Below, piece by piece: positions 1 to 64,000 of a DNA stretch of 64,000 nt; position 1 is the stretch's first letter, and each line of letters begins with the position of its first letter. Under the pieces are notes generated by a model, which worked only from the letters and a program-made list of their open reading frames with translations, had not been told where the DNA came from and ran no database searches. Position numbers and translations under genes: made by a program. This stretch comes from Rhodocytophaga aerolata (lineage in GTDB: Bacteria > Bacteroidota > Bacteroidia > Cytophagales > 172606-1): assembly GCF_030503435.1 (NCBI RefSeq), contig NZ_JAUKPO010000013.1:62001-126000 (forward strand), given 5' to 3'.

Positions 1-921
1 ACGCGTTCCAAAGCCGAAGAAGTAGCCAAGCAGTTTAATGTGCCTTTCGTCTATGACAACCCCGATGAGCTGCTGGAAAAACATGCCCATGAACTGGATT
101 TTATAGATATTATCACGGATGTAGATACGCATGCTCTTTTTACCGGGAAAGGAGCAAAATACGGGGTAAATGTGATCTGCCAGAAACCTATGGGCCCAAA
201 CCTGGAAGTATCCGGAGGGATGGTAGAAACTTGCAGGCGGGCAGGTGTGAAGTTTTACATTCATGAAAACTTCCGGTGGCAGGCACCAATCCGCAAATTA
301 AAAGAAGTGTTGGACTCCAATGTTATAGGCAGGGCATTTAAGGCACGTGTTTCCTTCTGTTCCGCTTTTCCAGTGTTCGAAAATCAGCCATTTCTGGTTG
401 AGCTAGACCAGTTTATCTTAACTGATATAGGTTCACATATTTTAGATATTTGCCGTTTTCTATTTGGCGAGGCTAGCTCCTTGTTCTGCCAGACGAGCCG
501 GATAAATCCAACAATTAAAGGTGAAGATGTAGCTAATGTACTCTTACAAATGCAAAGTGGCCTGAGTTGTTATGCTGAAATGTCTTATGCTTCCATCCTG
601 GAAAAGGAGGCTTTTCCTCAAACCCTGGTTTCTGTGGAAGGAGAGAAGGGCTCAGTAGTTCTAACCCATGATTTTGTTCTCAAAATTACCACCCGCCATG
701 GAACAAGTGTTACGGAAGGCAAACCTATAGTATATCCTTGGGTAGATCCGGCTTATACGGTAGTCCATTCATCTATTGTAGACTGTAACCGCAATATTCT
801 ACAAGATTTACAGGGGATAGGGAAAGCCGAAACAACGGGAGAAGATAACTTTAAAACTGTACAACTGGTTTATGCTGCCTATGAATCGGCTAGGCTTAAC
901 CAGGTAGTATATATTTCATGA
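1..921 (+). CDS. apsD: Gfo/Idh/MocA oxidoreductase, probable D-apiose dehydrogenase (5' truncated)
   Basis: The reading frame is already open at base 1, so the NAD(P)-binding N-terminus with the Rossmann glycine motif lies outside the window; about 306 residues are present. What remains is a Gfo/Idh/MocA dehydrogenase: the CQKP motif holding the catalytic-region lysine, then a C-terminal alpha/beta domain with IHENFRWQ and a DIGSHILD helix. The CQKP plus HENFRWQ pair is what I recall for D-apiose dehydrogenase, which oxidises apiose to apionolactone. It is the first gene of a tight plus-strand set with a sugar ABC importer and an apionate-lactonase-like protein, which supports the substrate. 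Family membership is firm; apiose specificity is inferred. Confidence 0.72.
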   Translation, partial: TRSKAEEVAKQFNVPFVYDNPDELLEKHAHELDFIDIITDVDTHALFTGKGAKYGVNVICQKPMGPNLEVSGGMVETCRRAGVKFYIHENFRWQAPIRKLKEVLDSNVIGRAFKARVSFCSAFPVFENQPFLVELDQFILTDIGSHILDICRFLFGEASSLFCQTSRINPTIKGEDVANVLLQMQSGLSCYAEMSYASILEKEAFPQTLVSVEGEKGSVVLTHDFVLKITTRHGTSVTEGKPIVYPWVDPAYTVVHSSIVDCNRNILQDLQGIGKAETTGEDNFKTVQLVYAAYESARLNQVVYIS

Positions 922-984
922 TTTATAACAACAGATTCGTAACGAACAGCTTAGACTTTTCTAGTTTCCAACTTTTGCAAGTAA

Positions 985-2460
985 ATGATGTATCTGCAAC
1001 TTAAAGGTATCAGCAAATATTTTCCTGGGGTAAAAGCCCTGGAAGATATCCATATGGCGTTGCAGAAAGGAGAAGTTCATGCCATTTGCGGAGAGAATGG
1101 GGCAGGGAAAAGTACGTTAATGAATATCCTAACCGGTAATTTACAGCCAGATGCCGGTGAGTTATTGCTTAACACCCAGAAGATTCACCTCTCAGGCCCA
1201 ATGCAGGCGGCAAAGATGGGTATTGCTATTGTGTATCAGCAATTAAGTCTGGTAGATACGCTTTCAGTGGCTGAAAATATTTTTGCAAACAGTCAGCCGC
1301 GTAACCGCTGGGGCTTTATTCAGTATAGCCAACTCTATGAAAAGACAAACCAGTTACTTAGCAGGCTGGGTCTACATGATCTGCAAGCTCAAACACTCGT
1401 AGTGGATTTATCTCCAGGACAAAAACAAATGGTAGAGATTGCCAAAGCTTTATCTAAGGACCCTACTATTTTAATTTTAGATGAACCAACAGCCTCCATT
1501 ACTGAACGGGAAACTCAAGTTCTATTTACGCTTATCCGGCAGTTGAAACAGGAAGGAAAAACGATTATTTATATTTCTCACCGCATGCAGGAAATCTTTC
1601 AGATCGCCGACCGGGTTACCGTGCTGAAAGATGGAAAATACCAGGGCACTTATCAGACAAGTCAGGTTTCTGTTACGGAATTAATCCGGATGATGGTCGG
1701 AAGAAATGTGGTGGTAGAAAAATATGCGTCATCGGCTACCAGCGAACAAGTGTTGGAAGTAAAAAACCTTTCAGGCAAGCGGTTCCGGAACATTAGTTTT
1801 ACCCTTCATGCAGGAGAAATTCTGGGTCTAGCAGGCTTGGTTGGTGCCGGACGTACGGAAATTGCTCAAACAATATTTGGATATTTGCCCAGAAGTTCGG
1901 GAGAAATACTGGTAAAAGGAAAGCCGCTTACCGTATCACATCCGGAAGAGGCCATTGCCGCAGGTATCGGGTACATCCCTGAAGAGAGAAAATCGCAGGG
2001 CTTATTTCTGGAAAAATCCATAGTTGATAATATTCTTGCTGCCAAGCTGACAACTGCTATCGAACATGGTTGGTATAACCCAGATAAAGCTACAAACCTG
2101 GCGATCATGTATAAAGATAAACTTCGCATTGTTGCACCAGACGTTCATCAGCCCACCGTATATCTCAGTGGAGGTAATCAGCAAAAAGCAGTAATAGCCA
2201 AATGGTTAATGGCAGACCCGGATGTCTTGCTGGTAGACGAACCCACTCATGGAATTGATGTAGGTGCCAAAGCAGAAATATATGCCTTGCTGAGAAAATT
2301 AGCTGAACAAGGAAAAGCCATCCTCCTTATTTCTAGTGAACTTCCTGAAATACTTGGGTTGGCAGACCGGATTTTAGTGATCAGGGAAGGAAAAATCAGT
2401 GGAGAACTTATGGGACAAAAAGCAACCGAAGAGGAAATAATGGCTTTGGCAGCAATTTAA
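985..2460 (+). CDS. Sugar ABC transporter ATP-binding protein, CUT2 (RbsA/MglA) type
   Basis: This is the 491-residue double-domain ATPase of a CUT2 monosaccharide importer and would power uptake through the permease encoded next. The first nucleotide-binding domain has Walker A GENGAGKST (36-44), signature LSPGQKQ (142-148) and Walker B LILDEPTA (163-170). The second has LSGGNQQK (394-401) and DEPT (418-421), but its Walker A position reads GLVGAGRTE (284-292) without lysine. That degeneracy is normal for RbsA-like proteins, where only one site hydrolyses ATP. It lies 63 bp after the dehydrogenase and 32 bp before the permease, consistent with one operon. The neighbours suggest apiose or another branched pentose as substrate. 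Confidence 0.93.
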   Translation: MMYLQLKGISKYFPGVKALEDIHMALQKGEVHAICGENGAGKSTLMNILTGNLQPDAGELLLNTQKIHLSGPMQAAKMGIAIVYQQLSLVDTLSVAENIFANSQPRNRWGFIQYSQLYEKTNQLLSRLGLHDLQAQTLVVDLSPGQKQMVEIAKALSKDPTILILDEPTASITERETQVLFTLIRQLKQEGKTIIYISHRMQEIFQIADRVTVLKDGKYQGTYQTSQVSVTELIRMMVGRNVVVEKYASSATSEQVLEVKNLSGKRFRNISFTLHAGEILGLAGLVGAGRTEIAQTIFGYLPRSSGEILVKGKPLTVSHPEEAIAAGIGYIPEERKSQGLFLEKSIVDNILAAKLTTAIEHGWYNPDKATNLAIMYKDKLRIVAPDVHQPTVYLSGGNQQKAVIAKWLMADPDVLLVDEPTHGIDVGAKAEIYALLRKLAEQGKAILLISSELPEILGLADRILVIREGKISGELMGQKATEEEIMALAAI

Positions 2461-2492
2461 GCCAAACGACAACGTGTGTAAACATACATAGT

Positions 2493-3506
2493 ATGCTAAA
2501 AAAACTGCTTCAAGACCGGGTATATTCTCTGGGAATTACAATAGCCCTCATTTGTTTGGTGGCTTCAATACTCTTTCCTGCCAATTTCCCTACATTCGAA
2601 AATGTAAGCCAGGTGATGCTCAATTTGTCGATAGATACGATTGTGGCGGTAGGCATGATGCTGCTATTGATTAGTGGTGCATTTGATCTCTCCGTAGGCT
2701 CGGTAGTAGCTTTTTCAGGGGGGCTGGCGGCTAATCTGATGTATTTTCACAACCTGCCGGTGCCATTGGCTATTCTGGCAGGATTATCAAGTGCCATTCT
2801 GATCGGGTGGGTAAATGGATACCTTATTGCCTACCAGGGAGTAAATCCAATGATTCAGACACTGGCGATGATGGGGATTGTGCGGGGTGGTGCCTTACTG
2901 GTGGCAGGCGCAGGCATACAAAATCTGCCTTACTGGTACAATGCCATCGGGCAATCCAAATTGCTGGGTATCCAGATGCCGGTCTGGTATATGTTGCTGA
3001 TAGTCGCTATACTCAGTTTTCTAGTCAATAAAACCGTGTTTTTCAGGCGCTATTATTATATCGGAGGAAATGAAAAAGCAGCACATTTGTCTGGTATCCG
3101 GGTTAAACAAATGAAATTGTATGGGTTTATTTTATCGGCTGCCCTGGCAGGAATTGCCGGTATCTTGTTGAGTTCCCGCTTAGGGGCAGCTATGTCTACC
3201 TTGGGTAGAGGAATGGAATTGCGGGTAATTACAGCCGTTATTCTGGGAGGAGCCAGCTTGAGTGGCGGGGTAGGAAAAATTCCGGGAGCCTTGCTTGGTG
3301 CAATGTTTATGGGAATTATAGCCAACATAATGGTTATTGCCAGAGTTTCCGGCTTGTGGCAAGATATTATTTTGGGCATAATACTGATTTTCGCGGTCTG
3401 GCTGGACCTGTTTGTGCAGAAACGCAGCCTGCATCAGAATTTTTTCAGGCCTATCTGGAAAAAAGAAAGTAGTAAAGAGCTGGGTAAAGCTGAACTTGTA
3501 GAATAG
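2493..3506 (+). CDS. Sugar ABC transporter permease, CUT2 (RbsC) type
   Basis: A 337-residue multi-spanning inner-membrane protein of the BPD_transp_2 (RbsC-like) family. It begins with a hydrophobic helix, contains the loop GAFDLSVGSVVAFSGGLAANL typical of ribose-type permeases, and has the late cytoplasmic motif GGASLSGGVGKIPGALLGAMF that contacts the ATPase. A homodimer with the upstream RbsA-like ATPase is expected. Spacing to the upstream gene is 32 bp and to the downstream binding protein 42 bp, as in an operon. Family assignment is secure; the sugar is inferred only from context. Confidence 0.92.
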   Translation: MLKKLLQDRVYSLGITIALICLVASILFPANFPTFENVSQVMLNLSIDTIVAVGMMLLLISGAFDLSVGSVVAFSGGLAANLMYFHNLPVPLAILAGLSSAILIGWVNGYLIAYQGVNPMIQTLAMMGIVRGGALLVAGAGIQNLPYWYNAIGQSKLLGIQMPVWYMLLIVAILSFLVNKTVFFRRYYYIGGNEKAAHLSGIRVKQMKLYGFILSAALAGIAGILLSSRLGAAMSTLGRGMELRVITAVILGGASLSGGVGKIPGALLGAMFMGIIANIMVIARVSGLWQDIILGIILIFAVWLDLFVQKRSLHQNFFRPIWKKESSKELGKAELVE

Positions 3507-3548
3507 ACAGCAGCAATTAATGACTAATTACAAACGACTCCCTTAAAA

Positions 3549-4574
3549 ATGAAACGCCTTTCAACTGTTCTGTATACTACATGCCTGACTGGTCTGCTGG
3601 TTGCCTGTGAACTTCCCCCCAGACAGCATTCTGGTGAAAAACAAACAGCAGACATTATACGCACAAGTGCTAGTACCGAAGTAGACCCTAATGAGGAATA
3701 TGTGATGGTGACTACGGCTATTAATATGCCCATGTATGTAAACCACGATCAGGCAGCATTTAAAAAATGGGGGGCAGCCAGAGGGGTAAAAGTTTCAGTA
3801 TTAGGTCCGGCCGAATGGGATGTGCCAGCGCAGATTGAAACCATTGAACAGGTAATTGCTACCCGTCCGGCAGGCTTGCTGATCAATGGCACAGATCCTG
3901 GAATTACCCAAGCCATCAATAAAGCAGTAGCCGCCGGAATACCTACGGTTGTTTATGATTCGGATATTCCAGGTTCCAGACGGCATGCTTTTCTAGGAAC
4001 CGACTGGTATCAGATTGGGCAAATGCAAGGGGAGGAGATGGTAAAATTGATTGGTGGGAAAGGAAAGATTGCTTATATGGGAATTTTAGGGCTTACCAAT
4101 ATGGAACAAGGCTTTCAGGGTTTACTGGATGTAATAAAAAAATACCCGGAAATAGAGGTAGTTGGCAAGTTCGATGACAAAGCCAATGTAGAAACTGCTG
4201 CCAAATTAACCTCAGACCTGTTAGCTGCCCACCCAGACCTTTCTGGTATTTGTGGCTTCGATTCTAATTCCGGGCCTGGAATGGCTTTGGCTGTAAAAGA
4301 AGCTGGTAAAGCAGGTAAAGTAAAAATCACCACCGTAGATTGGGAACCAGAGCATTTGCAATTAGTTCAGGAAGGTGTCATTCAAATGCTTGCCGGGCAG
4401 AAACGGGAATTATTTACCTGGTATGGTGCCCAGTTCTTATTTGATATGGTGCATAGTACCAATAAACTTTCTGCCAATGATGCCCAGATTGGCATTACCA
4501 ATATTCCCCATACGATCAATACTGGCCTGATAAAAATTACGAAAGAAAATGTAGGCCAATTTCTGAAAAGATAA
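3549..4574 (+). CDS. Sugar-binding lipoprotein of the CUT2 ABC transporter (RbsB type)
   Basis: A periplasmic-binding-protein type I fold protein of 341 residues. The N-terminus is a lipoprotein signal ending in the lipobox LVAC with Cys20, so the receptor is anchored at a membrane rather than free. The mature part shows the ribose-binding family pattern: a substrate pocket segment LLINGTDPGI, then VVYDSDIPGSRRHAFLGTD, then ICGFDSNSGPGMALAVKEAGK. It follows the permease by 42 bp and precedes the lactonase-like gene by 29 bp. It delivers ligand to the RbsA/RbsC pair; apiose is the guess from the flanking enzymes. Confidence 0.9.
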   Translation: MKRLSTVLYTTCLTGLLVACELPPRQHSGEKQTADIIRTSASTEVDPNEEYVMVTTAINMPMYVNHDQAAFKKWGAARGVKVSVLGPAEWDVPAQIETIEQVIATRPAGLLINGTDPGITQAINKAVAAGIPTVVYDSDIPGSRRHAFLGTDWYQIGQMQGEEMVKLIGGKGKIAYMGILGLTNMEQGFQGLLDVIKKYPEIEVVGKFDDKANVETAAKLTSDLLAAHPDLSGICGFDSNSGPGMALAVKEAGKAGKVKITTVDWEPEHLQLVQEGVIQMLAGQKRELFTWYGAQFLFDMVHSTNKLSANDAQIGITNIPHTINTGLIKITKENVGQFLKR

Positions 4575-4603
4575 ATTCTCCTGTTTAACATTCAAACTTC
4601 TCT

Positions 4604-6388
4604 ATGCTCCTTAAAGCAGGACATTTTAGCCTAACCTACGAGAATGGTTTTTTGCGGTATGTGAAATTGGCAGAACATGAAGTTATCCGGATGATCTATT
4701 TTGCCGTCCGGGACCGAGACTGGAATACTATACCAGGTATTATCTCCAATGAGCAAATTTCTCAAACTGAGAATTCTTTTAGCATCCGGTACCAGGTTGA
4801 TGTGAACAAAGAAGAAATACAAATGCAATGGCAGGTGCAAATTACCGGCCTGCCAGATAGTACCATAATCTTTGATCTTCAGGGTGATGTGTTGCATACG
4901 TTCCAGAGAAACAGGCTGGGAATTTGTGTACTGCACCCTGTAGAAGGCGTGGCCGGTGAGCCCTGTATCATTGGTCACCCGGATGGAAGTATTACTCAAT
5001 CGTATTTTACGTCCTATATCAGCCCCTATCAGCCATTTAAAGATATCCGGTTTATGCGATGGACAATGGGTGAGAAGCATACCTTTCAACTGGATTTTGA
5101 AGGGGAAGCATTCGAAACCGAGGACCACCGTAACTGGACAGATGCTTCGTATAAAACCTATTGTACACCTTTGAATTTGCCTTTTCCTGTAGAAGTGCAA
5201 GCCGGTACGCATATTCATCAGCAATGTACTTTACGTTTGCTAAATACAACAAATGAAAATACACCTGCCCAGCCGGATGAAAAAATTGTAATTGAGGTAG
5301 TAAACCAATCTTCTGCGTTCCCAGATATGGGGTTGGGGTTGAACCGGGAAACGGAGGAGCTTAGAGAAAGTGAAATTACCTTTTTGAAAAACCTTTCCCT
5401 CTCTCATCTCAGAGCTGATATTTTTCTCAACAGATCAGGTTGGCAACAAGTATTGCAGCAAGCAATTGATCAGAGTACTAAAATAGCTAGCCCCCTGGAG
5501 GTAGCCTTGTTTTTTGGAGATCATCCTGGCAATGAACTTAGCCAGATGCTTGCATGCCTTACTTCTCAGCAGGCAACAGTCAAGCAGATGCTCGTATTTG
5601 AAGCTGCGACGAGACTAAGCACTACCTCATTACTGAAGCAAGTAGCACCTGCCATCCGGCTGGCTTTACCAGATTGTATGATTGGCGCAGGGACAGATGC
5701 CAATTTTGCAGAGTTGAACCGGCATTCTTTTGAGCATTCGTTAACAGATTTTGTCACTTTTTCAGTTAATCCGCAAGTTCACGCCTTCGATAATTTAACC
5801 TTACTTGAGAATATGCCGGCACAGGCAGATGTTGTCTTGAGTGCCAGGAGACTAGTACCAGATAAACCGGTACATATTTCTCCTGTTACTTTAAAGCCCC
5901 GCTTCAATGCTGTTGCTACAAGTGGGCCTGTTACCTCTATACCACCTGCCGATGCAAGGCAGGCTACTCCATTTGCCGCCGGCTGGCTGCTTGGTAGTTT
6001 AAAATATATCAGTGAGGCAGGGTCATCGGCTATTACCTATTTTGAAACTACCGGCAGCCGGGGAATTTGTTCTGGACAACAGATTTATCCGGCAGGTATA
6101 CTCTTAAACCATATACTTAGTCAGAACCCCGGAAAAGTGATTCTTACCAGATCAAGTAAGCCGTTAAATGTTTCTTCTTTGTTGCTGCAAACGCCAAAAG
6201 GTCAGTTTTTATATCTGGCCAATCATACACAGGAGGAGCAATTCATTCAGCTTGCCAATGGGATTCAAGCAAAAAGTTTAACCAATATCCTGGAAAATAC
6301 ACAGCTTACTCTATCCTTGCCAACTAATAGTTTGATGCTGAAACCTATGAGTATTGTAGCAATAACAGTAGTTTCTGTACTAACCTAA
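4604..6388 (+). CDS. apnL: Probable D-apionate lactonase (ApnL-like)
   Basis: A 594-residue protein without signal peptide. Its N-terminal region, with LRYVKLAEHEVIRMIYFAVRDRDW-type residues around 18-40, looks like the start of the ApnL family as I remember it. The middle (about 240-500) has the alternating pattern of a TIM barrel, and the end is a small beta domain. ApnL hydrolyses apionolactone, the product of apiose dehydrogenase, to D-apionate. It is the last gene of the operon, 29 bp after the binding protein. Its stop overlaps the stop of the convergent DUF5686 gene by 4 nt. The alternative is an uncharacterised glycoside-hydrolase-like protein; the pairing with an ApsD-like gene favours ApnL. 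Confidence 0.62.
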   Translation: MLLKAGHFSLTYENGFLRYVKLAEHEVIRMIYFAVRDRDWNTIPGIISNEQISQTENSFSIRYQVDVNKEEIQMQWQVQITGLPDSTIIFDLQGDVLHTFQRNRLGICVLHPVEGVAGEPCIIGHPDGSITQSYFTSYISPYQPFKDIRFMRWTMGEKHTFQLDFEGEAFETEDHRNWTDASYKTYCTPLNLPFPVEVQAGTHIHQQCTLRLLNTTNENTPAQPDEKIVIEVVNQSSAFPDMGLGLNRETEELRESEITFLKNLSLSHLRADIFLNRSGWQQVLQQAIDQSTKIASPLEVALFFGDHPGNELSQMLACLTSQQATVKQMLVFEAATRLSTTSLLKQVAPAIRLALPDCMIGAGTDANFAELNRHSFEHSLTDFVTFSVNPQVHAFDNLTLLENMPAQADVVLSARRLVPDKPVHISPVTLKPRFNAVATSGPVTSIPPADARQATPFAAGWLLGSLKYISEAGSSAITYFETTGSRGICSGQQIYPAGILLNHILSQNPGKVILTRSSKPLNVSSLLLQTPKGQFLYLANHTQEEQFIQLANGIQAKSLTNILENTQLTLSLPTNSLMLKPMSIVAITVVSVLT

Positions 6389-9000
6389 TCTTCTGAGAAG
6401 TTAATGCCTATACTTGTGGCAATGCCGATTCTAAAGCCATAATCCTGATATTTTCCATTCTGAAAAGAGGCTGCTGCTTCCAGCCGGAAAATCCGCAAGA
6501 TACCATCTATAGAATAGCCAATCTCTGTATAGTTATTAGACGTAGGCGAGGCCAGATAATTCACAAATACATTTTCCCGGATACCAGTCATGCGGATTAT
6601 AGGGAAAGCTGTTACTAAGAATTTCCTGAAGTGATAATGAACATTAGCAGTAAAGTATTTGTCTGAAGTGCTAAACTGGTAATAGTCCAATAAGCGGAAA
6701 CTGCCTACCGGATCTGAAGTAGCAAAAGGTGTGCGGTTTCCAAGGAAATGCTTGAAATCCATGAAATAGAGCTTGTCCTTGTTCAAAAACATGCCCCCTT
6801 GGAAAGCAAAATCTACGGTACCTCGCACACCTACATCAAAGCGATGTTTTATGCCAGCTTCCACCTGGTCGAAGTTTACATCACTGCCAAACACCTGGTT
6901 AAATCCTTTGCGGTAGTCGAGTGTGAAAACAGGGGAGGAGAAGGGAATTTCCTGTTTATTGCCATTCCGTATGCGGTACTTTATCCAAGGGCGGATCACT
7001 AAGCCTGCAGAGCCAATAAACGCTTCATGTTCAGGAAAACTAGTATTGTCTATTTCTTCATTGAAGGGCGCATTGGGTGTATAGTCTTCGATCTTTTTCC
7101 GGTCAATGAGCTTAAAGCTGGAAGTATTAAAGAGTTCACGCCGCTTCATTAATGCCCAGTTGGTATGGAAAGAAATTTTATTGCTAAGCTTTTGCCGGTA
7201 AAGTAGATTTACAAAATCCCGTTCATACAATTTCATGAGGTTTTGCTCCAATAAAAGTGTGGTGAAAGTATTCACCAGCGGCCAGATGGGTTCTTCCTGA
7301 TTGTATTGCTTCACATATCGCCCTCCCTGAAGTTCCAGTCGATAATTTTTGTTATATAATCTGGTAGTTAACAAGCCAGTAAGCTTTTCTCTAGAGAATG
7401 CATACCGCAGGGTAGGGCTTACGGAAAAACGGGTTTTATTGGTATCCTGAATAACGGTACCCAGCGAAAGCCGGTAAATTATGTTGAACCCTTCCACGGT
7501 GTTGAATCCACCCAGCGGAGTGTGAATGCGGAAGTTGCTGTGTTTAGAAATTTTGTAACTATCACCCAGAATAATATCCCAGGGCTGAAAACCTTTGTGC
7601 TTGGACTGTTTCAGGGTGTCGCCTTCTTCTTTTTTCTTTTCAACCACGGCTATACTGTCAGCAATCTGGTAGCCTTTTACTTCTGCTTTGGTTAAGGGCA
7701 CCGGGCGGATAGAGTCCCAATAGGTGTTGTTTTTTTTATAGGCCAGGCTATCTATTTTGTACGTGTTATTTGAAACAACTTCTGGGGCTGACTGCTGTTT
7801 CCGTTCCTGCTTTTCATAGTCTTTCAGCATACCTCTCAGCTCTTTGCGGCTAATTTCTTTCCCTGAGGCCATCCGCTCTTGCAATTGCTGATTTTTCTCT
7901 CCATACTTTTCTTCTATCTCTTTGGCTTGCTCTTTATCTAATTTTTCGTCTACCACTTGCATCTCTTCCACATACAATTCCGGATTCATAGTAATCTGGT
8001 AGTCGCTGATGGTAGCCAGGTAATTATACACAAACTCGAATCCGAAGAATTTTCCCTGAATATCAAACTTATTGGAAATGGGCAGCCAGGCTTTATCTTC
8101 AATGGGGGCGTACAGCATTTTTATGCCAATATTCACCCCCATTTTGGTGGTTTTTACATCCAAACTATGAATGCTCCACCAGTCGTCCACAATATAAATG
8201 ATACCTTCTACCACATTGTCTCCTCTGGAACGGGGAGTAACCTTTATCCGGTTGATCTCAAATTCGCGGTCTTTGAAGGTTCCCATTAACTGAAATCGGT
8301 AATACGCAAAGGCTTTGGGAGATAAGGGAGAAACAGTTTCAGCAACCTCTGGCTGGTAAAAGCTCCCAAAAATAAATGGATTGGGAGAAGTATTGTTGTC
8401 TTTTCCATCGCTGCGGATAGAAATTACTTTTTCATCAAAGGTATTGGGCCTGGTATAGGAAATGTCACTTACCGATTCGGAAATATATACGCGGTCTTTG
8501 GTGATGCCTTCCTTCTCTAGCGTTTTTTTGGCAAGCCAGGGGTAGTCTTTTAACTGGCCGGCACCTTTAATATACACTCTGGCTGAATACCGGTCGATGG
8601 CTTGCGTATGGTATTTGGCTTTGGAAATGGCTTTCCGCATAATGGTATAGGCCGGGTCTTCTTTGCCTGCCCGTACAATTACATCTTTCAGCACTACTAC
8701 CTGCGTTTTTAATTCAATATTCACTTCCGTAAAACCGCTGCCTACTTCTATTTGCTTCACCACACTTTCATAACCCAGATACTGATATACCAACTGGTAG
8801 CTGCCGGCTGGCAATGTTATTTCATAGAGACCGTTTTCATTGGTTGTGGTGCCAGTACCAGTTTGCTTCACAAATATGGTGGCAAAGGCTAATACACTGC
8901 CCTCATCGGATTTAACTGTTCCGCGGATGCCGCCAGCAAATGCAACGAAGGGGAGCCACAACAAACAAACACTAATAAAAGTTGATAGCCTCACATGCAT
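6385..9000 (-). CDS. DUF5686 outer-membrane protein with carboxypeptidase-regulatory-like domain
   Basis: An 871-residue exported protein. A signal peptide covers residues 1-22, ending near AFAGG. Next comes a CarboxypepD_reg-like beta-sandwich (about 24-105), with the usual GTTTNENGLYEI and YQYLGYE patterns. A long DUF5686 region follows, and its C-terminal half has alternating aromatic beta-strands that suggest an outer-membrane barrel. A charged coiled segment with many E, K and Q lies near 355-395. The family is common in Bacteroidota and its function is unknown. The gene stands alone on the minus strand, convergent with the lactonase-like gene by a 4-nt overlap. Confidence 0.85.
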   Translation of the reverse strand: MHVRLSTFISVCLLWLPFVAFAGGIRGTVKSDEGSVLAFATIFVKQTGTGTTTNENGLYEITLPAGSYQLVYQYLGYESVVKQIEVGSGFTEVNIELKTQVVVLKDVIVRAGKEDPAYTIMRKAISKAKYHTQAIDRYSARVYIKGAGQLKDYPWLAKKTLEKEGITKDRVYISESVSDISYTRPNTFDEKVISIRSDGKDNNTSPNPFIFGSFYQPEVAETVSPLSPKAFAYYRFQLMGTFKDREFEINRIKVTPRSRGDNVVEGIIYIVDDWWSIHSLDVKTTKMGVNIGIKMLYAPIEDKAWLPISNKFDIQGKFFGFEFVYNYLATISDYQITMNPELYVEEMQVVDEKLDKEQAKEIEEKYGEKNQQLQERMASGKEISRKELRGMLKDYEKQERKQQSAPEVVSNNTYKIDSLAYKKNNTYWDSIRPVPLTKAEVKGYQIADSIAVVEKKKEEGDTLKQSKHKGFQPWDIILGDSYKISKHSNFRIHTPLGGFNTVEGFNIIYRLSLGTVIQDTNKTRFSVSPTLRYAFSREKLTGLLTTRLYNKNYRLELQGGRYVKQYNQEEPIWPLVNTFTTLLLEQNLMKLYERDFVNLLYRQKLSNKISFHTNWALMKRRELFNTSSFKLIDRKKIEDYTPNAPFNEEIDNTSFPEHEAFIGSAGLVIRPWIKYRIRNGNKQEIPFSSPVFTLDYRKGFNQVFGSDVNFDQVEAGIKHRFDVGVRGTVDFAFQGGMFLNKDKLYFMDFKHFLGNRTPFATSDPVGSFRLLDYYQFSTSDKYFTANVHYHFRKFLVTAFPIIRMTGIRENVFVNYLASPTSNNYTEIGYSIDGILRIFRLEAAASFQNGKYQDYGFRIGIATSIGINFSED

Positions 9001-9184
9001 GGTTGAAAAGTTTAGGTAGTTAGCCGTTGATTCAAGTTATCAAGATAAGCAATGTGCGGGTAATTTAGAAGCCTAAGCCACATGTTCCCTTGTTTGTTAA
9101 ACAGATGCTCATACAATAGAAAAAGTTGCATGCATGGTTGTATATTCTGGTCAGTGTTGTTGCCGCTTTCAGCTGGTATTGTTG

Positions 9185-9192
9185 TAGTTTTG
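9185..9192 (+). promoter_or_regulatory. Candidate Bacteroidota -7 box upstream of the MFS gene
   Basis: The 8-mer TAGTTTTG fits the Bacteroidota -7 consensus TAnnTTTG exactly and lies 57 bp before the MFS start codon. The best -33 match (TTG at 9160-9162) is 22 nt upstream, slightly too far, so the call is tentative. Confidence 0.3.
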
Positions 9193-9248
9193 CAGCAATT
9201 ATTTTTTAGACAAGAGTTTAGACAATACGGGAAAGTAGTTTTAAACGT

Positions 9249-10409
9249 ATGACGTTAAATCTGAAAAGAAGAGTAGCCGTAAGTGCCTTATTCTTCTTAA
9301 GTGGGCTGTGTTTTTCCAGCTGGGCATCCAGAATACCGGATATAAAAGTAAAATTAGGGTTAAGCGAGGGGCAGCTTGGTGGACTATTATTGGGTATGCC
9401 TATAGGCTCATTAATAGCTTTGCCGCTGGTAGGCTGGCTGGTAGATAGATTCGGAAGCCGGTCTATTGTTATTATAGCTGCTATTCTCTATCCCTTGGTA
9501 CTTCCGCTGATCGGGCTTGCCCCTTCTTTCTGGGTGCTGGCGTGTATTTTAATCATTTATGGCATGTCTGGCAACTTGCTCAACATTTCCATGAACACAC
9601 AAGCCATTGGGGTAGAAAGCATGTATGGAAAAACAATTATGGCTTCCTTTCATGGGTTATGGAGCCTGGCTGGCTTTACCGGCGGTGCGATTGGTGCGTT
9701 TATGATTAATTGGAAGCTAAACCCATTTATGCACTTTTGCCTGATAACCTTGCTTTCATGGGGTATTATTGCTTTTGCTTACCGGTTCACTATAATCCAG
9801 CAAGGCCGTAAATCTACCGGCGGGTTGGTTCTGCGTAAACCAGATCCGTTGATTTTGCGGGTGGGATTAATAGCCTTGTGCGGCATGATGTGCGAAGGTT
9901 GTATGTTCGACTGGAGTGGGGTATATTTTCAGAATGTAGTTCAGGCAGAAAAAGCCCTGGTTACGGCCGGATATATTGCGTTTATGAGTACCATGGCTTT
10001 GGGAAGATTCATCTCCGATTATTTTACTGACCGCCTAGGTACAGCCCGGATGCTTCAGATCAGCAGCTTACTTATTACAGCTGGGTTAGTGCTTTCTATC
10101 GTCTTACCTTATTTGGTTCCTGCTATTGCCGGTTTTTTACTGGTGGGGTTAGGGGTATCATCAGTTATTCCACTTACCTATAGTGTGGCTGGCAAAGCCA
10201 ATACCTTATCTCCGGGAATAGCTATTGCCCTGGTTTCCAGTATCGGGTATTTCGGCTTTTTGTTTGGCCCGCCATTGATAGGATTTATCGCTGAAATATT
10301 TAGCCTCCGGATTTCTTTTGCATTTATTGCCTGTATGGGGGCCATTATTGGCGTATTAGCACTTAGTAGTTTTACAGCTAAATCTACCCCCCAGCTGGAC
10401 GTTAGGTAA
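9249..10409 (+). CDS. Major facilitator superfamily transporter (YbjJ-like)
   Basis: A 386-residue integral membrane protein with about 12 predicted helices in two halves. The loop between helices 2 and 3 reads GWLVDRFGSR, the MFS signature, with a degenerate counterpart SDYFTDRLGTAR after helix 8. The N-terminus SGLCFSSWASRIPDIK and the helix GNLLNISMNTQAIGVE resemble the YbjJ-like branch, often annotated as sugar or drug MFS permeases. It stands alone, convergent with the glucosamine-6-phosphate deaminase gene 42 bp away. The substrate cannot be told from the sequence; an amino-sugar or other sugar is a guess from its neighbour. Confidence 0.85.
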   Translation: MTLNLKRRVAVSALFFLSGLCFSSWASRIPDIKVKLGLSEGQLGGLLLGMPIGSLIALPLVGWLVDRFGSRSIVIIAAILYPLVLPLIGLAPSFWVLACILIIYGMSGNLLNISMNTQAIGVESMYGKTIMASFHGLWSLAGFTGGAIGAFMINWKLNPFMHFCLITLLSWGIIAFAYRFTIIQQGRKSTGGLVLRKPDPLILRVGLIALCGMMCEGCMFDWSGVYFQNVVQAEKALVTAGYIAFMSTMALGRFISDYFTDRLGTARMLQISSLLITAGLVLSIVLPYLVPAIAGFLLVGLGVSSVIPLTYSVAGKANTLSPGIAIALVSSIGYFGFLFGPPLIGFIAEIFSLRISFAFIACMGAIIGVLALSSFTAKSTPQLDVR

Positions 10410-10451
10410 GCGAAATACAGCATATTTTGGACAATTAATTACTAAATAAAA

Positions 10452-11189
10452 CTAGTTGCCCTTAAGCGTCAGTCCACTTGCTGCTTCTTTATCCAGCATC
10501 ACCAGGCCATTGGGATGAATCTGGAATACGCTGGCTGGCACCTTGTTGGAAATTTCCCCTTCCAAAGCTTTGGCAATGATTGATGCTTTTTTGCTGCCAC
10601 TGGCAATTAAGATGGCTGTTTTTGCTTCCAGCAAATGTTTTATTCCTAAGGTAATGCCTTGCTTTAATAGGGTTTCAGAAGTAAAATATTTCTGGGCAGT
10701 TTCAATTGTAACTGCATCCAGGTCTCTGACATGAGCATATAAATCAAAGGAGGAGCCAGGTTCATTCAAGCCAATATGTCCATTTAATCCGACGCCGACT
10801 AGCATGATGTCTATTGGTCCATGTTCAAAAATTGACTGGTCGATTCTTTTACATTCCTGGGCTAAGTCAGTTGCTTTGGCATCGAAAAATACAATGTTTT
10901 CTTTAGGAATGTGTAAGGGATGAAAAAAATGCGTATACATATACTGCTTGCAACTGCCGGGTGTGTGTTCATCCATTCCTACCCATTCATCCAGGCCTAC
11001 AAACCGGCACTGGCTAAAATCAACTTTCTTCTCTAATCCATATTGAACCAGCAATTGTAGGGTACCGGTTGGCGTATCTCCAGACGGGAAACAGAGCAGA
11101 GACCGTGGGTGCTTATTTACATATTTGGCAACAAAATCTGCTGCTGCACGCGACATTTCTTGGTAATCCGGGAATATAGAAATTTTCAT
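10452..11189 (-). CDS. nagB: Glucosamine-6-phosphate deaminase (NagB family)
   Basis: Converts glucosamine-6-phosphate to fructose-6-phosphate plus ammonia in amino-sugar catabolism. The 245-residue length suits the short NagB form. Visible motifs are the phosphate-binding loop FPSGDTPTGT (34-43), LDEWVG with Asp67 (66-71), and GVGLNGHIGLNEPG (132-145) with catalytic His138. The Asn at 136, where E. coli NagB has Asp, is usual in the short Gram-positive-like form. No nagA or transporter for amino sugars adjoins it; the convergent MFS gene may be unrelated. A galactosamine-6-phosphate isomerase (AgaI-like) is the main alternative. Confidence 0.85.
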   Translation of the reverse strand: MKISIFPDYQEMSRAAADFVAKYVNKHPRSLLCFPSGDTPTGTLQLLVQYGLEKKVDFSQCRFVGLDEWVGMDEHTPGSCKQYMYTHFFHPLHIPKENIVFFDAKATDLAQECKRIDQSIFEHGPIDIMLVGVGLNGHIGLNEPGSSFDLYAHVRDLDAVTIETAQKYFTSETLLKQGITLGIKHLLEAKTAILIASGSKKASIIAKALEGEISNKVPASVFQIHPNGLVMLDKEAASGLTLKGN

Positions 11190-11306
11190 AGAAACAAGGT
11201 TTGCTAGGGGAATCCCAATCTACCGGAAAATCTTTTACGATCATACTATTTGAGTTTGCCACTGATAAATAATATATTCAGGGTTTGAATAATATTCATC
11301 CTACAC

Positions 11307-11996
11307 ATGACTACCTCTATTTTACAAAAAAGTTTATTCGCCTTGTGCATTTGTCTCACCCTCACCGGTTTTTCTATGTTTATTAAAAAGCAGAAAGTCG
11401 TTTTCTTCGGCGACTCCATTACCCAGGCGGCCGTTAAGCCCAATGGCTATATTGATGTGTTAATGAAAGAGCTTCAGAAACAAGGCAAATCGGAAAATTA
11501 TGAATTGATAGGTGCCGGAATCAGCGGAAACAAAGTGCCTGACTTGCAACAACGTCTGGAAAAAGATGTGCTCTCCCAGCAACCAGATGTGGTTTTTGTG
11601 TACATAGGAATTAACGATGTATGGCATTTTACCCATCCTTCTACCAATGGACAGGGTACACCCATTGCTCAATATGAAAGCGGATTAACCGATGTAGTTA
11701 ATAAAATAAAGGCTGCCGGTGCAAAAGTGATTGTTTGCACGCCTAGTGTAATTGGCGAAAAATACGATGGCTCCAATGCACAGGATACCATGCTCGACGA
11801 CTATGCAGCGGTAAGCCGCAAGGTAGCCAAAGCTACTAACAGCCAGCTATGCGATCTGCGGAAAGCCTTTATCAGCTACCTGAAAAAGAACAATAAAGCC
11901 AACCAGGAACAAAATATTCTGACTTCAGACGGAGTACACCTGAATGAGCAGGGCAATGCATTTGTAGCCAGTGAAATGATAAAATTCCTGAAATAG
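11307..11996 (+). CDS. SGNH/GDSL hydrolase (secreted esterase)
   Basis: A 229-residue lipase or acylesterase of the SGNH fold. Block I is FFGDSIT with Ser37 (33-39), block II the Gly in GISGNK, block III YIGIND (99-104), and block V SDGVHLN with Asp208 and His211. An N-terminal hydrophobic stretch (7-25) looks like a signal peptide or anchor, so it probably acts in the periplasm or outside. Such enzymes often remove acetyl groups from plant polysaccharides or peptidoglycan; the decayed xylanase piece just downstream hints at hemicellulose. It is divergent from nagB, with 117 bp between. Confidence 0.88.
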   Translation: MTTSILQKSLFALCICLTLTGFSMFIKKQKVVFFGDSITQAAVKPNGYIDVLMKELQKQGKSENYELIGAGISGNKVPDLQQRLEKDVLSQQPDVVFVYIGINDVWHFTHPSTNGQGTPIAQYESGLTDVVNKIKAAGAKVIVCTPSVIGEKYDGSNAQDTMLDDYAAVSRKVAKATNSQLCDLRKAFISYLKKNNKANQEQNILTSDGVHLNEQGNAFVASEMIKFLK

Positions 11997-12072
11997 ATTC
12001 AATAAACAACGTAGAAGCCATCAGCTTTGCCAGGAGAAAAAGGAAAGTACCGCCTATAAATACAGTGTTTAT

Positions 12073-12438
12073 TTGCCGGATTTTTGGAGGTATTTTTTCC
12101 TGCCAGCTTGCAATTGTCAAACGGAACCAAGCAGCTACCTGGGAAGAACATTTACAGGATGCTTCTTTTCCAGAAGGAGAGGATATAACTGTTACGGAAG
12201 AGTTATTGTAACAGCAGAAAGAACTATAAAACAAATTAACTCCTTATATAAAGCGCTTTCCAAAGAAAACCAATATGCCCTTACCTTCTGGGGAGTAGCC
12301 GATGCCGATAGCTGGACCAGGAGTTGGTTTAAGCGGAAAGACTGGCCCTTGTTGTATGACGATAGTTATCAGCCAAAACCTGCCTGCCAGGGATTCATGG
12401 AAGGGCTCAAAGAAAACAGGACTACGGCAATAGAATAA
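12073..12438 (+). pseudogene. GH10 endo-1,4-beta-xylanase C-terminal remnant
   Basis: The last 65 codons read as the C-terminus of a glycoside hydrolase family 10 xylanase: a helix QINSLYKALSKENQY, then LTFWGVADADSW, then WPLLYDDSYQPKPA, the closing strand and helix of the barrel. Upstream the frame is lost. A different frame (about 12124-12207) encodes plausible GH10-like sequence ending EDITVTEELL and runs into stop codons. No catalytic glutamates remain, so this is a frameshifted, 5'-deleted remnant of a gene normally over 1 kb long. A short segment near 12031-12075 (YKYSVYLPDFW) may be debris of a second gene, perhaps an esterase. Confidence 0.62.
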
Positions 12439-12484
12439 ATTGGGAAAGAATACGTATACAGGTAACCGCTACTTTTTTAATTCA

Positions 12485-13513
12485 TCAATCTTCTAAAATA
12501 TTATTGATAAAAGTAGATTTGGTAAGCAGCCAGAAGAGAAAAAATACGATTGCCCAGCGTAGATAAACCGGATAATAGTCTTTTGTGTCCAGGAACCGAA
12601 CTTCCGTGATCTTTGCTTTTTCGTAAGTATTAATCTGTGTAAAAATTTCTTCCAGATCTAGTGTGTTCGAAGCTCTGTAAAACTTTCCTTCCCCGATCTG
12701 GGCAATTTGCCTCAGAATTCGTTCATCGATGGTGTTTTCTACATATTGTATCTTGCCATTATCATCTTTGTACGGTAAGCGGCCTTCGGTTCCCACAACA
12801 ATGCTATACACTTTTATGCCATAGACCTGGGACAGCTGGGCAGACGTAATAGGATCTATATTGCCGGCTGTATTATCTCCATCACTGATAAGAATCGCTA
12901 CTTTACTGGTGGAAGGAGTGTCTCTCATCCGGTTTACCGTTACGGCCAGGGCACTACCAATAGCTGTGCCGCCGGTCTGAATCATTCCTGCCTTGATTTC
13001 ATCTATGTATTCGTGCAGTAAACTATAGTCGGTCGTGAGCGGCACAAGTCCATAGGCGTCTCCTGAAAATACAACAATGCCAATGCGGTCGTGTAGCCGC
13101 CCGCGGATAAAGGTATGCGCCACGTTTTTAGCTGCTTCCAGCCGGTTGGGTTTAATATCTTCCAGCAGCATAGACTCTGAAACATCCATGATTAAGGTAA
13201 TATCAATTCCTTCAGAGCTTTGTTCTAGTCTTTCCTGGTTTCGCTGAGGCCGGGCCAGACAAATGATGAGGAAGGTAAACGTTATACTGAGCAGCAGATC
13301 GGGCAGGAAACGTAATAAACTGACAGGTGACCAGCGGAGTTGTCTGGTGGGAAGGGCTACTTGCAGTTTTTGCCGGAAACGCGTATGCAGCAGCCAACGG
13401 AAAATAAATAAGAAAGGAATAACCGGCAACAGGAAAAAAAAGGGACGTTTATCCCAGGTAAATCCCCGTAATGTATCCAGCGTGAACCAATAAAACGAAA
13501 ACCAGTTATCCAT
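12485..13513 (-). CDS. batA: BatA-like VWA-domain membrane protein
   Basis: A 342-residue inner-membrane protein of the Bacteroidota aerotolerance (Bat) group. Two N-terminal helices (about 24-41 and 69-87) precede a von Willebrand factor A domain with a complete MIDAS motif DVSES (110-114). A typical TGGTAIGSAL segment supplies the metal-binding Thr. A final helix near 314-331 gives the usual BatA topology. These proteins are thought to form envelope complexes with MoxR ATPases, though their exact function is unknown. It lies 176 bp downstream of the DUF58 pair on the same strand, in the customary order, but no moxR gene adjoins. Confidence 0.88.
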   Translation of the reverse strand: MDNWFSFYWFTLDTLRGFTWDKRPFFFLLPVIPFLFIFRWLLHTRFRQKLQVALPTRQLRWSPVSLLRFLPDLLLSITFTFLIICLARPQRNQERLEQSSEGIDITLIMDVSESMLLEDIKPNRLEAAKNVAHTFIRGRLHDRIGIVVFSGDAYGLVPLTTDYSLLHEYIDEIKAGMIQTGGTAIGSALAVTVNRMRDTPSTSKVAILISDGDNTAGNIDPITSAQLSQVYGIKVYSIVVGTEGRLPYKDDNGKIQYVENTIDERILRQIAQIGEGKFYRASNTLDLEEIFTQINTYEKAKITEVRFLDTKDYYPVYLRWAIVFFLFWLLTKSTFINNILED

Positions 13514-13689
13514 TTTTAGTAAATTTAGACATGTAAAAGTTTGAGAATATGGAAATGAATAGAGTAATAGAAAATGATCTCCAACATTTTACTGGTTAAT
13601 GGTTTTTTGTAAGTAGAACACTTGTTTATCAATCGTTTCAAATAAAGTCAATTGGCTGATTTTCAAATTTCTATATATACTAATGGTTA

Positions 13690-14628
13690 TTATACTTTCT
13701 GTTTTTCAATAAATGCTCTTTTTTCGATATAAGAACGTTTGGCTACATACGCCAATATACGGGTATACCGGATAGATTCTTCTGAAGCCATTTGTCCATA
13801 AATGATCCGGTCGGTATGTTGCAAGGCTTCGGCAAGCTGCTGGTTAGGAATTACTTCAATAATTTCTTTGGTAGTATAGGTGCTGAAGGGTTTGTTTTCC
13901 AGAGACTCCATATAGTTTTTCCATAATATTACAGCATTTTCTACATTCCCTACTGCATCTTCTGTCTGCACATTTTTAACAAAACGGTCGAATGCACTAC
14001 GGAACTGGCTGTGTTCCCGGCTGATGCTGTAAAGCTTAATAAGCTTACGTATCCGTTTGCCAAATGCCAGGTTAATTAATAGCAAAGCCAGTACGATACC
14101 AGTGACAAGTAAGAGGGTATAGCCATAGTTGTAATAAGTGCGTACTGGCACATAATTCAGGTTTGTTTTAGCCGCTAAAGAATCCGGTGGAGAATGAACC
14201 ATGGTGTGTAAATAAACTGAATCTGGTTTGGCAAATACCGCAGTACAATCCGTTTGCGTAATAATATAAATAGGAAGGGAAAGATATTGGACAGAATCCA
14301 GTGAAAACGATGCAAGCGTATATACAACGCTGTCCAGGCTGCCAGATTCATCCGTACGGGTAGGAAAATAGTCTTTGCCTAACCATTCAAAACCTGCATA
14401 TTGAAAGCTGGAGTCAGGAAAAATTACTTCCATATCTGCCGGATGTTTCAGACTTAATGAATAGCCGATGGGATAGCCAATTTTAAGGGTATCTGAAAGA
14501 AATTTACCAATGGGCTGCGTACCCTGCCATGCAACAGGTTGTTCCTGAGCCAGTGCTGGCATAGTTTGTGCCATAACAAACTTGAGTATAAGCAGCAACC
14601 CGGCTAAGAATAGGTTTCTTTTTTTCAT
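13690..14628 (-). CDS. One-TM protein of the DUF58/BatA cluster
   Basis: A 312-residue protein with a signal peptide (1-27), a periplasmic beta-rich domain (about 30-170), one transmembrane helix (about 172-190) and a cytoplasmic helical tail. The topology and position match the short partner (DUF4381-like or BatD-like) usually found between DUF58 and VWA genes. Its start codon overlaps the stop of the DUF58 gene by one base (TAATG), implying translational coupling. I do not recognise a catalytic motif. The role is inferred to be part of the same Bat/MoxR-type membrane complex. Confidence 0.7.
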   Translation of the reverse strand: MKKRNLFLAGLLLILKFVMAQTMPALAQEQPVAWQGTQPIGKFLSDTLKIGYPIGYSLSLKHPADMEVIFPDSSFQYAGFEWLGKDYFPTRTDESGSLDSVVYTLASFSLDSVQYLSLPIYIITQTDCTAVFAKPDSVYLHTMVHSPPDSLAAKTNLNYVPVRTYYNYGYTLLLVTGIVLALLLINLAFGKRIRKLIKLYSISREHSQFRSAFDRFVKNVQTEDAVGNVENAVILWKNYMESLENKPFSTYTTKEIIEVIPNQQLAEALQHTDRIIYGQMASEESIRYTRILAYVAKRSYIEKRAFIEKQKV

Positions 14629-15500
14629 TACCGCTGCTTGATATTTCGTACCCGGAATAATTTTACCAGCCTCGGCACAAAATCCTCTTCGGTGTTTACT
14701 GGCAGGTAGTTTACTTTGTTTTGCCGGCTGAATTTTTCGAGCTGGGCTTGGTTGCCAGAAAAATGTGTGGTTAAATGCTGCGTTAAGGTTTTAGAAGAGG
14801 TATCAATCCAAATGGTTTTATTGGTTTCTTTATCATATACTGGAATAATGCCCAGGTTCGGCAACTGGACTTCCTGGCTATCCGAAAGGTGAATAATAAC
14901 CAGGTCATGCCTCTGGGCCAGGGCTTTCAGGCCGGACTCATATCCGGAATCTAAAAAGTCAGAAATAAGTATGATGATACTCCGGCGTTTAACGATGTTC
15001 AGCGTAAAAGAAATTGCTTTGGCAAGATTTGTTTTAATGGAGGAAGGTTGCAGTTTAAACAGGTTCAATACCAGTTCGTAGCCATGTTTCAATCCTTTGC
15101 CAGGCCGGATGTAGGCTTCTTTTTTGTCAGAGAAACAGATAAGCCCTACCTGGCTGGCTTCTTTTACCGCCGAAAGGGCAAGTACCCCACAAATATCTCT
15201 GGCAATATCTATTTTCTGCTTGTTTTTGCGTCCAATCTGCTGAGAACCACTGACATCTAATAGGAAAAAAACGGTTTGCTCTTTTTCCTCCCGGAATAAT
15301 TTTATATAGGTTTCATGTCCCTTGGCACTTACGTTCCAGTCGATACGGCGCACATCATCCCCATACTGGTAAGCCCGCACATCTGTAAACTCCAGGCCAG
15401 AGCCTTTAAACACAGAACCATAATCTCCCCGCATGTGCGAACTGACAGCTTCCCGTATCCTGATTTCAAATTTGCGTAACCTGGCCAGTATCTCTTTCAT
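14628..15500 (-). CDS. DUF58 domain-containing protein
   Basis: A 290-residue cytoplasmic DUF58 protein, a VWA-related family that partners MoxR AAA+ ATPases. The hallmark segment YGDDVRRIDWNVSAK lies at 46-60, and a VWA-like strand LLDVSGS with a DxSxS arrangement at 80-86. It starts the minus-strand three-gene set and overlaps the next gene by 1 nt. In Bacteroidota a moxR gene normally precedes it. Here the upstream neighbour is a divergent lipoprotein gene, so the ATPase must be encoded elsewhere. A box TATTTTTG on the minus strand (15648-15655) fits the -7 consensus, but no good -33 is visible. Confidence 0.9.
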   Translation of the reverse strand: MKEILARLRKFEIRIREAVSSHMRGDYGSVFKGSGLEFTDVRAYQYGDDVRRIDWNVSAKGHETYIKLFREEKEQTVFFLLDVSGSQQIGRKNKQKIDIARDICGVLALSAVKEASQVGLICFSDKKEAYIRPGKGLKHGYELVLNLFKLQPSSIKTNLAKAISFTLNIVKRRSIIILISDFLDSGYESGLKALAQRHDLVIIHLSDSQEVQLPNLGIIPVYDKETNKTIWIDTSSKTLTQHLTTHFSGNQAQLEKFSRQNKVNYLPVNTEEDFVPRLVKLFRVRNIKQR

Positions 15501-15702
15501 AGTAAAAAATGGAAATTAGTATTTTCCAGGTAAAATTCTTCAGGAACGAATATACACAACAGAAATTAAACCATAAACAATCAATATGCCGCCATATCTC
15601 TTCCATATGCTTACTTCTTTGGCTAAGATAGCAGTGTATCCTACTTACAAAAATACAACGTCTTCCCGGGAAGTATACACTGAAAATGAGTAAATTTGCC
15701 TG

Positions 15703-16044
15703 GTGAAAAAACTGCTTATATTCTTTTTGCTGCTACCGGCTTGCCTAAGCAAGGAAAAACCTCCCCAGGGTGTGCTTCCTTCAGACAAAATGGTAGCTAT
15801 TCTGGTAGATATTCATATAGCTGAGGCCAGAGCTAACCGCATACAACTGCGCTCGTATGACTCTATACAAGCCTATTATAAGAAGCTGGAAGCCAATGTA
15901 TATCAGAAGCACAAGGTAGATTCGGTGACTTACCGCAAGAGTTTCAGGTATTACATGGATCATATGAAACAGATGGATGAGATCTATACAGCGGTGGTAG
16001 ATAGCCTGAATGTACGGGAAAAAGTAGGAAAATTAGATTATTGA
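15703..16044 (+). CDS. DUF4296 lipoprotein
   Basis: A 113-residue small lipoprotein starting with GTG. The signal ends in LLPAC with Cys14 as the lipidated residue. The rest is helical and matches the DUF4296 pattern: MVAILVDIHIAEA, then SYDSIQAYYKKLEANVYQKHKVDSVTYRKSFRYY. The family is restricted to Bacteroidota and its function is unknown. A box TAAATTTG at 15691-15698 fits the -7 consensus but sits only 4 bp before the start codon, so it is probably fortuitous. The next gene on the strand is mutS2. Confidence 0.85.
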   Translation: MKKLLIFFLLLPACLSKEKPPQGVLPSDKMVAILVDIHIAEARANRIQLRSYDSIQAYYKKLEANVYQKHKVDSVTYRKSFRYYMDHMKQMDEIYTAVVDSLNVREKVGKLDY

Positions 16045-16060
16045 CGAACGACTATTGACT

Positions 16061-16111
16061 AATGGTGAATTATTAATGAGTACTTCACTTAATCATTAAT
16101 TATTCGCCATT
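16061..16111. repeat. Imperfect inverted repeat just upstream of mutS2
   Basis: Two 19-nt arms, 16061-16079 and 16093-16111, are reverse complements with two mismatches, separated by 13 nt. No T-tract follows, so it is not an obvious terminator. The sequence is built from AATGGTGAATTATTAATGA-like blocks. It may be a small dispersed intergenic element or an mRNA hairpin in the mutS2 leader. Confidence 0.6.
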
Positions 16112-16124
16112 GCCCATAAAAAAT

Positions 16125-18524
16125 ATGTTATACCCCCATACAATAGAACAAAAATTAGGTTTTGATAAAATAAGAGAGCAATTAAAGGAAGAGTGTATCA
16201 GTACGCTGGGGCAGGCTTTTGTAGATAAACTTCGGTTTTCCAACGATTTTGATATGATTCAGAAGCTGGTTGGGCAAACTGCAGAATTTAAAGAAATACT
16301 CCTGCATGAAGGAGATTTTCCTTCCGGAAATTATATTGATGCTAATCCGCACTTGAATAAGGCTGCTATTGAAGGAGCTTTTTTATCGGAAGAAGAGTTT
16401 TTTGACATAAAATTATCGCTGCAAACGATCTATGCCTGCCTGCAATTTTTCGCCAAAAAGGACGAAACCGCTTATCCCAATTTGCGCGAGTTCAGCCAAT
16501 CGGTGGAAGTGGATGTAAACCTGCTCAAGCAGCTGGATAGGGTTTTCGATAACCGGGGCAAACTGAAAGACGATGCTTCCCCGGAACTATTGTCTATCCG
16601 GCGGCAGATTATTTCCGAACAGAGCAACTTGCGAAAAAAACTAGATACTATTTTAAAATCTGCTAAAAGTCAGGGCTATATATCAGACGATGTATCGTTA
16701 ACCGTGCGTGGCGGACGAATGGTAATTCCGGTAAGCGCCGAACACAAACGCCGCATCAAAGGCTTTATTCATGATGAGTCAGCTTCCGGACAAACAGTAT
16801 TTCTGGAACCTGCCGAAGTTTTTGATATCAACAATGAAATAACTGAATTAGGGTATAAAGAAAGGCGGGAGGTTGTACGCATACTCACCGAACTAACTAA
16901 CAAGCTGCGTCCTTATGTACCTGCCTTGAAGAAAGCCTACACTTTTCTGGGGTTAATGGATTTTGTACGTGCCAAAGCAAAGTTCGCCATCCGCACCGAA
17001 GCTATAAACCCAGTGTGTGTAAAACAAACCCTGATCGACTGGATTAATGCGAGGCATCCGCTGCTGATGCTTTCTTTTCAGAAGCAAGGCAAAACAGTAA
17101 GGCCCTTGACTATTAAACTTGACCATAAAGAACGCATTCTGATCATATCCGGACCTAATGCCGGAGGTAAATCCATAGCCCTGAAAACAGTTGGTTTAAC
17201 TCAATATATGTATCAGTGCGGTATGCTAGTGACGATGGCAGAGCAATCCCAAATAGGCTTGTTTAAGGATATTTTTATTGACATTGGCGATGAGCAATCT
17301 CTGGAAAATGACCTGAGTACCTACAGTTCCCATCTGACCAATATGAAATATTTCCTGAAGATGGCAGACAAGTATACTCTTTTTCTGATAGATGAATTCG
17401 GTACAGGTACTGAACCAAGTGTAGGCGGAGCAATTGCAGAGTCTATTCTGGAAAAGCTAAACCAGTCTAAAGCATTTGGTGTGATAAATACCCATTACAC
17501 TAACCTGAAATTTTTTGCTGAACATACACCAGGCTTAGTAAATGGGGCCATGCGTTTTGATTCACAGCACCTGGAACCTTTATACCAGCTGGAAATCGGC
17601 AGGCCCGGCAGTTCTTTTGCATTCGAGATAGCCAACAAGATAGGCTTGCCAGGAGAGGTGATTGCAGCCGCTAAGGAAAAAGTTGGGGATAAACAGGTGA
17701 ATTTTGAAAAACTCCTCAGAGAACTTGAAACAGAAAAACGCAAACTGGGTACGAAGAATCAGGAATTATCTGTGCTGCAAAAATCCCTTAACCAGACACT
17801 GAAAGAATACAGTGAACTGAAAGGCCGCCTGGATACTGATAAGAAAAAGCTGATGAATCAGGCCAAAGAAGAAGCAAAACGCCTGGTAAAGGAAGCCAAT
17901 CAGAAAATTGAACAGACAATCCGCGATATTCGGAAAAACAAAGCCGATAAAGAAGAAACCAAGCAATTGCGGAAAGAACTTCAGACTTTTGACCAGTCAT
18001 TAAAAGTGGAATATGTACCCGAACCCACAACGGAGAAAGAAGAATTACAGGTAGAAGAAGGGGAAATAGAAGTAGGTAACCTGGTACGTATTAAAGGGCA
18101 GAATGCAGTAGGGGAAGTGCTTGGCATACGGGGAAAAGATGTAGAAATTAGCATCGGTGCATTAAAATCTACCGTAAAGCTCAACCGTTTGGAGAAGATT
18201 AGCCGCAAAGAGTACCGGGCTCAGGTAAATGAAAATACACCCAGAATGCTAGGTATTGATATGAATGAGAAAATGGCCAACTTCAGTTACCAGCTGGACC
18301 TGCGGGGAAAACGGGGTGAAGAAGCCATGACAGCGTTAGATGAATTTATGGATGATGCCTTAATGTTGGGCTCTCCGGAACTACGGATTGTGCATGGCAA
18401 AGGCGATGGTATTCTTCGTACGCTGGTAAGAAACCAGTTAAGGTCTTATCCTCAAGTGGCCTCTTTAGCGGATGAACATGCTGACAGGGGTGGAGCTGGG
18501 GTAACCGTAGTAAAGATGCGGTAA
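16125..18524 (+). CDS. mutS2: Endonuclease MutS2 (RqcU-like)
   Basis: About 799 residues. It has the MutS core domain, a MutS-type ATPase with Walker A GPNAGGKS near residue 345 and Walker B LFLIDEFGTGTEP, then a long coiled coil. A KOW-like linker (about residues 640-690) and a C-terminal Smr domain follow, the latter with LDLRGKRGEEA and the HGKGDGILR nuclease motif. MutS2 suppresses recombination and, as RqcU in Bacillus, splits collided ribosomes. An in-frame TTG exists at 16110, but I chose the ATG at 16125 because relatives begin MLYPH...EQKLGFDKIR. It ends 5 bp before the convergent fasciclin gene. Confidence 0.95.
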   Translation: MLYPHTIEQKLGFDKIREQLKEECISTLGQAFVDKLRFSNDFDMIQKLVGQTAEFKEILLHEGDFPSGNYIDANPHLNKAAIEGAFLSEEEFFDIKLSLQTIYACLQFFAKKDETAYPNLREFSQSVEVDVNLLKQLDRVFDNRGKLKDDASPELLSIRRQIISEQSNLRKKLDTILKSAKSQGYISDDVSLTVRGGRMVIPVSAEHKRRIKGFIHDESASGQTVFLEPAEVFDINNEITELGYKERREVVRILTELTNKLRPYVPALKKAYTFLGLMDFVRAKAKFAIRTEAINPVCVKQTLIDWINARHPLLMLSFQKQGKTVRPLTIKLDHKERILIISGPNAGGKSIALKTVGLTQYMYQCGMLVTMAEQSQIGLFKDIFIDIGDEQSLENDLSTYSSHLTNMKYFLKMADKYTLFLIDEFGTGTEPSVGGAIAESILEKLNQSKAFGVINTHYTNLKFFAEHTPGLVNGAMRFDSQHLEPLYQLEIGRPGSSFAFEIANKIGLPGEVIAAAKEKVGDKQVNFEKLLRELETEKRKLGTKNQELSVLQKSLNQTLKEYSELKGRLDTDKKKLMNQAKEEAKRLVKEANQKIEQTIRDIRKNKADKEETKQLRKELQTFDQSLKVEYVPEPTTEKEELQVEEGEIEVGNLVRIKGQNAVGEVLGIRGKDVEISIGALKSTVKLNRLEKISRKEYRAQVNENTPRMLGIDMNEKMANFSYQLDLRGKRGEEAMTALDEFMDDALMLGSPELRIVHGKGDGILRTLVRNQLRSYPQVASLADEHADRGGAGVTVVKMR

Positions 18525-18529
18525 GGGAG

Positions 18530-19087
18530 TTATTTCTTATCTGCATCTGCTTCTTCTACCGGAGGCACCATTACCACATTAATAATATGGATTACGCCAT
18601 TGGCTGATGTCATATCTGCTTTTTCTACATCTTTGCCGCCTGCCATAATTTTTCCACCTAGATTAGAAATCGTTATTTCTTTTCCGCCCAAACTTTGCAG
18701 CGTTTTTTCATTGGTAAGATCAGCGGAGGCGTAGCGGCCATTGGCCACATGGCTGAGCAAAAGGTTTCGTAGTTTCTCTTTGTTCTCTGGTTTCAGCAAA
18801 TCTTCTTTGGCTCCTGCGGGCAGGCTGTCGAAAGCGGCATTGGAGGGGGCAAATACCGTAAATTCCTGTTTGGCGGTAATGTCAAAAGTCTTTTCCAGGT
18901 CAGCCGCTTTTAGGGCTTGGACAAAGGTGCTAAGTTGCGGATTCGCTTTGGCTACATCCAGTAAGCTTTTTCCTTTTGCTTGAGCAGATTTGCTATCTGC
19001 TTTTCTGTCTTGGCTATAGGCCTGTTCGTTACAGAAAACAAAGGCTAGTAGTAAAGCTGTATATAGAAGAATACTATTTATTTTCAT
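18530..19087 (-). CDS. Secreted fasciclin-domain protein
   Basis: A 185-residue protein with a signal peptide (about 1-25, ending AYSQ) followed by a single fasciclin (FAS1) domain. Its H1-like and H2-like motifs are both visible: FTVFAPSNAAFDSLP and NGVIHIINVVMVP, along with LLSHVANGRY. FAS1 domains mediate adhesion to surfaces or matrix. In Bacteroidota single-domain forms are common, and their partner is unknown. The acidic-basic tail EEADADKK is too short for a T9SS sorting domain, so it is probably periplasmic. It is convergent with mutS2. Confidence 0.92.
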   Translation of the reverse strand: MKINSILLYTALLLAFVFCNEQAYSQDRKADSKSAQAKGKSLLDVAKANPQLSTFVQALKAADLEKTFDITAKQEFTVFAPSNAAFDSLPAGAKEDLLKPENKEKLRNLLLSHVANGRYASADLTNEKTLQSLGGKEITISNLGGKIMAGGKDVEKADMTSANGVIHIINVVMVPPVEEADADKK

Positions 19088-19157
19088 AGCTTTTCAGTGG
19101 AGTATGGTTTATCATTCAAACTGAAATGCTATAAGCAAGGTTGCAGCATGGATTTTA

Positions 19158-22100
19158 TTATTTTAATACATGTATCCATCCTTTGCAGCGGGTTCCTTGC
19201 GGGGAGGTTAGCAGGTAGTAATATACTCCATGTGGCACATCCGGCCCCCATTCATCCTGGTACCTATCGTTTATATAAACCGGTTTTCCCCACCGGTTAT
19301 ATATTTCTAGTTTAGAATTAGCATTGGGTGCCAAAAAGGTTTGATTGGCCTGGTCATCATTCGGGGTGATAACATTGGGAGGTAATTCTCCATTTTCTAT
19401 AGTTAACACTTGCGTGCTGGTATATTCGCAGGGGCCTGTGAAAACTTTAAATATCACTTCAAAAATGCCTCCTTTTATTGGATATTCATAGCCTTCTGGC
19501 ACTTCACCTCTCAACGTATCCCCATTGCCCATAATCCACAAGAAATTTTCTCCGCCAGCGGTATTATTCCGGAACCGGACCATGGCTGGTTTGCCACATT
19601 CTGACTCTACAAGTAAGTTAAAATCTATGCTTACTTCATTTTGCACCTCCACCTGTACCGTTCTTTTTTCTACACAATTGAATTCATTGGTTATGGTTAC
19701 TGTATAGGTGGTGGTTAGCCTGGGGGAAGCAATGGGTTGGGCTGAGGTGGGATCACTTAAGCCAGCTACTGGTGTCCATTCGTATTTTATACCTCCTTCG
19801 GCTTGTAATTGCGTACTGGCTCCTGGACATATTTTTACTCCCGGACTTACCTTAAACTGAGCAGGGTAAACTTTAATTATTTTAGAAACACTATCTACTT
19901 TCAAACAGGTTTGGGGGTTAAAAACTTTCAAGGTAACGATGTATTCACCGGGTTTATCAATGGTTATACTAGCCGGGTTTTCAGTGTTACTTGAAGCCCC
20001 TGCAACGTCCCACAAATACGTTTTGCCTCCTTCGCTAGTATTGGTAAAGCTCGCATTGAAGGGAGCACAGCCTTCTACAACACCTAAAGTTCCGTTGCCA
20101 GTAATATCAAAATCTGCTTTTAAGCCATCCAGATCGAACTTGAAGGCTACGTTATTACAGCCATCATTTGGGTCATTTGGCGAAGGAGTAATTACATCGC
20201 CATTATTTACCCTCGACCAGACACCAGGCGTAGTAGGAAAACTGTTATTGTCCCGGCAAGAGCAGGCAGAATGGTATACCGTACCATTTTTATCAAAGCG
20301 GGAGGTGCCACCATCTACATGGTTGTTGCCTTCGGAACTGCCTAAAAAGGTAGCATAGAGCAAATTGCTGGCATTCTGGTCAAGAATCATTAAGTAGAAA
20401 TCGTCACCAATTATCCCGTTGGTAGATTGAAGGGTATAGCTGTGCGAAGTTCTCCGCAAAGCATCAGCAGTCGTAGGCAAGCCACTGGTATTACTGTAGG
20501 CAATGCCCCGTTCGCCATTGACTGCGCCCCCCCAACCCGACAAATAAATAAATCCGCAATCATTTACCATGAAAGCCGTAGGAGAAATATCCGGCACGTT
20601 TCTGCCCGAGCCAATTACGGTAGAGAATAATGTCTGGGTAAAATCATTTTTAATGGCATGGATAAACTGCTTCCCATTCGTATTCTGATATACACCTTCA
20701 GAAACAGGATAGCTGCCAAAGGTGACCCCCATTACGTATACGTTTTCTTCCGTATCCAGGTCTATCAAATATACATTATCCCGGTTGGCTGTTCCGATAT
20801 AGGTAGAAGTTACCAAAGTACCGCCCAGAAATTTAGCTATATACCCGTCTTCTGAATCGGCAATGGTGGGCTTAATAGCATCACTGCTAGCCGGCAAATC
20901 ATTACTGGTAGTGCCTCCGCAAATATAGACACTTCCGGATTTGCCAACTCTGATACCGGAGGCAGCATCATAGCTGGCTCCCCCAAAATACGTGCTCCAT
21001 TGCAAACTGGTTAACTCCGGATCAAACTGGGCAACAATGGCATCCTGGCTTCCTCCTAACGAAGCAGAAACAGGATTTACCAGGGGAAAATCTGCGGAAA
21101 GGGTAGTAGAGACAATATAAATGTTGTTGCTTTCATCTAGGTTCACTTCTCCGCGGAATTCATCGCCATAGCTCTTAATTACATCGCCAGATACATTTAT
21201 TCCATCGTTGCTGCTACCTCCCAGAAAAGTAGAACCACGTAACACATTGCCAGTAGCATTCAGTTTGGCCACGAAAAGGTCAGAACCGGAGGTATACTCG
21301 ATAGAAGCTTCTGTAAAGATAGCATCTCCCGTGTTAAAAGTATTGTCATAGGCGTTGGAGGTAGTAGGAAAGTCAATAGAGCCAGTGGTTCCCATAATAA
21401 TCAGTTCGTTGCTTGAATCAACTATCATGCTATGAGGCACATCGGCAGCTATTCCACCCAGGTAAGTTGCATAGAGTAAGGTGCTTCCTGTTGGGTTGTA
21501 TTTCAAAATGGCTACATCTACATAGTTTGCAAACTCAAACTGAAAAGCGCCAATAGTGGTTGGAAACAAGGCGCCAAATTCTATGCCGCCAGAGTACAAA
21601 TTTCCTGTTGTATCTGGGGTAGCCGTAAATCCCCAGTTATCGGAAAAGGAGCCAGAATAGGTAGAAAAGACCAGGTATGGATCTATAATCAGCGGCAAGT
21701 TTTTGTTGTATCCTTTGGGGAAATCAAATTGTACGATGTTATTTTTTAAAATAAATGCTGAAGCTACCTCTTTTGCTGTGCTCCCCGCCAACTGATACGA
21801 GTAAGGTTTAGATTCCGTAATGGTGTTAACCGTAGTTTTTATTTGTAGGGTCCCTTTCTGCAAGGAAAGGTCTGAAGCACCATTGTACTGAAGTTTAATC
21901 TGGTTTATATCTGCTTTGGGAGCTACAATAAATTCATATTTCAGTGAAGCATGTTGAGAATACAATTTTAGGTCAATGCCAGGATAAATATTCCGGTAGT
22001 AAATTTCAGTGAAACTTTTTACATCTGAAGCCCACTTCGCTGGGTCTTTTCCCAGAAAATAATTCCGCTTTTCCGGAGTTTCCCCTGTGGCCTCTATCCT

Positions 22101-22430
22101 TGCATGAGGATTGGCATTCAAAAACTGTAGTTCAATTCCATGAGCTTTAATACGGCGTCTTTCAGGCGGAGCAACATCCATTTTTGCCCTTGGGTCATTT
22201 TTGGGATTGCCATGTAGATGGCTGGTAGCTTTTGTATCGTAAAATACATATTTCAACGAGTGGGCACCAATAAACACATATCCGCCAGGAATATCTGCCC
22301 TGTACAAAATATCTTTATCCCACTGGTTCTGGTTTTTTACAAACTTAATCGTTGGGGTAGGAGACGTTTCTGCACGGACGGTGAATGGAAAAATGAAAAG
22401 AAAACCAAGTACCAATAAAACAAACGGCAT
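19158..22430 (-). CDS. T9SS type B-sorted PKD/SBBP-repeat surface protein
   Basis: A very large secreted protein of about 1090 residues. The ATG at 22430 begins a clean signal peptide (PFVLLVLGFLFIFPFTVRA) and is preferred over an in-frame TTG 8 codons upstream. The N-terminal third is the DUF7948-like region with KRNYFLGKDPAKW. A set of SBBP beta-propeller-like repeats follows (YATYLGG, STFLGGSS, STYFGGASYD). Two PKD-like domains come next (FTNTSEGGKTYLWDV and a later FLWIMGNGDT). The C-terminus NVITPNDDQANQTF and YNRWGKPVY is the gliding-motility type B sorting domain. It should be exported by the type IX system; its substrate or adhesive role is unknown. Confidence 0.92.
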   Translation of the reverse strand: MPFVLLVLGFLFIFPFTVRAETSPTPTIKFVKNQNQWDKDILYRADIPGGYVFIGAHSLKYVFYDTKATSHLHGNPKNDPRAKMDVAPPERRRIKAHGIELQFLNANPHARIEATGETPEKRNYFLGKDPAKWASDVKSFTEIYYRNIYPGIDLKLYSQHASLKYEFIVAPKADINQIKLQYNGASDLSLQKGTLQIKTTVNTITESKPYSYQLAGSTAKEVASAFILKNNIVQFDFPKGYNKNLPLIIDPYLVFSTYSGSFSDNWGFTATPDTTGNLYSGGIEFGALFPTTIGAFQFEFANYVDVAILKYNPTGSTLLYATYLGGIAADVPHSMIVDSSNELIIMGTTGSIDFPTTSNAYDNTFNTGDAIFTEASIEYTSGSDLFVAKLNATGNVLRGSTFLGGSSNDGINVSGDVIKSYGDEFRGEVNLDESNNIYIVSTTLSADFPLVNPVSASLGGSQDAIVAQFDPELTSLQWSTYFGGASYDAASGIRVGKSGSVYICGGTTSNDLPASSDAIKPTIADSEDGYIAKFLGGTLVTSTYIGTANRDNVYLIDLDTEENVYVMGVTFGSYPVSEGVYQNTNGKQFIHAIKNDFTQTLFSTVIGSGRNVPDISPTAFMVNDCGFIYLSGWGGAVNGERGIAYSNTSGLPTTADALRRTSHSYTLQSTNGIIGDDFYLMILDQNASNLLYATFLGSSEGNNHVDGGTSRFDKNGTVYHSACSCRDNNSFPTTPGVWSRVNNGDVITPSPNDPNDGCNNVAFKFDLDGLKADFDITGNGTLGVVEGCAPFNASFTNTSEGGKTYLWDVAGASSNTENPASITIDKPGEYIVTLKVFNPQTCLKVDSVSKIIKVYPAQFKVSPGVKICPGASTQLQAEGGIKYEWTPVAGLSDPTSAQPIASPRLTTTYTVTITNEFNCVEKRTVQVEVQNEVSIDFNLLVESECGKPAMVRFRNNTAGGENFLWIMGNGDTLRGEVPEGYEYPIKGGIFEVIFKVFTGPCEYTSTQVLTIENGELPPNVITPNDDQANQTFLAPNANSKLEIYNRWGKPVYINDRYQDEWGPDVPHGVYYYLLTSPQGTRCKGWIHVLK

Positions 22431-22628
22431 ACAGAGGCAATTAAAGTATTTCAAATTACAAAAAATATAGTTGTGAATGAAATAAGGGCATTCTTTTGAC
22501 TGAGGTACCAGCTACCTCAGCGTCAAATATACTTTTAATATAGAGACAATTTACAGCTTAATTCTTCAGTTTTAGGACATCCTTTGTAACTTGCAAGGCA
22601 AAAATCTACCTATTACCCAAAAGCTTGT

Positions 22629-23960
22629 ATGAAACTCTGGCAGAAAGATTATCCGCTCAATCAAAAAATAGAAAATTTTACCGTTGGCAAAGACCGCGAA
22701 CTTGATCTGAACCTGGCAGAATTTGATGTATTAGGTTCTCTGGCGCATACACAGATGCTTCAAACAATCGGGCTTTTATCCTCACAAGAACTGGAACTGA
22801 TACATCAAGAGTTGAAAGCAATCTATCAGCAGATAAAAGACGGAAACTTCCGGATTGAGGAAGGGGTAGAGGATGTACACTCACAGGTAGAATTACAACT
22901 GACCAGAAAACTAGGAGATACCGGCAAAAAAATACACAGCGGACGTTCCCGTAACGACCAAGTACTGGTAGACCTGAAGCTGTACATGCGGAATGGACTG
23001 GAGAATATTGCCAGACAAACGCAGAATTTATTTACCCTGCTGATAAAACTTAGCAATCAATACAAAGATATATTATTGCCAGGGTATACTCACCTGCAGA
23101 TTGCCATGCCTTCTTCATTTGGGTTATGGTTTGGTGCCTATGCCGAAAGTCTGGTAGACGACATGCACCTTTTGCAGGCGGCATACAAAATAACAAATAA
23201 AAACCCTTTAGGTTCCGGAGCTGGCTATGGCTCATCCTTTCCATTGAACCGGACTTTAACTACCCAGTTATTAGGGTTCGAATCGCTGCATTATAATGTG
23301 GTATATGCCCAGATGAGCCGTGGCAAAACTGAGCAAACAGCCTGTACAGCTATAGCGGCTATTGCGGCAACTTTGTCAAAAATTGCTATGGATATTTGCC
23401 TGTACAACAGCCAGAACTTTGGTTTTCTCACCCTGCCCGACGACCTGACAACCGGCTCCAGCATAATGCCCCATAAAAAAAATCCTGATGTGGCTGAATT
23501 ACTGCGCGGACGAACGAACAGGCTGAAGGCCTTACCCAATGAATTTTCTTTGCTCTTAAGTAATCTTCCGTCAGGCTATCACCGGGATTTGCAACTAACC
23601 AAAGAAATTATGATGCCTGCATTCGAAGAGATACAAAGCTGCCTGGATATTACCTATTTTATGCTTGAAAATATACAGGTTAAACCTGACATCCTCTCAG
23701 ATGCGAAATATGCACATCTATTCAGTGTAGAGCGGGTAAATGAATTAGTTTTACAAGGGGTACCTTTCCGCGAAGCCTACATGCAGGTGGGTAAAGAGAT
23801 TGCCTCCGGAACATATCAGCCAACCAGGCAGGTGCATCACACACATGAAGGGAGCATAGGTAATTTATCCAATGAAGCTATAACCCACCAGATGGCGCAA
23901 GTTTGGAATTTGTTTGCCTTTGAAAAGCCGGCAACAGCCATCAAACAATTATTGCAATAA
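22629..23960 (+). CDS. argH: Argininosuccinate lyase
   Basis: Splits argininosuccinate into arginine and fumarate, the last step of arginine synthesis. The 443-residue protein shows all the superfamily blocks: HSGRSRNDQV (103-112), GYTHLQIAMP with catalytic-region His155 (152-161), and the mobile signature loop GSSIMPHKKN with the catalytic Ser (276-285). Length and motifs are normal. No other arg gene adjoins it, so it is an isolated member of the pathway here. A run of eight A lies in the codons for HKKN (23477-23484), but it is conserved by the protein motif. Confidence 0.95.
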   Translation: MKLWQKDYPLNQKIENFTVGKDRELDLNLAEFDVLGSLAHTQMLQTIGLLSSQELELIHQELKAIYQQIKDGNFRIEEGVEDVHSQVELQLTRKLGDTGKKIHSGRSRNDQVLVDLKLYMRNGLENIARQTQNLFTLLIKLSNQYKDILLPGYTHLQIAMPSSFGLWFGAYAESLVDDMHLLQAAYKITNKNPLGSGAGYGSSFPLNRTLTTQLLGFESLHYNVVYAQMSRGKTEQTACTAIAAIAATLSKIAMDICLYNSQNFGFLTLPDDLTTGSSIMPHKKNPDVAELLRGRTNRLKALPNEFSLLLSNLPSGYHRDLQLTKEIMMPAFEEIQSCLDITYFMLENIQVKPDILSDAKYAHLFSVERVNELVLQGVPFREAYMQVGKEIASGTYQPTRQVHHTHEGSIGNLSNEAITHQMAQVWNLFAFEKPATAIKQLLQ

Positions 23961-24089
23961 ATAGCCTGGTTTCTGACAAAACAGGTAACCTCTTTGTAAA
24001 GCAGGCTCATTTCTTACGCCCTTTGCTGTGCCAGGTTCGGGAACTGATCGGGATACATACTATATTCGGAAAAAAGCATTGCTGACCGT

Positions 24090-24974
24090 ATGATTTCGCT
24101 CCCCAATACACTTGATCAACAGCAGATACAGCCTGGTGGAAAAAAAGTGTTTACATTTTTTAAGAGTTTAGTCGAAGTGGACGACGAAAAGCAAAGTCCG
24201 GTAATTATGTACCTGATTTTGTTCAATGCTTTTATTCTTTTTTTGCACTCGTTCCCCAGCCTGGCTGCCTATTACACCATCTTTGATATTATTGACCATG
24301 TAATAACCATATTTTTTATTGTAGAGGTTGTAATTAAGATTAAGTTGCTGGGCTGGCGTAAATATTTTTCCAGAAACTGGCACCGGTTTGACTTTCTCAT
24401 AGTTGTTTGTTCAGCGCCATCTATCTTATTGCTGATTCCGTATATGGCTGAAATTCTGCCAAACCTGCACTTTTTGCTGGTGTTACGGGTAGCCAGAATA
24501 CTAAAATTTTACCGGCTGATAGAATTTATTCCAAGCTTAAAAGAAACTTTACGCGCTTTAAACCGGGCGTTACGGGCATCGCTCTTTTTAATTCTGGCTT
24601 TTTTTGTTTTCACCTTTGTTGTTTCTTTATTCACCTACCATATTTTTAAAGATGTAGCTCCTGAGTATTTTGGAAACGGATTAATTTCTTTTTATTCCAT
24701 TGTAAAAACAGTTACCGGAGAAGGTTTCAACGTGGCCGATGAAGTAGCCGGCCAGGATACGGGCGTATTAAATGTGCTGACCCGTTTTTATTTTGTGGCC
24801 ATCATTCTGTCTGGAGGTATTATTGGGTTATCACTGGTTAACACCGTATTTATTAATAAAGTTACACGCGAGGCAAATGATGAAATGGAAGAAAGACTCA
24901 AAAACGTTCAGCAAGAACTGGCAGAAATTAAGGCTTTGCTGAAACAAAACACTACCGGAATCCGGGAAGATTGA
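24090..24974 (+). CDS. Voltage-sensor type ion channel (Ion_trans family) with atypical filter
   Basis: A 294-residue six-helix channel subunit, expected to tetramerise in the inner membrane. S1 lies near 38-60, S2 near 62-85, S3 near 101-118, S4 near 124-146, S5 near 161-186, a pore loop near 197-216 and S6 near 230-256. S4 holds only two clear voltage-sensing arginines (VLRVARILKFYR). The filter position reads TVTGEGF (207-213), neither the potassium TVGYG nor the sodium-channel TLESW. A coiled coil (about 260-287) follows S6, as in bacterial sodium channels. Ion selectivity is uncertain. A terminator follows inside the convergent gene's end. Confidence 0.85.
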   Translation: MISLPNTLDQQQIQPGGKKVFTFFKSLVEVDDEKQSPVIMYLILFNAFILFLHSFPSLAAYYTIFDIIDHVITIFFIVEVVIKIKLLGWRKYFSRNWHRFDFLIVVCSAPSILLLIPYMAEILPNLHFLLVLRVARILKFYRLIEFIPSLKETLRALNRALRASLFLILAFFVFTFVVSLFTYHIFKDVAPEYFGNGLISFYSIVKTVTGEGFNVADEVAGQDTGVLNVLTRFYFVAIILSGGIIGLSLVNTVFINKVTREANDEMEERLKNVQQELAEIKALLKQNTTGIRED

Positions 24975-24993
24975 TCGTATAATCTAGCTAACT

Positions 24994-25965
24994 TTAAAAA
25001 TAGATGGGATGAAGCTTCATCCCTTTTTTATTGAATTCCAGGGCAGGAGCAGGGATGTGCACCGTGTTCAGGAAGAAAAACAAGCTTTTTAGAAATTTAT
25101 TTTCAGTAGGTATTCTGTTGAAATTAATATCCAGCGAAAGATAATATTGACGGTAAGTATCGTAGCCATTCAACTCGTTCACTTGTTTATTGGCATACAA
25201 CATATTTGTCGCTCCATACCCGATTGCCAAATTTACCCAGGCAGGAAACTTACTTTCATGTCTTAGCCAGGGTTGTATATCAAAGGAAAGCCAATAGGTT
25301 TGCCCATTATAATCTTTAAGTAACCGTTGTGGAAAGTTGCTTCCCAGAGTGTTTGGCCTTAAGGAGGCAAAGGGAGTTGGATGAAATGAAAACTTCGGAT
25401 GTATGCGGGCTTGCTTCCACCATAGCCGCTGCAGACTTAAGGCAGCGCCAGCTGCATTGGCTACCAGGTCACTCCAGGAAGCCCCATACTCCCTGGAAAA
25501 ACCATCCTGTATTTCTATCGGGATCATCAGGCCAAGCCCTGTGATAGCACCTATCCAGATGGCTTTTTTGTTCCTTATTACCGTCCATTCTAAAATCCTG
25601 GCGCTAGTGTGGCTAAGATGGTAGGATGAATAAAAGTGACCTGCTTTATCGAGTTGTTGCCATTGACGTGAATCGTCAAAAAAATGAAAACTGCTTCGGG
25701 GATTTTCTTTGTACCAGGCTTGATTTAAGCCTGCCATGGTAAGGCCATACGTTGACACACCACCTATTAATACACCAGTAAACCGTTTTTTATGAAACCG
25801 GCTTGTTGTCTGGATTGAATCCTGAGCATATAGGGGAGCAATAAAGGCGCAGGAAAAGACAAGGAACAAGCCAATAAATCTAATCCTGCTTGCCGGATAA
25901 CTATTAAGTACTGGTACCAGATAGCTTTGGATGGTTACTAGAATAGTAGGTTTCACTTTCTTCAT
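24994..25965 (-). CDS. DUF2279-family outer-envelope protein
   Basis: A 323-residue exported protein whose central segment DKAGHFYSSYHLSHTS and SWSDLVANAAGAA match the DUF2279 (YfiM-like) family. The signal-like helix (RIRFIGLFLVFSCAFIAPLYAQ) begins only at residue 28, so the true start may be a non-ATG codon downstream of the listed ATG. The function is unknown. Its last codons contain the palindrome that serves as terminator for the convergent ion-channel gene. It is divergent from nothing essential: the next gene upstream, on the same strand, is the DEAD-box helicase. Confidence 0.75.
   Translation of the reverse strand: MKKVKPTILVTIQSYLVPVLNSYPASRIRFIGLFLVFSCAFIAPLYAQDSIQTTSRFHKKRFTGVLIGGVSTYGLTMAGLNQAWYKENPRSSFHFFDDSRQWQQLDKAGHFYSSYHLSHTSARILEWTVIRNKKAIWIGAITGLGLMIPIEIQDGFSREYGASWSDLVANAAGAALSLQRLWWKQARIHPKFSFHPTPFASLRPNTLGSNFPQRLLKDYNGQTYWLSFDIQPWLRHESKFPAWVNLAIGYGATNMLYANKQVNELNGYDTYRQYYLSLDINFNRIPTENKFLKSLFFFLNTVHIPAPALEFNKKGMKLHPIYF
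25006..25029 (+). terminator. Terminator of the ion-channel gene, inside the convergent CDS end
   Basis: The perfect palindrome GGGATGAAGCTTCATCCC (25006-25023) is followed at once by TTTTTT, a classic intrinsic terminator for the plus strand. It lies within the last codons of the convergent DUF2279 gene. Confidence 0.75.
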
Positions 25966-26010
25966 ATAACATCCATACTATTCATTTTGCAAAACGATGC
26001 TTACCTAAAA

Positions 26011-27267
26011 TTATTTGTTGGCATTTCTATTATTGGCTGGCTTACCGGAAGATTTCCCATTTCTTCGTTTTTTATGAAACCGTTTCTTTCCGTTTTCTGG
26101 AAACGAAGGTTTTTTACCCGGATCATACACCGGGCCTTCTCCAAGTTGTGCTGGCAAGGCAGGTTTTGTTACTTCCGTACCCATAAATTGCTCAATTCGG
26201 GCAAATTTGCGTATTTCTTTTTCATTGACGAAGGTTACGGCGATGCCGGTGGAGGAAGCTCTGGCAGTACGGCCAATCCGGTGTATATAATCTTCAGCAT
26301 CGTGAGGAACATCAAAATTAATGACCATATCAATATTTTCAATGTCAATGCCTCTGGATAATATGTCGGTAGCTATCAGAATCTGGGTTTCCCGGTTTTT
26401 AAAGTTCCGCAACACTGTTTCCCGTTCGCCCTGCTCCAGATCTGAATGAATGGCTTTTGCAGCAAATCCGTTTCTCTGCAGGGTGCGTTCAACTTCTTTT
26501 ACTTTTTGTTTGGTAGAGCTGAATATAATAATACTGGTAAATTCTTTTTCTGCCAGCAGATGGGTGATCAATCCGAATTTTTGCTGGTCGTAGGCCAGGT
26601 ACGCTAACTGCACTACCCCGGCAGCAGGTTTAGAGATGGCAATATTTATCTGCTCAGGCTGAACCAAAATTTTATTAGCCAGTTCCCGGATTTTGTGGGG
26701 CATGGTTGCAGAAAAAAGCAACGTTTGTCTTTTTTTAGGCAACTGGCTCACAATACGCATAATATCTTCATAAAAGCCCATATCCAGCATACGGTCCGCT
26801 TCATCCAGAATCAGGTGTTCTAATTTGCTCACATTTACATAACCTAAATTGAGGTGAGCAATTAAACGGCCGGGTGTAGCAATAACAATGTCTGCTCCAT
26901 TTACCAGGGCGTTTTTCTGCTGATCCCAGGAGGCACCGTCCCCACCACCATATACGGCCGCAGAGCTTACCGGAACGAAGTAGGCAAAACCTTCCAGTTG
27001 CTGATCTATTTGTAAGGCTAGCTCTCTGGTTGGCGCCAGAATAATTGTATTAATCTGATTGCTTTGCTGGCTCTGGGTAATTTTATCAAGAATGGGAAGT
27101 AAATAGGCGGCTGTTTTTCCGGTGCCAGTCTGTGCACAGGCAATCAGGTCTTTATTGTCGAGTATAGCTGGAATGGCTTGTTCCTGAATGGGGGTAGGCT
27201 TGGTAAAATTCATGGCAGACAGGCCTTCCAATACCTGTTCATGTAAATTAAATTCTGTAAAACTCAA
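26011..27267 (-). CDS. DEAD-box RNA helicase (RhlE-like)
   Basis: An ATP-dependent RNA helicase of 418 residues. Motifs in order: Q-motif region FTKPTPIQEQAIP (21-33), Walker A AQTGTGKT (45-52), PTRELA, TPGR, DEAD (155-158), SAT (186-188), and late HRIGRTAR. The tail after about 375 is rich in K, R and G and probably binds RNA. The start is TTG, supported because MSFTEFNLHEQVLEGL is the usual beginning of RhlE-type proteins and no ATG lies nearby. Such helicases help ribosome assembly and cold adaptation. It stands alone with a 555-bp non-coding stretch upstream. Confidence 0.93.
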   Translation of the reverse strand: MSFTEFNLHEQVLEGLSAMNFTKPTPIQEQAIPAILDNKDLIACAQTGTGKTAAYLLPILDKITQSQQSNQINTIILAPTRELALQIDQQLEGFAYFVPVSSAAVYGGGDGASWDQQKNALVNGADIVIATPGRLIAHLNLGYVNVSKLEHLILDEADRMLDMGFYEDIMRIVSQLPKKRQTLLFSATMPHKIRELANKILVQPEQINIAISKPAAGVVQLAYLAYDQQKFGLITHLLAEKEFTSIIIFSSTKQKVKEVERTLQRNGFAAKAIHSDLEQGERETVLRNFKNRETQILIATDILSRGIDIENIDMVINFDVPHDAEDYIHRIGRTARASSTGIAVTFVNEKEIRKFARIEQFMGTEVTKPALPAQLGEGPVYDPGKKPSFPENGKKRFHKKRRNGKSSGKPANNRNANK

Positions 27268-27436
27268 GGTAAAGGCGGTTTATATACGGTTAATAATGTG
27301 TGGCAAGCAAGATACTTAAAAAGTAGTTTATGTACTAACGTGTTTAAAAGATTAGCTTCCAAGCTTTTGCATTTTTTGTATAAAATATCTTGAAAATAGT
27401 CTATATTCTGCAAACTAAACCTCCAATAGCGGCGTT

Positions 27437-27544
27437 ATGATGCTGATAATGGTCATTATCGGCAGTAGCCCACAGCTCAGATTTTACTTGATCTCCGTCT
27501 ATTGCTTATGTCTGGCTTTAAAGAAAGGAGGTACACGTGTCTAG
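27437..27544 (+). CDS. Candidate 35-aa leader ORF
   Basis: ATG at 27437 opens a 35-codon frame with a hydrophobic N-terminal half (MMLIMVII), a middle with YLISVYCLCLAL and a basic end KKGGTRV before TAG. Its last codons encode the strong Shine-Dalgarno AAAGGAGGT, and its stop overlaps the GTG start of the next mini-ORF by 8 nt. No homologue is known to me. The arrangement suggests a leader peptide whose translation exposes or blocks the second start. It could also be chance within a structured RNA. Confidence 0.35.
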   Translation: MMLIMVIIGSSPQLRFYLISVYCLCLALKKGGTRV

Positions 27545-27605
27545 TCCCAATCAAATTTTATCAAGTGTAATCAATGTCTCAAATTCTACAGGTGTAGGAT
27601 TTTAA
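27537..27605 (+). CDS. Candidate 22-aa mini-ORF behind a strong Shine-Dalgarno
   Basis: GTG at 27537 lies 4 nt after GGAGGT, a near-perfect Shine-Dalgarno placement that is unusual in Bacteroidota, where most genes lack one. The frame encodes 22 residues rich in Ser, Val and Asn, and ends at TAA. It overlaps the stop of the 35-codon ORF. Its coding sequence also supplies one arm of the 12-bp long-range stem, so translation would disturb the RNA fold. Whether a peptide is made cannot be judged here. Confidence 0.35.
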   Translation: MSSPNQILSSVINVSNSTGVGF

Positions 27606-27665
27606 GTATCAATTGATTATACCTGTGATTTGAAGTTGAATTGATAAAATTTAACCGAGGATTTC

Positions 27666-27707
27666 GAAAATATCCGGTTTCCATCTTGGAGCCGGATATT
27701 TTCATTT
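27666..27707 (+). terminator. Intrinsic terminator ending the candidate RNA upstream of pgi
   Basis: GAAAATATCCGG (27666-27677) pairs perfectly with CCGGATATTTTC (27692-27703) over a 14-nt loop, followed by ATTTTAA. It is a 12-bp stem with a weak T-tract, more than 110 bp before pgi. It either ends a separate transcript or acts as an attenuator. Confidence 0.65.
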
Positions 27708-27822
27708 TAAGCCCAAACTTAGAAGCTCTATCCGATAAAAAGTTTTTGTTTTAAAAGTCAATCATTCTTTGCTATTTTGACGCAGCATAATCAATGGTCA
27801 ATTACAAAACTAGTTTATCCGT

Positions 27823-29478
27823 ATGTTACCATCTATCAACCCAACGCAGACACACGCCTGGCAACAGCTAACTTCTCATTTTACAACAATCCAGCATACC
27901 CACATGGCTCAGTTGTTTAAAGACGATGCTAACCGGTTTTCTACGTTTTCCATCAAATTTGAAGATATCCTGGTGGATTATTCCAAGAATATAATGACCG
28001 AAGAAACCATGCAGTTGTTGGTAAAACTTGCCCAGGAATGTAAACTATCTGAATCCATTGAACAGATGTTTACCGGGCAAGTAATTAATGCCACAGAAAA
28101 CCGGGCTGTGCTGCATACAGCTTTGCGAAACCGCAGCAATACACCAGTAATGGTAGATGGAAAAGATGTAATGCCGGAAATAAATGCCGTCTTAAAACAG
28201 ATAGAACTCTTTTCACAAAAAGTAGTAAATGGCCATTGGAAAGGATATACCGGAAAACCAGTAACCGACATTGTAAATATTGGTATTGGCGGCTCAGACC
28301 TTGGCCCGGTAATGGTGACGGAGGCGTTAAAACCATATCAGAAACCTAACATTAAGGTGCATTTTGTATCCAATATAGATGGAACACATATAGCGGAGAT
28401 TTTAAAAAAGGTGTCACCTGAAACTACCTTGTTTATGATAGCCTCTAAAACCTTTACGACGCAGGAAACAATGACCAATGCGCATACTGCCCGGAAATGG
28501 TTTTTGGATGCTGCCAAAGATGAATCGTTTGTTGCCAAGCATTTTGTAGCCATTTCAACCAATGAAAAAGCCGTAAAACAGTTCGGGATAGCCCCAGACA
28601 ATATGTTTGTGTTCTGGGATTGGGTGGGTGGCCGGTATTCCTTATGGTCGGCTATTGGGCTCTCTATCGCTTGTACCCTTGGCTATGAACGGTTTACCCA
28701 TTTGCTGGAAGGTGCTCATGCTATGGATGAACACTTCCGCACAGCCCCTTTTGAAAAGAATATTCCTGTATTGCTGGCCTTACTTGGTATCTGGTATACT
28801 AACTTTTTTGATGCGCAGACAGAAGCCATTCTTCCCTACGATCAATATATGCACCGCTTTGCAGCTTATTTCCAACAGGGAAATATGGAGAGTAATGGTA
28901 AATATGTAGATAGAGCTGGCAACGAAGTAAGTTACCAAACCGGCCCGGTTATTTGGGGAGAGCCGGGCACAAATGGACAGCATGCCTTTTATCAATTAAT
29001 TCACCAGGGCACCAAACTTATACCTTGCGATTTTCTGGCGCCGGCCATTAGTCACAATCCCATCGGCGATCATCATAATATTTTGTTATCCAACTTTTTT
29101 GCCCAGACCGAAGCATTAATGAACGGCAAAACAGAAGAGGAAGTGGTGGAAGAACTGAAAAAGTCCGGAAAATCAGATGAAGAGATTCAGGTTATTACGC
29201 CTTTTAAAGTGTTTAAAGGGAATAAACCTACGAATTCCATTTTATTTACTAAGCTAACTCCCTATACCCTGGGTAGCCTGATCGCTATGTATGAGCACAA
29301 AATATTTGTACAGGGTATTATCTGGAATATCTTCAGTTTCGACCAATGGGGTGTAGAGCTAGGTAAACAATTAGCTAATAAAATTCTGCCAGAGCTACAC
29401 GATGCTTTCCCTGTTTCATCGCACGATTCATCAACCAATGGTCTAATTAACGCATATAAAGAGATGCGAACCAAGTAA
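27823..29478 (+). CDS. pgi: Glucose-6-phosphate isomerase
   Basis: Interconverts glucose-6-phosphate and fructose-6-phosphate in glycolysis. The 551-residue length is that of the long (E. coli-like) PGI. Clear motifs are [13 protein letters not shown] near 152-164, the family signature [13 protein letters not shown] near 267-279, and [10 protein letters not shown] near 507-516, which ends with a catalytic-region lysine. A variable insertion [20 protein letters not shown] near 435-455 is common in Bacteroidota homologues. It is a single-gene unit preceded by the structured intergenic region. Confidence 0.96.
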
Positions 29479-29555
29479 GTAGCATTTCGTTACGTTAATT
29501 TTTACGAAAAGAGTACATCCAAGGCAAAGTAAGTCAGTTACAGCCTACTTTATAG

Positions 29556-29563
29556 TATATTTG
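29556..29563 (+). promoter_or_regulatory. Candidate -7 box upstream of the sensor kinase
   Basis: TATATTTG fits the Bacteroidota -7 consensus TAnnTTTG exactly and lies 120 bp before the kinase start. No convincing -33 TTTG stands at the expected distance, so it is tentative. Confidence 0.3.
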
Positions 29564-29683
29564 AAGGTGTGATACAAATGCCATTGAGGCTACTTACCAG
29601 ATACCATAATTACCCGCCGCTTTCAATGGATGGCTTTTTCACAATAGGTGTGACGTTAACTAGTACTGATTTTTTTAATTCTA

Positions 29684-31102
29684 ATGCGAAAAATACTAGC
29701 TTATTTTCTAAAAAATTATGAAGATGAGCCTTTTTCTGTCAAAATAAAAACCAGGGTTCTTATTAAATCCAATATTACTTGTGTGGCTGTGTTACTGCCA
29801 ATCATAGGTATGCATATATTTTCCCGGGCACATGCCTTCCTGATCAGCACCGATCTGTTATTTGTAGCGTTGATGCTTGGCCCTTTTTTTCTGATCCGGA
29901 AAAGGAATTTCGAAGCGGCAGCAAACCTGATCATTTTTGGGGTGGCATTTGTTATTATCATGCAGAATCCGGTAACAGATCTTGTGTTTGATACGCCACA
30001 TACGTATAACCGATGTCTGGAAACGTCTGTCCTTTTTATGGCCGCCATTGTACTCGTGGGCTTATTTGCTTACCAGAGCTATCAGCTGGTAATGCTGGTA
30101 GGTATAGCTTTAGCCGCTACCTTCGTTCACTACCTTATTTTAATCGAACGGTTTTACCAGGGACAACATAGTGCTGCTTCCATTACATTCATCGTTACGT
30201 ATTTGTTTATCATGTTTCTTGCCGGATTGCTGTCAAAGTTTATGTTGGGCATGTATAACAAGATAATTTATATTGCTGAAAAGGAGTCCCACAAAGTAAA
30301 ACTAGCTAATCAAACCTTGGAGCTTAAAGTAGCCGAAAGAACCCAGGAACTCGAAGTGCAGAATGAAGAGCTTAAGAAGGTAAATAGTGAATTAGACAGG
30401 TTTGTGTACAGTGTATCGCACGATTTAAGAGCTCCGCTGCTTTCTACCTTAGGATTGATTGAAATAAGCCGGAATGAAAAAGACGAGCAGGAAAAATACC
30501 GCTACCTGGAACTGATGCACAAAAGTATACGCAAGCTGGATAATTTTATCATCGATATTATCAATCTATCTAAGAATGCCAGGTTAGACTTACACCACGA
30601 CTTAATTGATTTTGACAAACTGATACAGTCTGTGTTGGATGAACACTCTTATATTGAACAGTCTAAAAGTATTGAGTTTAAAAAGGATATTCAGCAAACC
30701 GGAGACTTTTATACCGACAGTAAACGGTTGTTAATTATACTGAATAACCTTATTTCTAATGCAATCCGGTACAGCAATTCAGAAATGCCCTTTGTGCAGA
30801 TTACGGTGCAAGCCGACTTAGAGAAAGCAACTATTAAAATTTCTGATAATGGCATAGGTATTGGTCCGGAGCATCTGGAAAAGATTTTTCAAATGTTTTA
30901 CCGGGCTTCTCAAAGCAAATCCGGTTCTGGCCTTGGATTATACATTGTAAAAGAAACTGTTCAGAAATTAAAAGGGACTGTACAGGTACAGTCCCAGGTA
31001 AATGAGGGCTCTACGTTTATAGTTGGGTTACCCTCTTTAAAAGCACATAAGCCTGAACAAACAAGCTATACCTTAGCAGACAAGCAAATTAACAGCTACT
31101 GA
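29684..31102 (+). CDS. Membrane sensor histidine kinase
   Basis: A 472-residue kinase. About six transmembrane helices fill residues 25-190 with no separate periplasmic domain. A coiled linker (about 198-240) follows, then HisKA with the H-box RFVYSVSHDLRAPL near 238-251. The HATPase_c domain has N-box LNNLISNAIRYSN, G1 ISDNGIGIG and G2 SGSGLGLYI. The likely signal is something sensed in the membrane. No response regulator adjoins it, so it is an orphan kinase here. The stop is followed by the convergent DUF4136 gene only 5 bp away. Confidence 0.92.
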   Translation: MRKILAYFLKNYEDEPFSVKIKTRVLIKSNITCVAVLLPIIGMHIFSRAHAFLISTDLLFVALMLGPFFLIRKRNFEAAANLIIFGVAFVIIMQNPVTDLVFDTPHTYNRCLETSVLFMAAIVLVGLFAYQSYQLVMLVGIALAATFVHYLILIERFYQGQHSAASITFIVTYLFIMFLAGLLSKFMLGMYNKIIYIAEKESHKVKLANQTLELKVAERTQELEVQNEELKKVNSELDRFVYSVSHDLRAPLLSTLGLIEISRNEKDEQEKYRYLELMHKSIRKLDNFIIDIINLSKNARLDLHHDLIDFDKLIQSVLDEHSYIEQSKSIEFKKDIQQTGDFYTDSKRLLIILNNLISNAIRYSNSEMPFVQITVQADLEKATIKISDNGIGIGPEHLEKIFQMFYRASQSKSGSGLGLYIVKETVQKLKGTVQVQSQVNEGSTFIVGLPSLKAHKPEQTSYTLADKQINSY

Positions 31103-31107
31103 TCTGT

Positions 31108-31689
31108 TTATCTACTGATTGCATCTGGAGAACTTTGGGCAAACTGGTCAAACAGTGATTTTACGGCTTGCTGAATCTTGGTCTTATCATGGGTAATTCC
31201 TTCTCCCTCCATAAATCCAGAAGCAAACCCTTGCCACAATAGTTTACCCGATTCTTTATCTATCAAATGTACCATTAAGGTTCCTGCTTCTACCTGATAA
31301 CTTTTTGGCGTAGCAGGTTCAGGCACAGGTGTTCCATCCCAATAGGTATCTCCCATATCGCCTAAAGCACTGATTGTGGTGGGTTTATCAAAAAGGCGGA
31401 AATTTACTACCATATCTGGGCTATCTGCTGATTTCTCGTATCCTCTGCTTCCCAGTTCATGAGAAACAGCATTCCGTATATGTGCTTTAGCAATCAGGTC
31501 ATTTACGAAGAACAGCCCTTCGTCCAGTTGATTATCTACCTGAGAGGCGAAAGCATAACTTTTAAATTGATCAAAATCTACATCTGTATTAGCATCTGAC
31601 TGAACTACAGCCATTCGTTTGTTAGGTGAACAGTTTGTTAATAATGCAAGTAGTACTAACATAATCATTCCGAAAACACTTCTTCTCAT
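31108..31689 (-). CDS. DUF4136 lipoprotein
   Basis: A 193-residue lipoprotein: signal MRRSVFGMIMLVLLALLTNC with the lipidated Cys20, then a DUF4136 domain. Visible segments are VDFDQFKSYAF at the start of the domain and GTLMVHLIDKESGKLLWQGFASG later. The family is widespread in Bacteroidota and Proteobacteria, probably periplasm- or outer-membrane-facing, of unknown function. It is preceded by a perfect Shine-Dalgarno (see the separate site), which makes this start certain and hints at unusually strong translation. Confidence 0.9.
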   Translation of the reverse strand: MRRSVFGMIMLVLLALLTNCSPNKRMAVVQSDANTDVDFDQFKSYAFASQVDNQLDEGLFFVNDLIAKAHIRNAVSHELGSRGYEKSADSPDMVVNFRLFDKPTTISALGDMGDTYWDGTPVPEPATPKSYQVEAGTLMVHLIDKESGKLLWQGFASGFMEGEGITHDKTKIQQAVKSLFDQFAQSSPDAISR

Positions 31690-31693
31690 CGTT

Positions 31694-31701
31694 ACCTCCT
31701 T
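31694..31701 (-). promoter_or_regulatory. Strong Shine-Dalgarno of the DUF4136 gene
   Basis: On the minus strand AAGGAGGT is followed by AACG and then ATG, the full anti-16S match at optimal spacing. Most genes in this window have no recognisable Shine-Dalgarno. Confidence 0.8.
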
Positions 31702-31987
31702 ATTTAGTTTAATGGTTTATTTTATGTTGATATTAAAAATATTATATAATAGGTTACGCAAGTTTGAGAATTAGGTTATAAATCCTATAAAAAATGACAA
31801 AATTTGTGTTGTGACATATAATTTTATAAATGAATAATATTGGCATACTTTTCCAACTACCCATAGGTAAAAGCGTATATTGCATACATAGAAAGCAGGT
31901 TACTAATTTACCCTGTCAACATTAATAGGGCATGTGCTTTACAATAAGCAACAGCTTTCTAAGAGTATTCAAACAAACGTTTAAGCC

Positions 31988-32584
31988 ATGATACAAAAAC
32001 GAAAAGGAGCCTTCATCCGCAAGGTAAAAGATATAACAATAAGCAGCACGTTGAGCCTGGGCCTGTTAGGAACCACTTTATTTATGCAAGGCTGCGATAA
32101 TAATGGATCGGCTGACAGTAATACAGAGGAGTATGAAGTAGCCTTTACAAAAGGTATGCAAACCCATATACAGGAAACAGAAAAAGGTGTATTTAAAATA
32201 ACAGACGAAAAAGTAGTGGGAGAAGGCGAATCCAAAGCAATTGTTACCTTTTTGAATGGACAAACAGACACACTTTCTCTGGAAGCTGCTAAACGGATAG
32301 TTGATGCGGAAGGAAGTAACTGGGATGACAACAACCAACAAGAAGTAAGGCAAGGGAATTATGGAGGGGGGGGACTTAGCAGTGTTCTGATGTATGGTGC
32401 TCTTGGCTATTATATGGGAAGGTCTATGAACAGTCGGCCCAATCCTGGGTTTTATGCAAGCCCGGATGTATATAACCGGGCACAGCAGCACACATCAACT
32501 ATACAAAGTTCACGGATAAGCAGACCTGTTAATAGCAGCAAAGGGTATTTTAAAAGCGGTTCCAACAGAAGTGTGGGTGCCTAA
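31988..32584 (+). CDS. YgiB-like (DUF1190) lipoprotein
   Basis: A 198-residue lipoprotein: an unusually long, basic n-region, then a hydrophobic stretch and the lipobox MQGC with Cys36. The body is acidic and polar, followed by a Gly-rich segment, YGALGYYMGRSM, and a Ser/Arg-rich tail. This is the same order seen in E. coli YgiB (long N-terminus, YMMGR patch, Ser-rich tail). The next gene encodes a YgiC-like ATP-grasp protein, the usual partner of YgiB. The similarity is architectural rather than high identity. A run of eight G (32366-32373) lies in the Gly codons and could slip. Confidence 0.62.
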   Translation: MIQKRKGAFIRKVKDITISSTLSLGLLGTTLFMQGCDNNGSADSNTEEYEVAFTKGMQTHIQETEKGVFKITDEKVVGEGESKAIVTFLNGQTDTLSLEAAKRIVDAEGSNWDDNNQQEVRQGNYGGGGLSSVLMYGALGYYMGRSMNSRPNPGFYASPDVYNRAQQHTSTIQSSRISRPVNSSKGYFKSGSNRSVGA

Positions 32585-32650
32585 CATTAATAAGGTTGAG
32601 GCAATTACTTGTTTCATAGTTTGCCGGTTAGCAATTATAGTTTTTCAAGT

Positions 32651-33823
32651 ATGATTACATTAAAAAATTTGCCAGTTACCCCGGCAACGCAGCTCAGAAA
32701 AATTGGATGGGACTGGATGTTGGGGGTAGATACGTTACCTTATCTGGCTCAGGATGTTGTAGTAGTCGGTAAAGAGGAGGCAGAAGCCTATGGAAGTGCC
32801 GCAGAAAAACTATACGAGATGCTAATTGAGGCTGGGGAATATGTTATTGATCAGAACTTATTTGCACAACTAGGTATCCCTGAAAACATTACCGAATTAA
32901 TCCGCTACACCTGGGAAGATGATAGGCACCTGCATCTGTACGGACGTTTTGATTTTAGCGGTGGACTAAACGGCCAGCCAATTAAATTGATTGAGTTTAA
33001 TGCTGATACAGCTACTTGCATACCTGAAACTGCCGTAGTACAATGGGCACATTTACAGAGTAACCGCCTCGACGATTCTTTGCAGTTCAACACCTTATTT
33101 GAAACACTCACTACTAATTTTCGCCGACTCAAGAGTTTAAATACTGACCTGGCACCCACCTTACTGATTTCCTCAATGCGGGATAATCCGGAGGATGATA
33201 CCAATGTTACGGTTCTGGGAGAGGCGGCTAAAGAAGCAGGCTTTACCGTTGCCTACCAATATATTGATGAAGTAGAATTTTCGCCGGAAGAAGGCATATT
33301 TCTTGAAAATGAACATGGTGAATTTCTTCAGTACAACTTTTGGTTTAAGCTCGTACCCTGGGAATACATTGCTTATGACGAACCAGACCTGGCTGCTGTA
33401 TTAACACAAATGGTAAAAAATCGCAAAGCAGTTATCATCAACCCAGCTTACACCTTGCTATTTCAATCCAAAGGTATTTTGAAGATCCTATGGGATTTGT
33501 ATCCGTATCATCCGTTATTGCTGGAAACTGACCATTATTCTCTACCGCATAAAGCGCATGTAGAAAAAGTAATGTTTGGAAGAGAAGGGGCCAATGTTAA
33601 AATCATTGATTCAAGTGGGAAAATAGTCCACGAAAAGCAAGGAGAATACGGCGACTATGGAAAAATTTATCAGGAATATACTGAATTTTTAAAAGACAGC
33701 TCAGGAAATTCCTATCAGGCAGGAGTTTTTTTCGCTTATGAAGCTTGCGCATTAGGTTACCGCAAAGGAGGGCTTATTATTGAAAATACCGCACAATTCG
33801 TCGGCCATATTATTCATGGATAG
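32651..33823 (+). CDS. Glutathionylspermidine synthase-like ATP-grasp protein (YgiC/YjfC)
   Basis: About 390 residues of the GSP_synth family: ATP-grasp enzymes related to the synthetase half of glutathionylspermidine synthase, which join a peptide carboxylate to an amine. Visible elements are RFDFSGGLNGQPIKLIEFNADT (ATP-grasp N-half), WFKLVPWEYI, and late KQGEYGDYGKIYQEY and GVFFAYEACALGYR. The ATG at 32651 is preferred over an upstream in-frame TTG (32609), since homologues start close to LRKIGWDW. It follows the YgiB-like lipoprotein by 66 bp, the same pairing as E. coli ygiBC. The real substrates are unknown. Confidence 0.88.
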   Translation: MITLKNLPVTPATQLRKIGWDWMLGVDTLPYLAQDVVVVGKEEAEAYGSAAEKLYEMLIEAGEYVIDQNLFAQLGIPENITELIRYTWEDDRHLHLYGRFDFSGGLNGQPIKLIEFNADTATCIPETAVVQWAHLQSNRLDDSLQFNTLFETLTTNFRRLKSLNTDLAPTLLISSMRDNPEDDTNVTVLGEAAKEAGFTVAYQYIDEVEFSPEEGIFLENEHGEFLQYNFWFKLVPWEYIAYDEPDLAAVLTQMVKNRKAVIINPAYTLLFQSKGILKILWDLYPYHPLLLETDHYSLPHKAHVEKVMFGREGANVKIIDSSGKIVHEKQGEYGDYGKIYQEYTEFLKDSSGNSYQAGVFFAYEACALGYRKGGLIIENTAQFVGHIIHG

Positions 33824-33941
33824 CTTATACAAAGAATAATCATTCAACAAACATAGTGGGTGTATGATAACTACGCACATTAATTAGACCCGGATAGAAG
33901 GATTTGCATATTTTGAAAAAAACGTATGCCCGGTTTAATTG

Positions 33942-36179
33942 ATGACAAAACTCCTGCTTTCCTTCCTGTTTTTACTGTTTACACCCCTGTTGCTGCTGGC
34001 ATCTGACGGATTGACCCTAGGTTATTCTGATTTCCAGGCTTCCAAACCTATCCGGCTTGCTTCTGCTATTGAGGTGGTAAGTGATCCGAAAGGTACTTTA
34101 CTGATTGATTCTATTATACATCCTGCGTTTTCCTCCCGGTTTATATCCTTAGCCAAAACTCACATAGCAGACATTAGCCCAGTCTATTGGGTAAAATTCA
34201 CTGTAAGAAATACCTCTGCCATTGCCCAGGAATGCAAACTAAGTGTACCCTTTGCCGACTATGTACATCTCTACTATCCGGATAATACAGGCGCTTATCA
34301 TATGCAGTTTTCGGGCGATATGGTGCCTTTGAATAACCGGGCAGTAAAAACCGGAAAGTTGGTTTTTTTTCCTATATATCTGCCTGCCCGCAGTGTACAA
34401 ACCTTTTATGTAAGGTGTGAAAGCAGAAATGCCATAGCCCAACAGTTTAAATCATTTACACTGCGAACCCTCAACATTTATCCACAACCTGTTTTTGAAG
34501 AAAATTTTGGTACGGCTCATCGAATAAACCAGGCTTTATTTTTTGGAGCTATGTTAATTATGCTCTTATATAATCTATTTATATTCAGTACATTAAAAGA
34601 CATAACTTATTTGATGTATGTTGGCTATACCTGCATGCTGATTACTTTTGTGGCATCTAATGACGGATTTATTCTCGAACTGTTTCTTCTCAATAAGCCT
34701 CACCTAGATTTGTACATTCGGTTTATTTCTACGCCTGCCCTTATTTTCTTGTATTTACTGTTTAGCAAAAGTTTTTTAAAACCTCATCAGTATGCTAACA
34801 GATGGACAAGGCCCATAAATGGGTTGCTCTGGGTATTGCCCTGCATTATGCTTAGCATGTGTCTGGGATACTGGCATATCGGGCGAAGTCTGGCAATTAT
34901 TTCAGCAATTATTAGTTTTTTGCTTATTCTAATCGTTTCTTTCAAGAGCTTAAAGGAAGGGTATACACCTGCTAAATTCTTTCTGATTGCCAATATTCTA
35001 CTTATTGCTGGTGCTACGCTTTATGCTATAGACCGTTTTTTCAATACCAGTCAAAACCTGGTAATCCAATATGGGCTACAGTTGGGAATCATCTGTGAGG
35101 TAGCTTTCTTTTCATTTGGTTTGGCGGCACGTATTAATTTAACTCAACTAGAGCTTAAAGACCAAATACTTGAAAATGAACGTCTCGAAAAAGAAAAGGA
35201 GATAGGGCTTAAAAGAGTAATCGAAGAAAAAAACCGTGAACTCGAAGAAAAAGTAATAGAGCGGACGGCAGAAGTGGTTCACCAGAAAGAGGAAATTCTG
35301 ACGCAGAATGAATTGCTTTCCCTGAATTACCAGCAATTAGAAGCAGCACAGCAGTTGATAGAAAAACAAAACCAGGCACTGGCGTCGGCGAATACTAAAT
35401 TAGAAAAAGCGGTAATGATGCGGACAAAAGAACTGCAAACAGCCAACGAAGAATTACTTAAGTCTAATCAGGAGCTGGATAGATTCATCTACCGGACTGC
35501 ACATGACATAAAAGGACCGTTAGCCAGATTAATTGGCTTAAGTCATGTGGCCTTATTAGATGTGCAGGATGGCCTATCTTTGAGCTATCTGGAAAAACTG
35601 AATTTTGAAGCTAACTACCTGAATTATATTCTTTCCAGGTTATCGAGTATCTACGAAATAAACCATAAACAACTTGCCATCAAGCCAATCAATGTTGAAG
35701 AATTAATCCATCGTACAATAGATCAACTAAAGTTTGTAGAGGGGTACTCCCAAACTACCTTAGCTGTCGAAGTGTTGCAACAGGTCAACTTTTCTTCTGA
35801 TGAATATCTGCTTACCTTTATTTTACAAAACCTGCTGGAGAATGCTATATTTTTTCAACAGAAAACAAATGAGGTGGCTCACCAGGTTGATATACTAGTT
35901 AGAAAAGAGGGAAGTAGTCTTTTGATTTTCGTACGAGACAATGGAACTGGTATACCTTCGGAGGAAGCCGCTACTATTTTTGATATGTTCAGTAAAGCGG
36001 CGGGAAAATATAAAACCGCTGGCATGGGCTTGTATATGGCCCAACTTTGTGCGCATAAATTAGGCGGAACTATTCAATTAGTAAAGAGTGAACATGGAGC
36101 TACTGAATTCCTTGTAAAGCTACATCTGATGATACGGAAACCCACAGTCAAGAAATGGCCTAGTCTATTGGAAAATTAA
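33942..36179 (+). CDS. 7TM-DISM sensor histidine kinase
   Basis: A 745-residue kinase. A signal peptide (ending LLLLASDG) leads into a periplasmic 7TMR-DISMED2 beta domain (about 25-175), which binds carbohydrates in related proteins. Seven transmembrane helices (about 185-400) follow, then a long coiled coil, HisKA with H-box RFIYRTAHDIKGPL and HATPase_c (N-box LQNLLENAIFF, G1 VRDNGTGIP, G2 TAGMGLYMA). The ATG at 33942 is preferred to a TTG one codon earlier. No response regulator follows, and the gene ends in a bidirectional terminator. Sensing of an extracellular sugar is inferred from the domain family. Confidence 0.93.
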   Translation: MTKLLLSFLFLLFTPLLLLASDGLTLGYSDFQASKPIRLASAIEVVSDPKGTLLIDSIIHPAFSSRFISLAKTHIADISPVYWVKFTVRNTSAIAQECKLSVPFADYVHLYYPDNTGAYHMQFSGDMVPLNNRAVKTGKLVFFPIYLPARSVQTFYVRCESRNAIAQQFKSFTLRTLNIYPQPVFEENFGTAHRINQALFFGAMLIMLLYNLFIFSTLKDITYLMYVGYTCMLITFVASNDGFILELFLLNKPHLDLYIRFISTPALIFLYLLFSKSFLKPHQYANRWTRPINGLLWVLPCIMLSMCLGYWHIGRSLAIISAIISFLLILIVSFKSLKEGYTPAKFFLIANILLIAGATLYAIDRFFNTSQNLVIQYGLQLGIICEVAFFSFGLAARINLTQLELKDQILENERLEKEKEIGLKRVIEEKNRELEEKVIERTAEVVHQKEEILTQNELLSLNYQQLEAAQQLIEKQNQALASANTKLEKAVMMRTKELQTANEELLKSNQELDRFIYRTAHDIKGPLARLIGLSHVALLDVQDGLSLSYLEKLNFEANYLNYILSRLSSIYEINHKQLAIKPINVEELIHRTIDQLKFVEGYSQTTLAVEVLQQVNFSSDEYLLTFILQNLLENAIFFQQKTNEVAHQVDILVRKEGSSLLIFVRDNGTGIPSEEAATIFDMFSKAAGKYKTAGMGLYMAQLCAHKLGGTIQLVKSEHGATEFLVKLHLMIRKPTVKKWPSLLEN

Positions 36180-36210
36180 AAAAGCCTGAACTTGAAAATC
36201 AGGCTTTTTT
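36178..36210. terminator. Bidirectional terminator between the 7TM kinase and DUF4382 genes
   Basis: GCCTGA (36184-36189) pairs with TCAGGC (36199-36204), flanked by an A-run and a T-run on the two sides, so it can stop transcripts from either direction. Confidence 0.8.
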
Positions 36211-36228
36211 AACCGGGAATTACGTATT

Positions 36229-37011
36229 TTATTTATACGTATGTGTACCTATATCGGTAACTGCTCCAATGCTCACATTCACCTGATCAGCTGTTTCTGT
36301 TGGCCATTCGCCACCTCTGTCAAACACAACTTTATATGTTCCGCCAGGTAGTCCTTTTATTAAAAAAGCCCCACTAGCATCTGTGTAGGTTCCAACTGTA
36401 TCTATGCCTGTAATAGCGTATACAGCCGCCTGTTGTATAGGAGTAACGCTTCCTTTAATTGCACCACTTTTTGCTTCCACGATGGTCCGGATCACCGGTT
36501 TTAAATTATAGTTTCCAGAAGAGCCTGTTTGTACAACCGATTTAGCTGCATCAAAATCAAGGAGTATAGTATAAATAATCCCATCCTGCAATGTAGTATT
36601 TACCTTTAGTTTCAATCCGGATTGTTGAGAGGAAGGAGTTTTAAGTGCATAAGTAGTTCCATTCACTTTTACTGAATTCTTGTTTCCGAGGATCAATCTG
36701 ATCTGTGCAATTTTACCGGCAGGAATCACCTCCGAGGCTAAAAGTGTATCTAGCCCATTGGTAAGTTTGAGTAAATCATATACACCTGCTTGGGTATTTT
36801 TCAGCCGCACCCAACCGGCTGTTTCATCCGAAGTATCACTAGAGTTAATTTCAATGCCTTGTAAATCAATATATACGGCTTCATAATCTCCCGGAGCATC
36901 TGTCAAGCGAACCTGCAGGGTGGCTTTTCCAATATTCTCCTGATCTTTATTGCAAGCAGCCATGCTCAATAAACAAAGTGCAACTAAGAGAGCAGAAAAG
37001 TTCTTTTTCAT
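36229..37011 (-). CDS. DUF4382 lipoprotein with carboxypeptidase-regulatory-like domain
   Basis: A 260-residue lipoprotein. The signal ends in SMAAC with Cys20. DUF4382 follows (about 30-165), shown by ATLQVRLTDAPGDYEAVYIDLQGIEI and QIRLILGNKNSVKVNG. A CarboxypepD_reg-like beta sandwich (about 175-258) carries GSVTPIQQAAVYAI and FLIKGLPGGTYKVVFD. Related lipoproteins are found throughout Bacteroidota and probably face the periplasm or the cell surface. The function is unknown. It stands alone, divergent from rpe. Confidence 0.88.
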   Translation of the reverse strand: MKKNFSALLVALCLLSMAACNKDQENIGKATLQVRLTDAPGDYEAVYIDLQGIEINSSDTSDETAGWVRLKNTQAGVYDLLKLTNGLDTLLASEVIPAGKIAQIRLILGNKNSVKVNGTTYALKTPSSQQSGLKLKVNTTLQDGIIYTILLDFDAAKSVVQTGSSGNYNLKPVIRTIVEAKSGAIKGSVTPIQQAAVYAITGIDTVGTYTDASGAFLIKGLPGGTYKVVFDRGGEWPTETADQVNVSIGAVTDIGTHTYK

Positions 37012-37180
37012 AATAAAGTCTAATTTTATTCAACTATGTATTCCGCGGCTAATTTGAACAGTAACTAACAAATACATGGGTAGAAATAGGTTAAGCCGTA
37101 AGTTTCCAAAGAAAAATACTTGCCTAGACTAGGCACTGAGCTGTATAGGAGCCCTATAGAAAAACATGTATATTTACCGG

Positions 37181-37849
37181 ATGAAACTACTTGTTGCTCC
37201 TTCCATTCTTTCAGCAAACTTTGCCAATCTGGAGAAGGATATAGAAATGATCAACCAGAGCCAGGCAGACTGGATTCACGTAGATGTGATGGACGGCCAT
37301 TTTGTACCTAATATTTCATTTGGAATGCCCATATGTGAAACTGTCAGCAATATTGCCCGGAAACCACTGGATGTGCATCTGATGATTACCCATCCGGAAC
37401 GGTATCTGGAAGCATTCCGGAATGCAGGTGCACAGCATATTACGGTACATTATGAAGCTTGTACCCACCTACACCGCACACTTACCCACATTAAAGAACT
37501 GGGTTGCAAAGCTGGCGTTGCCTTAAATCCACATACACCGGTGCAGGTGCTGGAAGATATACTCACTGAAGCGGATATTGTGTTGCTGATGTCTGTAAAC
37601 CCAGGCTTTGGTGGGCAAAAATTTATTCCACAAACCTACCATAAAATCAGTAAACTTAAACAATTGATAGCTGCAAGCCGCACCCAGACATTGATAGAAA
37701 TAGATGGGGGAGTTTCAACGAGTAATGCAGGATCATTGCTTGCAGCAGGGGCCGATGTGCTTGTAGCCGGCAGCTTTGTTTTCTCTTCCAGCAATCCTAC
37801 CCAAACTATATCCGATTTAAAAAATACAGTAGTGCAATACAATGTTTAA
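37181..37849 (+). CDS. rpe: Ribulose-phosphate 3-epimerase
   Basis: Interconverts ribulose-5-phosphate and xylulose-5-phosphate in the pentose phosphate pathway. The TIM-barrel motifs are all present: VAPSILSANF at the N-terminus, HVDVMDGHFVPNISFG with the metal-binding His and catalytic Asp, VHLMITHPE, LMSVNPGFGGQKF, and EIDGGVS with the second catalytic Asp. ATG at 37166 is in frame five codons earlier, but Met at 37181 gives the standard MKLLVAPSILSAN start. It lies 7 bp before the TonB-dependent receptor gene, so the two are probably co-transcribed. Confidence 0.95.
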   Translation: MKLLVAPSILSANFANLEKDIEMINQSQADWIHVDVMDGHFVPNISFGMPICETVSNIARKPLDVHLMITHPERYLEAFRNAGAQHITVHYEACTHLHRTLTHIKELGCKAGVALNPHTPVQVLEDILTEADIVLLMSVNPGFGGQKFIPQTYHKISKLKQLIAASRTQTLIEIDGGVSTSNAGSLLAAGADVLVAGSFVFSSSNPTQTISDLKNTVVQYNV

Positions 37850-37855
37850 TTTTTC

Positions 37856-40285
37856 ATGCAAGTAACATACGGCTTTTGGGGGCTACTCCTAGGAATACTT
37901 CTTCTGATTCAACCTGCGTATGCACAACAAGCCGTATTCCAGGGTAAGGTATTAGATAAGGAAGGCGTGGCTATTGTTGCAGCTTCGGTCCGGGTGCTGG
38001 AACTTTCCATTGGCGTTGCTACAGATACTGCTGGAAATTTTCGTATGCAGGTGCCTGCAGGGAAAGCGTTTACTTATGTATTCTCTCATATCGGATATCA
38101 GGAAAAACGCTATTCTTTCACTCTGACAGTGGAACAAGTATTTGATTATACGGTTCGACTTACTGATAAAACCCGTATGCTTAGTGAGGTTGAAGTAAAA
38201 TCCGGAAAAGTGATTAGGCTAAGGCCAGAAATCAGCATCACTAAAATTGATCCGCAAAACGTAAAAACACTCCCATCTGCTTTTGGAGATTTTAATAAAA
38301 TGTTAAGTACTCTTCCTGGGGTAGTTAGTAATAATGAGTTATCATCTTCCTATTCCGTCAGAGGAGGCAATTTTGATGAGAACCTGGTGTATGTTAATGG
38401 CATAGAAGTTTACCGTCCATTTCTGGCAAGGTCTGGGCAGCAAGAAGGTCTGAGCTTTGTAAATCCGGATCTGGTGCAGGATGTTGAATTTTCTTCTGGT
38501 GGCTGGCAAGCTAAATATGGCGACAAATTATCATCCGTTCTAAATATCTTATACAAAGAGCCGGAGAAGACTTCTGGCTCACTGACCGTTGGGTTATTGG
38601 GTGGGGCTGCGCATGTACAAGGCATTAGTAATAACAAGAGAATTGCCTATGTTGCCGGGGTCAGGCAGAAGCAGTCGCAATATTTGTTAGGCACCCTGGA
38701 TGTTAAAGGAGAATACCTTCCCAGTTTTACAGATGTTCAATCCTACATTACGCTTGATCTTTCAAAAAGGAAATCATCTTCTGCTGAAGAGTTGACTCCC
38801 AAAACATCCATTGGTATTCTGCTATCCTACGCCAGAAACAGGTATTTCGTAAAACCGGTAAGCCGGGAAACCTCTTTTGGTACACGGGAGCAGATCTTGA
38901 AACTGTTTGTTGCCTTTCAGGGGCAAGAATTATTGAATTATGATATGTACCAGAACGGAGTAAAGTTTACTCATCAGCCAAACCGCAGACTTACGCTAAA
39001 TATACTGGCATCTGCCATGCAAACAAGTGAACGGGAGTATCTGGAAACAGATGGATATTACCGTTTATGTGATGTAGACGTTGCCATTGGATCTAATAGA
39101 TTTAATGAGTGTATTGCTACAAGAGGAACTGGCGGCCTATATACGCATGCCCGTAATAAATTAAGAGCAAGTATATTAACTATTGAATCCAGAAACAGGT
39201 ACGAACTCAATGTTCGCAATTCATTTGAGTGGGGCGCTAAAATTGGACATGAACGGATTAGTGATATACTGGATGAATACTCTTTTACAGATTCGGCGGA
39301 TTACGTTCGGATCAATGAATTACTGTATACAGATATTAGTCTGAGAACATGGCGGTATAGTGCCTATGCCCAACATACCTTTCTTTTAAACCCGCAACAC
39401 ACTATTACATATGGCTTCCGGCTAGGATACTGGAATCTGAATAAACAGTTTTTAGTAAGTCCAACGGCACAGTATTCCTACAAACCCGGTTGGGAAAAAC
39501 CGGTAATTTTTAAACTGGCCGCTGGCATCTACCGGCAACCACCTTTTTACCGAGAACTCCGTAGCAGAACTGGACAACTTACGCCTTCTTTAAAAGCCCA
39601 GAGTTCGCTGCACCTGATTGCGGGAGCTGAGCGCATCCTTAAACTATGGAACCGAGATTTCCTGTTAACTACTGAACTCTATTACAAATCTATCTGGGAT
39701 GCTGTGGCTTACGATGTAGAAAATGTACGTATCCGCTACTTTGCCAATAATAACACGAAAGCTTACGCCATGGGAGCCGATGTCCGGTTGAGTGGAGAAT
39801 TTATAAAAGGCGCAGAATCGTGGTTCAGTATGGGTATACTCAATACACGGGAAGACCTAGGGTTTGATACCCAGGGTTTTGTTCGCCGCCCTACAGATCA
39901 ACGGCTTACTTTTGGTGCCTTTTTTCAGGATCACCTACCTAGAAATCCGACAATACGGGTATATCTAAATTTGATATTTGGCACCGGGTTGCCTTTCAGC
40001 CCTCCACAGACCTTACAATACCGTTCTTCCTTTACTGCTCCACCTTACAGACGCCTGGATATGGGATTTTCTAAAGTTATTACTATAAAGGACCGGTCTA
40101 AAGGTTTGGGCAAGTATACTGAATCTATATGGCTGGGAGCAGAAGTGTTAAATGTAATTGGTGCACAAAACACCATTTCCTATACCTGGATTACAGACAT
40201 ACAAAACCGGCAATATGCAGTTCCCAACAGGCTGTCTGCAAGGTTTATAAATGTCCGTGTAATAGCCAGATTTGATAAGCCCTAA
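37856..40285 (+). CDS. TonB-dependent receptor with carboxypeptidase-regulatory-like domain
   Basis: An 809-residue outer-membrane receptor: signal peptide (about 1-23, PAYAQQ), an N-terminal CarboxypepD_reg-like domain (about 26-108) with ATDTAGNFRMQVPAGK and YVFSHIGYQEKR, then the plug with NFDENLVYVNGIEVYRP, then a 22-strand-type barrel ending in an aromatic strand. It is shorter than SusC and lacks the SusD partner, so it resembles the single-gene receptors of the FecA/CirA type. It follows rpe by 7 bp. The ligand cannot be told from the sequence; the rpe linkage is common in Bacteroidota and may not be functional. Confidence 0.88.
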   Translation: MQVTYGFWGLLLGILLLIQPAYAQQAVFQGKVLDKEGVAIVAASVRVLELSIGVATDTAGNFRMQVPAGKAFTYVFSHIGYQEKRYSFTLTVEQVFDYTVRLTDKTRMLSEVEVKSGKVIRLRPEISITKIDPQNVKTLPSAFGDFNKMLSTLPGVVSNNELSSSYSVRGGNFDENLVYVNGIEVYRPFLARSGQQEGLSFVNPDLVQDVEFSSGGWQAKYGDKLSSVLNILYKEPEKTSGSLTVGLLGGAAHVQGISNNKRIAYVAGVRQKQSQYLLGTLDVKGEYLPSFTDVQSYITLDLSKRKSSSAEELTPKTSIGILLSYARNRYFVKPVSRETSFGTREQILKLFVAFQGQELLNYDMYQNGVKFTHQPNRRLTLNILASAMQTSEREYLETDGYYRLCDVDVAIGSNRFNECIATRGTGGLYTHARNKLRASILTIESRNRYELNVRNSFEWGAKIGHERISDILDEYSFTDSADYVRINELLYTDISLRTWRYSAYAQHTFLLNPQHTITYGFRLGYWNLNKQFLVSPTAQYSYKPGWEKPVIFKLAAGIYRQPPFYRELRSRTGQLTPSLKAQSSLHLIAGAERILKLWNRDFLLTTELYYKSIWDAVAYDVENVRIRYFANNNTKAYAMGADVRLSGEFIKGAESWFSMGILNTREDLGFDTQGFVRRPTDQRLTFGAFFQDHLPRNPTIRVYLNLIFGTGLPFSPPQTLQYRSSFTAPPYRRLDMGFSKVITIKDRSKGLGKYTESIWLGAEVLNVIGAQNTISYTWITDIQNRQYAVPNRLSARFINVRVIARFDKP

Positions 40286-40493
40286 TTATTGATCTATATT
40301 CAGCTACGGAGTTTACCCTGTACCTACTTACCGTCTTTCATTCGGTTAAACATACAATTTTCTCTGTTCCTGTAGATTACTTTCATAGGCTTTATCCCGA
40401 TTTTTCGTGATTTTATCAAGAATTGATTTTAAATAGGTTACTTAGGTATCAATTTTGAATCAAGAAAAGCAAGACAATATTCTATTAACTCGT

Positions 40494-41081
40494 ATGAAAA
40501 CTATAATTAAATTATCCAGTATTGCCCTATTCCTAATCATCTTCGCAAGTTGCGCCAAGCGTACGGTAACCCGTGTAAGTCCTGATCAACAAATAGATCT
40601 AAGCGGACGCTGGAACGATACGGATTCCAGACTGGTAGCCGAAGAAATGGTGAAAGATGCCATTAATCGTGCCTGGCGTTCTGATTTTGTTAATAAAACA
40701 AATAAAAAGCCAGTGATGATTGTAGGAGTTATCACCAATAAAAGTCACGAACACATAGAAGCTGAAACGTTTGTTAAAAATATGGAACGTGAGTTTATTA
40801 ATTCTTCTACCGTTCGGGTAGTGCAAAATGCAGAGTTCCGTGAGAAAATGCGCCAAGAACGTGCAGACCAGCAAGAGTTTGCTTCGCCAGATACACAGAA
40901 GAAGTGGGGCCGTGAACTGGGTGCCGACTACATGATGTTTGGAAACATCAACTCAATTGTGGATGCAATCAACAAAAAGCAAGTAACCTATTATCAGGTA
41001 AATCTGGAGCTTGTTGACCTCGAAACAAATGAAAAGGTATGGATAGGTGAGAAACAGATTAAAAAATATATAACCAACTAA
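40494..41081 (+). CDS. lpoB: LpoB-like penicillin-binding-protein activator
   Basis: About 195 residues: a lipoprotein signal ending in FASC (Cys20), then the LpoB fold with PVMIVGVITNKSHEHIE and ELGADYMMFGNINSI near the end. LpoB-family lipoproteins activate class A penicillin-binding proteins from the outer membrane in Gammaproteobacteria. The Bacteroidota versions are assigned to the family by sequence. I chose the ATG at 40494, which gives a proper lipoprotein signal, over an upstream TTG at 40455. The adjacent COG3014-type gene (79 bp later) is a recurrent partner of lpoB-like genes. Confidence 0.8.
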   Translation: MKTIIKLSSIALFLIIFASCAKRTVTRVSPDQQIDLSGRWNDTDSRLVAEEMVKDAINRAWRSDFVNKTNKKPVMIVGVITNKSHEHIEAETFVKNMEREFINSSTVRVVQNAEFREKMRQERADQQEFASPDTQKKWGRELGADYMMFGNINSIVDAINKKQVTYYQVNLELVDLETNEKVWIGEKQIKKYITN

Positions 41082-41159
41082 TTAGGAGTATGAATGAGTA
41101 GTGAATAATGTTTGCTCAAGTTTATATCTATTGAACACTAGCTTATAATAAAACAGACA

Positions 41160-42605
41160 ATGAAATTCCCGGGTTCTTTTTATAGAAATAACAAACATTT
41201 TGTATCCATTATTCTTTATTCATTCATTCTTTTCTTTTGCACTTCCTGCCTTAATTATTACAAGTCCATCTATACGTTTAACAGCAACTTTGAGCAAGGT
41301 AATTTTAAAGAAGCTGCCAATGCGCTAGATAAAGATAAGAAAGCGGAAACCCGTAAAACCAGGCTCATCTACTATATGAACCGGGGTGTAGTTGAATCCA
41401 TGCAGGGAAACTATGAAGCAAGCAATGCTTTTTTTGAAAAGGCATATCTGCTAGGAGAAGATTTGCAAGTAAACTATTTCAACGAAGCTGCCTCCTTTCT
41501 ACTCAATCCGAATATTGTAGATTACAAAGGAGAAGACTTTGAATTGTTGCTCATCAACTATTACAAAGCTCTCAATTACCTGAAAATGGGGGATAAGGAG
41601 AAAGCGTTGGTTGAATGTAAACGGATGGATATTAAATTGAGCAAACTCAGCAGTAAATACACCTCCGATAACAAATTCCAGCGGGATGCTTTTATTCATA
41701 CATTAATGGGTATTATATACGATGCCAATGGCGACGCCAATAATGCTTTCGTAGCCTACCGGAATGCCCTTGAAATATATCAGACAGATTACCAGAAATT
41801 CTTTCAGATGCCAGTGCCACAACAGTTGAAAGAAGATTTGCTTAGAGTAGCGTATGAAAACAATTTTCTCGAAGATTTACATCGGTATGAGAAAGAGTTT
41901 AACATGAAATTTACACCCGATAAGGGAAAAAAAGGCGATTTGGTATTTCTATGGCATAATGGCCTTGGCCCGGTAAAGGCGGAAACCAGTATCAATTTTA
42001 CGCTGATGCGAGGGCAAGCAGGAGTGGTAAATTTTTCTAATGAAGAGCTCAATCTGAATTTTGCTTTCCCGGTGGATGACAGTACCTATTATAAAAGTGG
42101 CTTAAGTCAGCTGGAACTAATCCGTATTGTTTTCCCAAAATACATAGAACGGCCAACATTATATTCGCATGCTGAGCTAAGCTGGAATGAAGAAGTAGCT
42201 AATCTGGATATGGTGGAAAACGTAAATGCAGTTGCCTTTAAAACGTTAAATCAACGGATGGTATGGGAGGTAAGCAAATCGCTTTTACGCGTAGCCATGA
42301 AAAAAGCTTCTGAGTATACCTTGCGGAAAGAAAATCAGGAAGCAGGCGCATTACTAGGGATTGTGAACGCCATAACCGAGCAAGCAGATACGCGCAACTG
42401 GCAGTCTGTTCCTCACAGCATTTATTACACCCGTATGCGGCTACCTGAAGGTACTCAGGAAGTAAAGTTTACAACAAAGGCCATAGCTAGCGGTAAACCA
42501 GATCAGAATTTTACATTTACTTTTGATATAAAACCTGGCGAAACTATTTTTCATACGTTTAGTTCATTAGAAACAGCTTCCGGTTTTGCTACTGCTTTAC
42601 GGTAA
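41160..42605 (+). CDS. COG3014-type lipoprotein, partner of LpoB-like protein
   Basis: A 481-residue lipoprotein with signal and lipobox FCTSC (Cys30). The N-terminal half has TPR-like helical repeats (GNFKEAANALDKDKK, MNRGVVESMQGNYEASNAFFEKAYLL, then two further pairs up to about 200). The second half is a mixed beta domain (about 250-475). I recognise it as the COG3014 family, which sits next to LpoB-like proteins in many bacteria but has no settled function. It is 79 bp downstream of the LpoB-like gene on the same strand. Confidence 0.75.
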   Translation: MKFPGSFYRNNKHFVSIILYSFILFFCTSCLNYYKSIYTFNSNFEQGNFKEAANALDKDKKAETRKTRLIYYMNRGVVESMQGNYEASNAFFEKAYLLGEDLQVNYFNEAASFLLNPNIVDYKGEDFELLLINYYKALNYLKMGDKEKALVECKRMDIKLSKLSSKYTSDNKFQRDAFIHTLMGIIYDANGDANNAFVAYRNALEIYQTDYQKFFQMPVPQQLKEDLLRVAYENNFLEDLHRYEKEFNMKFTPDKGKKGDLVFLWHNGLGPVKAETSINFTLMRGQAGVVNFSNEELNLNFAFPVDDSTYYKSGLSQLELIRIVFPKYIERPTLYSHAELSWNEEVANLDMVENVNAVAFKTLNQRMVWEVSKSLLRVAMKKASEYTLRKENQEAGALLGIVNAITEQADTRNWQSVPHSIYYTRMRLPEGTQEVKFTTKAIASGKPDQNFTFTFDIKPGETIFHTFSSLETASGFATALR

Positions 42606-42650
42606 TGCAGGAGTAAATAATAAGCAATTGCTATCTAATTAAATACTATA

Positions 42651-42688
42651 AATAATAAAGGCACCCTTTGTAGAGTGCCTTTATTATT
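42651..42688. terminator. Bidirectional terminator between COG3014 and ppa genes
   Basis: AATAATAAAGGCAC (42651-42664) and GTGCCTTTATTATT (42675-42688) form a perfect 14-bp stem over a 10-nt loop. The right arm overlaps the ppa stop codon by 2 nt. Confidence 0.8.
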
Positions 42689-43229
42689 ACATATCAGCGA
42701 TACCTTTCAGGAAATTGAGTTTTAATGTTTTTTTGTCCTGAAAGCGGACCTGGGCATCTTTAATAATCTGGATAGCGGCTTGTTTACTATCCCAGCCTTC
42801 AATACCCACTTTTTTCTTTTCTAATTCTTTATATATCTGAAAGAAATGTTCAATCTCTTTTTTTAAGTGTGAATTTACTTCACTCAAATCGTCAATGTAA
42901 TTCCACATAGGATCGCTTACTGGTACGCACAAGATCTTTTCATCAGGTCCTTTTTCATCATACATTTTGAATAGGCCAATTGGCTTCACTTCTATCAGAC
43001 AACCTGGAAAAGTTGGTTCAGTTACCAAAACCAAGGCATCAATAGGGTCGCCATCAAGACCTAAGGTTTCAGGAATAAAGCCATAATCGCTGGGATAATG
43101 AACAGAGGAAAATAGCATTCTGTCGTAGCGGATCATTTTCCTCTCCGGATCGTATTCATACTTATTCCGGCTTCCTTTAGGAATTTCCACAACAGCATCT
43201 ATCGTGAAATAATCATGTTTATCTTTCAT
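42687..43229 (-). CDS. ppa: Inorganic pyrophosphatase (family I)
   Basis: Hydrolyses pyrophosphate to two phosphates, pulling biosynthetic reactions forward. The 180 residues show the family I signature EIPKGSRNKYEYD, and the metal-binding aspartate core DGDPIDALVLV (about 59-69). A late KKGPDEKILCVPVSDP-type segment supplies further active-site residues. Length is normal for the soluble enzyme. It stands alone, divergent from menC, and shares its terminator with the COG3014 gene. Confidence 0.95.
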   Translation of the reverse strand: MKDKHDYFTIDAVVEIPKGSRNKYEYDPERKMIRYDRMLFSSVHYPSDYGFIPETLGLDGDPIDALVLVTEPTFPGCLIEVKPIGLFKMYDEKGPDEKILCVPVSDPMWNYIDDLSEVNSHLKKEIEHFFQIYKELEKKKVGIEGWDSKQAAIQIIKDAQVRFQDKKTLKLNFLKGIADM

Positions 43230-43392
43230 ACTAGTAGCGTTTGTCGCTTTAAAATATATATTGAATCAAAGTTAATTAAACGGTTTTGATTGTGGAAAAG
43301 CTAGATCAATAATCACCAAATGTTTATAAATTTTCATAGTTTCGTTTAATCAAAAAGCAAGTCCTGTATTTTACTCGTAAACTCTATTATAT

Positions 43393-44469
43393 ATGTTCAT
43401 CAAGGCTGATTATCAAAAATATACATTACACTTCAAGTTTGAAGCTGGCACTTCCAGAGGAGTATTAACTCAGAAGGATACCTACTTTGTTAAAATATGG
43501 AATAGAGATAATCCCCAGGTATACGGAATAGGGGAATGTAGTGTTCTGAAAGGCTTAAGTATAGATGATAAAGTAGATTATGAATCATATCTAGCAAATA
43601 TTTGTGCTGAATTAAGTGATTTTGAGTTTAGTGGAGATATAAGCGTTGTTCTAAATGAATTGATAGGAAACCAATATCCAAGTATTCAGTTTGGCATAGA
43701 AACAGCTTTACTGGATTTACTAAATGGTGGAAACAGAATTATCTATCCTAGCCCTTTTACCGATGGAAAAGCAGGAGTTCCCATTAATGGTCTGATATGG
43801 ATGGGAGCAGAAGACTTTATGCGGCACCAAATTGATCTAAAACTAGAACAGGGGTATACGTGTTTAAAATTGAAAATTGGTGCATTAGATTTTGCAAAAG
43901 AATGTGCTTTACTCGAATACATCAGAAGTAGATATAGCCCTGAGCAGGTAACTTTACGGGTAGATGCCAATGGTGCTTTCTCTACAGAAGAAGCTTTACA
44001 AAAATTAGACATACTTTCCCAGTTCGAGTTACATTCAATTGAACAACCTATCCGGCAAGGCCAGGTAAAGTTTATGCATAGGCTTTGCAGGCAAACACCG
44101 CTACCTATTGCACTCGATGAGGAACTCATTGGCGTAATGACATATAAAGATAAGGCTTCGCTCTTAGATGAAATTACACCTCAATATATAATTTTAAAGC
44201 CTTCTTTGCTAGGAGGGTTTCAGCATAGCCTTGAATGGATAAAATTATGCGAGGCTCGGCAAATTGGATGGTGGATTACATCTGCTTTAGAATCCAATAT
44301 TGGATTAAATGCTATCAGCCAGTTTACAGCTGTGCAGCAAAATACTCTACCTCAGGGATTAGGAACCGGGCAATTATATACCAATAATATAGACTCTCCT
44401 TTGGAAATAGCTTCTGGCAAATTATATTATACCTTGGATAACAGGTGGAAGTTACCTTCTTTCATTTAA
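43393..44469 (+). CDS. menC: o-Succinylbenzoate synthase
   Basis: Enolase-superfamily dehydratase of menaquinone synthesis, making o-succinylbenzoate. In 358 residues: a capping domain, then INGLIWMG, KLKIG with the catalytic lysine of a KxK motif, VDANGAF (metal Asp), IEQPI (metal Glu), LDEEL (metal Asp), and ILKPSLLGG with the second catalytic lysine. SALESNIGLNAIS is the usual Bacteroidota menC ending. Menaquinone is the main respiratory quinone of the phylum. The gene is not clustered with other men genes here. An N-succinylamino-acid racemase is the main alternative. Confidence 0.85.
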   Translation: MFIKADYQKYTLHFKFEAGTSRGVLTQKDTYFVKIWNRDNPQVYGIGECSVLKGLSIDDKVDYESYLANICAELSDFEFSGDISVVLNELIGNQYPSIQFGIETALLDLLNGGNRIIYPSPFTDGKAGVPINGLIWMGAEDFMRHQIDLKLEQGYTCLKLKIGALDFAKECALLEYIRSRYSPEQVTLRVDANGAFSTEEALQKLDILSQFELHSIEQPIRQGQVKFMHRLCRQTPLPIALDEELIGVMTYKDKASLLDEITPQYIILKPSLLGGFQHSLEWIKLCEARQIGWWITSALESNIGLNAISQFTAVQQNTLPQGLGTGQLYTNNIDSPLEIASGKLYYTLDNRWKLPSFI

Positions 44470-44474
44470 AGAAA

Positions 44475-44510
44475 AAGGCTGCTGTTCAGTGAACAGCAGC
44501 CTTGGGTGTG
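44475..44510 (-). terminator. Terminator of the double-AAA gene
   Basis: AAGGCTGCTGTT (44475-44486) and AACAGCAGCCTT (44492-44503) pair perfectly over 5 nt. On the minus strand the stem is followed by a T-rich run, fitting the AAA gene that ends at 44525. Confidence 0.7.
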
Positions 44511-44524
44511 AGTGTTGGAATAGT

Positions 44525-47134
44525 TTATTTAGATAATTTAAACCCTATTCCTCCGGTAGCAGTTTTGGTATCTACCTTCAGCTCATTTAAATCATCGATC
44601 GATAGTGTATGAATCAGTTCATCGGTACGCATTTCTCTTTCAATGGAGGCCATGCGTAAGTGTTGTTTTTTTACTGCGCCCTGAATAATCTTACGCACTG
44701 CCCGGGCATTTCCGAAGAATTTATCGCGGTTCGAATAAATGTTATCCAGATACAATTTCAGGTGCTCATTTGCTGTTTCATCGGGAGTAAGATGTTCGGT
44801 TTTTAACATCTGTACGGCCACCTGATGCAATTCTTCTGCGGAGTAATCGTCAAAATGTAATACTTTATCGAAGCGGGATTTTAACCCAGGGTTGGCTTCC
44901 AGGAAGTAGTTCATGTTGCTTGGATAACCGGCGGTAATTACAATAAACTCACCCCGGCGGTCTTCCATTTGTTTTAATAAGGTTTCTATGGCTTCCTTAC
45001 CAAAATCATTATCACTACCACTTAGCAAGGAATACGCTTCATCAATAAAGAGGACGCCACCAATGGCTTTATCAATCATTGCCTGTGTTTTAATGGCTGT
45101 TTGTCCGATAAAACCAGCCACCAGGGATTGTCTGTCGCATTCAACCAAGTGGCCACGTTCCAGAATACCCAAGGCTTTAAATATTTTAGCCATAATCCGG
45201 GCTACAGTTGTTTTACCTGTACCAGGGTTTCCAGTAAAGACGGTATGTAAAGAGAACTTATGAATTACATCTTTACCAGATTCATTGTAGAATTTTACCA
45301 GTTTTACCAGTTCGTGCAATTCATTTTTAACATTAGCTAATCCAACCAGGTCGTTCAGTTCCTCCATAGATTCCAGAAGCTGTCTTTCATCAATCTTAAT
45401 GTCTGGCAGTTCTCCTTTGGTACCTTTGAACATCTGCTGAATATCCGTCAGTTCAATGGTTTTCAGTTGATCCTGGGTTAGAGTACTCAAGTCGCAGGAG
45501 CGGATTACCCGCAGACCCATATTCATTTTAGCTTCTTCTACCCATGCATTTACAAGTCTTGCATTACCAAACGCTTGGTTTCTGTTCCTATATGCATCTA
45601 TGATTTTCTCATACAGATAGGCTCTGGCTGTTTCAGCAAATTCTATATTCTTTTGCTCAGCCTTCATCATAGCAATTTCCATTAATTCCTGAGGCAGATA
45701 ATCCGGAAAATGATAACTCAGGTTAAATCTGGAACGCAAGCCTGGGTTAGAATCCAGAAATACCTGCATTTGTTTAGGATAACCAGCCACAATAATTGCT
45801 AGATCTCCAGGTCCGTCAGACATCTCTTTTAGAATTACTTCAATAGCTTCGCGTCCAAAATCCTGTTCATCATTCTCGCTGCGCATCAATGAATACGCTT
45901 CATCAATAAATAATATACCTCCTCTTGCTTTCTCTATAACCTCTTTTACCTTCGGAGCCGTTTGGCCAATGTACTTACCTATCAATTCAACACGGCCAAC
46001 TTCCATTACAGTACCTTTGGTTAGTAAACCCATTTTGTGATAGATTTTACCTAACATCTGGGCAACAGTTGTTTTACCTGTACCAGGATTTCCGGTAAAT
46101 ACAGTATGCAAACTGATTTTATTATTCTCTTCGAAGCCTTGTTTCTGACGAAGTTGTAAGAACTTCAGGTAAGAAGTATAATCATTTATTTTGCTCTTAA
46201 TATCTTTAAGGCCAATCATATCGTGCAGATTGGTCATTACTTCTTCAATGGACTCCTCGGTTACCTGAGGGGCAGAAACTTTTGCCAAAGGCATCATGGA
46301 ATGACTACCACCCGCATATACTTGGGGAACGCCTTGCACCCAGGATTCGCCAACTTCAAAAGGAAGGATAGCTATCAGGGTATCCATAAATACAATTTCA
46401 AGCGTGTATTTATCTTTAAACCAGGTGTTTTTATCGGTAGCTCCCCATCCTGTAGTGACACTAATCAAGTTGTTTGCAGGATCAGTAGAAATCAAACTCA
46501 GATAGGAGGTACTTCCTTTTAATTGACGGGCATCGTTGTAGAAATTAAAAAACAACTCGCAATGCCAAGGTTCTACATGTAAATTTTTAAAGTTGAATTC
46601 AGCAAAAATATATCTTGTTTCTGAACCATTAAATTGAGTATAATATTTACGCTGTTCTTTAGGCACTCCGTCATAGCCGCCTTCATACATTTTAATAGAA
46701 TCGAAGTTGAAATACGGATTACTGTCATTGCTTACCAAACCACCTTCCGTAACATAGAATTTTCTATTTCCAACTAATTTGCCATCTATATATGCTTCCC
46801 ATTCATATGCACCTTTTTTCCAGAACATACCTTGTTCGGCCATACCCCAGCTATTGCGGGCTAGTACTATGTTTTCTTCTTTTCTTATATGTCGGTCTAC
46901 CTTCAGCGAACAAAGCTCTTCTTTGGTACCATTAGGTTTTATTGAATAAGCTTTAAAGCCTAATTGTACACTCCAGTCCTCTTCGTCGAATAGCTTATTA
47001 TAAAACGACAATTCGCAGTAGATATAAGTGGTTTCTTTGTTCTCAAAAACACGTCTGTATTTTTTAGAATCACCCTCAAACGTTTCTGTAGAAGCATACG
47101 TTTTGAGATCTCTGAATTTGTATTTGATTTCCAA
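44525..47134 (-). CDS. Double-AAA (CbxX/CfqX-type) ATPase with duplicated N-terminal domain
   Basis: An 869-residue protein with two CbbX/EccA-like AAA domains. Domain 1 has Walker A GNPGTGKTT (348-356), Walker B ILFIDEA (407-413) and arginine-finger region NPGLRSRF (463-470). Domain 2 has GNPGTGKTT (635-643) and VLFIDEA (694-700). Residues 1-270 are two copies of a roughly 105-residue beta-rich domain (about 25-128 and 163-262), sharing KY..F..ET.YI..E, then W...L.F..Y, then WFK-type positions. The start is TTG. I know no name for the N-terminal module. A remodelling ATPase with substrate-binding N-domains is inferred. It stands alone with a minus-strand terminator. Confidence 0.85.
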   Translation of the reverse strand: MEIKYKFRDLKTYASTETFEGDSKKYRRVFENKETTYIYCELSFYNKLFDEEDWSVQLGFKAYSIKPNGTKEELCSLKVDRHIRKEENIVLARNSWGMAEQGMFWKKGAYEWEAYIDGKLVGNRKFYVTEGGLVSNDSNPYFNFDSIKMYEGGYDGVPKEQRKYYTQFNGSETRYIFAEFNFKNLHVEPWHCELFFNFYNDARQLKGSTSYLSLISTDPANNLISVTTGWGATDKNTWFKDKYTLEIVFMDTLIAILPFEVGESWVQGVPQVYAGGSHSMMPLAKVSAPQVTEESIEEVMTNLHDMIGLKDIKSKINDYTSYLKFLQLRQKQGFEENNKISLHTVFTGNPGTGKTTVAQMLGKIYHKMGLLTKGTVMEVGRVELIGKYIGQTAPKVKEVIEKARGGILFIDEAYSLMRSENDEQDFGREAIEVILKEMSDGPGDLAIIVAGYPKQMQVFLDSNPGLRSRFNLSYHFPDYLPQELMEIAMMKAEQKNIEFAETARAYLYEKIIDAYRNRNQAFGNARLVNAWVEEAKMNMGLRVIRSCDLSTLTQDQLKTIELTDIQQMFKGTKGELPDIKIDERQLLESMEELNDLVGLANVKNELHELVKLVKFYNESGKDVIHKFSLHTVFTGNPGTGKTTVARIMAKIFKALGILERGHLVECDRQSLVAGFIGQTAIKTQAMIDKAIGGVLFIDEAYSLLSGSDNDFGKEAIETLLKQMEDRRGEFIVITAGYPSNMNYFLEANPGLKSRFDKVLHFDDYSAEELHQVAVQMLKTEHLTPDETANEHLKLYLDNIYSNRDKFFGNARAVRKIIQGAVKKQHLRMASIEREMRTDELIHTLSIDDLNELKVDTKTATGGIGFKLSK

Positions 47135-47543
47135 TGTGAAAACAGTCTTTGATTTCTAATAAAATAAAATTAGCCAGGTTTATTTATAGATGCCTGATTA
47201 ATTCTGGCAATTAATTACATATATCTTTTTTTTAGCAAATAAGATGCAAAATTTGTAGCAGTAGAAAGTTTCATTCATTAATAGGTATACAATTTGTATA
47301 AATATATGCTAAGAATCAGCACAATACCTTATTTAGCAACGTATAAATATTTGTTATTTTTGTTTGATACCCATATAAAAGTATAAAATAACAGGAATTG
47401 TAATGCGCTTAATTTTGTAAAAACCAGATTTTGAAACTATTTCTTTTCATAAATTACGCAAACTAGACCTAAAAAAGAGCAGAATAGTCAATTAGCCGTT
47501 TACCTTTTATATAACTTTTTTTTAAATGTAAACAACTTTATAG
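47135..47543. other. 409-bp A+T-rich gap between AAA gene and sirtuin gene
   Basis: Strongly A+T-rich with no ORF above 30 codons. The only visible element is a 7-bp hyphenated dyad TATACAA-T-TTGTATA at 47286-47300, a possible operator for the AAA gene. The lack of a clear sirtuin terminator is notable. Confidence 0.5.
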
Positions 47544-48242
47544 CTAATCTGTCGCATTATGTAGCAGTTGATGAGCAAGCCGCGTCAATCCGGTACTGGC
47601 CATTTCTTCAATAAAATGCAGATTTGGCTGTTGAACTACTGCAGGAATTTTTACATCTACAATGTATTTGGGCACTTCTGCAGCTACATAGTTTAAAAGT
47701 CCGGCAGCAGGATATACTGCTAGAGAAGTACCTACTACAATAAACAGATCTGCCTGGGCAACTTCTTGGATAGCCTGTTCCATCAAAGGGACCATTTCAC
47801 CAAACCATACAATATGCGGTCTAAGCTGTGATCCCCTCTCACAGAAATCACCTATATTTAACTCCCAGCCATCTATCGTATAAACAAGGGAAGGGTCTAG
47901 CGTGCTTCGGGATTTGAATAGTTCACCATGCAAGTGAATAACATTTGATGAGCCGGCTTTTTCATGCAAGTTGTCTACATTCTGCGTAACTATCACCACA
48001 TTATATTTTTCTTCTAACTGCGCCAAAGCCAGGTGTCCCGCATTGGGTTGGGCTGTTAATCCATTTTTCCTCCGCTGGTTATAAAAATCTAACACCAGTT
48101 GTTTGTTTTTGCTCCAGCCTTCCGGTGAGGCAACTTCCATTACATCATGCCCTTCCCAAAGTCCATTAGCATCACGAAATGTAGCAATTCCGCTTTCTGC
48201 ACTTATGCCGGCTCCAGATAAAACAACAATTTTTTTTCTCAT
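47544..48242 (-). CDS. cobB: NAD-dependent protein deacylase (sirtuin, CobB-like)
   Basis: Removes acyl groups from lysines using NAD. The 232-residue protein has GAGIS (10-14), TQNVD (86-90) and catalytic His105 in HLHGE. Tyr54 and Arg57 in FYNQRR are the pair that recognises succinyl and malonyl groups in class III sirtuins (SIRT5, E. coli CobB), so desuccinylation is predicted. Only one cysteine is present, so the four-cysteine zinc site typical of sirtuins is missing. It stands alone downstream of topA. Confidence 0.93.
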   Translation of the reverse strand: MRKKIVVLSGAGISAESGIATFRDANGLWEGHDVMEVASPEGWSKNKQLVLDFYNQRRKNGLTAQPNAGHLALAQLEEKYNVVIVTQNVDNLHEKAGSSNVIHLHGELFKSRSTLDPSLVYTIDGWELNIGDFCERGSQLRPHIVWFGEMVPLMEQAIQEVAQADLFIVVGTSLAVYPAAGLLNYVAAEVPKYIVDVKIPAVVQQPNLHFIEEMASTGLTRLAHQLLHNATD

Positions 48243-48426
48243 TGCTCAAAAAGTAATCATAATTCCGACCTCTCTATTTTAAGTCTCCCACCGAAATCTT
48301 ACAAAGTTGCAGGACAGCAGTGAAATATGTTCGCTAATAAAGCTCGGCAGGTCGAAGTATTAAATAAACTAAGCTTGTTACCAATAGAACTAATTTACTA
48401 AATATACATAAAAATAGTAAAAAATA

Positions 48427-48454
48427 AAGGATGTCTACTTTTTTAGACATCCTT
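48427..48454 (-). terminator. Terminator of topA
   Basis: AAGGATGTCTA (48427-48437) and TAGACATCCTT (48444-48454) pair over 6 nt. On the minus strand a T-rich run follows, as expected for the topA transcript. Confidence 0.75.
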
Positions 48455-48504
48455 ATAAAGATAAATTAATGTATATGTTTTCTGTTCTTTTTTCTTAATA
48501 ATTT

Positions 48505-50877
48505 TTATTTGGCTTTTTTCTTAGCAGCAAATTTGCCTTTCTTTTCAGGTGCATTTTTTGCTAAGTTTAAACATTCTTCCAGTGTGAGCCCTTTAGGATC
48601 TTTATCTTTAGGGATTTTTATGTTTTTCTTGCCAATGGAGATATAGGGGCCAAACCTTCCATTTAGTACTTTAACTTCCGGATTTTCAGCAAATTCTTTG
48701 ATGAATTTTTCAGAATCAGCTTTTCGTTTATTTAGTACTATTTCGATGGCCCGGCTATCAGTAATACTATACGGATCGTCTTCCTTTCCAATAGAATAAA
48801 ACTTATTGTCGTGCCGGATATATGGACCAAAGCGGCCAATAGCTACTGACATAGGTTTATCTTCCAACATTCCCACTTCGCGAGGCAGCTTAAAAAGATC
48901 CAAGGCATCCTCTAAGGTCAGCCTTTCCATCATCTGGCCTTTCTTCAGGTTCGCATACCGCGGTTTTTTATCTTCTTCTGCTTCTCCAATCTGTACGACT
49001 GGTCCGAATTTTGCCAGCCGAACGCTTATTTTTTCACCTGTTTCCGGATGAATGCCTAATTCTCTGGACTTTCCAACGGAGGACCGCTGAATTTCCTGGG
49101 TATCTTCTATGCGGCGGTGGAAGCCATCGTAAAATATTTCCAACATTTTTACCCATTCTTTCTGTCCCTGGGCTATTTCATCAAACTCTTTTTCAACCTT
49201 GGCAGTAAATGAAAAATCTACCACATTGGGGAAATGCTGCACCAGAAAATCGTTTACAATCATGGCAATATCTGTAGGGAACAACTTGGCTTTTTCAGCC
49301 CCATATACTTCCTTATTTAATGCTTCTTTGATGGCATTTTGTTGCAGCACAAACTCTTTAATAGATCTTTCTTTGCCTTCGCGGTCTTCTTTAATAATAT
49401 ATCCCCGTTTCAGAATTGTAGAAATAGTTGGAGCATAGGTAGAAGGTCGGCCAATACCCATTTCTTCCAGTTTTTTTACCAGGCTAGCTTCCGTATATCT
49501 GGGAGACGGTCTGGAGAAACGCTGGGTAGCTTTCATCTGACTCAGATTTAATGCCTGACCAATGGTAAGCGGTGGCAGCATTCCCTTGCTTTCTTCGTCC
49601 TCATCTTCATTGTCGCTAGATTCTATATATACTTTTAAGAATCCATCAAATTTTATCACTTCACCAGTGGCAACCAGCTGTTCTTTTAACTCCCCAGAGT
49701 TAGAAAGCAGAGCTTTTTCTAGCGATAACTCAGCTTTAGGTTTGATGGCAATCGTAGCAGTGGTTCGCTCTAAGCGGGCATCGGCCATTTGTGAGGCAAT
49801 AGCCCTTTTCCAGATGAGTTCATATAACCGTTGTTCATTCCTATCCCCGCTTACGCGCTGTGCTGAGAAATCCGTGGGGCGTATAGCTTCGTGGGCTTCC
49901 TGGGCAGATTCAGACTTTGTTTTATATTTTCTTACCTGGATATACTCTTTTCCGAAGGAACTTTCAATTTCAGCCGTTGCTTTCTGAATAGCTTCTTCCG
50001 ATAAAGAAGTAGAATCTGTCCGCATGTAACTTATTTTTCCAGCTTCATACAATTTCTGGGCAATAGTCATGGTCTGTGCTACAGAAAAGTAAAGTTTCCG
50101 GCTGGCTTCTTGTTGCAGGGTAGAGGTAGTAAAGGGGGCAGCAGGCGATTTTTTAGCAGGTTTGGTTTCTAAATTCTTGATAGAAAAAGCAGCGCCCACG
50201 CAACGTTCAAGAAAAGCTCTGGCCTCTTTTTCATCCTCAAATCGGCTCGGTAGTTCAGCTGCTAGGGTTTTACCCTTTCCTAGATCAAATAGAGCGGCGA
50301 CTTTATAGGCAGACTTGGACTCAAATCCTTCAATTTCGCGCTCGCGCTCTACAATTAACCGTACTGCCACAGATTGTACCCGTCCGGCAGATAAGCCTAT
50401 TTTAATTTTTTTCCAAAGCACCGGAGATAGTTCAAAACCCACTATTCTATCCAGAATGCGGCGGGCCTGCTGTGCATTCACCAGATCAATATCTATTGCA
50501 CGAGGAGATTGAATGGCATTTAAAATAGCATTTTTAGTAATTTCCCGGAAAACAATCCGTTTGATAACACTATCTTTCAGATTCAATGCTTCTTTTAGGT
50601 GCCAGGATATGGCTTCACCTTCGCGGTCATCGTCAGTCGCCAGCCATATAATTTCTGCTTCTTTGGCTAATTTCTTTAACTGAGCAACAACTTCTTTTTT
50701 ATCTGCAGTGATTTCATAGGTGGGCCTGAAACCATTAGAAATATCAATTGCGTTATTATCCTTAGGTAAATCCCTGACATGACCAAAGCTGGATTTGACC
50801 GTGAAATCTTTGCCCAAGTAACCTTCTATCGTTTTCGCCTTCGCCGGAGATTCTACTATTACTAAGTTTTTTGACAT
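48505..50877 (-). CDS. topA: DNA topoisomerase I
   Basis: Relaxes negative supercoils through a Tyr-DNA intermediate. 790 residues: Toprim domain from residue 3 with IVESPAKAKTI and acidic TDDDREGE (81-88), and active-site Tyr284 in ISYMRTDST. Instead of C-terminal zinc fingers there are three topoisomerase C-terminal repeats built around RFGPY-type segments, and a basic tail KKKAK. This is the usual Bacteroidota form. It is a single gene with its own terminator. Confidence 0.96.
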   Translation of the reverse strand: MSKNLVIVESPAKAKTIEGYLGKDFTVKSSFGHVRDLPKDNNAIDISNGFRPTYEITADKKEVVAQLKKLAKEAEIIWLATDDDREGEAISWHLKEALNLKDSVIKRIVFREITKNAILNAIQSPRAIDIDLVNAQQARRILDRIVGFELSPVLWKKIKIGLSAGRVQSVAVRLIVEREREIEGFESKSAYKVAALFDLGKGKTLAAELPSRFEDEKEARAFLERCVGAAFSIKNLETKPAKKSPAAPFTTSTLQQEASRKLYFSVAQTMTIAQKLYEAGKISYMRTDSTSLSEEAIQKATAEIESSFGKEYIQVRKYKTKSESAQEAHEAIRPTDFSAQRVSGDRNEQRLYELIWKRAIASQMADARLERTTATIAIKPKAELSLEKALLSNSGELKEQLVATGEVIKFDGFLKVYIESSDNEDEDEESKGMLPPLTIGQALNLSQMKATQRFSRPSPRYTEASLVKKLEEMGIGRPSTYAPTISTILKRGYIIKEDREGKERSIKEFVLQQNAIKEALNKEVYGAEKAKLFPTDIAMIVNDFLVQHFPNVVDFSFTAKVEKEFDEIAQGQKEWVKMLEIFYDGFHRRIEDTQEIQRSSVGKSRELGIHPETGEKISVRLAKFGPVVQIGEAEEDKKPRYANLKKGQMMERLTLEDALDLFKLPREVGMLEDKPMSVAIGRFGPYIRHDNKFYSIGKEDDPYSITDSRAIEIVLNKRKADSEKFIKEFAENPEVKVLNGRFGPYISIGKKNIKIPKDKDPKGLTLEECLNLAKNAPEKKGKFAAKKKAK

Positions 50878-51088
50878 ACTATCGATGCTTTAAAATTTTA
50901 TAATCCGCCAAATATGACGAAATTCTGGTAAAAAAAACAAACGTATATTTTAAGTAATCAGTTTATGGTTTTATTTTTTAATTTATTTTTGCTTCCTGTA
51001 GGGTACCTTGCATTCCAATCTATTGACATTATCTAGCAGGTTCAAGTTCCTCGGAGTACAGTATTTATAACACTTATTTATCAAACCA

Positions 51089-51583
51089 ATGGTTAAACAT
51101 TTGATTTTACTCCGGCATGCGCAAGCTGAACCCTACTCACCAGCGGTGGTTGACGAAGAGCGGGAATTAACTGGTACTGGTATAGCCGATGCTTCCAGGA
51201 TGGGCGTTAAATTAAAATCCCTTCAAGTGTGTCCGGAAATACTTATTTGCAGTCCGGCAAACCGGACAGTAACTACTGCACAATTAATTGCCGAGCAAGT
51301 AGGCTACGAGCGGGAAAAAATTAAAACAGATCCAAGTTTATATGAAACCTCCATGCGGAATCTGATGAGTGTTATCACTTCGCTACCGGAGTCGTTGTCT
51401 CAAGTATTAATTGTTTCGCATAACCCTAACCTGACATACCTGGCAGAGTATCTTACCCAGGATGAAATTGGAACCTTGCCAACCTGCGGCTGTGTAAATA
51501 TTAAGCTCGTAGATAAAACATGGGCTGAACTTTCAGGCGGCAGTGGCTCGTTGGTCTGGTTTGAGTATCCCGGCAAAAATTAA
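51089..51583 (+). CDS. sixA: SixA-like phosphohistidine phosphatase
   Basis: A 164-residue histidine phosphatase superfamily protein with the catalytic RH (9-10) in LLRHAQAEP. Further motifs are ERELTGTGIADA, SPANRTVTTAQ and VSHNPNL with the second histidine. Length and layout match SixA, which dephosphorylates histidine phosphotransfer domains or PtsN/NPr-type proteins. It lies 46 bp upstream of tex on the same strand and may be co-transcribed. The substrate here is unknown, though the window holds several histidine kinases. Confidence 0.85.
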   Translation: MVKHLILLRHAQAEPYSPAVVDEERELTGTGIADASRMGVKLKSLQVCPEILICSPANRTVTTAQLIAEQVGYEREKIKTDPSLYETSMRNLMSVITSLPESLSQVLIVSHNPNLTYLAEYLTQDEIGTLPTCGCVNIKLVDKTWAELSGGSGSLVWFEYPGKN

Positions 51584-51629
51584 CCTTTCTTTCATTCGTT
51601 TTAATACCTATTAATTTATTAATCCTTTC

Positions 51630-53855
51630 ATGGTAAACAATCATTATTTAACAATTGCTCAAGAATTATCTATTACAACCAATCAGGTAGCAGCCACGGT
51701 AGAATTATTAGATGAAGGAGCTACTGTTCCCTTTATTTCCCGGTACCGGAAAGAATTAACCGGAAGCCTGGATGAAGTAGCCATTGCTGCTATACGCGAC
51801 CGTATAGAACAACTGCGGGAATTAGACAAACGTCGCGAAAGTATTATTAAGACCTTGAAAGATCAGGGAAAATGGACAACTGACCTGGAAGAGCAGTTAA
51901 ATGCTGCCAAAACTATGTCGGTACTGGAGGATATTTATCTGCCCTATAAACCAAAACGCCGCACCAGAGCTACCATTGCTCGCGAAAAAGGGCTGGAACC
52001 ATTGGCTCAGCTAATTTTTTTACAAGAATCCAGTAATCTTATTGAGGAAGCTGAAAAATACGTTAATGCGGAAAAAGAAGTGCCTACCGGCGAAGAAGCA
52101 TTGGCTGGTGCCAGAGATATAATAGCCGAATGGATTAACGAAAATGCAGAAGCCAGGGCATCTGTGCGGCAATTGTTTTTAAGCAAAGGTACGTTTAAAA
52201 CACGCGTAATTCCTGGCAAGGAAGAGGAAGCCCAGAAATATAAAGATTATTTTGAATGGGAAGAACCTATCACTACTGCTCCATCTCATCGAATACTGGC
52301 CATGCGCCGGGGCGAAAAAGAAATGTTTCTTATGTTAGATACGGCCCCTCCCGAAGAAGAAGTACTGGACAGTCTGGAAAGACAATTTATTACTGCTAGA
52401 AATGCCGCTGCTGAGCAGGTGAAACAAGCTATAAAAGATTCCTATAAACGCTTGTTGAAACCCTCTATGGAAACGGAAGTGAGGCTGGCTTCTAAAAAGA
52501 AAGCAGACGAAGAAGCCATCCGGGTGTTTGCAGATAATTTACGTCAACTCTTGTTATCTTCTCCTCTAGGTCAAAAAAATGTATTGGCCCTGGACCCTGG
52601 TTTTCGTACAGGATGCAAACTGGTTGTGTTAAATAAGCAAGGAAAGCTTTTGCACAATGATGCTATTTATCCCAATGAGCCCCAAAAACAATATGCCAAA
52701 GCAGGAGAAACCGTTACTAAACTGTGTGAGAAATTTGGTGTAGAAGCCATTGCCATAGGGAATGGTACAGCCAGCCGGGAGACAGAAAGTTTTGTAAAAA
52801 GTTTAAAGTTGCCTTCATCTATTCAAGTGTTAGTCGTAAATGAAAGTGGTGCTTCCATTTATTCGGCCTCAGATGTAGCCCGCGAGGAGTTTCCGGATCA
52901 TGACGTAACCGTTAGAGGAGCTGTATCTATCGGCCGGCGATTAATGGACCCACTGGCAGAGCTCGTAAAAATAGATCCTAAATCTATTGGTGTTGGCCAA
53001 TACCAGCATGATGTGGATCAACATGCACTGAAACAAAGCCTGGATGATGTAGTAATGAGTTGTGTAAATGCAGTGGGTGTTGAGGTAAATACGGCTAGTA
53101 AACAATTACTAACCTATGTTTCTGGGCTGGGGCCACAATTAGCTCAAAATATTGTTGATTTCAGAAATTCTAACGGACCCTTTACCTCCAGAACCCAATT
53201 AAAGCAAATACCAAGGTTAGGTGAAAAGGCTTATGAGCAGGCAGCTGGTTTTCTCCGGATACGGGATGCAGAAAATCCCTTAGATAGGAGTGCTGTTCAC
53301 CCCGAAAGCTACAAAATTGTGCAACAAATGGCCTCGGATCTTAATTGCACCATTCAGGCATTAATGAGTAATGAAGCCTTACGCAAAAGTATACAACTCA
53401 AAAAATACATGAGTGATACGGTTGGATTACCAACGTTGCAGGATATCATGAATGAATTAGCTAAACCCGGCCGTGATCCCAGAGCCCAGTTTGAAAACTT
53501 TAGTTTTACAGAAGGTGTGCATACTATTGAAGATTTACGGATTGGAATGAAGTTGCCGGGTATTGTTACCAATGTTACCGCTTTTGGTGCTTTTGTGGAT
53601 ATAGGCGTACATCAGGACGGATTGGTCCACATTAGCGAAATAGCTGACAGGTATGTCTCCAATCCACATGAGGTTGTAAAAGTGCAGCAGAAAGTTGAAG
53701 TAACGGTAATGGAAGTAGATGTAAAAAGAAAAAGAATTGCCTTATCGATGAAGGGAAATGCTGCTGCGGGTAAATCTGTTAAAAAGGAAAGCACCCCTAC
53801 TGAAGAAAACGATCTGCAATCAAAGTTGAATAAGTTAAAAAATATGTTTAAGTAA
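51630..53855 (+). CDS. tex: Tex family RNA-binding transcription accessory protein
   Basis: A 741-residue Tex protein: N-terminal helical domain with ATVPFISRYRKELTG near 32-46 and an RNase H-like fold (YqgF) with NVLALDPGFRTGCKL. Helix-hairpin-helix segments follow (GLGPQLAQNIVDFRNSNGPF), then a C-terminal S1 domain (about 635-710: GIVTNVTAFGAFVDIGVHQDGLVHISEI). Tex and the eukaryotic Spt6 core share this layout; it binds RNA and affects transcription. The tail after S1 is charged and low-complexity. A palindromic terminator follows 20 bp later. Confidence 0.95.
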   Translation: MVNNHYLTIAQELSITTNQVAATVELLDEGATVPFISRYRKELTGSLDEVAIAAIRDRIEQLRELDKRRESIIKTLKDQGKWTTDLEEQLNAAKTMSVLEDIYLPYKPKRRTRATIAREKGLEPLAQLIFLQESSNLIEEAEKYVNAEKEVPTGEEALAGARDIIAEWINENAEARASVRQLFLSKGTFKTRVIPGKEEEAQKYKDYFEWEEPITTAPSHRILAMRRGEKEMFLMLDTAPPEEEVLDSLERQFITARNAAAEQVKQAIKDSYKRLLKPSMETEVRLASKKKADEEAIRVFADNLRQLLLSSPLGQKNVLALDPGFRTGCKLVVLNKQGKLLHNDAIYPNEPQKQYAKAGETVTKLCEKFGVEAIAIGNGTASRETESFVKSLKLPSSIQVLVVNESGASIYSASDVAREEFPDHDVTVRGAVSIGRRLMDPLAELVKIDPKSIGVGQYQHDVDQHALKQSLDDVVMSCVNAVGVEVNTASKQLLTYVSGLGPQLAQNIVDFRNSNGPFTSRTQLKQIPRLGEKAYEQAAGFLRIRDAENPLDRSAVHPESYKIVQQMASDLNCTIQALMSNEALRKSIQLKKYMSDTVGLPTLQDIMNELAKPGRDPRAQFENFSFTEGVHTIEDLRIGMKLPGIVTNVTAFGAFVDIGVHQDGLVHISEIADRYVSNPHEVVKVQQKVEVTVMEVDVKRKRIALSMKGNAAAGKSVKKESTPTEENDLQSKLNKLKNMFK

Positions 53856-53875
53856 ATAGGTGTTTCTTTTTATTG

Positions 53876-53917
53876 AGCGGCAAAAATAAACTATAGTTTA
53901 TTTTTGCCGCTTTTTTG
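53876..53917 (+). terminator. Terminator of tex
   Basis: A 36-nt perfect palindrome (53876-53911, starting AGCGGCAAAAATAAAC) is followed by a T-run, a strong intrinsic terminator for the plus strand. Confidence 0.85.
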
Positions 53918-54120
53918 TATGTTTCGTGTATTTTTTCTGTGCTATTTCTATTAAAATCATTAACCAGAGCAATTTTTAACAGATAAATTTACGGGCTCTA
54001 CCATTATTCTCCGGATAAAAAATTAACAGTTTCCTAACACTACAAAAAAAATATTGTCAATTAAAAACCATATTAGCTAGTGTGGTATTCTTTTTGTTAT
54101 ATAATTTTATGAATAAAGCA

Positions 54121-54457
54121 TAGGATTTGTTCTTCTCAACTGAGAAAGTCCAATTCTATTCTTTTGAAGGCAGAGAAGTAAGACAGTTGTTAAATTTCAA
54201 AGAAATTGTTAGCTGCCGATCTTATGTATATTATAGATAGAAACTGATACGTGTAGGATAAGAGCTGAATTGCACATATTATTTTCAAGTGGATGTGGTA
54301 ATTTTGAATTGTAAACAAAAGCAGATCAGAAAAGCAGAAGTAAAGTTTACAAAAACAAATAGATCAAAATAATTAAAGTCATATAAGTTTAGGTTTTAGG
54401 TGGTTTGTTTTAATGAAGTCCCCCGGTGGTTTCTGCCGGTGGGACTTTTCTTTTTAT
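54121..54457 (+). ncRNA. Candidate ORF-free structured RNA upstream of recQ
   Basis: No frame of 30 codons exists here. Several hairpins are visible: CTTCTCAACTGAGAAAG near 54134-54150, CAGTTGTTAAATTTC pairing with GAAATTGTTAGCTG near 54193-54224, and GTAAAC pairing with GTTTAC near 54317-54350. A strong terminator closes it. A weak promoter (TTTG 54093-54096, TAGGATTTG 54121-54129) has 24-nt spacing, which is long. 6S RNA cannot be excluded; the conserved cores of RNase P RNA and tmRNA are missing. Confidence 0.4.
54415..54457 (+). terminator. Terminator closing the non-coding segment before recQ
   Basis: AAGTCCC...GGGACTT with an inner CCGG...CCGG forms an 11-12-bp stem with one bulge (54416-54447), followed by a T-rich run TTTTCTTTTTAT. 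No CDS precedes it on this strand after the tex terminator, so it should end a non-coding transcript. Confidence 0.75.
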
Positions 54458-54671
54458 CCCCTTTGTACTTAGCCAAAAAATAATACAGTGCATTCCATTT
54501 TATTCATTTGGTAGCCTTATAACTGAATGAAACCTTGTATTCCAACAAATTCAGCTGTAATTTTCCTAAATCAACTGCTGATCAACAGAAAGCAGAGAAC
54601 TTTGAGACCTGTCTACTTATATCATGTAAAAGCTGAGCTATTTGCTCAGCTGACAAGAGGTGGGTTAATTA

Positions 54672-56849
54672 ATGTTCAGGTTAAGACTAGAAATTATTAT
54701 GTTGGATACCCATACCCCCGAATATATACTTAAGCAATACTTTGGTTACGATAAATTCCGGCCAATGCAAGCCGAAATTATTGAGCAAGTATTATCTGGC
54801 AAGGATACTTTAGTCTTAATGCCAACTGGTGGAGGAAAATCTATCTGTTATCAGGTGCCGGCTATGTTAATGCCTGGGATAGGAATTGTAGTTTCTCCCT
54901 TAATAGCCTTAATGAAAGATCAGGTAGAAAGTCTGTTAACTAATGGTGTTCCGGCGGCATACCTGAATAGTTCTCAATCTACAGAGGAACAAATATACAT
55001 TGAAGACCAATGCATAAAAGGGAATATTAAATTACTGTATATCTCTCCTGAAAAACTTCTGTCTAATGGAAGTAAGCAGTTTTTAAAAAAATTACCCATA
55101 AACTTATTTGCCATCGATGAAGCACATTGTATTTCCGGCTGGGGACACGATTTCCGGACTGAGTATACACAATTGCATATCCTGAAATCTGATTTTCCGC
55201 AGGTACCACTTATTGCCCTAACAGCAACAGCTGACAAACTTATCAGGCAAGACATACTCGATCAGCTACGTTTACCAAATGCAAGCGTTTTTTCCTCATC
55301 CTTCGATCGTAAAAACTTAAGCTTAACCGTGCGGCCAGGGAGGGAAAAGTTTACTCAGCTGATGGATTTTCTGGATGCACATGCTGGTGAAGCAGGAATT
55401 GTGTATTGCCTGAGCAGAAATGGGTGTGAAGAACTAGCTGAAAAACTACAAAGGAGCGGGTACAAAGCTGGCTATTATCATGCTGGTATGGCAACCAAGG
55501 AGCGTTCATTTGTGCAGGAAGCATTTCTGAAAGATGATATACAGATTATTTGTGCAACCATTGCGTTTGGTATGGGCATAGATAAATCCAATGTCCGGTG
55601 GGTAGTACATTATAATCTTCCTAAAAATATGGAAAGTTATTACCAGGAAATTGGCCGTGCTGGAAGAGATGGGTTACCGGCAGATACCATCTTATTCTAC
55701 AGTTTCAGGGACATAATCGCCTGGCGTGAAATCTTAACAAAAACTACCGATGATGAAAAAAGGTTAGAACTTCAATTGGTCCGTTTGGAGCGTATGCAAC
55801 AATACGCAGAAGCATTATTGTGCAGGAGGAAAATTCTGCTGAACTATTTTTCTGAGCATTTATCCGAAGATTGCCATAATTGCGATATATGCAAAAATCC
55901 ACGAACTCGTTTCGACGGAACTATATTAGCTCAAAAGGCTCTCTCTGCCGTTATACGCTTAAATGAATCAGTGAACATGGGTACGTTGATAGATGTATTG
56001 CGTGGCAGCCGGAATGCCGAAATTATGGAGAAGGGCTATCATACAGTTAAAACTTATGGTGCCGGAGCTGACTTGAAAACCAATGAGTGGCGGGAGTATC
56101 TCCAACAGATGGTAAATACCGGCATTCTGGAGGTAGCCTATCAGCAGAAATACGCGTTACACAAAGGTGTACTCAGCCAGAAAATTTTAAACGGAAGTTT
56201 ACAAGTTTTGCTGGTAAAAGCAGAAACCTATCCAATTACACAAACTAAACCTGCAGAACCCAAAAAGTCAAAAGCCGCTCTGCTTCAGGATCAGTTGCTG
56301 GAGAGGTTGAAAAGAGTTCGGAAGCAAATAGCAGATGCTCAAAATGTACCTCCATATATAGTATTTAATGATAATTCACTGGCAGAAATGGCCAACAAAC
56401 GGCCCGGTAACAAAGAGCAGTTTGCGCAAATTTCTGGGGTAGGTGCTAAGAAGATGGAGTTATATGGCTATGCCTTTTTAAAAGAAATTAAAGAATTTGT
56501 TCTTACGCAAACACAGGAAGGCACTAAGATAAAAGGAAGTACCTATTTGCTTACCTATGAAATGTATCAGCAAGGGCATACGCTGGAAGAAATAGCCAGC
56601 CTAAGAAATCTCAATATAGTTACGATACAATCGCATATAGCTACTTTATGGGAACAAGAATATGACTTGGATATTTTTGAGTTTATTAACCCGCATGAAA
56701 TAAAAATTATTGAACAGGCTATTGACAAAGTTGGTGATTCAACTAAAGCGAAAGAAGTATTTGAGTTGTTGCAGGGGAAATACGATTATTTTAAAATTAA
56801 GCTGGCTGGGGCAAATTTTAGAAGACAACGGAAAAATCAATTGCGATGA
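54672..56849 (+). CDS. recQ: ATP-dependent DNA helicase RecQ
   Basis: A 3'-to-5' DNA helicase for recombination and replication repair. The helicase core has FRPMQAEII (29-37), Walker A GGGKS (53-57) and DEAH (149-152). The RQC region shows the four zinc-binding cysteines (CRRKI, then EDCHNCDICK, near 385-410). An HRDC-like domain lies near 520-600, and a helix-turn-helix tail (EEIASLRNLNIVTIQSHI) follows. The start may be the ATG at 54672 or the one at 54699 (nine codons later), just before LDTHTPEYILKQYFGYDKFR; homologues do not decide it. It is a single gene. Confidence 0.94.
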   Translation: MFRLRLEIIMLDTHTPEYILKQYFGYDKFRPMQAEIIEQVLSGKDTLVLMPTGGGKSICYQVPAMLMPGIGIVVSPLIALMKDQVESLLTNGVPAAYLNSSQSTEEQIYIEDQCIKGNIKLLYISPEKLLSNGSKQFLKKLPINLFAIDEAHCISGWGHDFRTEYTQLHILKSDFPQVPLIALTATADKLIRQDILDQLRLPNASVFSSSFDRKNLSLTVRPGREKFTQLMDFLDAHAGEAGIVYCLSRNGCEELAEKLQRSGYKAGYYHAGMATKERSFVQEAFLKDDIQIICATIAFGMGIDKSNVRWVVHYNLPKNMESYYQEIGRAGRDGLPADTILFYSFRDIIAWREILTKTTDDEKRLELQLVRLERMQQYAEALLCRRKILLNYFSEHLSEDCHNCDICKNPRTRFDGTILAQKALSAVIRLNESVNMGTLIDVLRGSRNAEIMEKGYHTVKTYGAGADLKTNEWREYLQQMVNTGILEVAYQQKYALHKGVLSQKILNGSLQVLLVKAETYPITQTKPAEPKKSKAALLQDQLLERLKRVRKQIADAQNVPPYIVFNDNSLAEMANKRPGNKEQFAQISGVGAKKMELYGYAFLKEIKEFVLTQTQEGTKIKGSTYLLTYEMYQQGHTLEEIASLRNLNIVTIQSHIATLWEQEYDLDIFEFINPHEIKIIEQAIDKVGDSTKAKEVFELLQGKYDYFKIKLAGANFRRQRKNQLR

Positions 56850-57187
56850 GAGAGGTAGCATTAAAAAAAATTAAAATAAAAAGGTTATGTATGAAATAGG
56901 GTTATTTTTCGATTTGAGCCTGTTCTAGCTGTGATTTAGCTAGGAAGACGTTGAAACAAGCAAATTATGCATGTAAGGTAGGAAGAGACCAGTTATTAAA
57001 ACCTGTTTTACACCTTGGCTTACACTAAATCTTACATCTAAAATTAGCAAACCGATTTCCAAAGAGTTTGCATTAATTAATAAATGCTACATTAGTTAGT
57101 TAAATGAGCAACCAAAACAAGGAAGGTTCCTTAAGAAGATACTAGTAGCCATTATTCCTAATTAGCTACTTAGTTCAAAAGTGTACA
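56850..57187. other. 338-bp gap upstream of the tandem kinases, with a candidate promoter
   Basis: A+T-rich and without a credible ORF. It holds the best-spaced promoter match of the window (see the site at 57067-57095), about 90 bp before the first kinase gene. Confidence 0.5.
57067..57095 (+). promoter_or_regulatory. Candidate promoter of the tandem kinase genes
   Basis: TTTG (57067-57070) is followed after 17 nt by TACATTAG (57088-57095), one mismatch from the Bacteroidota -7 consensus TAnnTTTG. The spacing fits the TTG-N17-TAnnTTTG form. Confidence 0.4.
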
Positions 57188-58204
57188 ATGAACATACTAA
57201 ATTTGTTTATCGCAACAGTTCAAACCATACCAGCACAAACAGCCAGCTTATCTGGTATGTCTGTGTTAGCCTTTATACAATGGCCTTCATCTTTCATACC
57301 TGTTTTCCTTAGCATAGGAATGATAGCATTGGGGGGGCTTTTGTACTACTATCGAATGTATACTCAACACAAAAAAAACAATCTTTTACTGGAACAGAAT
57401 ATCGGTCAGCTGAAAATAAAAACTAATCGCCTGCAAACTGAATACAATCAGCTCAAAATTGCTGAGGAAAAATTAAAGAATACAAACTTTACTAAAGACA
57501 AGTTCTTTTCTATTATTGCACATGATTTGAAAGGCCCTTTAAACTCTCTTACTGGCTTACTACAATTATTAATCAAGTATGCTGACAGCTTTAGCAAAGA
57601 TGAGTTAAAAGACTTTGGAAGAAATATGAACAAATCTGTGAATAATTTACTTGATTTGCTTGAAAATTTATTGCATTGGTCACAGTCTCAATCCGGAATG
57701 ATGGAGTATAGTCCGGAAGAGATAAATCTGCATGAAGTAATAACCAAAACAGTAAGCTTGTTAACGCCTGCTGCTGAAAATAAAGATATACGCCTTACCT
57801 CGCAAATCAATAATGACTTAGCCGTTTTTGCAGATAGAAATATGATAAGTTTTACATTAAGAAATATTCTATCCAATGCTATTAAGTTTACAAATAAGGG
57901 GGGGAGTGTTTCCATAGTGGCTACTTTAAGAGACGGCCAAGCTGAAATTTCTATTCAAGATACCGGAATTGGGATGAGTGCAGATGATTTGGAAAAGCTG
58001 TTTCGGATAGATAAATGTTATACAACCAATGGCACTTCCAACGAAATAGGTACAGGCTTAGGGTTAATATTATGCAATGAGTTTATAGTAAAAAATAAAG
58101 GTAGAATAACTGTTGAAAGTGAAGTAAACAAAGGTTCTGTTTTCCGGTTTGTTCTGCCAGTGGTCACAACAAATGAACGAATACCGGTTGAGGATGTCTA
58201 TTGA
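57188..58204 (+). CDS. Sensor-less membrane histidine kinase (first of tandem pair)
   Basis: A 338-residue kinase with no sensor domain. A single transmembrane helix (about 36-56) is followed by a coiled coil (about 60-100). HisKA has H-box KFFSIIAHDLKGPLNSL, and HATPase_c has an N-box LRNILSNAIKFTN, G1 IQDTGIGMS and G2 GTGLGLIL. Its kinase half is strongly similar to the next gene, so the pair arose by duplication. Two runs of seven G (57331-57337, 57898-57904) occur within the coding sequence and could allow slippage. No response regulator is adjacent. Confidence 0.9.
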   Translation: MNILNLFIATVQTIPAQTASLSGMSVLAFIQWPSSFIPVFLSIGMIALGGLLYYYRMYTQHKKNNLLLEQNIGQLKIKTNRLQTEYNQLKIAEEKLKNTNFTKDKFFSIIAHDLKGPLNSLTGLLQLLIKYADSFSKDELKDFGRNMNKSVNNLLDLLENLLHWSQSQSGMMEYSPEEINLHEVITKTVSLLTPAAENKDIRLTSQINNDLAVFADRNMISFTLRNILSNAIKFTNKGGSVSIVATLRDGQAEISIQDTGIGMSADDLEKLFRIDKCYTTNGTSNEIGTGLGLILCNEFIVKNKGRITVESEVNKGSVFRFVLPVVTTNERIPVEDVY

Positions 58205-58234
58205 TTTGAAACCAACCCGATCTTATTAGAGCAG

Positions 58235-59146
58235 ATGTCAATATTGATATATATTATTCTTACAGCAAGTCTACTTATTATTAGTGGGCTTGCTATCTAT
58301 TTTTATAACAAAGCCCAAAAGGAACTAAATGCCTATAAAGTTCTGAAACAACAGCATCAGGAACTTATGCAGAATTATGAGCAATTAGTATCGGCAAATA
58401 AAGAATTGCAGGAAGCAGAGCAATACCTTCGGGAAGTAAACAACACAAAAGACAAGTTTTTTTCTATTATTGCCCACGATCTGAAAAGTCCATTAAACAC
58501 CATTGTGGGTTTTTTGCAATTACTCAATGATCATGTAGATGCCTTTACTAATGACGAATTGAAAAATTTTGCTGGCAGCATGAATAAATCTGTAAAGAAT
58601 TTGTTGGGCTTGCTGGATAATTTGCTTCAATGGTCACGTTCACAAACTGGCACCATAGAATACAATCCGATTGAAATCAATCTGCGCGATTTAATCAACG
58701 AAAACATCACCTTATTAACAGGTCATGCACAAAGCAAAGGAGTACACATTGAAAATGAAATAGATGAACATATTTGTATTAAAGCGGATGTGAATATGTT
58801 GCATGTTATTTTCAGAAATCTGTTATCAAATGCTGTTAAGTTTACAAGAAAAGGCGGAGTGGTTAATGTGGTAGCTGAACATAGCAAAAATTTCCTTCAC
58901 ATAAGTGTTAAAGATAATGGTGTTGGAATTAGCCCTGAAAAGTTAGACACCATATTTAATCTGGGAGCTACGTATTCCTCTAATGGTACAGCCATGGAAA
59001 AAGGGAATGGGCTAGGTTTGCTGCTGTGCAAAGAATTCGTAGAAAAAAATAAAGGCAATATCCGGGTGCAGAGCCAACCTGGCAAAGGTTCATCGTTTAC
59101 CGTTTCCCTTCCTCATGCCTATTCCGTTGATAATATATTGCTTTAA
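58235..59146 (+). CDS. Sensor-less membrane histidine kinase (second of tandem pair)
   Basis: A 303-residue paralogue of the preceding kinase, 30 bp downstream. It has one N-terminal membrane helix (about 3-22), a coiled coil (about 25-72), HisKA with DKFFSIIAHDLKSPLNTI, and HATPase_c with FRNLLSNAVKFTR, VKDNGVGIS and GNGLGLLL. The shared stretches KDKFFSIIAHDLK, NMNKSV/SMNKSV and LLDNLLQWSRSQTG/LLENLLHWSQSQSG show recent duplication. It probably heterodimerises or acts in the same phosphorelay. The next gene is a regulator of XRE type. Confidence 0.9.
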   Translation: MSILIYIILTASLLIISGLAIYFYNKAQKELNAYKVLKQQHQELMQNYEQLVSANKELQEAEQYLREVNNTKDKFFSIIAHDLKSPLNTIVGFLQLLNDHVDAFTNDELKNFAGSMNKSVKNLLGLLDNLLQWSRSQTGTIEYNPIEINLRDLINENITLLTGHAQSKGVHIENEIDEHICIKADVNMLHVIFRNLLSNAVKFTRKGGVVNVVAEHSKNFLHISVKDNGVGISPEKLDTIFNLGATYSSNGTAMEKGNGLGLLLCKEFVEKNKGNIRVQSQPGKGSSFTVSLPHAYSVDNILL

Positions 59147-59239
59147 ATAGGATTAAATCCGGTAAAATTTAGGGAGTCTGAAAAAAATTATTATTTTGGC
59201 TAATAATTTTGACAAACACTTGAAATTTTCCTGGAAACT

Positions 59240-60262
59240 ATGTCTACCGTTAGCAATAATATCAAATATTTACGCCGGATGAATGGCCTCACTCAGGAGC
59301 AATTTGCGAGGAAAATTGGTATAAAGCGTTCGTTGTTAGGTGCTTATGAAGAGGCCAGAGCAAATCCGAATTTGGAGAACCTGATGAATATCGCTAAAAT
59401 ATTTGGCACAACTGTAGATAACCTGATAAAGAACGATTTACGAACGCTAAAAGAAACAAGGGGAGTGCCGCTTCCACAGCCTTCCCAGCAGTTGGCCATA
59501 AAGGATACACCGGAGCCTCCCAAACAATTAGCTGATTTACTTGATAAATACTACCGGCCTTCTTCCTCCAATAGCTTACCTTTTGCTTCAAACCAACCTG
59601 TTGAAAAACCTAAGCCAGATATTCGTCCTGTATCCCAGCAAATAGCTTTTCAACCAGTAAAAACGACACAGGTCCCGACATCTGTAACTCACGTACCTCA
59701 GCCTGCGCCAGTAACTCATTTTACTTCGTCTGCACCAGCGTCAAATTTTACTACCACTCCACCAACAACAAATGATAAGAGCAAACAAACCATAGAATGG
59801 GTAAAGCAGACAGACATAGCTGAATACTTGAGCAGTTATGCCTATGCTGAATATTTAAAACAACTGCCCGTTTTTCAATTACCATTGTTGCCTACAGGCA
59901 AATACAGAGCTTTTGAAGCAGGAGCCGATTTTTCACAACCCGGTTCTGTACTCGTTGGGCAATTTGTAAATAACTGGTATGATATTAAAGACGGTCAGCA
60001 ATACATTATTGTCATACATAAACAAGGTATTTTATATAGACGTATCTATAATCAGGTTAAAATAAAAGGAACCTTGCTGTTAAGTTCAGACAACCCGGCC
60101 ATTTCTTCTGTGGAAGTTTCCATAAAAGAAGTGCTGGAAGTATGGGAAGCAAAACTTTTTATCAGCCATACACTGCCTGAACCTTCAGTAGGCCCTTCAT
60201 TAGATCGATTACAAGGCTTAATAATGGCTCTTCAGGAAGAAATAGAACGCCTAAAAAAGTAA
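59240..60262 (+). CDS. XRE-family regulator with inactive S24-like domain
   Basis: A 340-residue DNA-binding protein. The N-terminal helix-turn-helix is clear: IKYLRRMNGLTQEQFARKIG with GAYEEARANPNLENL (8-48). A Pro/Thr/Gln-rich linker (about 75-180) joins it to a C-terminal LexA/S24-like fold (about 208-300) with TGKYRAFEAGADF. The catalytic Ser of S24 proteins (normally GDSM) is replaced, with GAD at 228-230, and the Lys appears as Arg in LYRRI. It therefore cannot self-cleave, and may act as a ligand-binding or scaffold domain. It lies 93 bp after the tandem kinases. Confidence 0.83.
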   Translation: MSTVSNNIKYLRRMNGLTQEQFARKIGIKRSLLGAYEEARANPNLENLMNIAKIFGTTVDNLIKNDLRTLKETRGVPLPQPSQQLAIKDTPEPPKQLADLLDKYYRPSSSNSLPFASNQPVEKPKPDIRPVSQQIAFQPVKTTQVPTSVTHVPQPAPVTHFTSSAPASNFTTTPPTTNDKSKQTIEWVKQTDIAEYLSSYAYAEYLKQLPVFQLPLLPTGKYRAFEAGADFSQPGSVLVGQFVNNWYDIKDGQQYIIVIHKQGILYRRIYNQVKIKGTLLLSSDNPAISSVEVSIKEVLEVWEAKLFISHTLPEPSVGPSLDRLQGLIMALQEEIERLKK

Positions 60263-60281
60263 CAAGTTTTAACTATGGATG

Positions 60282-60983
60282 TCAATCATTCAGTAGTTTA
60301 GGTATGTTTAAAATCAGGTTTGGATCAGGGCATATATCCAGATAATTCTTTGCCGAAGATGGTGTGGCTACCCCAGGAAAATCACCCTCTAACCCTTGCA
60401 TATCGGATATTATTTGAAAATGCAGATGCGGAGGCCAGTCCCCATTATCCGGATAATTACCAATTCTTCCCAGGAGTTCGCCCTTGGCTATAGGTTGTTG
60501 CTTCCTGAGAGCAACCACATCTGCTAAACTTAAATGGCCATATAGTATATAAAAAGTAATATCTTCTAGTTGGTGTTCTGTAATAATAGTGGGCCCGTAA
60601 TCACCAAACCCTATATTGTTGCGGAAACTATGAATTTTACCTTCAAGCGGGCTAAAAATTTCTGTTCCGGCCTGAGCCCAAATATCAATACCCAGATGAA
60701 TGGTTCTATTCTCCACTCCAGAAAAATGGGAGCTTCTCCTGTATATTATTCTGTTTTCATTGTATCCACCTACCGCTGCCTCTGCTCCAGATTTTGCCAT
60801 CAATCCTAAAATATACGCTTCAAAAGATTCAGTAGTAACCAGATTTTTACCCTGTAAGTCTTTATTATTTTCAGACAAATCCAGTACAAGTAAAGACGGA
60901 TCTTTCAAATCCAAGGAGGTAATCGGACCAAAATCATGGTTGTATTTTTTTAGTAATACCGATAATTTTTTTTCTTTTTGCAT
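60282..60983 (-). CDS. M23 peptidase domain protein, no export signal
   Basis: A 233-residue LytM/M23 metallopeptidase domain. Zinc ligands are visible: HLGID with His96 and Asp100, a catalytic His150 in LYGHLSL, and HLH (186-188). The N-terminal 80 residues are not similar to a signal peptide and there is no transmembrane helix, so the protein looks cytosolic. M23 domains usually cut peptidoglycan in the periplasm, so the apparent localisation is odd. Upstream sequence offers no better start. It is convergent with the XRE gene (20 bp apart) and divergent from the sigma factor gene. Confidence 0.8.
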   Translation of the reverse strand: MQKEKKLSVLLKKYNHDFGPITSLDLKDPSLLVLDLSENNKDLQGKNLVTTESFEAYILGLMAKSGAEAAVGGYNENRIIYRRSSHFSGVENRTIHLGIDIWAQAGTEIFSPLEGKIHSFRNNIGFGDYGPTIITEHQLEDITFYILYGHLSLADVVALRKQQPIAKGELLGRIGNYPDNGDWPPHLHFQIISDMQGLEGDFPGVATPSSAKNYLDICPDPNLILNIPKLLND

Positions 60984-61075
60984 ACATTCAAGAACAATTT
61001 TGTATATTTTTAATTATTATTATAACATAGCACAGATATTCCTTGTATCTTTAGTACCATTCAACTCTCCTTCCT

Positions 61076-61630
61076 TTGCTGAGTAAATATATACATATAG
61101 ATGAACAACTAACTTCCAGATTAAAAAATGGAGAAGACCAGGCATTCCGTGAGATATTCTACCATTTTCACAAATCTATGTATGCTATTGCCCTAAAGTA
61201 CCTAAGGGATACTGTGCAAGCGGAAGATGCTGTACAGGAGGTGTTTGTAAAGCTTTGGATTAATCGTCATCAGCTAGATGAAAACTTATCTGTTAAAGGA
61301 TACCTGTTTACCACGCTTAAAAATCATTTACTAAATACTCTACGCAACCAAAAAATCGCAGTAGCAAAACAGCTAGAAATAGGAGCCAGGCAACTGGAAA
61401 GTCAAAATACTACCGAAGATGACTTGTTGCTGAAAGAGTATCAGATGCATTTAACTAATGGCATTCAAAAATTATCCCCTCAACGGCAGAGTATTTTCAA
61501 AATGCGGTTTTATAAAGGATTAAATAATCAAGAAATTTCCCAGAAACTAAATATTTCAATCAACACAGTAAAGTTTCAACTCTCGCAAGCAACGAAGTTA
61601 TTAAAAACCTATTTGAAAAGAGATTTTTAA
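61076..61630 (+). CDS. ECF RNA polymerase sigma factor (FecI-like)
   Basis: A 184-residue sigma-70 of the extracytoplasmic type. Region 2 has REIFYHFHKSMYAIALKYLRDTVQAEDAVQEVFVKLW (about 26-62); region 4 has LSPQRQSIFKMRFYKGLNNQEISQKLNISINTVKFQLSQA. The listed start is TTG (61076), since no ATG lies before region 2. The following FecR and SusC genes show the usual arrangement in which this factor is held by the anti-sigma protein and released upon substrate binding to the receptor. Its target promoter is probably that of the SusC gene itself. Confidence 0.9.
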   Translation: MLSKYIHIDEQLTSRLKNGEDQAFREIFYHFHKSMYAIALKYLRDTVQAEDAVQEVFVKLWINRHQLDENLSVKGYLFTTLKNHLLNTLRNQKIAVAKQLEIGARQLESQNTTEDDLLLKEYQMHLTNGIQKLSPQRQSIFKMRFYKGLNNQEISQKLNISINTVKFQLSQATKLLKTYLKRDF

Positions 61631-61830
61631 TAAGTACGCCAGTTCCCTCAATACCAACGCTCTGCGCTAAGAATCCAATCCCAGCCCCGAGAATGGAAAT
61701 AATCTCAGAATAAATAAAATTTTTTCTTTCCTCCTATAATACTTTCTAGGCAGGTATGTGTATTCTATATGCAAAGCCCAGAGCTGTGTAAGATTTATTT
61801 TTTATTAGCCTAGCTATAGATAACATACCT

Positions 61831-62868
61831 ATGGATGCAGAAGTACTGAACAGATATTTTCAAGGAAGGTGTAGTACAGAAGAAATGCTAGTAGTAGCTG
61901 AATGGTTTAAATCTCCGGAAGGGCAAATTTACTTGAGCTCCCAGCTAGATGAAGACTTTTTATTAGCCGGCGCAAGCAGCTCAGAGCAGTGTATATCGGA
62001 TACCGATTCAGAAAAACTACTGGAAAAAATTATGGCTGCTAAAGAAGCAACGGACATTGCGCCATTAATACATATAGAAAAGACAGAGGGCGTACTACCC
62101 CAAAAAACAAGTCAAAAGCATCCAAGTGTATTTCCATTATGGGCTAGATATGCCGCTGTGGTCACAGGTGTATTGGTACTTGCTTTTGCCTTTTGGATCA
62201 CAAGTAAAACAGATACCATCATGGAAAAAACAGCTTTTGGCGAAACGAAAACTGTTATACTTCCAGATGGATCTACGGTAATCTTAAACGGAAACTCTAG
62301 TCTGCAGTATCAAACGGATTTTCATCTGGCGGAAATCAGAGAAGTCTGGCTGGATGGAGAGGCGTTTTTCTCCATCGCACACCTGCCAGAAAATCAAAAG
62401 TTTATAGTAAATACTTCCGATAACTTTAATGTAGAAGTGCTAGGCACCACCTTTAATGTGCTGACAAGGGAGGAAAAAACAAAGGTTGTTTTAAACACCG
62501 GTAAAATTAAACTGAATATCCGCCCGGATGAAAACACAGAAGAGCATCTGGTAATGAACCCTGGCGAGTTAGTGGAGTTTGATAACTTATCTACCACGTA
62601 TATTAAACGCAAGGTAAATCCTGAAGCCCATTCTTCCTGGAAAAGCAAGAAAATGATTTTTGAAAATACAAGCCTCTCAGAAATCTTGTTGCTGCTGGAA
62701 CATACCTATGGCCTTGAAGTAGAAGTTGCCGACACTAGCCTGCTGAGTCAAAAAGTAAACGGAACTATCCCTACTGAAAATGTGGAGGTGTTGCTGGAAG
62801 GACTTACGCATGTGTTCAGCTTAAAAATTTCCAGAGATAATCAAAAAGTTATTATAGAAAACCAATAA
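61831..62868 (+). CDS. FecR-family anti-sigma factor
   Basis: A 345-residue inner-membrane anti-sigma protein. A cytosolic N-terminal region (1-103) binds the sigma factor, one transmembrane helix (about 106-125, YAAVVTGVLVLAFAFWI) follows, then the periplasmic FecR domain (TAFGETKTVILPDGSTVILNGNSSLQY, about 136-162) and a DUF4974 C-terminal domain (KMIFENTSLSEILLLLEHTYGLEVEV near 275-300). It lies 200 bp after the sigma factor and 18 bp before the SusC gene. The periplasmic part should contact the STN domain of the SusC protein. Confidence 0.92.
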   Translation: MDAEVLNRYFQGRCSTEEMLVVAEWFKSPEGQIYLSSQLDEDFLLAGASSSEQCISDTDSEKLLEKIMAAKEATDIAPLIHIEKTEGVLPQKTSQKHPSVFPLWARYAAVVTGVLVLAFAFWITSKTDTIMEKTAFGETKTVILPDGSTVILNGNSSLQYQTDFHLAEIREVWLDGEAFFSIAHLPENQKFIVNTSDNFNVEVLGTTFNVLTREEKTKVVLNTGKIKLNIRPDENTEEHLVMNPGELVEFDNLSTTYIKRKVNPEAHSSWKSKKMIFENTSLSEILLLLEHTYGLEVEVADTSLLSQKVNGTIPTENVEVLLEGLTHVFSLKISRDNQKVIIENQ

Positions 62869-62886
62869 CCAACCGCAAACCCGAAT

Positions 62887-64000
62887 ATGATGCCTATGAA
62901 AAGATTTTCCAAGTTACTGTACAGTCTAGGATGTTTACTGGGCTGTTTACATTTCTCTGCCGTAGCCCAAACGCTGGCATTTAATGCAGGAGGAGCCGGG
63001 CCTGTAAGAACACAAACTGCTGATCAGAACAGTACACTCAAATTTATCCTCAGTGAACTGGAATCTACTTACGGAGTTTCCTTTATTTATAAAAGTGAGT
63101 TAACAGATTTAAAAATCGAAGGGTATGAAAAATTAAAATTTACAAATGTTGAGGAAGCCTTAGTCAAATTTCTGAATCCTAATGGGTTGAAATTCAAGAA
63201 AGTCAGAGAAAATTTTTATGTGGTTACCCGCAACACGAACACCAAATACATCCGGAAAATTAGCAATCAGTTACAGGAATCTACCTCAGATGTTTCTGCA
63301 CCCACCAACCTGATGGTAGACCGGCTGGGCAGGCTGGGACTTACCTTGAGCAGTATAGCAGATGTAAATGTAAGTGGCCGGGTTACTTCTGAAACCAATG
63401 AAGGTTTACCAGGGGTGAATGTGACTGTAAAAGGGTCCACAAATGGTACCGTTACAGATGCCAACGGCAGCTACCGGTTAACTGTTCCGGAAAATGCTAC
63501 GCTCGTTTTTAGCTACATAGGCTATGTAACAGAAGAAGTAGCCATTGGAACACGGACCACTGTTGATGTAAAATTAGTGCCGGATATAAAATCTCTTTCG
63601 GAAGTGGTAGTGGTAGGCTATGGAACGCAGGAACGGGCAAAAGTAACTGGGGCTATCTCTTCTGTTTCTTCGGAAGAAATCAGTGCCTTGCCAGTCGCCA
63701 GTCTGGATGCTGCCTTACAAGGCCGCGCGGCTGGGGTTACCATTACTAACCGTGGCGCTCCGGGAACGAACCCCACTGTACGTATCAGAGGGGTAGGCAC
63801 GGTAGGGAATACCGATCCCTTATATGTAATAGATGGTGTGCCTGCCGGGGGGTTGAATGCGATTAATCCGAATGATATTGAATCTATTGAAGTTTTAAAA
63901 GATGCGGCCTCTGCTGCTATTTATGGTTCCAGAGCAGCAAATGGGGTAATCCTGGTAACCACTAAAAAAGGCACTAGAGGCAAAACAAAGATAACAGCAG
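62887..64000 (+). CDS. SusC/RagA TonB-linked outer-membrane protein (3' truncated)
   Basis: The frame runs off the right edge, so only 371 residues are visible of a usual 1000 or more. The signal peptide ends near SAVAQT (about 1-27). An STN/secretin-TonB domain follows (about 48-120: STYGVSFIYKSEL and FTNVEEALVKFL). The CarboxypepD_reg-like domain (about 158-240) has GRVTSETNEGLPGVNVTVKG. The SusC signature VVVVGYGTQ (about 238-246) opens the plug, with RIRGVGTVGNTDPLYVIDGVP further on. A SusD partner is expected downstream, outside the window. The STN domain suggests it signals through the adjacent FecR and sigma factor. Confidence 0.93.
   Translation, partial: MMPMKRFSKLLYSLGCLLGCLHFSAVAQTLAFNAGGAGPVRTQTADQNSTLKFILSELESTYGVSFIYKSELTDLKIEGYEKLKFTNVEEALVKFLNPNGLKFKKVRENFYVVTRNTNTKYIRKISNQLQESTSDVSAPTNLMVDRLGRLGLTLSSIADVNVSGRVTSETNEGLPGVNVTVKGSTNGTVTDANGSYRLTVPENATLVFSYIGYVTEEVAIGTRTTVDVKLVPDIKSLSEVVVVGYGTQERAKVTGAISSVSSEEISALPVASLDAALQGRAAGVTITNRGAPGTNPTVRIRGVGTVGNTDPLYVIDGVPAGGLNAINPNDIESIEVLKDAASAAIYGSRAANGVILVTTKKGTRGKTKITA

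Follow-up and report, generated by a model that had tools for sequence, protein, structure and literature searches.

Organization of the gene cluster

The window analysed here is a 64,000-nucleotide stretch of the Rhodocytophaga aerolata genome (9.07 Mb), covering positions 62,001-126,000 of contig NZ_JAUKPO010000013.1. Its first 6388 nucleotides are filled by five genes, all on the plus strand and separated by gaps of 63, 32, 42 and 29 bases, as an earlier note on this DNA had described. The first gene (1-921, +) is the 3' part of an ApsD-like Gfo/Idh/MocA dehydrogenase gene carrying Pfam GFO_IDH_MocA domains. The identity given to this enzyme in the earlier note stands, with the correction that the window edge cuts off the beginning of the gene; the complete gene (L007:6894-7922) encodes 342 aa, and its start lies 108 bases beyond the left edge. 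It is followed by the parts of a CUT2-type importer, all three of which the note had recognized: a double ATPase of 491 aa (985-2460, +; two ABC_tran stretches), a permease of 337 aa (2493-3506, +; BPD_transp_2) and a sugar-binding protein of 341 aa (3549-4574, +; Peripla_BP_4). The fifth gene (4604-6388, +; NCBIfam NF049900) encodes an ApnL-like protein of 594 aa, a candidate D-apionolactone hydrolase, and overlaps by 4 bases with a convergent gene of 871 aa.

The enzymes acting after apionate had been out of view in the earlier note, which recommended inspecting the genes left of the window; candidates for processing apionate were found just there. Three minus-strand genes, given here in L006 coordinates (window coordinate = L006 coordinate minus 20000), encode a regulator with GntR and Peripla_BP_3 domains (L006:18660-19673, -), an AP_endonuc_2 TIM barrel protein of 269 aa (L006:17809-18618, -), which is an OiaC candidate, and a PGDH_C protein of 277 aa (L006:16909-17742, -; PF16896, 223 bits), which is an ApnO candidate. 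These genes are spaced by 41 and 66 bases, and a 219-base intergenic stretch separates the two divergent operons. Within this stretch, TACAGTAGAGTA is common to R. aerolata and genome G396, and in genome G397 similar sites precede two regulator genes, one of which adjoins the PGDH_C gene of that genome; no such site was found in the window or in L024, L056, L058, L066, L110 and L127-L131. TACAGTAGAGTA is a candidate operator, and the GntR/LacI-like regulator, with its DNA-binding and sugar-sensing parts, may control both divergent operons.

An ApsD-like dehydrogenase and an ApnL-like protein

When the dehydrogenase was compared with the sequences of solved structures (45 matches at E 0.001 or better), 5uhw, which we take to be ApsD of A. 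radiobacter K84, was its best relative with 254 bits in five entries, followed by the next relative at 69 bits. This is the comparison with ApsD that the earlier note had proposed. In the alignment with 5uhw, 125 of 338 columns are identical (37%), and the motifs CQKP and HENFRWQ, which had been singled out as resembling those of D-apiose dehydrogenase, are present in the dehydrogenase and identical in 5uhw. Conversely, the ApsD-like protein of R. johnstonii matched 17 places in the R. aerolata genome, of which this gene scored 266 bits and the runner-up 60 bits. The enzyme is thus ApsD-like, and by homology it is predicted to oxidize D-apiose to D-apionolactone.

The 594-aa protein has a single NCBIfam match, the ApnL model for D-apionate lactonase (NF049900), with 303.5 bits, an E value of 2.9e-90 and coverage of profile positions 17-593 of 595, a near full-length family match. 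NF049900 is an equivalog model with a cut-off of 750 bits, which the protein does not reach. The cut-off is passed by the ApnL proteins of R. johnstonii (1061 bits) and Shinella (818 bits) and failed by four other Bacteroidota copies (L023, L070, L096 and L131; 254-316 bits, with those of L070 and L096 scored as match regions). Of the eight copies scored in all, only the two rhizobial-type ones lie above it. Identity between the R. aerolata protein and three rhizobial-type proteins is 29-30%. The earlier ApnL-like call therefore holds in that ApnL is the sole NCBIfam match, but not at the level of the curated cut-off; on sequence grounds, the protein is ApnL-like but not ApnL by the equivalog rule.

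A Pfam search of the 594-aa protein gave no match, and a sequence search for solved relatives gave none beyond one chance-level match. Its structure model (mean pLDDT 93.4) was most similar in Foldseek to GH30 enzymes, at a query TM of 0.43-0.44. The possibility that ApnL-like proteins are disguised glycoside hydrolases was rejected, since in 50 sequences no invariant Glu/Asp was found at the ends of barrel strands 4 and 7, with the strands counted by eye from the DSSP string and not by superposition. One residue at the terminus of the last barrel strand, Glu481, is conserved in 39 of the 50 sequences. ApnL-like proteins occur in many phyla.

With 5uhw as the best relative of the dehydrogenase, ApnL as the sole NCBIfam match of the 594-aa protein and apionate-processing candidates just left of the window, both sequence checks named in the earlier note turned out favourably. 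The earlier reading of this operon as one for apiose import, oxidation and lactone hydrolysis is supported, and we consider it very likely that the cluster converts D-apiose to D-apionate.

The importer and the probable source of D-apiose

The nearest NCBIfam models of the ATPase and the permease are AraG and AraH, respectively, each with a score under the cut-off of the model, and the best solved relative of the binding protein is 6sw4, an arabinose-binding protein (157 bits). The N-terminus of the binding protein resembles a lipoprotein signal by eye. Because arabinose models or an arabinose-binding protein are the top match of each importer component, homology does not settle the ligand; D-apiose is the ligand that we infer.

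These arabinose matches, together with the score of the ApnL-like protein under the ApnL cut-off, would also suit a cluster that uses a dehydrogenase and a lactonase to process a different aldose, for instance arabinose or some other pentose, in which case the apiose names would be misleading. We regard this as improbable, since 5uhw is by far the nearest solved relative of the dehydrogenase, other clusters link the PGDH_C protein with OiaX/OiaK, apiosidase-family genes occur in related clusters, and the R. aerolata genome itself encodes a close relative of the solved apiosidase. Above its cut-off, PF13204 has four matches in the genome, none of them on the contig that carries the cluster. The one on contig C180 matches the solved 'Apiosidase' 8t9w with 655 bits over 432 residues and is 66% identical to the copy in the Telluribacter cluster.

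Candidate enzymes acting on D-apionate

The PGDH_C protein, whose best solved relative is 5t57, is the only PGDH_C match in the R. aerolata genome. It shares 45-47% identity with its counterparts from three clusters of rhizobial type, of which two contain an annotated OiaX, and it is linked to ApsD/ApnL genes both in its own locus and in other clusters. ApnO is presumably this kind of protein, as judged from cluster context and not from a curated model. That the PGDH_C protein performs the ApnO step is highly probable, nearly as much so as the conversion of D-apiose to D-apionate.

An oxidative apiose variant with a xylose-isomerase-family decarboxylase, OiaC, has been described; our literature search for this variant found nothing. 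The TIM barrel protein lies beside the ApnO candidate in a genome where OiaK/OiaX were not found, in line with the definition of the OiaC family. Searches of the R. aerolata genome with RuBisCO_large (PF00016) and SBD_N (PF07005, OiaK) both gave 0 matches, and an OiaK/RuBisCO-like branch encoded elsewhere in the genome was rejected on this ground. Residues E136, D163, H189 and E237 of the TIM barrel, which we take to be metal ligands, are invariant in 18 sequences. For the model of a relative, the L063 TIM barrel (pLDDT 93.9), the nearest solved folds are isomerases and 3-epimerases; judged from the model, this likeness does not separate a decarboxylase from an isomerase.

Conservation of the cluster

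In a sample of eight genomes from the family of R. aerolata, its own included, the TIM barrel matched five (one match being partial at a contig end) and the PGDH_C protein matched five. All eight genes are present in G396 in the same divergent layout, with 54-92% identity. In G395, the TIM barrel, ApsD-like and PGDH_C genes lie together, the PGDH_C gene being split over two frames, and the 19 kb covered gave no ApnL-like gene. In G398, the ApnL-like gene adjoins the PGDH_C gene, and the TIM barrel gene is located elsewhere, not near the PGDH_C gene. Among 395 Bacteroidota genomes, R. aerolata counted, an ApnL-like gene was found in three and the PGDH_C ApnO candidate in two; the two other genomes with an ApnL-like gene gave no PGDH_C match.

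A query of genome contigs with the single protein found no relative. We also scanned named genomes with an alignment of seven ApnL proteins and retained the 80 best of 583 relatives; since these are ranked by likeness to the protein of the window, the neighbourhood tallies that follow lean towards it. Neighbourhoods extended roughly 10 kb to either side, or as far as shorter contigs allowed, and genes were assigned by their best blastp match above 60 bits to the query set. Among these best 80 of 583, PGDH_C was found near ApnL in 25 loci, of which 11 contained only the TIM barrel, 10 only OiaX/OiaK, three both and one neither. In the other 55 of the 80, the TIM barrel was found in two and OiaX/OiaK in two, and none of PGDH_C, TIM barrel and OiaX/OiaK was found in 51, so that ApnL-like proteins may have other uses as well.

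Three Bacteroidota loci, from Telluribacter humicola (L070), a Cytophagaceae bin (L089) and Mucilaginibacter SMC90 (L096), hold seven cluster genes within about 17 kb: those for the TIM barrel, PGDH_C, ApsD-like, ATPase, permease, binding and ApnL-like proteins, along with an apiosidase-family gene. A GntR-type regulator was not among the matches in these three clusters, and the regulator in the Telluribacter cluster is AraC-type. In a tree of ApnL-like proteins (88 rows, quick method), linked and unlinked proteins are interspersed. The linkage label changes 22 times against a shuffled mean of 29.6, a value as low as this being reached by 0-1 of 500 shuffles, which indicates that the label is clustered but does not form one clade.

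For the alternative that the genes are chance neighbours without a common function, nothing was found beyond the partly dispersed or incomplete sets of G398 and G395. This explanation is rejected as extremely improbable by the conserved linkage, with G396 keeping the layout of all eight genes and seven lying together in the three further Bacteroidota. Taken together, we put the probability that the two divergent operons form a cluster for oxidative D-apiose catabolism at roughly 0.8.

Role of the TIM barrel protein

The TIM barrel gene lies at most 90 bases from the PGDH_C gene on the same strand in ten loci (L050, L070, L072, L085, L089, L093, L096, G396, Pantoea and R. aerolata itself). Across the 25 PGDH_C loci among the best 80 of 583, the TIM barrel and OiaX/OiaK are largely mutually exclusive (Fisher one-sided p = 0.0008, a guide only because the loci share ancestry). 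A tree of 25 TIM barrel rows groups 20 proteins from the cluster loci and the family, including the unlinked one of G398 (support 89/87), apart from four Alphaproteobacterial proteins (99/95), three of which adjoin split transketolase genes; the Pantoea row is a very long branch. These data argue for the TIM barrel being OiaC, an unphosphorylated decarboxylase in place of OiaK/OiaX, a role that we think probable.

Alternatively, the pathway may be one of apiose oxidation in which the TIM barrel serves not as OiaC but as an isomerase of apiose, as an epimerase or as a cleaving enzyme. Such a role is suggested by the isomerases and 3-epimerases nearest to the L063 model, by relatives on Salipiger, Pararhizobium and Paracoccus plasmids that occur with DhaKL and split transketolase genes and have no annotated PGDH_C within the stretch viewed, by the three of the best 80 of 583 loci that hold the TIM barrel as well as OiaX/OiaK, and by the lack of a DhaK-type kinase for L-erythrulose in 11 Bacteroidota genomes, R. 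aerolata included. The adjacency to PGDH_C, the near exclusion of OiaX/OiaK and the separate tree group of the transketolase-linked proteins speak against it, and we judge it rather unlikely.

Proposed pathway and the fate of its product

On the basis of the observed gene content, homology and conserved linkage, and with the RuBisCO-like branch not found in the genome, we propose a scheme in which every catalytic step is a prediction, as are the importer ligand, the inducer and what becomes of L-erythrulose. A secreted apiosidase encoded elsewhere in the genome would free D-apiose, which the CUT2 importer would carry into the cytoplasm. There, the ApsD-like enzyme would convert D-apiose to D-apionolactone, and the ApnL-like protein would hydrolyze the latter to D-apionate. 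The PGDH_C enzyme (ApnO type) would then turn D-apionate into 3-oxo-isoapionate by oxidation and rearrangement, and the OiaC-type, metal-dependent TIM barrel would decarboxylate 3-oxo-isoapionate to L-erythrulose.

A DhaK-type kinase that uses L-erythrulose in the same organism, which would also be expected with OiaC, was not found. Dak1 gave 0 matches in the R. aerolata genome and in 0 of 10 further Bacteroidota genomes carrying cluster genes (among them G396, 75% complete; G397, with 7% contamination; and G402-G407, which have no completeness figure), and the same search was positive for the one Pantoea plasmid tried. The last step of the route is thus left without a candidate. In a search for a replacement sugar kinase, the R. 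aerolata genome gave four FGGY_N matches, and the protein most like E. coli AplK (39% identity) adjoins a gene that reads by eye as glpD, for which reason this kinase resembles a glycerol kinase.

Since none of the 11 genomes gave a DhaK-type kinase, the product of the TIM barrel may not be handled by such an enzyme, and we tentatively consider, as a somewhat doubtful possibility, that the oxidative apiose pathway of Bacteroidota ends in an undescribed way, with unphosphorylated 3-oxo-isoapionate as the substrate of the TIM barrel and a product that bypasses the DhaK-type L-erythrulose kinase. Either an unrelated kinase would take over, or the TIM barrel would cleave its substrate, for example to glycolate and glycerate. 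Cleavage of this kind would mirror a RuBisCO-like hydrolase without the phosphate.

Bacteroidota are major degraders of plant polysaccharides. According to PMC11747546, apiose is a constituent of many plant glycosides and of the pectin RG-II, in which it participates in the borate cross-link. The pathway is of a known kind, and the oxidative route was seldom seen in the sampled Bacteroidota. A literature search, judged by titles and the starts of abstracts, gave no paper recognizable as a description of this pathway in Bacteroidota, and the discussion section of PMC13001218 credits apiose degradation by Bacteroides and Clostridia to Carter et al. Together with the apiosidase encoded on another contig, the cluster traces a path leading from a glycoside to a C4 product, in which one concrete gap is the fate of the TIM barrel product.

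Comparison with known apiose systems

The oxidative D-apiose pathway with the RuBisCO-like OiaX was reportedly established by Carter et al. in 2018. In the R. johnstonii plasmid pRL12 and in a Shinella plasmid, a single cluster contains an annotated OiaX, a four-carbon acid sugar kinase, PGDH_C, an importer, an ApsD-like protein and ApnL. The R. aerolata locus is similar in holding ApsD-like, ApnL-like and PGDH_C proteins and a CUT2 importer in one cluster. Different from the OiaX pathway, its genome lacks matches to RuBisCO_large and SBD_N, and a TIM barrel gene adjoins the PGDH_C gene instead. The importer, which is not close to the rhizobial one, also differs from that of R. johnstonii in having one permease gene and no DUF2291 gene amid its parts, and the regulator is a GntR/LacI-like hybrid, whereas the rhizobial one is annotated as NanR. 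For a cluster that encodes an apionolactonase, an apiose dehydrogenase, an apionate oxidoisomerase, OiaK and OiaX together, PMC11747546 states that the strain grows on D-apiose.

The closest OiaC-type candidate is on plasmid pPAT9B04 of Pantoea sp. At-9b, where the TIM barrel gene likewise directly adjoins the PGDH_C gene, at a distance of 2 bases, although the two TIM barrels are only 29% identical. In Pantoea, a TPI-like gene and a DhaK-type kinase gene are adjacent and rpiB is nearby, a set that would fit a path from L-erythrulose to central metabolism; this differs from the R. aerolata genome, which has no Dak1.

The non-oxidative cluster of E. coli SE15 imports apiose through a CUT2 system, as is predicted for the R. 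aerolata locus. It relies on an FGGY kinase, a split transketolase and two SDR oxidoreductases, in contrast to the Gfo/Idh dehydrogenase, lactonase and PGDH_C protein of R. aerolata, and growth on apiose has been demonstrated for the SE15 system in PMC13001218.

Candidate operator and neighbours of the PGDH_C gene

The repeated motif AGTA(C/G)AGTAG / TACAGTAGAGTA was found to precede the GntR-type regulator genes in the R. aerolata genome and in the genomes of two relatives, G396 and G397. It is located left of the window at 6834-6858 of L007, a stretch of the R. aerolata genome, at about 8305-8323 of L023, a locus of another genome, and at about 5580-5601 and 8315-8335 of L132, the G397 locus. 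This motif is a candidate operator.

Left of the window, a gene for a 255-aa protein lies on the minus strand (L006:16105-16872), 36 bases beyond the gene of PGDH_C, the ApnO candidate. This protein had no Pfam or NCBIfam match, and no counterpart of it was matched in the G396 stretch. In G397 (L132:8351-13883), a SusD-family gene is found close to PGDH_C and its regulator, in place of the ABC importer.

Distribution and gene neighbourhoods of ApnL-like proteins

ApnL-like proteins among the best 80 of 583 relatives (L037-L116) are spread over many phyla, including Bacteroidota, Chloroflexota, Acidobacteriota, Poribacteria and Planctomycetota, and in 51 of these 80 loci PGDH_C, the TIM barrel (the OiaC candidate) and OiaX/OiaK are all absent nearby. 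In Spirosoma genomes and one Fulvivirgaceae genome (L021:7408-10412, L037, L038 and L100), the ApnL-like gene adjoins one of the apiosidase family, and the pair has no other gene of the pathway close by.

A Ureide_permease/Sugar_transport-type gene recurs in six related loci (L048:12247-13248 and five more), none of which had a CUT2 permease match; its product is perhaps an alternative importer. On Alphaproteobacterial plasmids (L028, L031 and L032), a related TIM barrel is accompanied by genes for a DhaL-annotated kinase, a split transketolase, an SDR and a TRAP importer, gene sets that perhaps represent one more pathway, with a branched sugar or acid as its substrate.

Predicted fold of the ApnL-like protein

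The ApnL-like protein (4604-6388) was predicted to fold into a beta domain, a TIM barrel and a second beta domain (pLDDT 93.4). The best conserved residues fall mostly within the N-terminal beta domain and near P390-Q391-H393, and no invariant Glu or Asp was found at the barrel strand ends inspected. The predicted model resembles GH30-type glycoside hydrolases in fold.
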